Part shown: positions 1-64,000 of the stretch, piece after piece
How positions within the stretch are numbered: position 1 is the first letter of the stretch
Layout: every line of letters starts with the position of its first letter
From: Delphinus delphis
Taxonomy: Eukaryota > Chordata > Mammalia > Artiodactyla > Delphinidae
Reading direction: 5' to 3'
Assembly (NCBI RefSeq): GCF_949987515.2
Contig: NW_027192673.1
Coordinates: forward strand, 1,421,001-1,485,000
Length of the DNA stretch: 64,000 bases
Notes under the pieces: model-generated
Seen by the model: only the letters and a program-made list of their open reading frames with translations
Databases searched by the model: none
What the model was told of the DNA's origin: nothing
Translations under genes and position numbers: made by a program

Positions 1-986
1 AATGTAAACTTGGCTACACAGGAACTGCATTCCAAAACAGAACAGGGTCTCAAATTTAGAAAACCAACTTATGCTTGCTTAAGGGTAAAGGTGAGTTGGG
101 GTGCTGCATAAAACCAGAGATTGAAATGAGCACAGATAAAGTTCCTTAAGCCAAATATGGAATAGACAAGAGCTACTCCTTGCTCAACGAAATGGACTCA
201 AAACCCCATATTAAACCCCTAAGAATGTACCTGACTAGTAAGTATCTTAAAACCTATGGATTGCTATGTCTCCAAAAGAGAATCAAGCGTGTGTACAGGG
301 AAATAAACGCAGCAGTGATAGGATTGGAGAGGTTCGTGAGCAAATGAAGACCCTTTGAAGTCATATTGCATGGTACCCATTACACGGGTCTCAACTCCAG
401 GTTTAAGGTATTCTTCCTTCAGCTAAAACATGCATGTGGAACCCAGAGTATGATCAACCATGTGAACGGGAGACGTGTTCAAATATATCTCAGTTTTCCT
501 CCCCTGGTACTTGGGTGCAACATTCCAGATGCTTTACTAACCCTCTCCCGACTTGGAGAGTCAGTCCCTTTAACCTCCTGTTTGGCCCAGTTTGCAATTT
601 CTGCGGAAGATGAACAGGAATAGCGAGAACCAATGAGAGGCTAGCTGCAGGTGTCTGGACGGGCAAATTTAACTCTCATTTCCCAACAGGAAGAGGAAAT
701 AACCAAAGGCTCAGCGTGCCGTGCCGGAACCAGATTAGGGCCTGAAGCCATCCTGCGGTGTTGCGGCCAGCTCAAAAGAAAGCGAGTTGAAGAAAGGAGC
801 TCAGGGGCACTGTAATTCACAAACCTGCAGAGTTATAAATGACAGCTATCGTCCAAAAATAGACTGAAGTAAGGCTGCCAAGAGGACTTGAAAGCGGGGC
901 AGAATTGCAGGAAACCGATTTCAGGAGGTAGACTGGAATTGCATTGAAAGCATAGGAAAAGAGGCAGAACGTCCACAATGATGCAC
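1..986 (+). repeat. Satellite monomer 0 (partial, 3' portion)
   Basis: Enters inside the L1 3' UTR-derived part and runs through the non-L1 part to the next palindrome. It carries the GCATTCCAAAACAG variant near position 27, shared with B-type monomers 11, 17, 29, 31, 33 and 36. The other copies read GAATTACAGAACAG or a close variant there. Confidence 0.9.
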
Positions 987-2564
987 TTGGCCAAAAAGGG
1001 CGTATGCGTTTTTTCCTGAATATATTCAGGAAAAAACGCATACGCCCTTTTTGGCCAACCCAGCAAGCTTGCAAAGGAAATCTGCACTACAATGAAGTCT
1101 CACTTCCCCCCGGTCAAAAGGGCCATCTGAAAAAAGTGTAAAATCCAGAAAGGCAACAGGCCATTGAGAACTGGGAGCCTTGTTATGCTGATGGGCGGGA
1201 TGTAAATTGCCAACAGACACTTGGGAGAAGTGTATGGTGTTTCCTGAAACACCTAAAAAACAAAGCAACAGAGCCTAGGGCATTTCCACTTATGGTCCTA
1301 TAGCTTAGGGAAATTAAAATCAAAAAGACACAGCCACCCCAATGTTTGGAATGGCTCTGTTTACAAGAACCTCGTTTACAGTACAAGTTCAACATCGCAG
1401 AAAGTGAAAAATGGATAAAGAAGTTGTGGTATTCACTTACAAAGCAATATCACTCAGCAATGAAATCTATGTCATCAGGCCCTTAGCAGCACAATGAGTG
1501 GATTCAGGTACGATGATTCTAACTGAAATAAGTCACACAGAAAAAGAAACATCATAAGATATCAGTAATACACGGAATGGAACCTTGGCTACACAGGAAC
1601 TGAATTACAGATCAGAACAGGGTCTCAAAATTAGAAAAACAACTTATGCTTGCTTAAGGGTAAAGGTGAGTTGGGGTGCTGCATAAAACCAGAGATTGAA
1701 ATGAGCACAGATAAAGTTCCTTAAGCCAAATATGGAATAGACAAGAGCTACTCCTTGCTCAACGAAATGGACTCAACACCCCATATTAAACGCCTAAGAA
1801 TGTACCTGACTAGTAAGTATCTTAAAACCTATGGATTGCTATGTCTCCGAAAGAGAATCAAGCATGTGTACAGGGGCATAAACGCAGCAGTGATAGGATT
1901 GGAGAGGTTCGGTGAGCAAATGAAGACCCTTTGAAGTCATATTGCATGGTACCCATTCCACGGGTTTCAACTACCCAGGTTTAAGGTATTCTTCCTTCAG
2001 CTAAAACATGCATGTGGAACCTAGAGTATGATCAACCATGTGATCGGGAGACGTGTTCAAATATGTCTCAGTTTTCCTCCCCTGGTACTCGGGTGCAACA
2101 TTCCAGACGCTTTACTAACACTCTCCCGACTTGGAGAGTCAGTCCCTTTAACCTCCTGTTTGGCCCAGTTTGCAATTTCTGCGGAAGATGAACAGGAATA
2201 GCGAGAACCAATGAGAGGCTAGCTGGAGGTGTCTGGACGGGCAAATTTAACTCTCATTTCCCAACAGGAAGAGGAAATAACCAAAGGCTCAGCTTGCCGT
2301 GCCGGAACCAGATTAGGGCCTGAAGCCATCCTGCGGTGTTGCGGCCAGGTCACAAGAAAGCGAGTTGAAGAAAGGAGCTCAGGGGCACTGTAATTCACAA
2401 ACCTGCAGAGTTATAAATGACAGCTATCGTCCAAAAATAGACTGAAGTAAGGCTGCCAAGAGGACTTGAAAGCGGGGCAGAATTGCAGGAAACCGATTTC
2501 AGGAGGTAGACTGGAATTGAATTGAAAGCATAGGAAAAGAGGCAGAACGTCCACAATGATGCAC
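987..2564 (+). repeat. Satellite monomer 1 (1,578 bp, type A)
   Basis: Starts with a perfect 72-bp palindrome. It has a 3-bp shorter reading (GGCAACAGG for GGCAGGACAGG) near 1153, a variant shared with monomers 11 and 17. The L1-derived part is of the A family. Confidence 0.9.
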
Positions 2565-4143
2565 TTGGCCAAAAAGGGCGTATGCGTTTTTTCCTGAATA
2601 TATTCAGGAAAAAACGCATACGCCCTTTTTGGCCAACCAAGCAAGCTTGCAAAGGAAATCTGCACTACAATGAAGTCTCACTTCCCCCTGGTCAAAAGGG
2701 CCATCTGAAAAAAGTGTAAAATCCAGAAAGGCAGGACAGGCCATGGAGAACTGGGAGCCTTGTTATGCTGATGGGCGGGATGTAAATTGCCAACAACCAC
2801 TCGGGAGAAGTGTATGGTGTTTCCTGAAACATCTAAAAAACAAAGCAACAGAACCTAGGGCACTTCCACTTATGGTCCTATAGCTTAGGGAAATTAAAAT
2901 CAAAAAGACACAGCCACCCCAAAGTTTGGGACGCCTCTGTTTACAAGAACCTCGTTTACAGTACAAGTTCAACATCGCAGAAAGTGAAAAATGGATAAAG
3001 AAATTGTGGTATTCACTTACAAAGCAATATCACTCAGCAATGAAATCTATGTCATCAGGCCCTTAGCAGCACAATGAGTGGATTCAGGTATGATGATTCT
3101 AACTGAAATAAGTCACACAGAAAAAGAAACATCATAAGATATCAGTAATACACGGAATGGAAACTTGGCTACACAGGAACTGAATTACAGAACAGAACAG
3201 GGTCTCACATTTAGAAAAACAATTTATGCTTGCTTAAGGGTAAAGGTGAGTTGGGGTGCTGCATAAAACCAGAGATTGAAATGAGCACAGATAAAGTTCC
3301 TTAAGCCAAATATGGAATAGACAAGAGCTACTCCTTGCTCAACGAAATGGACTCAACACCGCATATTAAACGCCTAAGAATGTACCTGACTTGTAAGTAT
3401 CTTAAAACCTATGGATTGCTATGTCTCTGAAAGAGAATCAAGCATGTGTACAGGGGCATAAACGAAGCAGTGATAGGATTGGAGAGGTTCGGTGAGCAAA
3501 TGAAGACCCTTTGAAGTCATATTGCATGGTACCCATTCCACGGGTTTCAACTACCCAGGTTTAAGGTATTCTTCCTTCAGCTAAAACATGCATGTGGAAC
3601 CCAAGTATGATCAACCATGTGAATGGGAGACGTGTTCAAATATGTCTCAGTTTTCCTCCCCTGGTACTCGGGTGCAACATTCCAGACGCTTTACTAACAC
3701 TCTCCCCACTTGGAGAGTCAGTCCCTTTAACCTCCTGTTTGGCCCAGTTTGCAATTTCTGCGGAAGATGAACAGGAATAGCAAGAACCAATGAGAGGCTA
3801 GCTGGAGGTGTCTGGACGGGCAAATTTAACTCTCATTTCCCACCAGGAAGAGGAATTAACCAAAGGCTCAGCATGCCGTGCCGGAACCAGATTAGGGCCT
3901 GAAGACATCCTGCGGTGTTGCGGCCAGCTCAAAAGAAAGCGAGTTGAAGAAAGGACCTCAGGGGCACTGTAATTCACAAACCTGCAGAGTTATAAATGAC
4001 AGCTATCATCCAAAAATAGACTGAAGTAAGGCTGCCAAGAGGACTTGAAAGCGGGGCAGAATTGCAGGAAACCGATTTCAGGAGGTAGACTGGAATTGCA
4101 TTGAAAGCATAGGAAAAGAGGCAGAACGTCCACAATGATGCAC
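2565..4143 (+). repeat. Satellite monomer 2 (1,579 bp, type A)
   Basis: Perfect palindrome at its start. From about 2,866 onward it belongs to a 1,580-bp unit repeated three times almost unchanged (see block 2,866-7,470). The earlier part is distinct from monomers 3 and 4 (CAACAACCACTCGGG rather than CAACAGACACTCAGG). Confidence 0.9.
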
Positions 4144-5723
4144 TTGGCCAAAAAGGGCGTATGCGTTTTTTCCTGAATATATTCAGGAAAAAACGCATAC
4201 GCCCTTTTTGGCCAACCAAGCAAGCTTGCAAAGGAAATCTGCACTACAATGAAGTCTCACTTCCCCCCCGGTCAAAAGGGCCATCTGAAAAAAGTGTAAA
4301 ATCCAGAAAGGCAGGACAGGCCATGGAGAACTGGGAGCCTTGTTATGCTGATGGGCGGGATGTAAATTACCAACAGACACTCAGGAGAAGTGTATGGTGT
4401 TTCCTGAAACATCTAAAAAACAAAGCAACAGAGCCTAGGGCACTGCCACTTATGGTCCTATAGCTTAGGGAAATTAAAATCAAAAAGACACAGCCACCCC
4501 AAAGTTTGGGACGCCTCTGTTTACAAGAACCTCGTTTACAGTACAAGTTCAACATCGCAGAAAGTGAAAAATGGATAAAGAAATTGTGGTATTCACTTAC
4601 AAAGCAATATCACTCAGCAATGAAATCTATGTCATCAGGCCCTTAGCAGCACAATGAGTGGATTCAGGTATGATGATTCTAACTGAAATAAGTCACACAG
4701 AAAAAGAAACATCATAAGATATCAGTAATACACGGAATGGAAACTTGGCTACACAGGAACTGAATTACAGAACAGAACAGGGTCTCACATTTAGAAAAAC
4801 AACTTATGCTTGCTTAAGGGTAAAGGTGAGTTGGGGTGCTGCATAAAACCAGAGATTGAAATGAGCACAGATAAAGTTCCTTAAGCCAAATATGGAATAG
4901 ACAAGAGCTACTCCTTGCTCAACGAAATGGACTCAACACCGCATATTAAACGCCTAAGAATGTACCTGACTTGTAAGTATCTTAAAACCTATGGATTGCT
5001 ATGTCTCTGAAAGAGAATCAAGCATGTGTACAGGGGCATAAACGCAGCAGTGATAGGATTGGAGAGGTTCAGTGAGCAAATGAAGACCCTTTGAAGTCAT
5101 ATTGCATGGTACCCATTCCACGGGTTTCAACTACCCAGGTTTAAGGTATTCTTCCTTCAGCTAAAACATGCATGTGGAACCCAAGTATGATCAACCATGT
5201 GAATGGGAGACGTGTTCAAATATGTCTCAGTTTTCCTCCCCTGGTACTCGGGTGCAACATTCCAGACGCTTTACTAACACTCTCCCGACTTGGAGAGTCA
5301 GTCCCTTTAACCTCCTGTTTGGCCCAGTTTGCAATTTCTGCGGAAGATGAACAGGAATAGCAAGAACCAATGAGAGGCTAGCTGGAGGTGTCTGGACGGG
5401 CAAATTTAACTCTCATTTCCCACCAGGAAGAGGAATTAACCAAAGGCTCAGCATGCCGTGCCGGAACCAGATTAGGGCCTGAAGACATCCTGCGGTGTTG
5501 CGGCCAGCTCAAAAGAAAGCGAGTTGAAGAAAGGAGCTCAGGGGCACTGTAATTCACAAACCTGCAGAGTTATAAATGACAGCTATCATCCAAAAATAGA
5601 CTGAAGTAAGGCTGCCAAGAGGACTTGAAAGCGGGGCAGAATTGCAGGAAACCGATTTCAGGAGGTAGACTGGAATTGCATTGAAAGCATAGGAAAAGAG
5701 GCAGAACGTCCACAATGATGCAC
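4144..5723 (+). repeat. Satellite monomer 3 (1,580 bp, type A)
   Basis: Perfect palindrome. Nearly identical to monomer 4. It has one extra C in the C-run near 4,263, shared with monomers 4, 5 and 12, which accounts for the 1,580-bp length. Confidence 0.9.
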
Positions 5724-7303
5724 TTGGCCAAAAAGGGCGTATGCGTTTTTTCCTGAATATATTCAGGAAAAAACGCATACGCCCTTTTTGGCCAACCAAG
5801 CAAGCTTGCAAAGGAAATCTGCACTACAATGAAGTCTCACTTCCCCCCCGGTCAAAAGGGCCATCTGAAAAAAGTGTAAAATCCAGAAAGGCAGGACAGG
5901 CCATGGAGAACTGGGAGCCTTGTTATGCTGATGGGCGGGATGTAAATTACCAACAGACACTCAGGAGAAGTGTATGGTGTTTCCTGAAACATCTAAAAAA
6001 CAAAGCAACAGAGCCTAGGGCACTGCCACTTATGGTCCTATAGCTTAGGGAAATTAAAATCAAAAAGACACAGCCACCCCAAAGTTTGGGACGCCTCTGT
6101 TTACAAGAACCTCGTTTACAGTACAAGTTCAACATCGCAGAAAGTGAAAAATGGATAAAGAAATTGTGGTATTCACTTACAAAGCAATATCACTCAGCAA
6201 TGAAATCTATGTCATCAGGCCCTTAGCAGCACAATGAGTGGATTCAGGTATGATGATTCTAACTGAAATAAGTCACACAGAAAAAGAAACATCATAAGAT
6301 ATCAGTAATACACGGAATGGAAACTTGGCTACACAGGAACTGAATTACAGAACAGAACAGGGTCTCACATTTAGAAAAACAACTTATGCTTGCTTAAGGG
6401 TAAAGGTGAGTTGGGGTGCTGCATAAAACCAGAGATTGAAATGAGCACAGATAAAGTTCCTTAAGCCAAATATGGAATAGACAAGAGCTACTCCTTGCTC
6501 AACGAAATGGACTCAACACCGCATATTAAACGCCTAAGAATGTACCTGACTTGTAAGTATCTTAAAACCTATGGATTGCTATGTCTCTGAAAGAGAATCA
6601 AGCATGTGTACAGGGGCATAAACGCAGCAGTGATAGGATTGGAGAGGTTCAGTGAGCAAATGAAGACCCTTTGAAGTCATATTGCATGGTACCCATTCCA
6701 CGGGTTTCAACTACCCAGGTTTAAGGTATTCTTCCTTCAGCTAAAACATGCATGTGGAACCCAAGTATGATCAACCATGTGAATGGGAGACGTGTTCAAA
6801 TATGTCTCAGTTTTCCTCCCCTGGTACTCGGGTGCAACATTCCAGACGCTTTACTAACACTCTCCCGACTTGGAGAGTCAGTCCCTTTAACCTCCTGTTT
6901 GGCCCAGTTTGCAATTTCTGCGGAAGATGAACAGGAATAGCAAGAACCAATGAGAGGCTAGCTGGAGGTGTCTGGACGGGCAAATTTAACTCTCATTTCC
7001 CACCAGGAAGAGGAATTAACCAAAGGCTCAGCATGCCGTGCCGGAACCAGATTAGGGCCTGAAGACATCCTGCGGTGTTGCGGCCAGCTCAAAAGAAAGC
7101 GAGTTGAAGAAAGGAGCTCAGGGGCACTGTAATTCACAAACCTGCAGAGTTATAAATGACAGCTATCATCCAAAAATAGACTGAAGTAAGGCTGCCAAGA
7201 GGACTTGAAAGCGGGGCAGAATTGCAGGAAACCGATTTCAGGAGGTAGACTGGAATTGCATTGAAAGCATAGGAAAAGAGGCAGAACGTCCACAATGATG
7301 CAC
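5724..7303 (+). repeat. Satellite monomer 4 (1,580 bp, type A)
   Basis: Perfect palindrome. Almost base-for-base the same as monomer 3, so this is one of the youngest duplications in the left array. Confidence 0.9.
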
Positions 7304-8882
7304 TTGGCCAAAAAGGGCGTATGCGTTTTTTCCTGAATATATTCAGGAAAAAACGCATACGCCCTTTTTGGCCAACCAAGCAAGCTTGCAAAGGAAATCT
7401 GCACTACAATGAAGTCTCACTTCCCCCCCGGTCAAAAGGGCCATCTGAAAAAAGTGTAAAATCCAGAAAGGAAGGACAGGCCATGGAGAACTGGGAGCCT
7501 TGTTATGCTGATGGGCGGGATGTAAATTGCCAACAACCACTCGGGAGAAGTGTATGGTGTTTCCTGAAACATCTAAAAAACAAAGCAACAGAACCTAGGG
7601 CACTTCCACTTATGGTCCTATAGCTTAGGGAAATTAAAATCAAAAAGACACAGCCACCCCAAAGTTTGGGACGCCTCTGTTTACAAGAACCTCGTTTACA
7701 GTACAAGTTCAACATCGCAGAAAGTGAAAAATGGGTAAAGAAGTTGTGGTATTTACTTACAAAGCAATATCACTCAGCAATGAAATCTGTGTCATCAGGC
7801 CCTTAGCAGCACAATGAGTGGATTCAGGTATGATGATTCTAACTGAAATAAGTCACACAGAAAAAGAAACATCATAAGATATCAGTAATACACGGAATGT
7901 AAACTTGGCTACACAGGAACTGAATTACAGAACAGAACAGGGTCTCAAATTTAGAAAACCAACTTATGCTTGCTTAAGGGTAAAGGTGAGTTGGGGTGCT
8001 GCATAAAACCAGAGATTGAAATGAGCACAGATAAAGTTCCTTAAGCCAAATATGGAATAGACAAGAGCTACTCCTTGCTCAATGAAATGAACTCAACACC
8101 CCATATTAAACGCCTAAGAATGTACCTGACTAGTAAGTATCTTAAAACCTATGGATTGCTATGTCTCCGAAAGAGAATCAAGCATGTGTACAGGGGCATA
8201 AACGTAGCAGTGATAGGATTGGAGAGGTTCGTGAGCAAATGAAGACCCTTTGAAGTCATATTGCATGGTACCCATTCCACGGGTTTCAACTACCCAGGTT
8301 TTAGGTATTCTTCCTTCAGCTAAAACATGCATGTGGAACCCAAGTATGATCAACCATGTGATCGGGAGACGTGTTCAAATATGTCCCAGTTTTCGTACCC
8401 TGGTACTCGGGTACAACATTCCAGACGCTTTACTAACACTCTCCCGACTTGGAGAGTCAGTCCCTTTAACCTCCTGTTTGGCCCAGTTTGCAATTTCTGC
8501 GGAAGATGAACAGGAATAGCGAGAACCAATGAGAGGCTAGCTGCAGGTGTCTGGACGGGCAAATTTAACTCTCATTTCCCACCAGGAAGAGGAATTAACC
8601 AAACGCTCAGCATGCCGTGCCGGAACCAGATTAGGGCCTGAAGACATCCTGCGGTGTTGCGGCCAGGTCACAAGAAAGCGAGTTGAAGAAAGGAGCTCAG
8701 GGGCACTGTAATTCACAAACCTGCAGAGTTATAAATGACAGCTATCATCCAAAAATAGACTGAAGTAAGGCTGCCAAGAGGACTTGAAAGCGGGGCAGAA
8801 TTGCAGGAAACCGATTTCAGGAGGTAGACTGGAATTGCATTGAAAGCATAGGAAAAGAGGCAGAACGTCCACAATGATGCAC
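7304..8882 (+). repeat. Satellite monomer 5 (1,579 bp, type A)
   Basis: Perfect palindrome. The unit is a mosaic. Up to about 7,470 it matches monomers 3-4. From about 7,680 it matches monomer 13 at an offset of 12,630 bp, including the shared ATGGGTAAAG change near 7,731. Confidence 0.9.
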
Positions 8883-10461
8883 TTGGCCAAAAAGGGCGTA
8901 TGCGTTTTTTCCTGAATATATTCAGGAAAAAACGCATACGCCCTTTTTGGCCAACCAAGCAAGCTTGCAAAGGAAATCTGCACTACAATGAAGTCTCACT
9001 TCCCCCCGGTCAAAAGGGCCATCTGAAAAAAGTGTAAAATCCAGAAAGGCAGGACAGGCCATGGAGAACTGGCAGCCTTGTTATGCTGATGGGCGGGATG
9101 TAAATTACCAACAGACACTCAGGAGAAGTGTATGGTGTTTCCTGAAACATCTAAAAAACAAAGCAACAGAGCCTAGGGCACTGCCACTTATGGTCCTATA
9201 GCTTAGGGAAATTAAAATCAAAAAGACACAGCCACCCCAAAGTTTGGGACGCCTCTGTTTACAAGAACCTCGTTTACAGTACAAGTTCAACATCGCAGAA
9301 AGTGAAAAATGGATAAAGAAGTTGTGGTATTTACTTACAAAGCAATATCACTCAGCAATGAAATCTATGTCATCAGGCCCTTAGCAGCACAATGAGTGGA
9401 TTCATGTATGATGATTCTAACTGAAATAAGTCACACAGAAAAAGAAACATCATAAGATATCAGTAATACACGGAATGGAAACTTGGCTACACAGGAACTG
9501 AATTAGAGAACAGAACAGGGTCTCAAATTTAGAAAACCAACTTATGCTTGCTTAAGGGGAAAGGTGAGTTGGGGTGCTGCATAAAACCAGAGATTGAAAT
9601 GAGCACAGATAAAGTTCCTTAAGCCAAATATGGAATAGACAAGAGCTACTCCTTGCTCAACGAAATGGACTCAACACCGCATATTAAACGCCTAAGAATG
9701 TACCTGACTAGTAAGTATCTTAAAACCTATGGATTGCTATGTCTCCGAAAGAGAATCAAGCATGTGTACAGGGGCATAAACGCAGCAGTGATAGGATTGG
9801 AGAGGTTCGTGAGCAAATGAAGACCCTTTGAAGTCATATTGCATGGTACCCATTCCACGGGTTTCAACTACCCAGGTTTAAGGTATTCTTCCTTCAGCTA
9901 AAACATGCATGTGGAACCTACAGTATGATCAACCATGTGATCGGGAGACGTGTTCAAATATGTCTCAGTTTTCCTCCCCTGGTACTCGGGTGCAACATTC
10001 CAGACGCTTTACTAACACTCTCCCCACTTGGAGAGTCAGCGCCTTTAACCTCCTGTTTGGCCCAGTTTGCAATTTCTGCGGAAGATGAACAGGAATAGCG
10101 AGAACCAATGAGAGACTAGCTGGAGGTGTCTGGATGGGCAAATTTAACTCTCATTTCCCACCAGGAAGAGGAATTAACCAAAGGCTCAGCGTGCCGTGCC
10201 AGAACCAGATTAGGGCCTGAAGCCATCCTGCGGTGTTGCGGCCAGGTCACAAGAAAGCGAGTTGAAGAAAGGAGCTCAGGGGCACTGTAATTCACAAACC
10301 TGCAGAGTTATAAATGACAGCTATCGTCCAAAAATATACTGAAGTAAGGCTGCCAAGAGGACTTGAAAGCGGGGCAGAATTGCAGGAAACCGATTTCAGG
10401 AGGTAGACTGGAATTGCATTGAAAGCATAGGAAAAGAGGCAGAACGTCCACAATGATGCAC
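8883..10461 (+). repeat. Satellite monomer 6 (1,579 bp, type A)
   Basis: Perfect palindrome. Near-identical partner is monomer 14. The private change GATTCATGTATG near 9,402 is shared only with monomer 14. Confidence 0.9.
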
Positions 10462-12040
10462 TTGGCCAAAAAGGGCGTATGCGTTTTTTCCTGAATATAT
10501 TCAGGAAAAAACGCATACGCCCTTTTTGGCCAACCAAGCAAGCTTGCAAAGGAAATCTGCACTACAATGAAGTCTCACTTCCCCCCGGTCAAAAGGGCCA
10601 TCTGAAAAAAGTGTAAAATCCAGAAAGGCAGGACAGGCCATGGAGAACTGGGAGCCTTGTTATGCTGATGGGCGGGATGTAAATTGCCAACAACCACTCG
10701 GGAGAAGTGTATGGTGTTTCCTGAAACATCTAAAAAACAAAGCAACAGAGCCTTGGGCACTTCCACTTATGGTCCTATAGCTTAGGGAAATTAAAATCAA
10801 AAAGACACAGCCACCCCAAAGTTTGGAACGGCTCTGTTTACAAGAACCTCGTTTACAGTACAAGTTCAACATCGCAGAAAGTGAAAAATGGATAAAGAAG
10901 TTGTGGTATTCACTTACAAAGCAATATCACTCAGCAATGAAATCTATGTCATCAGGCCCTTAGCAGCACAATGAGTGGATTCAGGTATGATGATTCTAAC
11001 TGAAATAAGTCACACAGAAAAAGAAACATCATAAGATATCAGTAATACACGGAATGTAAACTTGGCTACACAGGAACTGAATTACAGAACAGAACAGGGT
11101 CTCAAATTTAGAAAACCAACTTATGCTTGCTTAAGGGTAAAGGTGAGTTGGGGTGCTGCATAAAACCAGAGATTGAAATGAGCACAGATAAAGTTCCTTA
11201 AGCCAAATATGGAATAGACAAGAGCTACTCCTTGCTCAATGAAATGGACTCAACACCGCATATTAAACGCCTAAGAATGTACCTGACTAGTAAGTATCGG
11301 AAAACCTATGGATTGCTATGTCTCCGAAAGAGAATCAAGCATGTGTACAGGGGCATAAACACAGCAGTGATAGGATTGGAGAGGTTCGGTGAGCAAATGA
11401 AGACCCTTTGAAGTCATATTGCATGGTACCCATTACACGGGTCTTAACTCTCCAGGTTTAAGGTATTCTTCCTTCAGCTAAAACATGCATGTGGAACCCA
11501 AGTATGATCAACCATGTGAACGGGAGACGTGTTCAAATATGTCTCAGTTTTCCTCCCCTGGTACTCGGGTGCAACATTCCAGACGCTTTACTAACACTCT
11601 CCCCACTTGGAGAGTCAGCGCCTTTAACCTCCTGTTTGGCCCAGTTTGCAATTTCTGCGGAAGATGAACAGGAATAGCGAGAACCAATGAGAGACTAGCT
11701 GGAGGTGTCTGGACGGGCAAATTTAACTCTCATTTCCCACCAGGAAGAGGAAATAACAAAAGGCTCAGCGTGCCGTGCCGGAACCAGATTAGGGCCTGAA
11801 GCCATCCTGCGGTGTTGCAGCCAGGTCACAAGAAAGCGAGTTGAAGAAAGGAGCTCAGGGGCACTGTAATTCACAAACCTGCAGAGTTATAAATGACAGC
11901 TATCGTCCAAAAATAGACTGAAGTAAGGCTGCCAAGAGGACTTGAAAGCGGGGCAGAATTGCAGGAAACCGATTTCAGGAGGTAAACTAGAATTGCATTG
12001 AAAGCATAGGAAAAGAGGCAGAACGTCCACAATGATGCAC
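10462..12040 (+). repeat. Satellite monomer 7 (1,579 bp, type A)
   Basis: Perfect palindrome. Near-identical partner is monomer 15 (shared GAGCCTTGGGCAC near 10,749). It differs from that partner at single bases, for example CAATGAAATGG against CAACGAAATGG near 11,239. Confidence 0.9.
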
Positions 12041-13619
12041 TTGGCCAAAAAGGGCGTATGCGTTTTTTCCTGAATATATTCAGGAAAAAACGCATACGCC
12101 CTTTTTGGCCAACCAAGCAAACTTGCAAAGGAAATCTGCACTACAATGAAGTCTCACTTCCCCCCGGTCAAAAGGGCCATCTGAAAAAAGTGTAAAATCC
12201 AGAAAGGCAGGACAGGCCATGGAGAACTGGGAGCCTTGTTATGCTGATGGGCGGGATGTAAATTGCCAACAACCACTCGGGAGAAGTGTATGGTGTTTCC
12301 TGAAACATCTAAAAAACAAAGCAACAGAGCCTAGGGCACTGCCACTTATGGTCCTATAGCTTAGGGAAATTAAAATCAAAAAGACACAGCCACCCCAAAG
12401 TTTGGGACGCCTCCGTTTACAAGAACCTCGTTTACCGTACAAGTTCAATATCACAGAAAGTGAAAAATGGATAAAGAACTTGTGGTACTTACGTACAATG
12501 CAGTATCACTCAGCAATGAAATCTATGTCATCAGGCCCGTAGCAGCATAATGAGTGGATTCAGGTACGATGATTCTAACTGAAATAAGTCACACAGAAAA
12601 AGAAACATCATAAGATATCACTAATACACGGTATGTAAACTTGGCTACACAGGAACTGAATTACAGAACAGAACAGGGTCTCAATTTAGAAAACCAACTT
12701 ATGCTTGCTTAAGGGGAAAGGTGAGTTGGGGTGCTGCATAAAACCAGAGATTGAAATGAGCACAGATAAAGTTCCTTAAGCCAAATATGGAATAGACAAG
12801 AGCTACTCCTTGCTCAACGAAATGGACTCAACACCGCATATTAAACGCCTAAGAATGTACCTGACTAGTAAGTATCTTAAAACCTATGGATTGCTATGTC
12901 TCCAAAAGAGAATCAAGCGTGTGTACAGGGGCATAAACGCAGCAGTGATAGGATTGGAGAGGTTCGGTGAGCAAATGAAGACCCTTTGAAGTCATATTGC
13001 ATGGTACCCATTCCACGGGTCTCAACTCTCCAGGTTTAAGGTATTCTTCCTTCAGCTAAAACATGCATGTGGAACCCAGAGTATGATCAACCATGTGAAC
13101 GGGAGACGTGTTCAAATATGTCTCAGTTTTCCTACCCTGGTACTCGGGTGCAACATTCCAGACGCTTTACTAACACTCTCCCGACTTGGAGAGTCAGTCC
13201 CTTTAACCTCCTGTTTGGCCCAGTTTGCAATTTCTGCGGAAGATGAACAGGAATAGCGAGAACCAATGAGAGGCTAGCTGGAGGTGTCTGAACGGGCAAA
13301 TTTAACTCTCATTTCTCACCAGGAAGAGGAATTAACCAAAGGCTCAGCATGCCGGGCCAGAACCAGATTAGGGCCTGAAGCCATCCTGCGGTGTTGCGGC
13401 CAGCTCACAAGAAAGCGAGTTGAAGAAAGGAGCTCAGGGGCACTGTAATTCACAAACCTGCAGAGTTATAAATGACAGCTATCGTCCAAAAATAGACTGA
13501 AGTAAGGCTGCCAAGAGGACTTGAAAGCGGGGCAGAATTGCAGGAAACCGATTTCAGGAGGTAGACTGGAATTGCATTGAAAGCATAGGAAAAGAGGCAG
13601 AACGTCCACAATGATGCAC
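12041..13619 (+). repeat. Satellite monomer 8 (1,579 bp, type B)
   Basis: Perfect palindrome. First B-family copy of the left array (AACTTGTGGTACTTACGTAC near 12,478). Near-identical partner is monomer 16. Confidence 0.9.
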
Positions 13620-15197
13620 TTGGCCAAAAAGGGCGTATGCGTTTTTTCCTGAATATATTCAGGAAAAAACGCATACGCCCTTTTTGGCCAACCAAGCAAG
13701 CTTGCAAAGGAAATCTGCACTACAATAAAGTCTCACTTCCCCCCGGTCAAAAGGGCCATCTGAAAAAAGTGTAAAATCCAGAAAGGCAGGACAGGCCATG
13801 GAGAACTGGGAGCCTTGTTATGCTGATGGGCGGGATGTAAATTGCCAACAGACACTTGGGAGAAGTGTATGGTGTTTCCTGAAACATCTAAAAAACAAAG
13901 CAACAGAGCCTAGGGCACTTCCACTTATGGTCCTATAGCTTAGGGAAATTAAAATCAAAAAGACACAGCCACCCCAAAGTTTGGAACGGCTCTGTTTACA
14001 AGAACCTCGTTTACAGTACAAGTTCAACATCGCAGAAAGTGAAAAATGGATAAAGTAGTTGTGGTATTCACTTACAAAGCAATATCACTCAGCAATGAAA
14101 TCTATGTCATCAGGCCCTTAGCAGCACAATGAGTGGATTCAGGTATGATGATTCTAACTGAAATAAGTCACACAGAAAAAGAAACATCATAAGATATCAG
14201 TAATACACGGAATGGAAACTTGGCTACACAGGAACTGAATTACAGAACAGAACAGGGTCTCAAATTTAGAAAACCAACTTATGCTTGCTTAAGGGTAAAG
14301 GTGAGTTGGGGTGCTGCATAAAACCAGAGATTGAAATGAGCACAGATAAAGTTCCTTAAGCCAAATATGGAATAGACAAGAGCTACTCCTTGCTCAACGA
14401 AATGGACTCAACACCGCATATTAAACGCCTAAGAATGTACCTGACTAGTAAGTATCTTAAAACCTATGGATTGCTATGTCTCCGAAAGAGAATCAAGCAT
14501 GTGTACAGGGGCATAAACACAGCAGTGATAGGATTGGAGAGGTTCGGTGAGCAAATGAAGACCCTTTGAAGTCATATTGCATCGTACCCATTACACGGGT
14601 CTTAACTCTCCAGGTTTAAGGTATTCTTCCTTCAGCTAAAATATGCATGTGGAACCCAAGTATGATCAACCATGTGAACGGGAGACGTGTTCAAATATGT
14701 CTCAGTTTTCCTCCCCTGGTACTCGGGTGCAACATTCCAGACCCTTTACTAACACTCTCCCCACTTGGAGAGTCAGCGCCTTTAACCTCCTGTTTGGCCC
14801 AGTTTGCAATTTCTGCGGAAGATGAACAGGAATAGCGAGAACCAATGAGAGACTAGCTGGAGTGTCTGGACGGGCAAATTTAACTCTCATTTCCCACCAG
14901 GAAGAGGAAATAACCAAAGGCTCAGCGTGCCGTGCCGGAACCAGATTAGGGCCTGAAGCCATCCTGCGGTGTTGCAGCCAGGTCACAAGAAAGCGAGTTG
15001 AAGAAAGGAGCTCAGGGGCACTGTAATTCACAAACCTGCAGAGTTATAAATGACAGCTATCGTCCAAAAATAGACTGAAGTAAGGCTGCCAAGAGGACTT
15101 GAAAGCGGGGCAGAATTGCAGGAAACCGATTTCAGGAGGTAGACTGGAATTGCATTGAAAGCATAGGAAAAGAGGCAGAACGTCCACAATGATGCAC
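13620..15197 (+). repeat. Satellite monomer 9 (1,578 bp, type A)
   Basis: Perfect palindrome. It matches monomer 17 at the 12,630-bp offset only for its first 110-165 bases; the match stops between about 13,735 and 13,788. One base of a GGAGGTGTC motif is missing near 14,861. Confidence 0.9.
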
Positions 15198-15269
15198 TTG
15201 GCCAAAAAGGGCATATGCGTTTTTTCCTGAATATATTCAGGAAAAAACGCATACGCCCTTTTTGGCCAA
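15198..15269. repeat. Palindrome variant, one arm mismatch
   Basis: Left arm has GGGCATATGCG; right arm keeps CGCATACGCCC. One mispaired position. Confidence 0.9.
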
Positions 15270-16776
15270 CCAAGCAAGCTTGCAAAGGAAATCTGCACTA
15301 CAATGAAGTCTCACTTCCCCCCGGTCAAAAGGGCCATCTGAAAAAAGTGTAAAATCCAGAAAGGCAGGACAGGCCATGGAGAACTGGGAGCCTTGTTATC
15401 CTGAAGGGCGGGATGTAAATTGCCAACAAACATTCGGGAGAAGTGTATGGTGTTTCCTGAAACATCTAAAAAACAAAGCAACAGAGCCTAGGGCACTTCC
15501 ACTTATGGTCCTATAGCTTAGGGAAATTAAAATCAAAAACACACAGCCACCCCAAAGTTTGGGACGCCTCCGTTTACAAGAACCTCGTTTACCGTACAAG
15601 TTCAATATCACAGAAAGTGAAAAATGGATAAAGAACTTGTGGTACTTACGTACAATGCAGTATCACTCAGCAATGAAATCTATGTCATCAGGCCCGTAGC
15701 AGCATAATGAGTGGATTCAGGTACGATGATTCTAACTGAAATAAGTCACACAGAAAATGAAACATCATAAGATATCACTAATACACGGAATGTAAACTTG
15801 GCTACACAGGAACTGAATTACAGAACAGAACAGGGTCTCAAATTTAGAAAACCAACTTATGCTTGCTTAAGGGTAAAGGTGAGTTGGGGTGCTGCATAAA
15901 ACCAGAGATTGAAATGAGCACAGATAAAGTTCCTTAAGCCAAATATGGAATAGACAAGAGCTACTCCTTGCTCAACGAAATGGACTCAACACCGCATATT
16001 AAACGCCTAAGAATGTACCTGACTAGTAAGTATCTTAAAACCTATGGATTGCTATGTCTCCGAAAGAGAATCAAGCATGTGTACAGGGGCATAAACGCAG
16101 CAGTGATAGGATTGGAGATGTTCAGTGAGCAAATGAAGACCCTTTGAAGTCATATTGCATGGTACCCATTCCACGGGTTTCAACTACCCAGGTTTTAGGT
16201 ATTCTTCCTTCAGCTAAAACATGCATGTGGAACCCAGAGTATGATCAACCATGTGATTGGGAGACGTGTTCAAATATGTCTCAGTTTTCCTCACCTGGTA
16301 CTCGGGTGCAACATTCCAGACGCTTTACTAACACTCTCCCCACTTGGAGAGTCAGCGCCTTTAACCTCCTGTTTGGCCCAGTTTGCAATTTCTGCGGAAG
16401 ATGAACAGGAATAGCGAGAACCAATGAGAGGCTAGCTGGAGGTGTCTGGATGGGCAAATTTAACTCTCATTTCCCACCAGGAAGAGGAAATAACCAAAGG
16501 CTCAGCGTGCCGTACCAAACCAGATTAGGGCCTGAAGCCATCCTGCGGTGTTGCGGCCAGCTCAAAAGAAAGCGAGTTGAAGAAAGGAGCTCAGGGGCAC
16601 TGTAATTCACAAACCTGCAGAGTTATAAATGACAGCTATCGTCCAAAAATAGACTGAAGTAAGGCTGCCAAGAGGACTTCAAAGCGGGGCAGAATTGCAG
16701 GAAACCGATTTCAGGAGGTAGACTGGAATTGCATTGAAAGCATAGGAAAAGAGGCAGAACGTCCACAATGATGCAC
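15198..16776 (+). repeat. Satellite monomer 10 (1,579 bp, type B)
   Basis: The palindrome is broken by one change in the left arm (GGGCATATGCG for GGGCGTATGCG, at about 15,213). The same change occurs in monomers 18 and 19. Confidence 0.9.
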
Positions 16777-18354
16777 TTGGCCAAAAAGGGCGTATGCGTT
16801 TTTTCCTGAATATATTCAGGAAAAAACGCATACGCCCTTTTTGGCCAACCAAGCAAGCTTGCAAAGGAAATCTGCACTACAATGAAGTCTCACTTCCCCC
16901 CGGTCAAAAGGGCCATCTGAAAAAAGTGTAAAATCCAGAAAGGCAACAGGCCATTGAGAACTGGGAGCCTTGTTATGCTGATGGGCGGGATGTAAATTGC
17001 CAACAGACACTCGGGAGAAGTGTATGGTGTTTCCTGAAACATCTAAAAAACAAAGCAACAGAGCCTAGGGCACTGCCACTTATGGTCCTATAGCTTAGGG
17101 ATATTAAAATCAAAAAGACACAGCCACCCCAAAGTTTGGGACGCCTCCGTTTACAAGAACCTCGTTTACCGTACAAGTTCAATATCACAGAAAGTGAAAA
17201 ATGGATAAAGAACTTGTGGTACTTACATACAATGCAGTATCACTCAGTAATGAAATCTATGTCATCAGGCCCGTAGCAGCATAATGAGTGGATTCAGGTA
17301 CGATGATTCTAACTGAAATAAGTCACACAGAAAAAGAAACATCATAAGATATCACTAATACACGGAATGTTAACTTGGCTACACAGGAACTGCATTCCAA
17401 AACAGAACAGGGTCTCAAATTTAGAAAACCAACTTATGCTTGCTTAAGGGTAAAGGTGAGTTGGGGTGCTGCATAAAACCAGAGATTGAAATGAGCACAG
17501 ATAAAGTTCCTTAAGCCAAATATGGAATAGACAAGAGCTACTCCTTGCTCAACGAAATGGACTCAACACCCCATATTAAACGCCTAAGCATGTACCTGAC
17601 TAGTAAGTATCTTAAAACCTATGGATTGCTATGTCTCCAAAAGAGAATCAAGCGTGTGTACAGGGGCATAAACGCAGCAGTGATAGGATTGGAGAGGTTC
17701 GGTGAGCAAATGAAGACCCTTTGAAGTCATATTGCATGGTACCCATTACACGGGTTTCAACTACCCAGGTTTAAGGTATTCTTCCTTCAGCTAAAACATG
17801 CATGTGGAACCCAGAGTATGATCAACCATGTGATCGGGAGACGTGTTCAAATATGTCTCAGTTTTCGTACCCTGGTACTCGGGTGCAATATTCCAGACGC
17901 TTTACTAACACTCTCCCGACTTGGATAGTCAGTCCCTTTAACCTCCTGTTTGGCCCAGTTTGCAATTTCTGCGGAAGATGAACAGGAATAGCAAGAACCA
18001 ATGAGAGGCTAGCTGGAGGTGTCTGGACGGGCAAATTTAACTCTCATTTCCCACCAGGAAGAGGAATTAACCAAAGGCTCAGCATGCCGTGCCGGAACCA
18101 GATTAGGGCCTGAAGACATCCTGCGGTGTTGCGGCCAGCTCAAAAGAAAGCGAGTTGAAGAAAGGAGCTCAGGGGCACTGTAATTCACAAACCTGCAGAG
18201 TTATAAATGACAGCTATCATCCAAAAATAGACTGAAGTAAGGCTGCCAAGAGGACTTGAAAGCGGGGCAGAATTGCAGGAAACCGATTTCAGGAGGTAGA
18301 CTGGAATTGCATTGAAAGCATAGGAAAAGAGGCAGAACGTCCACAATGATGCAC
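16777..18354 (+). repeat. Satellite monomer 11 (1,578 bp, type B)
   Basis: Perfect palindrome. From about 16,930 to 17,980 it is nearly identical to 26,400-27,460 in monomer 17, including ATGTTAACTTGG near 17,367. From about 18,000 it switches to sequence of the monomer 3-5 type. Confidence 0.9.
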
Positions 18355-19934
18355 TTGGCCAAAAAGGGCGTATGCGTTTTTTCCTGAATATATTCAGGAA
18401 AAAACGCATACGCCCTTTTTGGCCAACCAAGCAAGCTTGCAAAGGAAATCTGCACTACAATGAAGTCTCACTTCCCCCCCGGTCAAAAGGGCCATCTGAA
18501 AAAAGTGTAAAATCCAGAAAGGCAGGACAGGCCATGGAGAACTGGGAGCCTTGTTATGCTGATGGGCGGGATGTAAATTACCAACAGACACTCAGGAGAA
18601 GTGTATGGTGTTTCCTGAAACATCTAAAAAACAAAGCAACAGAGCCTAGGGCACTGCCACTTATGGTCCTATAGCTTAGGGAAATTAAAATCAAAAAGAC
18701 ACAGCCACCCCAAAGTTTGGGACGCCTCTGTTTACAAGAACCTCGTTTACAGTACAAGTTCAACATCGCAGAAAGTGAAAAATGGATAAAGAAGTTGTGG
18801 TATTTACTTACAAAGCAATATCACTCAGCAATGAAATCTATGTCATCAGGCCCTTAGCAGCACAATGAGTGGATTCAGGTATGATGATTCTAACTGAAAT
18901 AAGTCACACAGAAAAAGAAACATCATAAGATATCAGTAATACACGGAATGGAAACTTGGCTACACAGGAACTGAATTACAGAACAGAACAGGGTCTCAAA
19001 TTTAGAAAACCAACTTATGCTTGCTTAAGGGGAAAGGTGAGTTGGGGTGCTGCATAAAACCAGAGATTGAAATGAGCACAGATAAAGTTCCTTAAGCCAA
19101 ATATGGAATAGACAAGAGCTACTCCTTGCTCAACGAAATGGACTCAACACCGCATATTAAACGCCTAAGAATGTACCTGACTAGTAAGTATCTTAAAACC
19201 TATGGATTGCTATGTCTCCGAAAGAGAATCAAGCATGTGTACAGGGGCATAAACGCAGCAGTGATAGGATTGGAGAGGTTCGTGAGCAAATGAAGACCCT
19301 TTGAAGTCATATTGCATGGTACCCATTCCACGGGTTTCAACTACCCAGGTTTAAGGTATTCTTCCTTCAGCAAAAACATGCATGTGGAACCTAGAGTATG
19401 ATCAACCATGTGATCGGGAGACGTGTTCAAATATGTCTCAGTTTTCATACCCTGGTACTCGGGTGCAACATTCCAGACGCTTTACTAACACTCTCCCCAC
19501 TTGGAGAGTCAGCGCCTTTAACCTCCTGTTTGGCCCAGTTTGCAGTTTCTACGGAAGATGAACAGGAATAGCGAGAACCAATGAGAGACTAGCTGGAGGT
19601 GTCTGGATGGGCAAATTTAACTCTCATTTCCCACCAGGAAGAGGAATTAACCAAAGGCTCAGCGTGCCGTGCCAGAACCAGATTAGGGCCTGAAGCCATC
19701 CTGCGGTGTTGCGGCCAGGTCACAAGAAAGCGAGTTGAAGAAAGGAGCTCAGGGGCACTGTAATTCACAAACCTGCAGAGTTATAAATGACAGCTATCGT
19801 CCAAAAATATACTGAAGTAAGGCTGCCAAGAGGACTTGAAAGCGGGGCAGAATTGCAGGAAACCGATTTCAGGAGGTAGACTGGAATTGCATTGAAAGCA
19901 TAGGAAAAGAGGCAGAACGTCCACAATGATGCAC
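18355..19934 (+). repeat. Satellite monomer 12 (1,580 bp, type A)
   Basis: Perfect palindrome. Its first 420 bases match monomers 3 and 4, including the extra C in the C-run, although it lies seven to nine units away. Confidence 0.9.
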
Positions 19935-21512
19935 TTGGCCAAAAAGGGCGTATGCGTTTTTTCCTGAATATATTCAGGAAAAAACGCATACGCCCTTTTT
20001 GGCCAACCAAGCAAGCTTGCAAAGGAAATCTGCACTACAATGAAGTCTCACTTCCCCCCGGTCAAAAGGGCCATCTGAAAAAAGTGTAAAATCCAGAAAG
20101 GCAGGACAGGCCATGGAGAACTGGGAGCCTTGTTATGCTGATGGGCGGGATGTAAATTGCCAACAACCACTCGGGAGAAGTGTATGGTGTTTCCTGAAAC
20201 ATCTAAAAAACAAAGCAACAGAACCTAGGGCACTTCCACTTATGGTCCTATAGCTTAGGGAAATTAAAATCAAAAAGACACAGCCACCCCAAAGTTTGGA
20301 ACGGCTCTGTTTACAAGAACCTCGTTTACAGTACAAGTTCAACATCGCAGAAAGTGAAAAATGGGTAAAGAAGTTGTGGTATTTACTTACAAAGCAATAT
20401 CACTCAGCAATGAAATCTGTGTCATCAGGCCCTTAGCAGCACAATGAGTGGATTCAGGTATGATGATTCTAACTGAAATAAGTCACACAGAAAAAGAAAC
20501 ATCATAAGATATCAGTAATACACGGAATGTAAACTTGGCTACACAGGAACTGAATTACAGAACAGAACAGGGTCTCAAATTTAGAAAACCAACTTATGCT
20601 TGCTTAAGGGTAAAGGTGAGTTGGGGTGCTGCATAAAACCAGAGATTGAAATGAGCACAGATAAAGTTCCTTAAGCCAAATATGGAATAGACAAGAGCTA
20701 CTCCTTGCTCAATGAAATGAACTCAACACCCCATATTAAACGCCTAAGAATGTACCTGACTAGTAAGTATCTTAAAACCTATGGATTGCTATGTCTCCGA
20801 AAGAGAATCAAGCATGTGTACAGGGGCATAAACGTAGCAGTGATAGGATTGGAGAGGTTCGTGAGCAAATGAAGACCCTTTGAAGTCATATTGCATGGTA
20901 CCCATTCCACGGGTTTCAACTACCCAGGTTTTAGGTATTCTTCCTTCAGCTAAAACATGCATGTGGAACCCAAGTATGATCAACCATGTGATCGGGAGAC
21001 GTGTTCAAATATGTCCCAGTTTTCGTACCCTGGTACTCGGGTACAACATTCCAGACGCTTTACTAACACTCTCCCGACTTGGAGAGTCAGTCCCTTTAAC
21101 CTCCTGTTTGGCCCAGTTTGCAATTTCTGCGGAAGATGAACAGGAATAGCGAGAACCAATGAGAGGCTAGCTGCAGGTGTCTGGACGGGCAAATTTAACT
21201 CTCATTTCCCACCAGGAAGAGGAATTAACCAAACGCTCAGCATGCCGTGCCGGAACCAGATTAGGGCCTGAAGACATCCTGCGGTGTTGCGGCCAGGTCA
21301 CAAGAAAGCGAGTTGAAGAAAGGAGCTCAGGGGCACTGTAATTCACAAACCTGCAGAGTTATAAATGACAGCTATCATCCAAAAATAGACTGAAGTAAGG
21401 CTGCCAAGAGGACTTGAAAGCGGGGCAGAATTGCAGGAAACCGATTTCAGGAGGTAGACTGGAATTGCATTGAAAGCATAGGAAAAGAGGCAGAACGTCC
21501 ACAATGATGCAC
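19935..21512 (+). repeat. Satellite monomer 13 (1,578 bp, type A)
   Basis: Perfect palindrome. From about 20,310 it begins the second copy of the 6.1-kb block first seen at 7,680. Confidence 0.9.
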
Positions 21513-23091
21513 TTGGCCAAAAAGGGCGTATGCGTTTTTTCCTGAATATATTCAGGAAAAAACGCATACGCCCTTTTTGGCCAACCAAGCAAGCTTGCAA
21601 AGGAAATCTGCACTACAATGAAGTCTCACTTCCCCCCGGTCAAAAGGGCCATCTGAAAAAAGTGTAAAATCCAGAAAGGCAGGACAGGCCATGGAGAACT
21701 GGCAGCCTTGTTATGCTGATGGGCGGGATGTAAATTACCAACAGACACTCAGGAGAAGTGTATGGTGTTTCCTGAAACATCTAAAAAACAAAGCAACAGA
21801 GCCTAGGGCACTGCCACTTATGGTCCTATAGCTTAGGGAAATTAAAATCAAAAAGACACAGCCACCCCAAAGTTTGGGACGCCTCTGTTTACAAGAACCT
21901 CGTTTACAGTACAAGTTCAACATCGCAGAAAGTGAAAAATGGATAAAGAAGTTGTGGTATTTACTTACAAAGCAATATCACTCAGCAATGAAATCTATGT
22001 CATCAGGCCCTTAGCAGCACAATGAGTGGATTCATGTATGATGATTCTAACTGAAATAAGTCACACAGAAAAAGAAACATCATAAGATATCAGTAATACA
22101 CGGAATGGAAACTTGGCTACACAGGAACTGAATTAGAGAACAGAACAGGGTCTCAAATTTAGAAAACCAACTTATGCTTGCTTAAGGGGAAAGGTGAGTT
22201 GGGGTGCTGCATAAAACCAGAGATTGAAATGAGCACAGATAAAGTTCCTTAAGCCAAATATGGAATAGACAAGAGCTACTCCTTGCTCAACGAAATGGAC
22301 TCAACACCGCATATTAAACGCCTAAGAATGTACCTGACTAGTAAGTATCTTAAAACCTATGGATTGCTATGTCTCCGAAAGAGAATCAAGCATGTGTACA
22401 GGGGCATAAACGCAGCAGTGATAGGATTGGAGAGGTTCGTGAGCAAATGAAGACCCTTTGAAGTCATATTGCATGGTACCCATTCCACGGGTTTCAAATA
22501 CCCAGGTTTAAGGTATTCTTCCTTCAGCTAAAACATGCATGTGGAACCTACAGTATGATCAACCATGTGATCGGGAGACGTGTTCAAATATGTCTCAGTT
22601 TTCCTCCCCTGGTACTCGGGTGCAACATTCCAGACGCTTTACTAACACTCTCCCCACTTGGAGAGTCAGCGCCTTTAACCTCCTGTTTGGCCCAGTTTGC
22701 AATTTCTGCGGAAGATGAACAGGAATAGCGAGAACCAATGAGAGACTAGCTGGAGGTGTCTGGATGGGCAAATTTAACTCTCATTTCCCACCAGGAAGAG
22801 GAATTAACCAAAGGCTCAGCGTGCCGTGCCAGAACCAGATTAGGGCCTGAAGCCATCCTGCGGTGTTGCGGCCAGGTCACAAGAAAGCGAGTTGAAGAAA
22901 GGAGCTCAGGGGCACTGTAATTCACAAACCTGCAGAGTTATAAATGACAGCTATCGTCCAAAAATATACTGAAGTAAGGCTGCCAAGAGGACTTGAAAGC
23001 GGGGCAGAATTGCAGGAAACCGATTTCAGGAGGTAGACTGGAATTGCATTGAAAGCATAGGAAAAGAGGCAGAACGTCCACAATGATGCAC
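21513..23091 (+). repeat. Satellite monomer 14 (1,579 bp, type A)
   Basis: Perfect palindrome. Second-copy partner of monomer 6, with a private change at about 22,498 (CAAATACCC for CAACTACCC). Confidence 0.9.
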
Positions 23092-24670
23092 TTGGCCAAA
23101 AAGGGCGTATGCGTTTTTTCCTGAATATATTCAGGAAAAAACGCATACGCCCTTTTTGGCCAACCAAGCAAGCTTGCAAAGGAAATCTGCACTACAATGA
23201 AGTCTCACTTCCCCCCGGTCAAAAGGGCCATCTGAAAAAAGTGTAAAATCCAGAAAGGCAGGACAGGCCATGGAGAACTGGGAGCCTTGTTATGCTGATG
23301 GGCGGGATGTAAATTGCCAACAACCACTCGGGAGAAGTGTATGGTGTTTCCTGAAACATCTAAAAAACAAAGCAACAGAGCCTTGGGCACTTCCACTTAT
23401 GGTCCTATAGCTTAGGGAAATTAAAATCAAAAAGACACAGCCACCCCAAAGTTTGGAACGGCTCTGTTTACAAGAACCTCGTTTACAGTACAAGTTCAAC
23501 ATCGCAGAAAGTGAAAAATGGATAAAGAAGTTGTGGTATTCACTTACAAAGCAATATCACTCAGCAATGAAATCTATGTCATCAGGCCCTTAGCAGCACA
23601 ATGAGTGGATTCAGGTATGATGATTCTAACTGAAATAAGTCACACAGAAAAAGAAACATCATAAGATATCAGTAATACATGGAATGTAAACTTGGCTACA
23701 CAGGAACTGAATTACAGAACAGAACAGGGTCTCAAATTTAGAAAACCAACTTATGCTTGCTTAAGGGTAAAGGTGAGTTGGGGTGCTGCATAAAACCAGA
23801 GATTGAAATGAGCACAGATAAAGTTCCTTAAGCCAAATATGGAATAGACAAGAGCTACTCCTTGCTCAACGAAATGGACTCAACACCGCATATTAAACGC
23901 CTAAGAATGTACCTGACTAGTAAGTATCGGAAAACCTATGGATTGCTATGTCTCCGAAAGAGAATCAAGCATGTGTACAGGGGCATAAACACAGCAGTGA
24001 TAGGATTGGAGAGGTTCGGTGAGCAAATGAAGACCCTTTGAAGTCATATTGCATGGTACCCATTACACGGGTCTTAACTCTCCAGGTTTAAGGTATTCTT
24101 CCTTCAGCTAAAACATGCATGTGGAACCCAAGTATGATCAACCATGTGAACGGGAGACGTGTTCAAATATGTCTCAGTTTTCCTCCCCTGGTACTCGGGT
24201 GCAACATTCCAGACGCTTTACTAACACTCTCCCCACTTGGAGAGTCAGCGCCTTTAACCTCCTGTTTGGCCCAGTTTGCAATTTCTGCGGAAGATGAACA
24301 GGAATAGCGAGAACCAATGAGAGACTAGCTGGAGGTGTCTGGACGGGCAAATTTAACTCTCATTTCCCACCAGGAAGAGGAAATAACAAAAGGCTCAGCG
24401 TGCCGTGCCGGAACCAGATTAGGGCCTGAAGCCATCCTGCGGTGTTGCAGCCAGGTCACAAGAAAGCGAGTTGAAGAAAGGAGCTCAGGGGCACTGTAAT
24501 TCACAAACCTGCAGAGTTATAAATGACAGCTATCGTCCAAAAATAGACTGAAGTAAGGCTGCCAAGAGGACTTGAAAGCGGGGCAGAATTGCAGGAAACC
24601 GATTTCAGGAGGTAAACTAGAATTGCATTGAAAGCATAGGAAAAGAGGCAGAACGTCCACAATGATGCAC
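23092..24670 (+). repeat. Satellite monomer 15 (1,579 bp, type A)
   Basis: Perfect palindrome. Second-copy partner of monomer 7, with a private AATACATGG near 23,676 where the partner reads AATACACGG. Confidence 0.9.
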
Positions 24671-26249
24671 TTGGCCAAAAAGGGCGTATGCGTTTTTTCC
24701 TGAATATATTCAGGAAAAAACGCATACGCCCTTTTTGGCCAACCAAGCAAACTTGCAAAGGAAATCTGCACTACAATGAAGTCTCACTTCCCCCCGGTCA
24801 AAAGGGCCATCTGAAAAAAGTGTAAAATCCAGAAAGGCAGGACAGGCCATGGAGAACTGGGAGCCTTGTTATGCTGATGGGCGGGATGTAAATTGCCAAC
24901 AACCACTCGGGAGAAGTGTATGGTGTTTCCTGAAACATCTAAAAAACAAAGCAACAGAGCCTAGGGCACTGCCACTTATGGTCCTATAGCTTAGGGAAAT
25001 TAAAATCAAAAAGACACAGCCACCCCAAAGTTTGGGACGCCTCCGTTTACAAGAACCTCGTTTACCGTACAAGTTCAATATCACAGAAAGTGAAAAATGG
25101 ATAAAGAACTTGTGGTACTTACGTACAATGCAGTATCACTCAGCAATGAAATCTATGTCATCAGGCCCGTAGCAGCATAATGAGTGGATTCAGGTACGAT
25201 GATTCTAACTGAAATAAGTCACACAGAAAAAGAAACATCATAAGATATCACTAATACACGGTATGTAAACTTGGCTACACAGGAACTGAATTACAGAACA
25301 GAACAGGGTCTCAATTTAGAAAACCAACTTATGCTTGCTTAAGGGGAAAGGTGAGTTGGGGTGCTGCATAAAACCAGAGATTGAAATGAGCACAGATAAA
25401 GTTCCTTAAGCCAAATATGGAATAGACAAGAGCTACTCCTTGCTCAACGAAATGGACTCAACACCGCATATTAAACGCCTAAGAATGTACCTGACTAGTA
25501 AGTATCTTAAAACCTATGGATTGCTATGTCTCCAAAAGAGAATCAAGCGTGTGTACAGGGGCATAAACGCAGCAGTGATAGGATTGGAGAGGTTCGGTGA
25601 GCAAATGAAGACCCTTTGAAGTCATATTGCATGGTACCCATTCCACGGGTCTCAACTCTCCAGGTTTAAGGTATTCTTCCTTCAGCTAAAACATGCATGT
25701 GGAACCCAGAGTATGATCAACCATGTGAACGGGAGACGTGTTCAAATATGTCTCAGTTTTCCTACCCTGGTACTCGGGTGCAACATTCCAGACGCTTTAC
25801 TAACACTCTCCCGACTTGGAGAGTCAGTCCCTTTAACCTCCTGTTTGGCCCAGTTTGCAATTTCTGCGGAAGATGAACAGGAATAGCGAGAACCAATGAG
25901 AGGCTAGCTGGAGGTGTCTGAACGGGCAAATTTAACTCTCATTTCTCACCAGGAAGAGGAATTAACCAAAGGCTCAGCATGCCGGGCCGGAACCAGATTA
26001 GGGCCTGAAGCCATCCTGCGGTGTTGCGGCCAGCTCACAAGAAAGCGAGTTGAAGAAAGGAGCTCAGGGGCACTGTAATTCACAAACCTGCAGAGTTATA
26101 AATGACAGCTATCGTCCAAAAATAGACTGAAGTAAGGCTGCCAAGAGGACTTGAAAGCGGGGCAGAATTGCAGGAAACCGATTTCAGGAGGTAGACTGGA
26201 ATTGCATTGAAAGCATAGGAAAAGAGGCAGAACGTCCACAATGATGCAC
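24671..26249 (+). repeat. Satellite monomer 16 (1,579 bp, type B)
   Basis: Perfect palindrome. Second-copy partner of monomer 8. Both have a shortened TCTCAATTTAG (one A fewer) in the L1 3' UTR-derived part near 25,309. Confidence 0.9.
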
Positions 26250-27827
26250 TTGGCCAAAAAGGGCGTATGCGTTTTTTCCTGAATATATTCAGGAAAAAAC
26301 GCATACGCCCTTTTTGGCCAACCAAGCAAGCTTGCAAAGGAAATCTGCACTACAATGAAGTCTCACTTCCCCCCGGTCAAAAGGGCCATCTGAAAAAAGT
26401 GTAAAATCCAGAAAGGCAACAGGCCATGGAGAACTGGGAGCCTTGTTATGCTGATGGGCGGGATGTAAATTGCCAACAGACACTCGGGAGAAGTGTATGG
26501 TGTTTCCTGAAACATCTAAAAAACAAAGCAACAGAGCCTAGGGCACTGCCACTTATGGTCCTATAGCTTAGGGAAATTAAAATCAAAAAGACACAGCCAC
26601 CCCAAAGTTTGGGACGCCTCCGTTTACAAGAACCTCGTTTACCGTACAAGTTCAATATCACAGAAAGTGAAAAATGGATAAAGAACTTGTGGTACTTACA
26701 TACAATGCAGTATCACTCAGTAATGAAATCTATGTCATCAGGCCCGTAGCAGCATAATGAGTGGATTCAGGTACGATGATTCTAACTGAAATAAGTCACA
26801 CAGAAAAAGAAACATCATAAGATATCACTAATACACGGAATGTTAACTTGGCTACACAGGAACTGCATTCCAAAACAGAACAGGGTCTCAAATTTAGAAA
26901 ACCAACTTATGCTTGCTTAAGGGTAAAGGTGAGTTGGGGTGCTGCATAAAACCAGAGATTGAAATGAGCACAGATAAAGTTCCTTAAGCCAAATATGGAA
27001 TAGACAAGAGCTACTCCTTGCTCAACGAAATGGACTCAACACCCCATATTAAACGCCTAAGCATGTACCTGACTAGTAAGTATCTTAAAACCTATGGATT
27101 GCTATGTCTCCAAAAGAGAATCAAGCGTGTGTACAGGGGCATAAACGCAGCAGTGATAGGATTGGAGAGGTTCGGTGAGCAAATGAAGACCCTTTGAAGT
27201 CATATTGCATGGTACCCATTACACGGGTTTCAACTACCCAGGTTTAAGGTATTCTTCCTTCAGCTAAAACATGCATGTGGAACCCAGAGTATGATCAACC
27301 ATGTGATCGGGAGACGTGTTCAAATATGTCTCAGTTTTCGTACCCTGGTACTCGGGTGCAATATTCCAGACGCTTTACTAACACTCTCCCGACTTGGATA
27401 GTCAGTCCCTTTAACCTCCTGTTTGGCCCAGTTTGCAATTTCTGCGGAAGATGAACAGGAATAGCGAGAACCAATGAGAGACTAGCTGGAGGTGTCTGGA
27501 CGGGCAAATTTAACTCTCATTTCCCACCAGGAAGAGGAATTAACCAAAGGCTCAGGGTGCCCTGCCGGAACCAGATTAGGGCCTGAAGCCATCCTGCGGT
27601 GTTGCGGCCAGCTCACAAGAAAGCGAGTTGAAGAAAGGAGCTCAGGGGCACTGTAATTCACAAACCTGCAGAGTTATAAATGACAGCAATCGTCCAAAAA
27701 TAGACTGAAGTAAGGCTGCCAAGAGGACTTGAAAGCAGGGCACAATTGCAGGAAACCGATTTCAGGAGGTAGACTGGAATTGCACTGAAAGCATAGGAAA
27801 AGAGGCCTAAGGTCCACAATGATGCAC
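26250..27827 (+). repeat. Satellite monomer 17 (1,578 bp, type B)
   Basis: Perfect palindrome. The 12,630-bp duplication ends in its first 170 bases, then a tract of about 1.05 kb matches monomer 11 instead, then the sequence diverges again at about 27,462. Confidence 0.9.
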
Positions 27828-27899
27828 TTGGCCAAAAAGGGCATATGCGTTTTTTCCTGAATATATTCAGGAAAAAACGCATACGCCCTTTTTGGAAAA
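27828..27899. repeat. Palindrome variant, mismatches in both arms
   Basis: Left arm has GGGCATATGCG, and the right end reads TTTTTGGAAAACC, so the outer base pairs are lost. Confidence 0.9.
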
Positions 27900-29406
27900 C
27901 CAAGCAAGCTTGCAAAGGAAATCTGCACTACAATGAAGTCTCACTTCCCCCCGGTCAAAAGGGCCATCTGAAAAAAGTGTAAAATCCAGAAAGGCAGGAC
28001 AGGCCATGGAGAACTGGGAGCCTTGTTATGCTGATGGGCGGGATGTAAATTGCCAACAACCACTCGGGAGAAGTGTATGGTGTTTCCTGAAACATCTAAA
28101 AAACAAAGCAACAGAGCCTAGGTCACTTCCACTTATGGTCCTATAGCTTAGGGAAATTAAAATCAAAAAGACACAGCCACCCCAAAGTTTGGAACGGCTC
28201 TGTTTACAAGAACCTCGTTTACAGTACAAGTTCAACATCGCAGAAAGTGAAAAATGGATAAAGAAGTTGTGGTATTCACTTACAAAGCAATATCACTCAG
28301 CAATGAAATCTGTGTCATCAGGCCCTTAGCAGCACAATGAGTGGATTCAGGTATGATGATTCTAACTGAAATAAGTCACACAGAAAAAGAAACATCATAA
28401 GATATCAGTAATACACGGAATGGAAACTTGGCTACACAGGAACTGAATTACAGAACAGAACAGGGTCTCAAATTTAGAAAACCAACTTATGCTTGCTTAA
28501 GGGTAAAGGTGAGTTGGGGTGCTGCATAAAAGCAGAGATTGAAATGAGCACAGATAAACTTCCTTAAGCCAAATATGGAATAGACAAGAGCTACTCCTTG
28601 CTCAACGAAATGGACTCAACACCGCATATTAAACGCCTAAGAATGTACCTGACTAGTAAGTATCTTAAAACCTATGGATTGCTATGTCTCCAAAAGAGAA
28701 TCAAGCATGTGTACAGGGGCATAAACGCAGCAGTGATAGGATTGGAGAGGTTCGGTGAGCAAATGAAGACCCTTTGAAGTCATATTGCATGGTACCCATT
28801 CCACGGGTTTCAACTACCCAGATTTTAGGTATTCTTCCTTCAGCTAAAACATGCATGTGGAACCCAAGTATGATCAACCATGTGAACGGGAGACGTGTTC
28901 AAATATGTCTCAGTTTTCGTACCCTGGTACTCGGGTGCAACATTCCAGACGCTTTACTAACACTCTCCCCACTTGGAGAGTCAGCGCCTTTAACCTCCTG
29001 TTTGGCCCAGTTTGCAATTTCTGCGGAAGATGAACAGGAATAGCGAGAACCAATGAGAGGCTAGCTGGAGGTGTCTGGACGGGCAAATTTAACTCTCATT
29101 TCCCACCAGGAAGAGGAAATAACCAAAGGCTCAGTGTGCCGTGCCGGAACCAGATTAGGGCCTGAAGCCATCCTGCGGTGTTGCGGCCAGCTCAAAACAA
29201 AGCGAGTTGAAGAAAGGAGCTCAGGGGCACTGTAATTCACAAACCTGCAGAGTTATAAATGACAGCTATCGTCCAAAAATAGACTGAAGTAAGGCTTCCA
29301 AGAGGACTTGAAAGCGGGGCAGAATTGCAGGATACCGATTTCAGGAGGTAGACTGGAATTGCATTGAAAGCGTAGGAAAAGAGGCAGAACGTCCACAATG
29401 ATGCAC
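27828..29406 (+). repeat. Satellite monomer 18 (1,579 bp, type A)
   Basis: The palindrome is altered in both arms: GGGCATATGCG on the left, and TTTTTGGAAAACC on the right, where other copies read TTTTTGGCCAACC. The 170 bases before it carry more substitutions than inner units, consistent with proximity to the array edge. Confidence 0.88.
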
Positions 29407-29477
29407 TTTGCCAAAAGGGCATATGCGTTTATTCCTGAATATATTCAGGAAAAAACGCATACGCCCTTTTTGGCCAA
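29407..29477. repeat. Degraded palindrome at the array edge
   Basis: 71 bp. Left arm begins TTTGCCAAAAGGGCATATG and contains GTTTATTCC. The right arm is intact, so the hairpin has a deletion and several mismatches. Confidence 0.88.
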
Positions 29478-30196
29478 CCAAGCAAGCTTGCAAAGGAAAT
29501 CTGCACTACAATGAAGTCTCACTTCCCCCCGGTCAAAAGGGCCATCAGAATAAAGTGTAAAATCCAGAAAGGCAGGACAGGCCATGGAGAACTGGGAGCC
29601 TTGTTATGCTGATGGGCGGGATGTAAATTGCCAACAGACTCTTGGGAGAAGTGTATGGTGTTTCCTGAAACATCTAAAAAACAAAGCAACAGAGCCTAGG
29701 GCACTTCCACTTATGGTCCTATAGCTTAGGGAAATTAATATCAAAAAGACACAGCAACCCCAAAATTTGGGACGGCTCTTTTTACAGGAATCACTTCTAT
29801 GGCACAAGTTAAATATCCCAGAGAGCAAATAATGGATAAAGAAGTTGCGGTACTTCTGTACAACAGAATACCACTCAGCAATGAAATCTATGTCACCAGG
29901 CCCGTACTAGCATAATGAGTGGATTGAGGCACGATGATTCTAAGTGAAATAAGTCACACAGAAAAAGAAACATCATAAGGTATCACTAATACACGGAATG
30001 TGAACTTGGCTACACATGAACTGAATTACAAAACAGAACAGGGTCTCAAGTTTAGAAAACCAACTTATGCCTGCTTAAGGGGGAAGGTAAGTTGGGGTGC
30101 TGCATAAAAGCAGAGTTTGAAATTAGCACAGATACCGTTCCATAAGCCAAATATGTAATAGACAAGAGCTACCCCTTGCTCAACGAAATGGATTCA
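29407..30196 (+). repeat. Satellite monomer 19 (truncated edge copy)
   Basis: Only about 790 bp. The palindrome is 71 bp with several mismatches. After about 29,750 it diverges clearly from the interior consensus, and several variants lean toward the L1 or B state, for example GTACAACAGAATACC near 29,867. It stops inside the L1 3' UTR-derived part where a separate L1 3' end begins. Confidence 0.85.
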
Positions 30197-30950
30197 ACAA
30201 TGAGGTATCACCTCACACCTGGTAGAATAGGCATCATTGAAAATCTACAAACAAAAAATGCTGGAAAGGGTGTGGAGAAAAGGAACCCTCTTCCACTATT
30301 GTTGGGAATATAAATTGATACAGTCATTATGGAGAACAATATGGAATTTCTTAAGAAACTAACAATAGAATTACCATATGATACAGCAATCCCAGTACTG
30401 GACATATACCCAGACAAAACCATAAATCAAAAAGAGTCATTCACCGCAATGTTCATTGCATCACTATTTACAATATCGAGGTAATGGAAGCAACCTAAAT
30501 GCCCACAGACAGACGAATGCATAAAGCTGTGGTACATATATAAAATGGAATATTACTAAGCCATGAAAAGGAATGAAATTGGGTCATTTGTGGAGACGTC
30601 GATGGATCTAGAGACTGTCATACAGAGTGAAGTAAGTCAGAAAGAGAAAAACAAATCTTGTATATTCATGCATATATGTGGAACCTAGAAAAACTGTACA
30701 GATTAACCATTTTGCAAGGCATAAATAGAGCAACAGATGTAGACAACAAACGTATGGACAACAAGGGGGGAAAGCTGTTGGGGGGGTGGTGGTGGGAGGA
30801 GTTGAGAGACTGGGATTGGCATGTATACATTTATATGTATAAAATAGATAACCAATAAGAACCTGCTGTATAAAAATATAAAATAAAATTCAAAATTAAA
30901 AAGAAGTAAAATTTAAAAAATAAAACAGAAAAAACAATTATTCCCTGCAC
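30197..30950 (+). mobile_element. LINE-1 3' end, 5'-truncated
   Basis: Clear L1 3' end on the + strand. It starts at the ORF2 stretch reading TGAGGTATCACCTCAC and includes TGGAATATTACTAAGCCATG (30,547) and GTGAAGTAAGTCAGAAAGAG (30,628), then a G-rich 3' UTR tract (30,761-30,800) and an A-rich end. Several in-frame stops show the ORF2 relic is dead. It lies in the same orientation as the satellite and joins it at the ACAATGAG stretch, a point homologous to the satellite's own L1-derived start. It could be a 5'-truncated insertion or a recombination junction. I could not find a convincing target-site duplication. Confidence 0.85.
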
Positions 30951-31090
30951 ATACATGTATTTATATGAATAAATTATTTCCATGCTTATATCTGTAAATA
31001 CAAAAAAGAGGAATAAAATCTACCTTGAACCAAAAACGAAAAAGAGAAAAAAAACACAGAACCCACCAGTTACACAGAGGAAAACCGTAT
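30860..31090. other. A-rich tract after the L1 3' end
   Basis: Strongly A/T-biased with repeated AATAAA-like words and runs of A. The first part is probably the L1 tail. The remainder may be a second decayed retroposon tail; I see no gene in it. Confidence 0.5.
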
Positions 31091-32500
31091 CAGGGCACTT
31101 GCTCCAGTTGTAAACAATTCTGAAGTTGGTCAGTGGTGGGGAATCGTCTCCCATTCAGCCAGCAGCCCCCACGCAACAAGCGTCCTCATTGCAAAGCTGG
31201 GGCACCGTGCCGAGGCATCTGTGAGTAAACGTGAGCTGAGCCCCAGGCCAGTTGCTGCTGAACTATTCCCACCCGTCCCAGGTAAAACACCTGAATATAT
31301 ACAAGGACTTGAAAGCCTAGAGGAAGGGCCATAGAGCCACACGAGTGACAGCATGCCGGCCGACTTGGTGCCTGCAGGCCAGCCAGGATGGTCCTGGCCC
31401 TGGGTGCTCTTCTGGAAGATTTCCATTTCCCTGCCTGAGATACCCGTCCTGTCCCTGCCCCCACTGCTTTTTTCCTTCCTCACCTCTGCCCAGGGAGAAA
31501 TTCCAGCAGCAGGTATGGGTGACACATCCTCTTCTTTAGCAGGTGGCAGCCTGGCAACTGCTGCAGAAAGTCCAGCAGAGCCCCACTCACACTGGGCCAC
31601 CCACAAAGCCGTGGCCTCTCACTCCCTCCCACCAGCCCAGCCCCGAGACTGCTGACAGGGCAGAGAAAATGGCGTCAGGCGCGGCTGCAGGGGCTCTTGC
31701 TGCCTGGAGTGGTATTTATATTGATCTCAACCCAGGCACACCTGGGGAGGGCTGGCCGGCACGGTAAGGCTGCCCAGGTCAGCCAATCATCACCCCTCAG
31801 GGGCTCACAGTTGCAGAAAATGGAACTTGCTGAACCGGCCAGGTCCAAGGAACAGGTGTGGGCTCCTGAGAGTCAGGATAGACAAGGGGCTGCAGCTTTG
31901 GCTTGTTTTCTAATCATTTTATCTGGCCCATGAGTGGGAGACAACTTCAAGAAAACCCTCTCCTAATGAGAGGAACCCAGGAGTCAGGGAGAGGAGGGGT
32001 GGGTGGTGGTTGGAGACAGAGGCCTGGTGCCCCGGGTGCAGTGGAAGTCTCTGGAAGACCAGGTGGAGGGAGGCCTCACGGAGTGATGCCCAGGGTCACA
32101 GACCTGTCGCAGCTGCTGTTTGTTAGTTCAAGTCCTGCTCTGAGGTGCTCTGTGTCAGCTCTGAGCGACAGGTGAGCTGGGGGTGCTCTGCAATGAGGGC
32201 TATGTGCACGGTTCCTGTGTGCCCAGCCCTGCCACGGTACCTGCAAGGGTAGCTCTGTATCCTGGGAGGGGCCTGACCACGAGAGCCCCGTGGGCTGGGG
32301 TGGGGGTGGGGTACCTGCCCAGGTGAGCTCCATATTCTGGGATTGGTCTGACCACGAGAGCCCCATGGGCTGCTGGGGACCTGGTAAAGGATGTCAGGAC
32401 AGTCAGTGAAGCCACCGAGGATATACCTCCAGTTGCTCCTAATTCCTACACCCTGCTGGTCATTCTACCAACCACCAGGACATGGTATTCTGTATTAGTC
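31090..32500. other. GC-rich unrecognised spacer
   Basis: This stretch is much richer in G and C than its surroundings and has no satellite or L1 similarity I can see. Open frames occur on both strands (for example 31,130-31,606 on the minus strand) but are Pro/Ser/Gly-rich and match no family I recognise; GC-rich DNA yields such frames by chance. It could be internal sequence of the neighbouring endogenous retrovirus or single-copy DNA. Nothing here supports a functional call. Confidence 0.5.
32237..32386. repeat. Imperfect 75-bp tandem duplication
   Basis: Two copies begin with GTACCTGC at 32,237 and 32,311, and each contains GACCACGAGAGCCCC (32,275 and 32,350). The spacing is 74-75 bp, with about a dozen differences and a G-rich run between the copies. 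Confidence 0.7.
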
Positions 32501-32539
32501 TTCAATGATGCCTTCTTTTGTATTCCATTAGTCCCAGAG

Positions 32540-33400
32540 TCACAAGAAATTTTGGCTTGTGAGTGGCAGGACTCAACATACAACTAAAACAATACTTCCG
32601 GGCCGTCTGGCCCCAAGGGTGCAAAAATTCCCACACCATCTTTGGGGAAAGCTTAGCTAAAGACCTAAAAGTTCTACCTCTGGAAAAGGAAACCCTCCTT
32701 CTATGCAGACGACATTCTGATCACCAGCCCTACTAAGGAGGCCTCTGAACTACCAAGCCAATAAAGGATAGAAGTTGTCCAAGAAAAAGCTCAAATATCA
32801 CAGACTGCGGTGACCTGCCTGGGCTTCATTCTCACAGAAGGTCAGAGAAGCCCATCCCAGGAAAGGGAAGAAACCATTTTCAGCCTTACCCCTTTCTAAA
32901 ACTAGAAGACAGCTTAGGGGTTCCTGGGGAGGCCAGGGTTTGCTGCTTCTGGATCCCTAACTACAGTCTACTAGCTGGGCCTCTATATGAAACACTGAAA
33001 GGAAAAGATGATGATCCTTTTGAATAGAATCCAGAAGTGGCCTTTCAAGAATGGAAAGAGCAGTCAATTCAGACCCTTGCCCTGGAACTCCCTAATTTAG
33101 CTAAACCCTTTGACCTTTACATTCCCGGTGAAAGGTGAATCGCCATTGGAGAATTAGTGCAAAAACTGGGACCACTTGAAATGGAACAATGCAAGAATGC
33201 CATCCAGGTAGGATAAACTACGGTCACTAAGGGGCTTGGCCCACTGCCACATCTGGCCAAGATACTGGCGGTATCTAAAAACCTGGAAATCAGCAGCCCA
33301 AAAGGCCACCTCCCTCCTAAGGGAAAAGGACCCCACGTGGTGATCCTAACCACCAACCATGCCCTGAAGTTGCAGGGTTCGCTCCGTGGGCACACCGACC
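32540..33400 (+). pseudogene. Class I endogenous retrovirus pol relic
   Basis: Translated + strand frames resemble reverse transcriptase of gammaretrovirus-like (class I) endogenous elements. The YADD catalytic box lies at about 32,703-32,714, with further RT-thumb and connection-like similarity to about 33,200. The reading frame shifts several times, and in-frame stops occur, for example near 33,026 and 33,136, so it cannot encode an enzyme. Similarity fades after about 33,400, and gag and env are not recognisable. The family assignment rests on motif recognition without alignment. Confidence 0.65.
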
Positions 33401-33950
33401 TCGAGTGAGGAGGCCCTCCAACTCCAACATCCAGAGAGATAACCGGGGGCAACAGGGCACCATGACGACTCGTGTGAACATCACTTGACCTGGAGTTTCT
33501 CTCATAAACAACAAGAGTGTGTCCCAAAAGAGTAGACTACTGCTTGCAGGACTTACTGCACCCAGAGGGGAGCTAATAATCTTGGCGGGGGAACAGTATA
33601 CCACACTGTCACCATAGAAAAGCCTACAGACACCGTGATGATGGTGGCCAATAAGACCGGCTGGACTCCTGTTTACTTCAAAAGGCTGTTGACTCAGTAG
33701 CCATCATGGTCCTTGGTCACCACTGACCCTGGACTGTCTGGGAGTTGAGCGGGCAGGGCTCTGACACCTGGTGCTGTTTGTACGTTAATTCAGGGGCCTA
33801 ACTGAAGAAAGCGCAGACTACTGGTCAGAGCATCTAGGCTGGCAGAGACGGTCAGCCTAAGGTGGCCGAACAAATGTGGGGCGGGGTGAAACCGGCCCCC
33901 ACAGCGTCTCTGCACATCTCTTTCCTGGACCCTTAAAGGTCATTAGAATC
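33400..33950. other. Probable decayed retroviral interior
   Basis: Lies between the pol relic and the LTR-like segment. Frames are fragmentary and I recognise no domain. By position it would be the 3' pol/env region of the same element, but no env hallmark is visible. Confidence 0.3.
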
Positions 33951-34640
33951 TATAACACTTCCAATGCTGGTGCTCAGGTGGACGAGCAGGGAGGCAGGGG
34001 TCCTGGGGACAATCAACGTCACCGGGAGGCTGCTGGGGAGAAGCTCTGACCCTCGCCCCAGGGTATGAGGGCTCCCAACTCAGCACTCAGCAGTTACAGA
34101 AGAAGGGTCTGCACCCTCAGCACTCCAAGAATGAGGAACGGGACAAAAGGCAGAGGAGGGGTTTGTCCCCAGCAAAGCCCATTAAAAATCCCTGGGAGAT
34201 AAAAATAGAATCTGGGCAATAAAGTCAAGTCTAACCTTTTTTATCCTTTGTGCTTTGTCTAATTTCACGTGCTCCTAGGGTCCCGCATGCAGAGGTTCCA
34301 CACCCGGCACTTCAGACCAGATTTCCTAGTGCAGAATGGCTGGGTCGACACCTCAGCTCCTGGGGCCCAGTGCAGACTCCACGATATAGAGCCTGAGCTA
34401 CAGCCAACCCGGCCCTCGAGAGCTCCGCCGCCTCCCTCCCTCCCACTGACTCTGACAGGATCTCTACACAGCAGCCCAGCCCACAGCCCACGGGGTAGTG
34501 CATGCTCTCACCTCTCCATTCTCTGATCAAAATATAAAGTTTCCTTTGCTTGTGAACCAAACTCAGTCTCGATCTGTTGGCCCCAATGACACTGGGCAGG
34601 GGGACACTTGTTGGGGTCCACTCTGGAGGATCAGTAACAG
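33950..34640 (+). mobile_element. LTR-like segment of the retroviral relic
   Basis: Contains an AATAAA signal near 34,219 and a segment at about 34,530-34,637 with the feel of class I LTR R/U5 sequence: AAAGTTTCCTTTGCTTGTG, then TTGGGGTCCACTCTGGAGGA, ending near AACA. Its place downstream of pol suits a 3' LTR. I could not identify a matching 5' LTR or the precise ends. Confidence 0.4.
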
Positions 34641-34967
34641 AAATTGAGACTATTGTAACCTCAATGAACAGATGTGTGAGCCAAACTGTAGTTAACATAG
34701 AACAGTGTATAAGGCTCGGGTAAAATAAGATGTTTTTAACACTTCCATTTGATATTTCCATCACTTTTTATAAGCAAGTTCAGTGAAAAGGTTTGTCTTA
34801 TTTGTCAGGTCAATATTAGAGAAACGAAGTGATTTCTTTCCAAGGATGTACATCTAATAATCTTGGTTAAACCTTCAATCTTGTTTTAAATGCTTTTCCA
34901 TTGAAAATGATACCTCTCTTTCAGCTCCCCCATTTCTGAGAAGTATAAAATCTTATAATTTATTATT
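34640..34967. other. AT-rich unrecognised spacer
   Basis: No open frame, satellite similarity or mobile element was recognised between the LTR-like segment and the first L1 3' UTR-like sequence. Confidence 0.4.
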
Positions 34968-35947
34968 ACCAAAGGGGAAAGGTGGGAGGAGGGATAAATT
35001 AACAGTTTGGAATTAACACATACACACTGCTATGTATAAAATAGATCATCAACAAGGAACTACTGTATAGCACAGGGAACTACACTCAACATTTTGCAAT
35101 AAGCTATAAGGGGAAATAATCTGAAAAAGAATAGATATTTTTATTGACATCATCTATCAATGACAGTTAAAGTGTAGCCTAAGGGAAGCTGGTGGTGAGT
35201 GCTTCTGACCCTGAAGACTTCAATCATCTAAAGTTTGGACTCTGCCTACTTCCCAAGGCCCTTAATGAACATATGTGTAGCTGTAGCTTAAAAAATTCCC
35301 CAGTTTGGGTTTCGGGGAGACACTGATTTTGAAAAAGCCCTGGTGTTCTCCTTACATGAATGGGACTCTTCCTACTGCTAAAACATGTCTGTCACACCCA
35401 GAGGATGGTATACCGTCTGATCGGGAAGAGTTTGGAAAAGGCATCTCATCTCCTCATCTCCTGGTGCTCGGGTTCACCCCTCCAGCGTCTTTACTAACAG
35501 TCTCCCCACTTGGAGATGTCAGCACTGTCAACATCCTGTTGCGTACAGTTTGGAATTTGTCCAGAGGATGAAGTGGAAGGATGAGGAACAATGAGAGACA
35601 AGTCCTAGGTGTTCAGACAGGCACATGTCACTCTAATTTCCAATCAGGAAGACGAATTGACCAAAGGCTAGGGTTGCCCATGGAAACAGTATAGGGCTTG
35701 AGGAAATCCCGCTGCTTTGTGGCCAGTTCCCATAAACACGAGTTGAACAATGGAACTCAGGGGCAGTAAAATTCACAAAACTGCAGAGTTGAAAATATCC
35801 ATCACTGAAAAATGTCTTGAGGAAAGTCAGAGAAAAGGACTTGTAAGCAAGGGAGAATGGCAGGAAAGGGATTTGAGGAGGTAGAAAGGACTCGCCATTA
35901 AGCACAAGAAAAGGAGCTGAACATTGCCAACATTGCCAACATTGCAG
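34968..35947 (+). repeat. Satellite edge copy D0 (partial, highly divergent)
   Basis: Positions 34,968-35,140 read as a recognisable L1 3' UTR (CAAGGAACTACTGTATAGCA at about 35,054, then CTGAAAAAGAAT). They sit about 1.65 kb before the equivalent place in D1, so they are in phase with the array. After about 150 bp with no clear match, satellite sequence is recognisable from about 35,300 (GCTAAAACATG at 35,378; CTCCCCACTTGGAGA at 35,502). Divergence from the interior consensus is far higher than for any unit of the homogenised arrays. Confidence 0.75.
35921..35947. repeat. 9-bp triplet repeat beside the D1 palindrome
   Basis: ACATTGCCA twice, then ACATTGCAG, directly before the left arm. Other units have a single related sequence there, so this is a local expansion. 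Confidence 0.85.
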
Positions 35948-36017
35948 TTGGCCAAAAAGGGTGTATGCGTTCTTTTCTGTATATATTCAAGAAAAGGGCA
36001 TACACTTTTTTAGCCAA
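35948..36017. repeat. Divergent palindrome of D1 (70 bp)
   Basis: Left arm GGGTGTATGC pairs with GCATACAC in the right arm, so the C-to-T change relative to the consensus is matched by a complementary change. Other positions (GTTCTTTTCTG; AAGAAAAGGGC) are mismatched. Confidence 0.85.
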
Positions 36018-36853
36018 CCAAACAGGTGGGCACTGGAAGTCAATACTACAAAAGATATCACTTCGCATCAGTCAGAAGAGCCATCCTCATAAAGCGTAAA
36101 CAACAGAAATGCAGGACAGGGCAACGAGAAGAGGGAGCCCTGTGAGACTTATAGTGGAAATGTATATTGCCAACGGCCATTCTGGAGAAGTGTATTGTGT
36201 TTACTAAAGCATCTAAAAAATGAGCTACAGAGCATAGGGCACTTGCACTCATGGGCGTATATCTTGGGAAAAACAAAAATCGAGAGGACACAGGCACCCC
36301 AATGTTTACCCCCTCTCTGTTTAAAAGATCCTCGACTAGGATATAACTTAAATGTCTCTGGAGGGAAAAAATGGATAGAGATGTGGTACTTAGGTAGAGT
36401 GGAATATTATTCAGCCTGGAAATCAATGAAATATGGCCAGTTGTAACAACTCCGGAGGAGTTACGTATGATCATTCTAAGTGACAGAATTCAAAAAGAAA
36501 AAGACACATATCATAAGATATCACTTAAAGGTGGAATCCAAAATGGCTACACATGAAATAAATTACAAAACAAAAACATAGTCAAATATGTAGAAAACAC
36601 GCATAAGGCTGCTAAACGGGAAAGGTGGGGAGGGGTGAGGCATCATCCAGGAGGTTGAAATTAGCAAAGATACCATTCCAAATACCAAACTGATAATCAA
36701 CAAGGCCTACACGGTAGCTAAAAGAACTGCACTCAGCACACTCAAGTCACCGGAAAAGAATATATACGACTGGTAAGAATCTGAAAAAGAATTTATTGAT
36801 GTCTCTCTGTACGTGAATCAAGTGGATGTACAGCAGCAAGAAACAGAGCTTTG

Positions 36854-37018
36854 AAAATCAGCTGTAACCAATATAGTAATAAATTGAAAAAAATAAACGA
36901 CAGAGAGACAGAGAAAACCTCTTACAACTTTTCCTCAGGGACGGTGATGCAACATGGATTGAACACATCTAGACCCACAGCAGGATGAGACATAAGGCTG
37001 GAAACTGTTTGCGCTAAG
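36854..37018 (+). repeat. Extra ~165-bp segment in D1, absent from short units
   Basis: Aligns by eye with 38,601-38,768 in D2; shared words include GTGATGCAAC and AGACATAAGGCTGGA. No counterpart exists in any 1.58-kb unit. Confidence 0.8.
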
Positions 37019-37687
37019 AGAAATGTGAGGTTGGGTGAGGAAATGCACACCCTTTAAAGTAATACTACCTGGTACCCATTCAATGGGTCCCAAATCTGCA
37101 GGTTCAAGGGATCTTCCTACAGCTAAAACATGCATGGAAAACCCAGAGGACTGTACACCATGTGATCGGGAGATGTGTCTAAAATGCACCTCATTTATCC
37201 TCTCCTGGTGCTCCTGTTCACCATTCCAGCCACGCTACTTAGAATCTCCCCACTTGGAGAATCAGCACATTTAAACTTCTGTTTCACACATTTTGCAAAT
37301 TGTGAGGAGGATGAACGGGAAGAGGGGGAACCAATGAGAGAAGAGTTGTAGGGGTTTGGACGGGCACATATCACTCTAATTTCCCATTAAGAATAAGAAT
37401 TAAAGAAAGGCTCAGCCTGCCTCGCCGGAGCCAAAATAGGGCCTGAAGCAATCCTGCGGGTTTGAGGCCAGCTCACAAAAGAGCAACTTAAAAAATGGAG
37501 CTCAGGGTCACTGCAATTCACAAACCTGCAGAGTTATAAATGAAAACTAACGTCCAAAAATATGTTGAGGTAAGGCAAAGAAGAGGATCTGAATGCAAGA
37601 CAGAATTGCAAGAAACAGATTTCAAGAGATAGATTGGACTCGTCTTTAACGCACATGAAAAGCGGCAGAATTTCGACAATGATGCAG

Positions 37688-37759
37688 TTGGCCCAAAAGG
37701 GCGTATGCGTTTTTTCCTGATTATATCCAGGAAAAAACGCATACGCACTTTATGGGCAA
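37688..37759. repeat. Divergent palindrome of D2 (72 bp)
   Basis: Core GGGCGTATGCGTTTTTTCC and its complement are intact. The centre reads TGATTATATCC and the ends TTGGCCCAAAAG and ACTTTATGGGCAA; the outer GGCCC/GGGC changes partly compensate each other. Confidence 0.87.
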
Positions 37760-38600
37760 CGAAGCAAGCAAGCAATGCAAATGTGCACAACAAAGAAGTC
37801 TCACTTCCCACCGGTCAAAAGGGCCATCCTAAAAAATTGTAAAAACCAGAAATGCAGGACAGGCCATGGAGAACAGGGAGCCTTTATACGCTGATGGGCA
37901 GTGTGTGAACTGCCGAGAGCCACTCTGGAGAAGTGTATGGTGGTTCCTAAATCATCTAAAAAACAGAGCTACAGAGCATAGGACACTTCCAATCATGGGA
38001 GTATATCTAGGGAAGTCTAAAAATCAACAAGACACAAGCACACCACAGTTTAGGGCTACTCTGTTTACAAGAACCTCAACTTCAGTACACCTTAAATATC
38101 CCAGGAAAGAGAACAATGGATAAAGAAGATGTGGTACTTATGTACAATGGAATATCTCTTCACCATGAAATCAATGTAATAAGGCTAGTAGAAGGATAAA
38201 GAGTGGATTTAGGTCCGATAATACTACTTGAAATAAGTCAAACAGAAAAAGAAACATATCATAAGATATCACTTATAGAGGGAGGGTAAATATGGCTGCA
38301 CAAGAAATGAATTACAGAACAGAACAGTGTCTCACATTTAGAAAACACACTTATGTCAGCTTAAGGGGAAAGGAGAGGTGGGGTGATGCATAAAACCAGA
38401 GTTTGAAATTAGCACAGATACCGTTCAATAAACCAAATAGGTATTAGACAAGATCTACACCTTGCTCAATGAACAGGCCTCAACACACCCTATACACCGC
38501 AGAGAAATATATCTGAGGAATAAGAATCTTAAAACCCATGTATTGATATATCTCCATAAGGGAATCAAGTGTGTGCAGAGCGGCACAAACACAGCAGTGA

Positions 38601-38768
38601 AAAGGAGCTAAACCCCATTATAGAAATAAATTTTAAAAACAAAACGCTGAAACAATGAAAGAGAGAAAAATTCTTACAAAATTCGCTCAGGGGCTGTGAT
38701 GCAACCTGGATTGACCACATATAAACCCACAGCTGGATAAGACATAAGGCTGGACACTTGGGGCTGAC
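38601..38768 (+). repeat. Extra 168-bp segment in D2 (deleted in short units)
   Basis: Flanked by ACAGCAGTGA (ends 38,600) and AGGATTGG (starts 38,769). In short units the same flanks are joined as GCAGTGATAGGATTGG, for example at about 41,918-41,933. Its first third is A-rich, consistent with the L1 poly(A) end; the rest is not recognised. Confidence 0.85.
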
Positions 38769-39437
38769 AGGATTGGTGAGCTTTGGTGAGCAACTGCCAA
38801 AAGTTTAATGCAATACTTCATGCTACTCATTCCAAGGGTCCCAACACTCCAGGTTGAAGGGAATCTTCCTACAGCTAAACCATGCTTGGGAAACCCAGCG
38901 ACTGGTATACCATATGATCGGGAAAGGTTTCTAAAACGCACCTCATTTTTCCTCTCCTGGGGCTCCGGATCGACATTCCAGCCGCTTTACTAACAACATC
39001 CCCACATGGAGTCAATGCCTTTAAGTTCTGGTATCGCACAGTCTGCAGTTAGTGCAGAGGATGATTGGGAATAGGGGGAACCAGTGAGAAACTAGCTGTA
39101 GCGGTTTCAATGGGCACATGTCACTCTAATATCACATCAGTAAGAAGAATTAACCAAAGGCACAGCAAGGTGCCCCAGAAGAAAAATAGGGCTTCAAGGA
39201 ATCCTGTGGTTATGGGGCAAGACCACAAAAATAAGAGCTAAAAAATGGAGCTAAGGGCCACTGCAATTCAAAAACCTGCAGAGTTATAGAGGCCAACTAT
39301 TTTTAAAAAATATATTGAGGTAAGGCTATGAAGAGGCATTGAAAGCAAGGCAGAATTGCAGGAAACCGATTTCAGGAGGTAGACTGGAATTGCATTGAAA
39401 GCATATGAAGAGAGTCAGAAACTCGACAATGATGCAC

Positions 39438-41015
39438 TTGGCCAAAAAGGGCGTATGCGTTTTTTCCTGAATATATTCAGGAAAAAACGCATACGCCCTT
39501 TTTGGCCAACCAAGCAACCTTGCAAAGGAAATCTGCACTACAATGAAGTCTCACTTCCCCCCGGTCAAAAGGGCCATCTGAAAAAAGTGTAAAATCCATA
39601 AAGGCACGACAGGCCATGGAGAACTGGGAGCCTTCTTATGCTGATGGGCGGGATGTAAATTGCCAACAGCCACTCTGGAGAAGTGTATGGTGTTTCCTGA
39701 AACATCTAAAAAACAAAGCAACAGAGCCTAGGGCACTTCCACTTATGGTCCTATAGCTTAGGGAAATTAAAATCAAAAAGACAAAGCCACCCCAAAGTTT
39801 GGGACGGCTCTGTTTACAAGAACCTCGTTTATGGTACAAGTTCAATATCACAGAAAGTGAAAAATGGATAAAGAACTTGTGGTACTTACGTACAATGCAA
39901 TATCACTCAGCAATGAAATCTATGTAATCAGGCCCGTAGCAGCATAATGAGTGGATTCAGGTATGATGATTCGAACTGAAATAAGTCACACAGAAAAGAA
40001 ACATCATAAGGTATCATTAATACACAGAATGTCGACTTGGCTACACATGAACTGAATTACAAAACAGAACAGTGTCTCAAGTTTAGAAAATCAACTTATG
40101 CTTGCTTAAGGGGGAAGGTGAGTTGGGGTGCTGCATAAAACCAGAGATTGAAATGAGCACAGATAAAGTTCCTTAAGCCAAATATGGAATAGACAAGAGC
40201 TACTCCTTGCTCAACGAAATGGACTCAACACCCCATATTAAACGCCTAAGAATGTACCTGACTTGTAAGTATCTTAAAACCTATGTATTGCTATGTCTCC
40301 AAAAGAGAATCAAGCGTGTGTACAGGGGCATAAACGCAGCAGTGATAGGATTGGAGAGGTTCGGTGAGCAAATGAAGACCCTTTGAAGTCATATTGCATG
40401 GTACCCATTCCACGGGTTTCAACTACCCAGGTTTAAGGTATTCTTCCTTCAGCTAAAACATGCATGTGGAACCCAGAGTATGATCATCCGTGTGAACGGG
40501 AGACGTGTTCAAATATGTCTCAGTTTTCTTCGCCTGGTACTCGGGTGCAACATTCCAGACGCTTTACTAACACTCTCCCGACTTGGAGAGTCAGCGCCTT
40601 TAACCTCCTGTTTGGCCCAGTTTGCAATTTCTGCGGAAGATGAACAGGAATAGCGAGAACCAATGAGAGACTAGCTGGAGGTGTCTGGACGGGCAAATTT
40701 AACTCTCATTTCCCACCAGGAAGAGGAAATAACCAAAGGCTCAGCGTGCCGTGCCGGAACCAGATTAGGGCCTGAAGCCATCCTGCGGTGTTGCGTCCAG
40801 CTCACAAGAAAGCGAGTTGAAGAAAGAGCTCAGGGGCACTGTAATTCACAAACCTGCAGAGTTATAAATGACAGCTATCGTCCAAAAATATACTGAAGTA
40901 AGGCTGCCAAGAGGACTTGAATGCGGGGCAGAATTGCAGGAAACCGATTTCAGGAGGTAGACTGGAATTGCATTGAAAGCATAGGAAAAGAGGCAGAACG
41001 TCCACAATGATGCAC
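39438..41015 (+). repeat. Satellite monomer 22 (1,578 bp, type B)
   Basis: First short unit after the divergent edge, with a perfect palindrome. It is slightly more divergent than interior copies (TTTATGGTACAAG near 39,828; GTCGACTTGG near 40,031) and already lacks the 168-bp segment. Confidence 0.9.
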
Positions 41016-41087
41016 TTGGCCAAAAAGGGCGTATGCGTTTTTTCCTGAATATATTCAGGAAAAAACGCATACGCCCTTTTTGGCCAA
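41016..41087. mobile_element. 72-bp perfect palindrome, mariner-like MITE (representative)
   Basis: Two 36-base arms meet with no spacer (centre at ..CCTGAATA/TATTCAGG..). The ends are TTGGCCAAAAAG/CTTTTTGGCCAA, which match the terminal repeats I remember for short Tc1/mariner-type MITEs of cattle and relatives (TTGGCCAAAAAGTTCG...). The arms are perfectly complementary at every palindrome start listed for the two arrays except 15198, 27828, 29407, 35948, 37688, 61551 and 63131. Confidence 0.75.
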
Positions 41088-41924
41088 CCAAGCAAGCTTG
41101 CAAAGGAAATCTGCACTACAATGAAGTCTCACTTCCCCCCGGTCAAAAGGGCCATCTGAAAAAAGTGTAAAATCCAGAAAGGCAGGACAGGCCATGGAGA
41201 ACTGGGAGCCTTGTTATGCTGATGGGCGGGATGTAAATTGGCAACAGCCACTCGGGAGAAGTGTATGGTGTTTCCTGAAACATCTAAAAAACAAAGCAAC
41301 AGAGCCTAGGGCACTGCCACTTATGGTCCTATAGCTTAGGGAAATTAAAATCAAAAAGACACAGCCACCCCAAAGTTTGGGACGCCTCTGTTTACAAGAA
41401 CCTCGTTTACAGTACAAGTTCAACATCGTAGAAAGTGAAAAATGGATAAAGAAGTTGTGGTATTTACTTACAAAGCAATATCACTCAGCAATGAAATCTA
41501 TGTTATCAGGCCCTTAGCAGCACAATGAGTGGATTCAGGTATGATGATTCTAACTGAAATAAGTCACACAGAAAAAGAAACATCATAAGATATCAGTAAT
41601 ACACGGAATGTAAACTTGGCTACACAGGAACTGAATTACAGAACAGAACAGGGTCTCAAATTTAGAAAACCAACTTATGCTTGCTTAAGGGGAAAGGTGA
41701 GTTGGGGTGCTGCATGAAACCAGAGATTGAAACGAGCACAGATAAAGTTCCTTAAGCCAAATATGGAATAGACAAGAGCTACTCCTTGCTCAACAAAATG
41801 GACTCAACACCGCATATTAAACGCCTAAGAATGTACCTGACTAGTAAGTATCTTAAAACCTATGGATTCCTATGTCTCCGAAAGAGAATCAAGCATGTGT
41901 ACAGGGGCATAAACGCAGCAGTGA
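41088..41924 (+). mobile_element. L1 3'-end-derived part of the satellite unit (representative)
   Basis: Collinear with mammalian L1 from late ORF2 through the 3' UTR. Marker words in order are CTACAATGAAGTCTCACTTC (L1: CTACAATGAGGTATCACCTC), GGTCAAAAGGGCCATC, GGGATGTAAATTGGCAACAG, AAATGGATAAAGAAGTTGTG, TCACTCAGCAATGAAATC, GAAATAAGTCACACAGAAAA and ACAAGAGCTACTCCTTGCTC. The order and spacing follow L1 over about 800 bp, but the reading frame is destroyed. The comparison is with L1 sequence from memory; every unit has an equivalent. Confidence 0.8.
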
Positions 41925-42594
41925 TAGGATTGGAGAGGTTCGTGAGCAAATGAAGACCCTTTGAAGTCATATTGCATGGTACCCATTCCACGGGTTTCAA
42001 CTACCCAGGTTTAAGGTATTCTTCCTTCAGCTAAAACATGCATGTGGAACCTAGAGTATGATCAACCATGTTATCGGGAGACGTGTTCAAATATGTCTCA
42101 GTTTTCGTACCCTGGTACTCGGGTGCAACATTCCAGACGCTTTACTAACACTCTCCCCACTTGGAGAGTCAGTCCCTTTAACCTCCTGTTTGGCCCAGTT
42201 TGCAATTTCTGCGGAAGATGAACAGGAATAGCGAGAACCAATAAGAGGCTAGCTGGAGGTGTCTGGACGGGCAAATTTAACTCTCATTTCCCACCAGGAA
42301 GAGGAATTAACCAAAGGCTCAGCATGCCGGGCCGGAACCAGATTAGGGCCTAAAGCCATCCTGCGGTGTTGCGGCTAGCTCAAAAGAAAGCGAGTTGAAG
42401 AAAGGAGCTCAGGGGCACTGTAATTCACAAACCTGCAGAGTTATAAATGACAGCTATCGTCCAAAAATAGACTGAAGTAAGGCTGCCAAGAGGACTTGAA
42501 AGTGGGGCAGAATTGCAGGAAACCGATTTCAGGAGGTAGACTGGAATTGCATTGAAAGCATAGGAAAAGAGGCAGAACATCCACAATGATGCAC

Positions 42595-44174
42595 TTGGCC
42601 AAAAAGGGCGTATGCGTTTTTTCCTGAATATATTCAGGAAAAAACGCATACGCCCTTTTTGGCCAACCAAGCAAGCTTGCAAAGGAAATCTGCACTACAA
42701 TGAAGTCTCACTTCTCCCCGGTCAAAAGGGCCATCTGAAAAAAGTGTAAAATCCAGAAAGGCAGGACAGGCCATGGAGAACTGGGAGCCTTGTTATGCTG
42801 ATGGGCGGGATGTAAATTGCCAACAGACACTCGGGAGAAGTGTGTGGTGTTTCCTGAAACATGTAAAAAACAAAGCAACAGAACCTAGGGCACTTCCACT
42901 TATGGTCCTATAGCTTAGGGAAATTAAAATCAAAAAGACACAGCCACCCCAAAGTTTGGAACGGCTCTGTTTACAAGAACCTCGTTTACAGTACAAGTTC
43001 AACATCGCAGAAAGTGAAAAATGGATAAAGAAGTTGTGGTATTTACTTACAAAGCAATATCACCAAGCAATGAAATCTGTGTCATCAGGCCCTTAGCAGC
43101 ACAATGAGTGGATTCAGGTATGATGATTCTAACTGAAATAAGTCACACAGAAAAAGAAACATCATAAGATATCAGTAATACACGGAATGTAAACTTGGCT
43201 ACACAGGAACTGAATTACAGAACAGAACAGGGTCTCAAATTTAGAAAACCAATTTATGCTTGCTTAAGGGTAAAGGTGAGTTGGGGTGCTGCATAAAACC
43301 AGAGATTGAAATGAGCACAGATAAAGTTCCTTAAGCCAAATATGGAATAGACAAGAGCTACTCCTTGCTCAACGAAATGGACTCAACACCCCATATTAAA
43401 CGCTTAAGAATGTACCTGACTAGTAAGTATCTTAAAACCTATGGATTGCTATGTCTCCAAAAGAGAATCAAGCATGTGTACAGGGGCATAAACGCAGCAG
43501 TGATAGGATTGGAGAGGTTCGGTGAGCAAATGAAGACCCTTTGAAGTCATATTGCATGGTACCCATTCCACGGGTTTCAACTACCCAGGTTTAAGGTATT
43601 CTTCCTTCAGCTAAAACATGCATGTGGAACCTAGAGTATGATCAACCATGTGATCGGGAGACGTGTTCAAATATGTCTCAGTTTTCCTCCCCTGGTACTC
43701 GGGTGCAACATTCCAGATGCTTTACTAACACTCTCCCGACTTGGAGAGTCAGTCCCTTTAACCTCCTGTTTGGCCCAGTTTGCAATTTCTGCGGAAGATG
43801 AACAGGAATAGCGAGAACCAATGAGAGGCTAGCTGCAGGTGTCTGGACGGGCAAATTTAACTCTCATTTCCCACCAGGAAGAGGAATTAACCAAACGCTC
43901 AGCATGCCGGGCCGGAACCAGATTAGGGCCTGAAGCCATCCTGCGGTGTTGCGGCCAGGTCACAAGAAAGCGAGTTGAAGAAAGGAGCTCAGGGGCACTG
44001 TAATTCATAAACCTGCAGAGCTATAAATGACAGCTATCGTCCAAAAATAGACTGAAGTAAGGCTGCCAAGAGGACTTGAAAGCGGGGCAGAATTGCAGGA
44101 AACCGATTTCAGGAGGTAGACTGGAATTGCATTGAAAGCATAGGAAAAGAGGCAGAACGTCCACAATGATGCAC
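42595..44174 (+). repeat. Satellite monomer 24 (1,580 bp, type A)
   Basis: Perfect palindrome. Carries CACCAAGCAATG (for CACTCAGCAATG) near 43,061, shared with monomers 25 and 27. The 3,160-bp dimer repeat begins inside it at about 43,275. Confidence 0.9.
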
Positions 44175-45754
44175 TTGGCCAAAAAGGGCGTATGCGTTTT
44201 TTCCTGAATATATTCAGGAAAAAACGCATACGCCCTTTTTGGCCAACCAAGCAAGCTTGCAAAGGAAATCTGCACTACAATGAAGTCTCACTTCCCCCCG
44301 GTCAAAAGGGCCATCTGAAAAAAGTGTAAAATCCAGAAAGGCAGGACAGGCCATGGAGAACTGGGAGCCTTGTTATGCTGATGGGCGGGATGTAAATTGC
44401 CAACAGACACTCGGGAGAAGTGGATGGTGTTTCCTGAAACATCTAAAAAACAAAGCAACAGAGCCTAGGGCACTTCCACTTATGGTCCTATAGCTTAGGG
44501 AAATTAAAATCAAAAAGACACAGCCACCCAAAAGTTTGGGACACCTCTGTTTACAAGAACGTCGTTTACAGTACAAGTTCAACATCGCAGAAAGTGAAAA
44601 ATGGATAAAGATGTTGTGGTATTTACTTACAAAGCAATATCACCAAGCAATGAAATCTATGTCATCAAGCCCTTAGCAGCACAATGAGTGGATTCAGGTA
44701 TGATGATTCTAACTGAAATAAGTCACACAGAAAAAGAAACATCATAAGATATCAGTAATACACGGAATGTAAACTTGGCTACACAGGAACTGAATTACAG
44801 AACAGAACAGGGTCTCAAATTTAGAAAACCAACTTATGCTTGCTTAAGGGTAAAGGTGAGTTGGGGTCCTGCATAAAACCAGAGATTGAAATGAGCACAG
44901 ATAAAGTTCCTTAAGCCAAATATGGAATAGACAAGAGCTACTCCTTGCTCAACGAAATGGACTCAACACCGCATATTTAACGCCTAAGAATGTACCTGAC
45001 TAGTAAGTATCTTAAAACCTATGGATTGCTATGTCTCCAAAAGAGAATCAAGCGTGTGTACAGGGGCATAAACGCAGCAGTGATAGGATTGGAGAGGTTC
45101 GGTGAGCAAATGAAGACCCTTTAAAGTCATATTGCATGGTACCCATTCCACGGGTTTCAACTACCCAGGTTTAAGGTATTCTTCCTTCAGCTAAAACATG
45201 CATGTGGAACCCAGAGTATGATCAACCATGTGATCGGGAGACGTGTTAAAATATGTCTCAGTTTTCCTCCCCTGGTACTCGGGTGCAACATTCCAGACGC
45301 TTTAGTAACACTCTCCCCACTTGGAGAGTCAGTCCCTTTAACCTCCTGTTTGGCCCAGTTTGCAATTTCTGTGGAAGATGAACAAGAATAGAGAGAAACA
45401 ATGAGAGACTAGCTGGAGGTGTCTGGACGGGCAAATTTAACTCTCATTTCCCACCAGGAAGAGGAAATAACCAAAGGCTCAGCGTGCCGTGCCGGAACCA
45501 GATTAGGGCCTGAAGCCATCCTGCGGTGTTGCAGCCAGGTCACAAGAAAGCGAGTTGAAGAAAGGAGCTCAGGGGCACTGTAATTCACAAACCTGCAGAG
45601 TTATAAATGACAGCTATCGTCCAAAAATAGACTGAAGTAAGGCTGCCAAGAGGACTTGAAAGCGGGGCAGAATTGCAGGAAACCGATTTCAGGAGGTAGA
45701 CAGGAATTGCATTGAAAGCATAGGAAAAGAGGCAGAACGTCCACAATGATGCAC
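44175..45754 (+). repeat. Satellite monomer 25 (1,580 bp, type A)
   Basis: Perfect palindrome. Near-identical to monomer 27; both have GTGGATGGTG (about 44,420 and 47,580), TTCATAAACC before the palindrome, and ACGTCGTTTACAG. Confidence 0.9.
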
Positions 45755-47334
45755 TTGGCCAAAAAGGGCGTATGCGTTTTTTCCTGAATATATTCAGGAA
45801 AAAACGCATACGCCCTTTTTGGCCAACCAAGCAAACTTGCAAAGGAAATCTGCACTACAATGAAGTCTCACTTCCCCCCGGTCAAAAGGGCCATCTGAAA
45901 AAAGTGTAAAATCCAGGAAGGCAGGACAGGCCATGGAGAACTGGGAGCCTTGTTATGCTGATGGGCGGGATGTAAATTGCCAACAGACACTCGGGAGAAG
46001 TGTATGGTGTTTCCTGAAACATCTAAAAAACAAAGCAACAGAGCCTAGGGCACTTCCACTTATGGTCCTATAGCTTAGGGAAATTAAAATCAAAAAGACA
46101 CAGCAACCCTAAAGTTTGGGACGCCTCAGTTTACAAGAACCTCGTTTACCGTACAAGTTCAATATCACAGAAAGTGAAAAATGGATAAAGAACTTGTGGT
46201 ACTTATGTACAATGCAGTATCACTCAGCAATGAAATCTATGTCATCAGGCCCGTAGCAGCATCATGAGTGGATTCAGGTACGATGATTCTAACTGAAATA
46301 AGTCACACAGAAATAGAAACATCATAAGATATCACTAATACACGGAATGTAAACTTGGCTACACAGGAACTGAATTACAGAACAGAACAGGTTGTCAAAT
46401 TTAGAAAACCAACTTATGCTTGCTTAAGGGGAAAGGTGAGTTGGGGTGCTGCATAAAACCAGAGATTGAAATGAGCACAGATAAAGTTCCTTAAGCCAAA
46501 TATGGAATAGACAAGAGCTACTCCTTGCTCAACGAAATGGACTCAACACCCCATATTAAACGCTTAAGAATGTACCTGACTAGTAAGTATCTTAAAACCT
46601 ATGGATTGCTATGTCTCCAAAAGAGAATCAAGCATGTGTACAGGGGCATAAACGCAGCAGTGATAGGATTGGAGAGGTTCGGTGAGCAAATGAAGACCCT
46701 TTGAAGTCATATTGCATGGTACCCATTCCACGGGTTTCAACTACCCAGGTTTAAGGTATTCTTCCTTCAGCTAAAACATGCATGTGGAACCTAGAGTATG
46801 ATCAACCATGTGATCGGGAGACGTGTTCAAATATGTCTCAGTTTTCCTCCCCTGGTACTCGGGTGCAACATTCCAGATGCTTTACTAACACTCTCCTGAC
46901 TTGGAGAGTCAGTCCCTTTAACCTCCTGTTTGGCCCAGTTTGCAATTTCTGCGGAAGATGAACAGGAATAGCGAGAACCAATGAGAGGCTAGCTGCAGGT
47001 GTCTGGACGGGCAAATTTAACTCTCATTTCCCACCAGGAAGAGGAATTAACCAAACGCTCAGCATGCCGGGCCGGAACCAGATTAGGGCCTGAAGCCATC
47101 CTGCGGTGTTGCGGCCAGGTCACAAGAAAGCGAGTTGAAGAAAGGAGCTCAGGGGCACTGTAATTCATAAACCTGCAGAGCTATAAATGACAGCTATCGT
47201 CCAAAAATAGACTGAAGTAAGGCTGCCAAGAGGACTTGAAAGCGGGGCAGAATTGCAGGAAACCGATTTCAGGAGGTAGACTGGAATTGCATTGAAAGCA
47301 TAGGAAAAGAGGCAGAACGTCCACAATGATGCAC
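45755..47334 (+). repeat. Satellite monomer 26 (1,580 bp, type B)
   Basis: Perfect palindrome. Near-identical to monomer 28 until about 46,520; both have CAGCAACCCTAAAG and AGAAATAGAAAC. Confidence 0.9.
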
Positions 47335-48914
47335 TTGGCCAAAAAGGGCGTATGCGTTTTTTCCTGAATATATTCAGGAAAAAACGCATACGCCCTTTTT
47401 GGCCAACCAAGCAAGCTTGCAAAGGAAATCTGCACTACAATGAAGTCTCACTTCCCCCCGGTCAAAAGGGCCATCTGAAAAAAGTGTAAAATCCAGAAAG
47501 GCAGGACAGGCCATGGAGAACTGGGAGCCTTGTTATGCTGATGGACGGGATGTAAATTGCCAACAGACACTCGGGAGAAGTGGATGGTGTTTCCTGAAAC
47601 ATCTAAAAAACAAAGCAACAGAGCCTAGGGCACTTCCACTTATGGTCCTATAGCTTAGGGAAATTAAAATCAAAAAGACACAGCCACCCAAAAGTTTGGG
47701 ACACCTCTGTTTACAAGAACGTCGTTTACAGTACAAGTTCAACATCGCAGAAAGTGAAAAATGGATAAAGATGTTGTGGTATTTACTTACAAAGCAATAT
47801 CACCAAGCAATGAAATCTATGTCATCAAGCCCTTAGCAGCACAATGAGTGGATTCAGGTATGATGATTCTAACTGAAATAAGTCACACAGAAAAAGAAAC
47901 ATCATAAGATATCAGTAATACACGGAATGTAAACTTGGCTACACAGGAACTGAATTACAGAACAGAACAGGGTCTCAAATTTAGAAAACCAACTTATGCT
48001 TGCTTAAGGGTAAAGGTGAGTTGGGGTCCTGCATAAAACCAGAGATTGAAATGAGCACAGATAAAGTTCCTTAAGCCAAATATGGAATAGACAAGAGCTA
48101 CTCCTTGCTCAACGAAATGGACTCAACACCGCATATTTAACGCCTAAGAATGTACCTGACTAGTAAGTATCTTAAAACCTATGGATTGCTATGTCTCCAA
48201 AAGAGAATCAAGCGTGTGTACAGGGGCATAAACGCAGCAGTGATAGGATTGGAGAGGTTCGGTGAGCAAATGAAGACCCTTTAAAGTCATATTGCATGGT
48301 ACCCATTCCACGGGTTTCAACTACCCAGGTTTAAGGTATTCTTCCTTCAGCTAAAACATGCATGTGGAACCCAGAGTATGATCAACCATGTGATCGGGAG
48401 ACGTGTTAAAATATGTCTCAGTTTTCCTCCCCTGGTACTCGGGTGCAACATTCCAGACGCTTTAGTAACACTCTCCCCACTTGGAGAGTCAGTCCCTTTA
48501 ACCTCCTGTTTGGCCCAGTTTGCAATTTCTGTGGAAGATGAACAAGAATAGAGAGAAACAATGAGAGACTAGCTGGAGGTGTCTGGACGGGCAAATTTAA
48601 CTCTCATTTCCCACCAGGAAGAGGAAATAACCAAAGGCTCAGCGTGCCGTGCCGGAACCAGATTAGGGCCTGAAGCCATCCTGCGGTGTTGCGGCCAGGT
48701 CACAAGAAAGCGAGTTGAAGAAAGGAGCTCAGGGGCACTGTAATTCACAAACCTGCAGAGTTATAAATGACAGCTATCGTCCAAAAATAGACTGAAGTAA
48801 GGCTGCCAAGAGGACTTGAAAGCGGGGCAGAATTGCAGGAAACCGATTTCAGGAGGTAGACAGGAATTGCATTGAAAGCATAGGAAAAGAGGCAGAACGT
48901 CCACAATGATGCAC
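47335..48914 (+). repeat. Satellite monomer 27 (1,580 bp, type A)
   Basis: Perfect palindrome. Second dimer copy of monomer 25; one private difference is ATGGACGGG near 47,543. Confidence 0.9.
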
Positions 48915-50494
48915 TTGGCCAAAAAGGGCGTATGCGTTTTTTCCTGAATATATTCAGGAAAAAACGCATACGCCCTTTTTGGCCAACCAAGCAAACTTGC
49001 AAAGGAAATCTGCACTACAATGAAGTCTCACTTCCCCCCGGTCAAAAGGGCCATCTGAAAAAAGTGTAAAATCCAGGAAGGCAGGACAGGCCATGGAGAA
49101 CTGGGAGCCTTGTTATGCTGATGGGCGGGATGTAAATTGCCAACAGACACTCGGGAGAAGTGTATGGTGTTTCCTGAAACATCTAAAAAACAAAGCAACA
49201 GAGCCTAGGGCACTTCCACTTATGGTCCTATAGCTTAGGGAAATTAAAATCAAAAAGACACAGCAACCCTAAAGTTTGGGACGCCTCAGTTTACAAGAAC
49301 CTCGTTTACCGTACAAGTTCAATATCACAGAAAGTGAAAAATGGATAAAGAACTTGTGGTACTTATGTACAATGCAGTATCACTCAGCAATGAAATCTAT
49401 GTCATCAGGCCCGTAGCAGCATCATGAGTGGATTCAGGTACGATGATTCTAACTGAAATAAGTCACACAGAAATAGAAACATCATAAGATATCACTAATA
49501 CACGGAATGTAAACTTGGCTACACAGGAACTGAATTACAGAACAGAACAGGTTGTCAAATTTAGAAAACCAACTTATGCTTGCTTAAGGGGAAAGGTGAG
49601 TTGGGGTGCTGCATAAAACCAGAGATTGAAATGAGCACAGATAAAGTTCCTTAAGCCAAATATGGAATAGACAAGAGCTACTCCTTGCTCAAAGAAATGG
49701 ACTCAACACCGCATATTAAACGCCTAAGAATGTACCTGACTAGTAAGTATCTTAAAACCTATGGATTGCTATGTCTCCGAAAGAGAATCAAGCATGTGTA
49801 CAGGGGCATAAACGCAGCAGTGATAGGATTGGAGATGTTCGGTGAGCAAATGAAGACCCTTTAAAGTCATATTGCATGGTACCCATTCCACGGGTTTCAA
49901 CTACCCAGGTTTTAGGTATTCTTCCTTCAGGTAAAACATGCATGTGGAACCCAGAGTATGATCAACCATGTGATCGGGAGACGTGTTCAAATATGTCTCA
50001 GTTTTCGTACACTGGTACTCGGGTGCAACATTCCAGACGCTTTACTAACACTCTCCCGACTTGGAGAGTCAGTCCCTTTAACCTCCTGTTTGGCCCAGTT
50101 TGCAATTTCTGTGGAAGATGAACAGGAATAGCGAGAACCAATGAGAGACTAGCTGGAGGTGTCTGGATGGGCAAATTTAACTCTAATTTCCCACCAGGAA
50201 GAGGAATTAACCAAAGGCTCAGCGTGCCGTGCCAGAACCAGATTAGGGCCTGAAGACATCCTGCGGTGTTGCGGCCAGGTCACAAGAAAGCGAGTTGAAG
50301 AAAGGAGCTCAGGGGCACTGTAATTCACAAACCTGCAGAGTTATAAATGACAGCTATCGTCCAAAAATATACTGAAGTAAGGCTGCCAAGAGGACTTGAA
50401 AGCGGGGCAGAATTACAGGAAACCGACTTCAGGAGGTAGACTGGAATTGCATTGAAAGCATAGGAAAAGAGGCAGAACGTCCACAATGATGCAC
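48915..50494 (+). repeat. Satellite monomer 28 (1,580 bp, type B)
   Basis: Perfect palindrome. Second dimer copy of monomer 26 to about 49,690, then a switch. The 3,159-bp dimer series begins at about 50,090. Confidence 0.9.
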
Positions 50495-52074
50495 TTGGCC
50501 AAAAAGGGCGTATGCGTTTTTTCCTGAATATATTCAGGAAAAAACGCATACGCCCTTTTTGGCCAACCAAGCAAACTTGCAAAGGAAATCTGCACTACAA
50601 TGAAGTCTCACTTCCCCCCGGTCAAAAGGGCCATCTGAAAAAAGTGTAAAATCCAGAAAGGCAGGACAGGCCATGGAGAACTGGGAGACTTGTTATGCTG
50701 ATGGGCGGGATGTAAATTGCCAACAGACACTCAGGAGAAGTGTATGGTGTTTCCTGAAACATCTAAAAAACAAAGCAACAGAGCCTAGGGCACTTCCACT
50801 TATGGTCCTATAACTTAGGGAAATTAAAATCAAAAAGACACAGCCACCCCAAAGTTCGGGACGCCTCCGTTTACAAGAACCTCGTTTACCGTACAAGTTC
50901 AATATCACAGAAAGTGAAAAATGGATAAAGAACTTGTGGTACTTACGTACAATGCAGTATCACTCAGCAATGAAATCTATGTCATCAGGCCCGTAGCAGC
51001 ATAATGAGTGGATTCAGGTACGATGATTCTAACTGAAATAAGTCACACAGAAAAAGAAACATCATAAGATATCACTAATACACGGAATGTAAACTTGGCT
51101 ACACAGGAACTGCATTCCAAAACAGAACAGGGTCTCAAATTTAGAAAACCAACTTATGCTTGCTTAAGGGTAAAGGTGAGTTGGGGTGCTGCATAAAACC
51201 AGAGATTGAAATGAGCACAGATAAAGTTCCTTAAGCCAAATATGGAATAGACAAGAGCTACACCTTGCTCAACGAAATGGACTCAAAACCCCATATTAAA
51301 CGCCTAAGAATGTACCTGACTAGTAAGTATCTTAAAACCTATGGATTGCTATGTCTCCAAAAGAGAATCAAGCGTGTGTACAGGGGCATAAATGCAGCAG
51401 TGATAGGATTGGAGAGGTTCGGTGAGCAAATGAAGACCCTTTGAAGTCATATTGCACGGTACCCATTCCACGGGTCTCAACTCTCCAGGTTTAAGGTATT
51501 CTTCCTTCAGGTAAAACATGCATGTGGAACCCAGAGTATGATCAACCATGTGATCGGGAGACGTGTTCAAATATGTCTCAGTTTTCCTCCCCTGGTACTC
51601 GGGTGCAACATTCCAGATGCTTTACTAACACTCTCCCGACTTGGAGAGTCAGTCCCTTTAACCTCCTGTTTGGCCCAGTTTGCAATTTCTGTGGAAGATG
51701 ACCAGGAATAGCGAGAACCAATGAGAGACTAGCTGGGGGTGTCTGGATGGGCAAATTTAACTCTCATTTCCCACCAGGAAGAGGAATTAACCAAAGGCTC
51801 AGCGTGCCGTGCCAGAACAAGATTAGGGCCTGAAGCCATCCTGTGGTGTTGCGGCCAGGTCACAAGAAAGCGAGTTGAAGAAAGGAGCTCAGGGGCACTG
51901 TAATTCACAAACCTGCAGAGTTATAAATGACAGCTATCGTACAAAAATATACTGAAGTAAGGCTGCCAAGAGGACTTGAAAGCGGGGCAGAATTGCAGGA
52001 AACCGATTTCAGGAGGTAGACTGGAATTGCATTGAAAGCATAGGAAAAGAGGCAGAACGTCCACAATGATGCAC
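50495..52074 (+). repeat. Satellite monomer 29 (1,580 bp, type B)
   Basis: Perfect palindrome. B member of the first copy of the triple dimer. Diagnostic changes are GGGAGACTTG near 50,685, AAAGTTCGGGACG near 50,853 and ATAACTTAGGG. Confidence 0.9.
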
Positions 52075-53653
52075 TTGGCCAAAAAGGGCGTATGCGTTTT
52101 TTCCTGAATATATTCAGGAAAAAACGCATACGCCCTTTTTGGCCAACCAAGCAAGCTTGCAAAGGAAATCTGCACTACAATGAAGTCTCACTTCCCCCCG
52201 GTCAAAAGGGCCATCTGAAAAAAGTGTAAAATCCAGAAAGGCAGGACAGGCCATGGAGAACTGGGAGCCTTGTTATGCTGATGGGCGGGATGTAAATTGC
52301 CAACAGCCACTCGGGAAAAGTGTATGGTGTTTCCTGAAACATCTAAAAAACAAAGCAACAGAGCCTAGGGCACTGCCACTTATGGTCCTATAGCTTAGGG
52401 AAATTAAAATCAAAAAGACACAGCCACCCCAAAGTTTGGGACGCCTCTGTTTACAAGAACCTCGTTTACAGTACAAGTTCAACATCGCAGAAAGTGAAAA
52501 ATGGATAAAGAAGTTGTGGTATTTACTTACAAAGCAATATCACTCAGCAATGAAATCTATGTCATCAGGCCCTTAGCATCACAATGAGTGGATTCAGGTA
52601 TGATGATTCTAACTGAAATAAGTCACACAGAAAAAGAAACATCATAAGATATCAGTAATACACGGAATGTAAACTTGGCTACACAGGAACTGAATTACAG
52701 AACAGAACAGGGTCTCAAATTTAGAAAACCAACTTATGCTTGCTTAAGGGGAAAGGTGAGTTGGGGTGCTGCATAAAACCAGAGATTGAAATGAGCACAG
52801 ATAAAGTTCCTTAAGCCAAATATGGAATAGACAAGAGCTACTCCTTGCTCAACGAAATGGACTCAACACCGCATATTAAACGCCTAAGAATGTACCTGAC
52901 TATTAAGTATCTTAAAACCTATGGATTGCTATGTCTCCAAAAGAGAATCAAGCGTGTGTACAGGGGCATAAATGCAGCAGTGATAGGATTGGAGAGGTTC
53001 GGTGAGCAAATGAAGACCCTTTGAAGTCATATTGCATGGTACCCATTACACGGGTCTCAACTCTCCAGGTTTAAGGTATTCTTCCTTCAGCTAAAACATG
53101 CATGTGGAACCCAAGTATGATCAACCATGTGAACGAGAGACGTGTTCAAATATGTCTCAGTTTTCCTCCCCTGGTACTCGGGTGCAACATTCCAGATGCT
53201 TTACTAACACTCTCCCCACTTGGAGAGTCAGCGCCTTTAACCTCCTGTTTGGCCCAGTTTGCAATTTCTGTGGAAGATGAACAGGAATAGCGAGAACCAA
53301 TGAGAGACTAGCTGGAGGTGTCTGGATGGGCAAATTTAACTCTAATTTCCCACCAGGAAGAGGAATTAACCAAAGGCTCAGCGTGCCGTGCCAGAACCAG
53401 ATTAGGGCCTGAAGACATCCTGCGGTGTTGCGGCCAGGTCACAAGAAAGCGAGTTGAAGAAAGGAGCTCAGGGGCACTGTAATTCACAAACCTGCAGAGT
53501 TATAAATGACAGCTATCGTCCAAAAATATACTGAAGTAAGGCTGCCAAGAGGACTTGAAAGCGGGGCAGAATTACAGGAAACCGACTTCAGGAGGTAGAC
53601 TGGAATTGCATTGAAAGCATAGGAAAAGAGGCAGAACGTCCACAATGATGCAC
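52075..53653 (+). repeat. Satellite monomer 30 (1,579 bp, type A)
   Basis: Perfect palindrome. A member of the first dimer copy. Diagnostic changes are CTCGGGAAAAGTG near 52,311, TTAGCATCACAATG and CTGACTATTAAG. Confidence 0.9.
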
Positions 53654-55233
53654 TTGGCCAAAAAGGGCGTATGCGTTTTTTCCTGAATATATTCAGGAAA
53701 AAACGCATACGCCCTTTTTGGCCAACCAAGCAAACTTGCAAAGGAAATCTGCACTACAATGAAGTCTCACTTCCCCCCGGTCAAAAGGGCCATCTGAAAA
53801 AAGTGTAAAATCCAGAAAGGCAGGACAGGCCATGGAGAACTGGGAGACTTGTTATGCTGATGGGCGGGATGTAAATTGCCAACAGACACTCAGGAGAAGT
53901 GTATGGTGTTTCCTGAAACATCTAAAAAACAAAGCAACAGAGCCTAGGGCACTTCCACTTATGGTCCTATAACTTAGGGAAATTAAAATCAAAAAGACAC
54001 AGCCACCCCAAAGTTCGGGACGCCTCCGTTTACAAGAACCTCGTTTACCGTACAAGTTCAATATCACAGAAAGTGAAAAATGGATAAAGAACTTGTGGTA
54101 CTTATGTACAATGCAGTATCACTCAGCAATGAAATCTATGTCATCAGGCCCGTAGCAGCATAATGAGTGGATTCAGGTACGATGATTCTAACTGAAATAA
54201 GTCACACAGAAAAAGAAACATCATAAGATATCACTAATACATGGAATGTAAACTTGGCTACACAGGAACTGCATTCCAAAACAGAACAGGGTCTCAAATT
54301 TAGAAAACCAACTTATGCTTGCTTAAGGGTAAAGGTGAGTTGGGGTGCTGCATAAAACCAGAGATTGAAATGAGCACAGATAAAGTTCCTTAAGCCAAAT
54401 ATGGAATAGACAAGAGCTACACCTTGCTCAACGAAATGGACTCAAAACCCCATATTAAACGCCTAAGAATGTACCTGACTAGTAAGTATCTTAAAACCTA
54501 TGGATTGCTATGTCTCCAAAAGAGAATCAAGCGTGTGTACAGGGGCATAAATGCAGCAGTGATAGGATTGGAGAGGTTCGGTGAGCAAATGAAGACCCTT
54601 TGAAGTCATATTGCACGGTACCCATTCCACGGGTCTCAACTCTCCAGGTTTAAGGTATTCTTCCTTCAGGTAAAACATGCATGTGGAACCCAGAGTATGA
54701 TCAACCATGTGATCGGGAGACGTGTTCAAATATGTCTCAGTTTTCCTCCCCTGGTACTCGGGTGCAACATTCCAGATGCTTTACTAACACTCTCCCGACT
54801 TGGAGAGTCAGTCCCTTTAACCTCCTGTTTGGCCCAGTTTGCAATTTCTGTGGAAGATGACCAGGAATAGCGAGAACCAATGAGAGACTAGCTGGGGGTG
54901 TCTGGATGGGCAAATTTAACTCTCATTTCCCACCAGGAAGAGGAATTAACCAAAGGCTCAGCGTGCCGTGCCAGAACAAGATTAGGGCCTGAAGCCATCC
55001 TGTGGTGTTGCGGCCAGGTCACAAGAAAGCGAGTTGAAGAAAGGAGCTCAGGGGCACTGTAATTCACAAACCTGCAGAGTTATAAATGACAGCTATCGTA
55101 CAAAAATATACTGAAGTAAGGCTGCCAAGAGGACTTGAAAGCGGGGCAGAATTGCAGGAAACCGATTTCAGGAGGTAGACTGGAATTGCATTGAAAGCAT
55201 AGGAAAAGAGGCAGAACGTCCACAATGATGCAC
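53654..55233 (+). repeat. Satellite monomer 31 (1,580 bp, type B)
   Basis: Perfect palindrome. B member of the second dimer copy; private ACTTATGTACAATG near 54,100. Confidence 0.9.
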
Positions 55234-56812
55234 TTGGCCAAAAAGGGCGTATGCGTTTTTTCCTGAATATATTCAGGAAAAAACGCATACGCCCTTTTTG
55301 GCCAACCAAGCAAGCTTGCAAAGGAAATCTGCACTACAATGAAGTCTCACTTCCCCCCGGTCAAAAGGGCCATCTGAAAAAAGTGTAAAATCCAGAAAGG
55401 CAGGACAGGCCATGGAGAACTGGGAGCCTTGTTATGCTGATGGGCGGGATGTAAATTGCCAACAGCCACTCGGGAAAAGTGTATGGTGTTTCCTGAAACA
55501 TCTAAAAAACAAAGCAACAGAGCCTAGGGCACTGCCACTTATGGTCCTATAGCTTAGGGAAATTAAAATCAAAAAGACACAGCCACCCCAAAGTTTGGGA
55601 CGCCTCTGTTTACAAGAACCTCGTTTACAGTACAAGTTCAACATCGCAGAAAGTGAAAAATGGATAAAGAAGTTGTGGTATTTACTTACAAAGCAATATC
55701 ACTCAGCAATGAAATCTATGTCATCAGGCCCTTAGCATCACAATGAGTGGATTCAGGTATGATGATTCTAACTGAAATAAGTCACACAGAAAAAGAAACA
55801 TCATAAGATATCAGTAATACACGGAATGTAAACTTGGCTACACAGGAACTGAATTACAGAACAGAACAGGGTCTCAAATTTAGAAAACCAACTTATGCTT
55901 GCTTAAGGGGAAAGGTGAGTTGGGGTGCTGCATAAAACCAGAGATTGAAATGAGCACAGATAAAGTTCCTTAAGCCAAATATGGAATAGACAAGAGCTAC
56001 TCCTTGCTCAACGAAATGGACTCAACACCGCATATTAAACGCCTAAGAATGTACCTGACTATTAAGTATCTTAAAACCTATGGATTGCAATGTCTCCAAA
56101 AGAGAATCAAGCGTGTGTACAGGGGCATAAATGCAGCAGTGATAGGATTGGAGAGGTTCGGTGAGCAAATGAAGACCCTTTGAAGTCATATTGCATGGTA
56201 CCCATTACACGGGTCTCAACTCTCCAGGTTTAAGGTATTCTTCCTTCAGCTAAAACATGCATGTGGAACCCAAGTATGATCAACCATGTGAACGAGAGAC
56301 GTGTTCAAATATGTCTCAGTTTTCCTCCCCTGGTACTCGGGTGCAACATTCCAGATGCTTTACTAACACTCTCCCCACTTGGAGAGTCAGCGCCTTTAAC
56401 CTCCTGTTTGGCCCAGTTTGCAATTTCTGTGGAAGATGAACAGGAATAGCGAGAACCAATGAGAGACTAGCTGGAGGTGTCTGGATGGGCAAATTTAACT
56501 CTAATTTCCCACCAGGAAGAGGAATTAACCAAAGGCTCAGCGTGCCGTGCCAGAACCAGATTAGGGCCTGAAGACATCCTGCGGTGTTGCGGCCAGGTCA
56601 CAAGAAAGCGAGTTGAAGAAAGGAGCTCAGGGGCACTGTAATTCACAAACCTGCAGAGTTATAAATGACAGCTATCGTCCAAAAATATACTGAAGTAAGG
56701 CTGCCAAGAGGACTTGAAAGCGGGGCAGAATTACAGGAAACCGACTTCAGGAGGTAGACTGGAATTGCATTGAAAGCATAGGAAAAGAGGCAGAACGTCC
56801 ACAATGATGCAC
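55234..56812 (+). repeat. Satellite monomer 32 (1,579 bp, type A)
   Basis: Perfect palindrome. A member of the second dimer copy; private GGATTGCAATG near 56,083. Confidence 0.9.
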
Positions 56813-58392
56813 TTGGCCAAAAAGGGCGTATGCGTTTTTTCCTGAATATATTCAGGAAAAAACGCATACGCCCTTTTTGGCCAACCAAGCAAACTTGCAA
56901 AGGAAATCTGCACTACAATGAAGTCTCACTTCCCCCCGGTCAAAAGGGCCATCTGAAAAAAGTGTAAAATCCAGAAAGGCAGGACAGGCCATGGAGAACT
57001 GGGAGACTTGTTATGCTGATGGGCGGGATGTAAATTGCCAACAGACACTCAGGAGAAGTGTATGGTGTTTCCTGAAACATCTAAAAAACAAAGCAACAGA
57101 GCCTAGGGCACTTCCACTTATGGTCCTATAACTTAGGGAAATTAAAATCAAAAAGACACAGCCACCCCAAAGTTCGGGACGCCTCCGTTTACAAGAACCT
57201 CGTTTACCGTACAAGTTCAATATCACAGAAAGTGAAAAATGGATAAAGAACTTGTGGTACTTACGTACAATGCAGTATCACTCAGCAATGAAATCTATGT
57301 CATCAGGCCCGTAGCAGCATAATGAGTGGATTCAGGTACGATGATTCTAACTGAAATAAGTCACACAGAAAAAGAAACATCATAAGATATCACTAATACA
57401 TGGAATGTAAACTTGGCTACACAGGAACTGCATTCCAAAACAGAACAGGGTCTCAAATTTAGAAAACCAACTTATGCTTGCTTAAGGGTAAAGGTGAGTT
57501 GGGGTGCTGCATAAAACCAGAGATTGAAATGAGCACAGATAAAGTTCCTTAAGCCAAATATGGAATAGACAAGAGCTACACCTTGCTCAACGAAATGGAC
57601 TCAAAACCCCATATTAAACGCCTAAGAATGTACCTGACTAGTAAGTATCTTAAAACCTATGGATTGCTATGTCTCCAAAAGAGAATCAAGCGTGTGTACA
57701 GGGGCATAAATGCAGCAGTGATAGGATTGGAGAGGTTCGGTGAGCAAATGAAGACCCTTTGAAGTCATATTGCACGGTACCCATTCCACGGGTCTCAACT
57801 CTCCAGGTTTAAGGTATTCTTCCTTCAGGTAAAACATGCATGTGGAACCCAGAGTATGATCAACCATGTGATCGGGAGACGTGTTCAAATATGTCTCAGT
57901 TTTCCTCCCCTGGTACTCGGGTGCAACATTCCAGATGCTTTACTAACACTCTCCCGACTTGGAGAGTCAGTCCCTTTAACCTCCTGTTTGGCCCAGTTTG
58001 CAATTTCTGTGGAAGATGACCAGGAATAGCGAGAACCAATGAGAGACTAGCTGGGGGTGTCTGGATGGGCAAATTTAACTCTCATTTCCCACCAGGAAGA
58101 GGAATTAACCAAAGTCTCAGCGTGCCGTGCCAGAACAAGATTAGGGCCTGAAGCCATCCTGTGGTGTTGCGGCCAGGTCACAAGAAAGCGAGTTGAAGAA
58201 AGGAGCTCAGGGGCACTGTAATTCACAAACCTGCAGAGTTATAAATGACAGCTATCGTACAAAAATATACTGAAGTAAGGCTGCCAAGAGGACTTGAAAG
58301 CGGGGCAGAATTGCAGGAAACCGATTTCAGGAGGTAGACTGGAATTGCATTGAAAGCATAGGAAAAGAGGCAGAACGTCCACAATGATGCAC
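56813..58392 (+). repeat. Satellite monomer 33 (1,580 bp, type B)
   Basis: Perfect palindrome. B member of the third dimer copy; private CAAAGTCTCAGCG near 58,112. Confidence 0.9.
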
Positions 58393-59971
58393 TTGGCCAA
58401 AAAGGGCGTATGCGTTTTTTCCTGAATATATTCAGGAAAAAACGCATACGCCCTTTTTGGCCAACCAAGCAAGCTTGCAAAGGAAATCTGCACTACAATG
58501 AAGTCTCACTTCCCCCCGGTCAAAAGGGCCATCTGAAAAAAGTGTAAAATCCAGAAAGGCAGGACAGGCCATGGAGAACTGGGAGCCTTGTTATGCTGAT
58601 GGGCGGGATGTAAATTGCCAACAGCCACTCGGGAAAAGTGTATGGTGTTTCCTGAAACATCTAAAAAACAAAGCAACAGAGCCTAGGGCACTGCCACTTA
58701 TGGTCCTATAGCTTAGGGAAATTAAAATCAAAAAGACACAGCCACCCCAAAGTTTGGGACGCCTCTGTTTACAAGAACCTCGTTTACAGTACAAGTTCAA
58801 CATCGCAGAAAGTGAAAAATGGATAAAGAAGTTGTGGTATTTACTTACAAAGCAATATCACTCAGCAATGAAATCTATGTCATCAGGCCCTTAGCATCAC
58901 AATGAGTGGATTCAGGTATGATGATTCTAACTGAAATAAGTCACACAGAAAAAGAAACATCATAAGATATCAGTAATACACGGAATGTAAACTTGGCTAC
59001 ACAGGAACTGAATTACAGAACAGAACAGGGTCTCAAATTTAGAAAACCAACTTATGCTTGCTTAAGGGGAAAGGTGAGTTGGGGTGCTGCATAAAACCAG
59101 AGATTGAAATGAGCACAGATAAAGTTCCTTAAGCCAAATATGGAATAGACAAGAGCTACTCCTTGCTCAACGAAATGGACTCAACACCGCATATTAAACG
59201 CCTAAGAATGTACCTGACTATTAAGTATCTTAAAACCTATGGATTGCTATGTCTCCAAAAGAGAATCAAGCGTGTGTACAGGGGCATAAATGCAGCAGTG
59301 ATAGGATTGGAGAGGTTCGGTGAGCAAATGAAGACCCTTTGAAGTCATATTGCATGGTACCCATTACACGGGTCTCAACTCTCCAGGTTTAAGGTATTCT
59401 TCCTTCAGCTAAAACATGCATGTGGAACCCAAGTATGATCAACCATGTGAACGAGAGACGTGTTCAAATATGTCTCAGTTTTCCTCCCCTGGTACTCGGG
59501 TGCAACATTCCAGATGCTTTACTAACACTCTCCCCACTTGGAGAGTCAGCGCCTTTAACCTCCTGTTTGGCCCAGTTTGCAATTTCTGCGGAAGATGAAC
59601 AGGAATAGCGAGAACCAATGAGAGGCTAGCTGGAGGTGTCTGGACGGGCAAATTTAACTCTCATTTCCCACCAGGAAGAGGAAATAACCAAAGGCTCAGC
59701 GTGCCGTGCCGGAACCAGATTAGGGCCTGAAGCCATCCTGCGGTGTTGCGGCCAGCTCAAAAGAAAGCGAATTGAAGAAAGGAGCTCAGGGGCACTGTAA
59801 TTCACAAACCTGCAGAGTTATAAATGACAGCTATCGTCCAAAAATAGACTGAAGTAAGGCTGCCAAGAGGACTTGAAAGCGGGGCAGAATTGCAGGAAAC
59901 CGATTTCAGGAGGTAGACTGGAATTGCATTGAAAGCATAGGAAAAGAGGCAGAACGTCCACAATGATGCAC
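58393..59971 (+). repeat. Satellite monomer 34 (1,579 bp, type A)
   Basis: Perfect palindrome. A member of the third dimer copy. The near-identity ends at about 59,575, where TTTCTGCGGAAG replaces TTTCTGTGGAAG. Confidence 0.9.
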
Positions 59972-61550
59972 TTGGCCAAAAAGGGCGTATGCGTTTTTTC
60001 CTGAATATATTCAGGAAAAAACGCATACGCCCTTTTTGGCCAACCAAGCAAGCTTGCAAAGGAAATCTGCACTACAATGAAGTCTCACTTCCCCCCGGTC
60101 AAAAGGGCCATCTGAAAAAAGTGTAAAATCCAGAAAGGCAGGACAGGCCATGGAGAACTGGGAGCCTTGTTATGCTGAAGGGCGGGATGTAAATTGCCAA
60201 CAACCACTCGGGAGAAGTGTATGGTGTTTCCTGAAACATCTAAAAAACAAAGCAACAGAGCCTAGGGCACTTCCACTTATGGTCCTATAGCTTAGGGAAT
60301 TTAAAATCAAAAAGACACAGCCACCCCAAAGTTTGGAACGGCTCTGTTTACAAGAACCTCGTTTACAGTACAAGTTCAACATCGCAGAAAGTGAAAAATG
60401 GATAAAAAAGTTTTGGTATTTACTTACAAAGCAATATCACTCAGCAATGAAATCTGTGTCATCAGGCCCTTAGTAGCACAATGAGTGGATTCAGGTATGA
60501 TGATTCTAACTGAAATAAGTCACACAGAAAAAGAAACATCATAAGATATCAGTAATACACGGAATGTAAACTTGGCTACACAGGAACTGAATTACAGAAC
60601 AGAACAGGGTCTCAAATTTAGAAAACCAACCTATGCTTGCTTAAGGGTAAAGGTGAGTTGGGGTGCTGCATAAAACCAGAGATTGAAATGAGCACAGATA
60701 AAGTTCCTTAAGCCAAATATGGAATAGATAAGAGCTACTCCTTGCTCAAAGAAATGGACTCAACACCGCATATTAAACGCCTAAGAATGTACCTGACTAG
60801 TAAGTATCTTAAAATCTAGGGATTGCTATGTCTCCGAAAGAGAATCAAGCATGTGTACAGGGGCATAAACGCAGCAGTGATAGGATTGGAGAGGTTCAGT
60901 GAGCAAATGAAGACCCTTTGAAGTCATATTGCATGGTACCCATTCCACGGGTTTCAACTACCCAGGTTTAATGTATTCTTCCTTCAGCTAAAACATGCAT
61001 GTGGAACCCATGTATGATCAACCATGTGAACGGGAGACGTGTTCAAATATGTCTCAGTTTTCGTACCCTGGTACTCGGGTGCAACATTCCAGACGCTTTA
61101 CTAAAACTCTCCCCACTTGGAGAGTCAGCGCCTTTAACCTCCTGTTTGGCCCAGTTTGCAATTTCTGCGGAAGATGAACAGGAATAGCGAGAACCAATGA
61201 GAGACTAGCTGGAGGTGTCTGGACGGGCAAATTTAACTCTCATTTCCCACCAGGAAGAGGAAATAACCAGAGGCTCAGCGTGCCGTGCCGGAACCAGATT
61301 AGGGCCTGAAGCCATCCTGCGGTGTTGCGGCCAGGTCACAAGAAAGCAAGTTGAAGAAAGGAGCTCAGGGGCACTGTAATTCACAAACCTGCAGAGTTAT
61401 AAATGACAGCTATCGTCCAAAAATAGACTGAAGTAAGGCTGCCAAGAGGACTTGAAAGCGGGGCAGAATTGCAGGAAACCGATTTCAGGAGGTAGACTGG
61501 AAGTGCATTGAAAGCATAGGAAAAGAGGCAGAACGTCCACAATGATGCAC
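59972..61550 (+). repeat. Satellite monomer 35 (1,579 bp, type A)
   Basis: Perfect palindrome. Follows an A unit, so the A/B alternation breaks here. Private changes include GGGAATTTAAAATC near 60,294 and AAAATCTAGGG near 60,811. Confidence 0.9.
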
Positions 61551-61622
61551 TTGGCCAAAAAGGGCGTATGCGTTTCTTCCTGAATATATTCAGGAAAAAA
61601 CGCATACGCCCTTTTTGGCCAA
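61551..61622. repeat. Palindrome variant, GCGTTTCTTCC in left arm
   Basis: One T-to-C change in the left-arm T-run; otherwise perfect. Confidence 0.9.
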
Positions 61623-63130
61623 CCAAGCAAACTTGCAAAGGAAATCTGCACTACAATGAAGTCTCACTTCCCGCCGGTCAAAAGGGCCATCTGAAAAAAG
61701 TGTAAAATCCAGAAAGGCAGGACAGGCCATGGAGAACTGGGAGCCTTGTTATGCTGATGGGCGGGATGTAAATTGCCAACAGACACTCAGGAGAAGTGTA
61801 TGGTGTTTCCTGAAACATCTAAAAAACAAAGCAACAGAGCCTAGGGCACTTCCACTTATGGTCCTATAGCTTAGGGAAATTAAAATCAAAAAGACACAGC
61901 CACCCCAAAGTTTGGGACGCCTCTGTTTACAAGAACCTCGTTTACCGTACAAGTTCAATATCACAGAAAGTGAAAAATGGATAAAGAACTTGTGGTACTT
62001 ACGTACAATGCAGTATCACTCAGCAATGAAATCTATGTCATCAGGCCCGTAGCAGCATAATGAGTGGATTCAGGTACGATGATTCTAACTGAAATAAGTC
62101 ACACAGAAAAAGAAACATCATAAGATATCACTAATACACGGAATGTAAACTTGGCTACACAGGAACTGCATTCCAAAACAGAACAGGGTCTCAAATTTAG
62201 AAAACCAACTTATGCTTGCTTAAGGGGAAAGGTGAGTTGGGGTGCTGCATAAAACGAGAGATTGAAATGAGCACAGATAAAGTTCCTTAAGCCAAATATG
62301 GAATAGACAAGAGCTACTCCTTGCTCAACGAAATGGACTCAAAACCCCATATTAAACGCCTAAGAATGTACCTGACTAGTAAGTATCTTAAAACCTATGG
62401 ATTGCTATGTCTCCAAAAGAGAATCAAACGTGTGTACAGGGGCATAAGTGCAGCAGTGATAGGATTGGAGAGGTTCGGTGAGCAAATGAAGACCCTTTGA
62501 AGTCATATTGCACGGTACCCATTCCACGGGTCTCAACTCTCCAGGTTTAAGGTATTCTTCCTTCAGCTAAAACATGCATGTGGAACCCCGAGTATGATCA
62601 ACCATGTGAACGGGAGACGTGTTCAAATATGTCTCAGTTTTCCTACCCTGGTACTCGGGTGCAACACTCCAGACGCTTTACTAACACTCTCCCGACTTGG
62701 AGAGTCAGTCCCTTTAACCTCCTGTTTGGCCCAGTTTGCAATTTCTGCGGAAGATGAACAGGAATAGCGAGAACCAATGAGAGGCTAGCTGGAGGTGTCT
62801 GGACGGGCAAATTTAACTCTCATTTCCCACCAGGAAGAGGAATTAACCAAAGGCTCAGCATGCCGGGCCGGAACCAGATTAGGGCCTGAAGCCATCCTGC
62901 GGTGTTGCGGCCAGCTCACAAGAAAGCGAGTTGAAGAAAGGAGCTCAGGGGCACTGTAATTCACAAACCTGCAGAGTTATAAATGACAGCTATCGTCCAA
63001 AAATAGACTGAAGTAAGGCTGCCAAGAGGACTTGAAAGCGGGGCAGAATTGCAGGAAACCGATTTCAGGAGGTAGACTGGAATTGCATTGAAAGCATAGG
63101 AAAAGAGGCAGAACGTCCACAATGATGCAC
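61551..63130 (+). repeat. Satellite monomer 36 (1,580 bp, type B)
   Basis: Palindrome with one left-arm change. Has the GCATTCCAAAACAG variant near 62,167 and GGCATAAGTGCAG near 62,440. Confidence 0.9.
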
Positions 63131-63202
63131 TTGGCCAAAAAGGCCGTATGCGTTTTTTCCTGAATATATTCAGGAAAAAACGCATACGCCCTTTTTGGCC
63201 AA
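63131..63202. repeat. Palindrome variant, AAAGGCCGTATG in left arm
   Basis: One G-to-C change near 63,145; otherwise perfect. Confidence 0.9.
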
Positions 63203-64000
63203 CCAAGCAAGCTTGCAAAGGAAATCTGCACTACAATGAAGTCTCACTTCCTCCCGGTCAAAAGGGCCATCTGAAAAAAGTGTAAAATCCAGAAAGGCAG
63301 GACAGGCCATGGAGAACTGGGAGCCTTGTTATGCTGATGGGCGGGATGTAAATTACCAACAGACACTCAGGAGAAGTGTATGGTGTTTCCTGAAACATCT
63401 AAAAAACAAAGCAACAGAGCCTAGGGCACTTCCACTTATGGTCCTATAGCTTAGGGAAATTAAAATCAAAAAGACACAGCCACCCCAAAGTTTGGGACAC
63501 CTCTGTTTACAAGAACCTCGTTTACCGTACAAGTTCAATATCACAGAAAGTGAAAAATGGATAAAGAACTTGTGGTACTTATGTACAATGCAGTATCACT
63601 CAGCAATGAAATCTATGTCATCAGGCCCGTAGCAGCATAATGAGTGGATTCAGGTACGATGATTCTAACTGAAATAAGTCACACAGAAAAAGAAACAACA
63701 TAAGATATCACTAATACACGGAATGTAAACTTGGCTACACAGGAACTGAATTACAGAACAGAACAGGGTCTCAAATTTAGAAAACCAACTTATGCTTGCT
63801 TAAGGGGAAAGGTGAGTTGGGGTGCTGCATAAAACGAGAGATTGAAATGAGCACAGGTAAAGTTCCTTAAGCCAAATATGGAATAGACAAGAGCTACTCC
63901 TTGCTCAACGAAATGGACTCAACACCGCATATTAAACGCCTAAATATGTACCTGACTAGTAAGTATCTTAAAACCTATAGATTGCTATGTCTCCGAAAGA
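63131..64000 (+). repeat. Satellite monomer 37 (partial, type B)
   Basis: Palindrome with one left-arm change. The window ends inside the L1 3' UTR-derived part, so the array continues beyond. Confidence 0.9.

Follow-up and report, generated by a model that had tools for sequence, protein, structure and literature searches.

Two units of apparently ancestral length between short-unit arrays of a dolphin satellite, and an intermediate stage at a sister locus

The stretch of Delphinus delphis DNA analysed here, 64,000 bp in full and referred to as the window, contains two arrays of one satellite unit family, which run in the same orientation, extend beyond the window at both ends and flank the interval 30,200-39,437. 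This interval holds the 3' part of an L1 copy, a non-satellite stretch in which repeated 14-mers are almost absent (31,000-34,999), a partial diverged unit, D0, and two complete long units, D1 and D2. The features are collected in Table 1. A search of the whole window against Rfam at gathering thresholds gave no match, and a scan of the window for a CENP-B-like core pattern found none.

Table 1. Features of the window, in window coordinates.
Feature	Position	Strand	Remarks
Left short-unit array	1-30,199	+	18 full units at 987-29,405; partial last unit at 29,406-30,199
L1 copy, 3' part, left border of the non-satellite stretch	30,200-30,890	+	Outgroup within the window; 65-80% local matches to D1/D2
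Non-satellite island stretch, with an L1 piece at ~34,955-35,140	30,891-35,344	.	Few repeated 14-mers; C6 copy 1.3% different
D0, partial unit	35,345-35,947	+	71-73% to D1, D2 and consensus
D1, long unit, 1,740 bp	35,948-37,687	+	K2P 0.31 to short consensus
D1 extra segment, 163 bp	36,852-37,014	+	Start aligns with L1 3' terminus and A-rich tail
D2, long unit, 1,750 bp, mosaic	37,688-39,437	+	K2P 0.24 to short consensus
D2 extra segment, 167 bp	38,598-38,764	+	TGA at both breakpoints
Right short-unit array	39,438-64,000	+	15 full units at 39,438-63,130; R01 at 39,438-41,015
72-bp perfect palindrome opening the units (example)	39,438-39,509	.	Unit lengths run from palindrome to palindrome
First deletion junction right of D2, in R01	40,338-40,354	+	Breakpoint ~40,342/40,343; C6 alignment ends here

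Palindromes start at 35,948, 37,688 and 39,438, which gives D1 and D2 their lengths of 1,740 and 1,750 bp, against 1,578-1,580 bp from palindrome to palindrome in the full short units of the window (n = 33). A sequence-only reading of the window had reported these lengths, and all 33 other full units bear it out. Alignment reveals that long and short units differ essentially by one segment of ~165 bp, and the boundaries in Table 1 agree within 2-4 bp with those proposed in that reading (36,854-37,018 and 38,601-38,768). The exact placement of the segment is ambiguous, as TGA is present at both D2 breakpoints. The corresponding gap falls at a single position common to 33/33 full short units, all of which carry the junction sequence AGCAG^TGATAGGATTGG. 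The D1 and D2 segments are 79% identical over 144 bp (E 2e-32), which excludes a chance likeness. The description of D1 and D2 as edge units holds only towards the 5.1-kb non-satellite stretch, since an array of the same family and orientation lies beyond it.

The short units of the window are 97.0-98.9% identical to their consensus. R01, the first unit to the right of D2, is slightly diverged (97.0%), and the last partial unit of the left array is more so (91.4%). D1 shares 75.0% identity with D2; identity to the short consensus is 74.3% for D1 and 79.2% for D2. D0, with identities of 73% to D1, 72% to the consensus and 71% to D2, is about as diverged as D1 and D2 or more so; it begins near 35,345, past the site of the segment, and hence is uninformative on the long or short form. 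When the two units E1 and E2 of the sister locus described below are included, identity to the short consensus by layer is 97-99% for the short units, 92-94% by parts for E1/E2, 79% for D2, 74% for D1 and 72% for D0. Divergence from the consensus rises towards the array edge, which is the pattern of a layered satellite edge, and the unit register is continuous from D1 through D2 into R01.

The satellite unit matches the 3' part of L1, as represented by L1 copies in the window and on contig C6. The window L1 copy (30,200-30,890), which is 85% identical to a separate L1 on C6, scores 434 with D1, 380 with D2 and 334 with the short consensus, D1 being the best. The idea that the L1 piece at 34,955-35,140 is the L1 part of D0 itself was dropped by eye, since the piece looks far more like ordinary L1 than the units do. 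The common cetacean satellite has a unit of ~1.58 kb in delphinids and ~1.75 kb in other cetaceans. The lengths observed here, 1,578-1,580 bp on the one hand and 1,740, 1,750 and 1,744 bp on the other, fit these values. The common cetacean satellite is stated to resemble the 3'-terminal portion of L1 (PMC9659126), and L1 is listed as its source (PMC8909793, PMC6947457). The L1 3' homology and the unit length together make it most likely that the window satellite is the common cetacean satellite of a delphinid. A search of the assembly (2.66 billion bases, 630 contigs) gave at least 208 unit matches, partial ones included, across many contigs that carry no chromosome assignment, with 40 of 4,916 candidates scored. 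Searches of viral, prokaryote and plasmid sequence collections found no cetacean or L1 sequence; a single 17-base match in a viral contig has no palindrome around it.

A sister locus was found on C6, which was sampled by 18 probes of 500 bases; one of them (115,280,001) matched D1 at 99.4%, and 45 kb were examined there. The C6 locus, reversed, matches the window at 27,496-40,339 with 97.6% identity over 12,852 bp. Its order is a short array with a diverged last unit, the island, D0-D1-D2-E1-E2, and then short units, 18 of which are full within the stretch. E1 (C6:115,276,319-115,278,062) and E2 (C6:115,274,575-115,276,318) measure 1,744 bp each and retain the segment, which is identical in both and 74% identical to that of D2. 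The window is without E1 and E2, and D2 adjoins the short units; the order D2-E1-E2 is seen at one place only, on C6. The window-C6 alignment stops at 40,339, the deletion junction of R01, because E1 still carries the segment. The exact 16-base junction is present in 41/51 short units of the window and C6 together, and in the remaining 10, which all lie on C6 and are short as well, the junction bears a substitution. The K2P distance to the short consensus is 0.071 for E1 and 0.083 for E2, compared with 0.243 for D2 and 0.313 for D1, which places E1/E2 about 3-4 times closer to the short consensus than D1/D2. The latest long stage seen is that of E1/E2 on C6, between D1/D2 and the short units. 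C01, the first short unit at this locus, hardly differs from E2 in the first ~700 bp and lies closer to the short type beyond them, and its composition suggests that it is a trace of exchange between long and short units at the front.

These observations bear on an unlikely alternative, in which a rearrangement brought D1 and D2, as members of a distinct old satellite family, next to the short array, and they do not represent its decayed edge. The abrupt rise of identity in the window, from 79% to 97% within one unit, would fit such a join, as would the copying of the island as a block. The register, however, is unbroken across D1-D2-R01, E1 and E2 are intermediates on C6, and C01 joins E2-type to short-type sequence within one unit.

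Relatives of the unit were also sought in a protein collection with three queries. Apart from P0001, an ORF of the window itself that was dropped, they returned 36 external ORFs (P0002-P0037). Because the segment was part of two of these queries, the sample is biased and carries no information on frequency. The segment is present in 15 of the 22 ORFs tested (P0002-P0023), with at least 8 residues lying there and a score better than all 400 shuffles (33 versus 30 in the weakest, P0006), and for each of the 15 a long unit gives a higher score than the short consensus. In the remaining 7, fewer than 8 residues fall within the segment. No ORF was noticed to carry the short junction. The sequence-only reading had named the lack of a counterpart of the segment in the long units of other cetaceans as an outcome that would speak against it; these ORFs do provide counterparts elsewhere, in copies of unnamed origin. 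P0011 has the segment and is yet nearest to the near-short units, with identities of 122/175 to the short consensus, 94/182 to D1, 88/182 to D2 and 126/180 to E1. A search for loci related to P0002 found none. P0015 and P0020 look chimeric and were left out of the trees, including the E1/E2 protein tree; P0015 contains a stretch that we take to be adaptor-derived. P0018, P0019 and P0021-P0023, the frame of which does not align, were likewise left out of the trees.

The order of the units was examined in a tree of 43 rows, built from translations of non-coding DNA, in which off-frame parts of rows were masked by eye and 11 of the 33 short units stood for all. The short units form one group with P0014, P0017 and P0025 (100/97), to which P0011, P0016, P0024, P0026 and P0033 are sister (97/87), the two together being supported at 100/100; D1 and D2 fall outside both. 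The sequence-only reading had named nesting of D1/D2 inside the dolphin short units as a further outcome that would speak against it, and both lie outside the short clade in the trees. In the AU test, a D1 + D2 clade (p-AU 0.33) and a grouping of D1 with all near-short rows (0.31) are not rejected. In the protein tree that includes them, E1 and E2 group with the short units (100/97), and the near-short rows form one clade (100/100) without D1/D2; the DNA tree also places E1/E2 next to the short units. From these trees, D1 and D2 appear to have split off before the common ancestor of the short units, E1/E2 and P0011.

The relative order of D1 and D2 was approached with L1 as outgroup. In the 5' half of the unit, 40 sites join D2 with the short units, 4 join D1 with the short units and 9 join D1 with D2, and the tree places D2 with the short units with support of 100/99 (alternatives p-AU 0.0015-0.0016). 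Trees of the 3' half alone give no resolved order for D1, D2 and the short units. Since the difference between the two halves is significant (chi-square p 5e-8), D2 is a mosaic. The outer units branch below the inner ones in the 5' half and in the whole unit rooted with L1; as the 3' half is unresolved and D2 is mosaic, a release of D1 before D2 is shown for the 5' half only.

The strictest form of the original proposal would treat D1 and D2 as surviving members of the very pool that underwent the deletion, so that the window alone displays the states before and after. D1 and D2 are indeed long, adjoin short units and lie outside the short clade. The K2P distances of 0.07-0.08 for E1/E2 against 0.24-0.31 for D1/D2 oppose it, and a grouping of the short units, P0014/P0017/P0025, D1 and D2 without the group of P0011 is rejected with p-AU 7e-6 (0.003 for D2 alone). 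We consider this form very improbable. The claim that both states are preserved in one window stands to the extent that an old "before" and an "after" are present; that this "before" is the state just preceding the deletion is not supported, E1/E2 being far closer to the short units.

The direction of the change can be approached from L1 and from the tree. The C6 L1 with a complete 3' end aligns with D1 at unit positions 824-936 and spans the breakpoint at 905, with a score of 72 compared with a maximum of 48 in 300 shuffles and with 26 for the short unit R05; D2 and E1 both score 47, a borderline value given shuffle maxima of 46 and 47, respectively. A further L1 end used as query scored 80 versus 46 for D1, 66 versus 45 for D2, 54 versus 42 for E1 and 34 versus 41 for the short consensus. 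The L1 tail alone is marginal, as 5 (D1) and 14 (D2) of 300 shuffles are as good around the segment, and 36 and 16 of 300 over the whole of D1 and D2. The short form has lost the L1 end. That the long form came first and the short form was derived from it by one deletion, as had been proposed from the window alone, is supported because the L1 homology runs across the breakpoint, clearly in D1 and marginally in D2, and because long units lie in the deep branches and, with P0011 and with E1/E2 of C6, bracket the short clade. The tree is the stronger polarity argument of the two.

The reverse polarity, which takes the short form as ancestral and the segment as an insertion spreading among the long units, would be consistent with the greater number of short units, which are by far the commoner form in the loci examined (80 junction-spanning alignments versus four long units, all on C6). 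We give it very little weight: the 3' end of L1 continues into the D1 segment, and every deep branch seen has long units (D1, D2, public ORFs, P0011 and E1/E2), the short form being confined to one group.

The island with D1/D2 has been copied. Five copies were found, on C6, C24, C30 and two on C49, the probes at C49:1,300,001, C24:1,500,001 and C30:500,001 matching at 99.8%, 99.6% and 100%, respectively. At C49:1.30 Mb and on C24 and C30, D1 and D2 are 99.3-99.8% identical to those of the window and are followed directly by short units. The 38 probes (18 + 20) were placed by hand; 27 fell in satellite or island sequence, 10 gave no match and 1 matched L1 only. Island or D units were found in 4 of the 27 satellite or island probes, a proportion that, given the hand placement, provides no estimate of abundance. 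The segment was found in none of eight other 10-kb stretches, in which short units are present. Between the window and C6, D1 differs by 0.4%, much like the other copies, and D2 by 1.5%, 18 of the 26 differences lying in the array-proximal third. The non-satellite part differs by 1.3% between the window and C6, compared with 0.2-0.4% in the 500-base probes of C49 and C24. On this evidence the outlier is the C6 copy, and one copy lineage without E1/E2 has spread; C6 and C49 may be different chromosomes or deep alleles of one place. An assembly artefact is the least probable explanation of all, for although satellite arrays are hard to assemble and C6 ends in one, D0-D1-D2 recurs at five places on four contigs, with D1 and D2 at three of them closely matching those of the window.

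We favor, with a probability of about 0.83, the reading in which a fossil island (30,200-39,437) with two units of ancestral length is surrounded in the window by derived short units of an L1-derived satellite, a state that would have been reached in five steps, the ages of which are relative and not absolute. The founder unit of ~1.75 kb would have combined the 3' end of an L1, including terminus and A-rich tail, with flanking DNA and the 72-bp palindrome, as judged by homology that is clearest in D1. Exchange between border units and the main array would then have ceased at different times, for D1 before D2 by the evidence of the 5' half, possibly as a consequence of weak exchange at array edges. 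A deletion of ~165 bp, to which the single junction attests, would have given rise to the 1.58-kb unit in the main pool, presumably between short TGA repeats. Unequal exchange and conversion may subsequently have let the short unit replace the long one, leaving E1 and E2 behind in the order observed on C6. Finally, E1/E2 would have been lost in another copy of the island, and that copy would have multiplied to the places, at least four and the window among them, where it is now found. We infer that E1/E2 were lost from the window lineage and were not brought into C6 later.

A wider reading is tentative, and we put it at somewhat below even odds. The old fossil edge may now be part of a dispersed composite repeat, a block of ~9 kb that was copied through heterochromatin and carries the D0-D1-D2 stratigraphy of a lineage-defining deletion, to which one outlying copy adds E1-E2. 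Its units would predate the deletion and perhaps also the living cetacean families.

The takeover of a satellite by a new variant is usually inferred afterwards from comparisons between species. Here the unit lengths mark the layers along the DNA, and the takeover of the long form by the short can be read along one stretch, with the hybrid unit C01 at the front. This makes the timing of the 1.58-kb form relative to the delphinid radiation testable. It also means that relic units can multiply as passengers of a larger segment, so that the presence of an old form in an array is no proof of an old position.

The satellite resembles the common cetacean satellite, the highly repetitive DNA component of Arnason and co-workers, in that its tandem unit is built on L1; the open-access literature searched on that satellite makes no mention of both unit lengths within one genome. 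In alpha satellite of human centromeres, as described in PMC9859433, older diverged units lie outside and homogeneous ones inside, with sharp steps between them. The layers described here are alike in all three respects. By analogy with that system, the edge units may have escaped homogenization while the deletion variant took over inside (PMC9859433). In contrast to alpha satellite as presented there, an indel also marks the layers, the unit derives from L1 and measures 1.6-1.75 kb, and copies of the fossil edge lie at several places within arrays. The same study describes human DYZ3, in which a deletion variant arose from a longer ancestral higher-order repeat (36-mer to 34-mer; PMC9859433). 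The likeness lies in a deletion variant derived from a longer ancestral form; according to that account, whole monomers within a higher-order repeat are affected in DYZ3, and the variation is in the population, whereas here part of the basic unit is affected and the difference lies between deep layers. As far as seen in the literature covered, layers marked by an indel and a fossil edge that has itself been copied through arrays are both new.

On C6, another contig of the same genome, two 1,744-bp long units, E1 and E2, are followed by C01, the first short unit, of which the first ~700 bp are E2-like and the sequence beyond is nearer to the short type. C01 is a hybrid at the boundary between two layers. 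The last ~80 bp of D2, the second diverged long unit of the window, are 92% like the array. We also note that D2 is mosaic: its 5' portion clusters with the short units, and its 3' portion does not.

Coordinates of the features (window positions unless a contig is given)
Feature	Position	Remark
Full units of left short array	987-29,405	
Last partial unit of left array	29,406-30,199	more diverged, 91.4% identity to consensus
Putative retroviral-like stretch of the island	~32,600-34,620	
9-bp motif	35,920-35,945	2.9 copies
D2	37,688-39,437	
Full units of right short array	39,438-63,130	
Perfect palindrome	39,438-39,509	72 bp; at start of units
C01	C6:115,272,996-115,274,574 (locus L038)	reverse strand; first short unit behind E2

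The partial unit that ends the left array breaks off abruptly at an L1 copy, the point at which the island between the two arrays begins. Within the island, one stretch has, by eye, the look of a degraded element of retroviral type that carries a terminal repeat, and a short tandem motif is situated immediately upstream of the palindrome of D1, the first diverged long unit.

Both short arrays display higher-order structure. In the left array, units L05-L08 are repeated as L13-L16 with 1-4 differences each, a period of 8 units, and L03 does not differ from L04. The right array has near-identical units at a spacing of two (R04/R06, R08/R10/R12, and R09/R11).

The palindrome that opens the units carries 5 differences across the 33 short units, compared with ~47 expected from the remainder of the unit. 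The segment directly after it (unit positions ~82-161) is equally quiet, with 4 differences. The palindromes of E1 and E2 are only 93-96% alike to the short consensus. Among public satellite ORFs, the palindrome is well kept in 10 distant ones, as exemplified by P0027, in which 17/17 palindrome codons are kept versus 84/132 elsewhere. Two public ORFs of the satellite, P0015 and P0032, contain stretches that we take to be putatively derived from sequencing adaptors, which points to artefacts among the source contigs. The palindrome itself resembles, as we presume, an inverted-repeat element of the mariner type.
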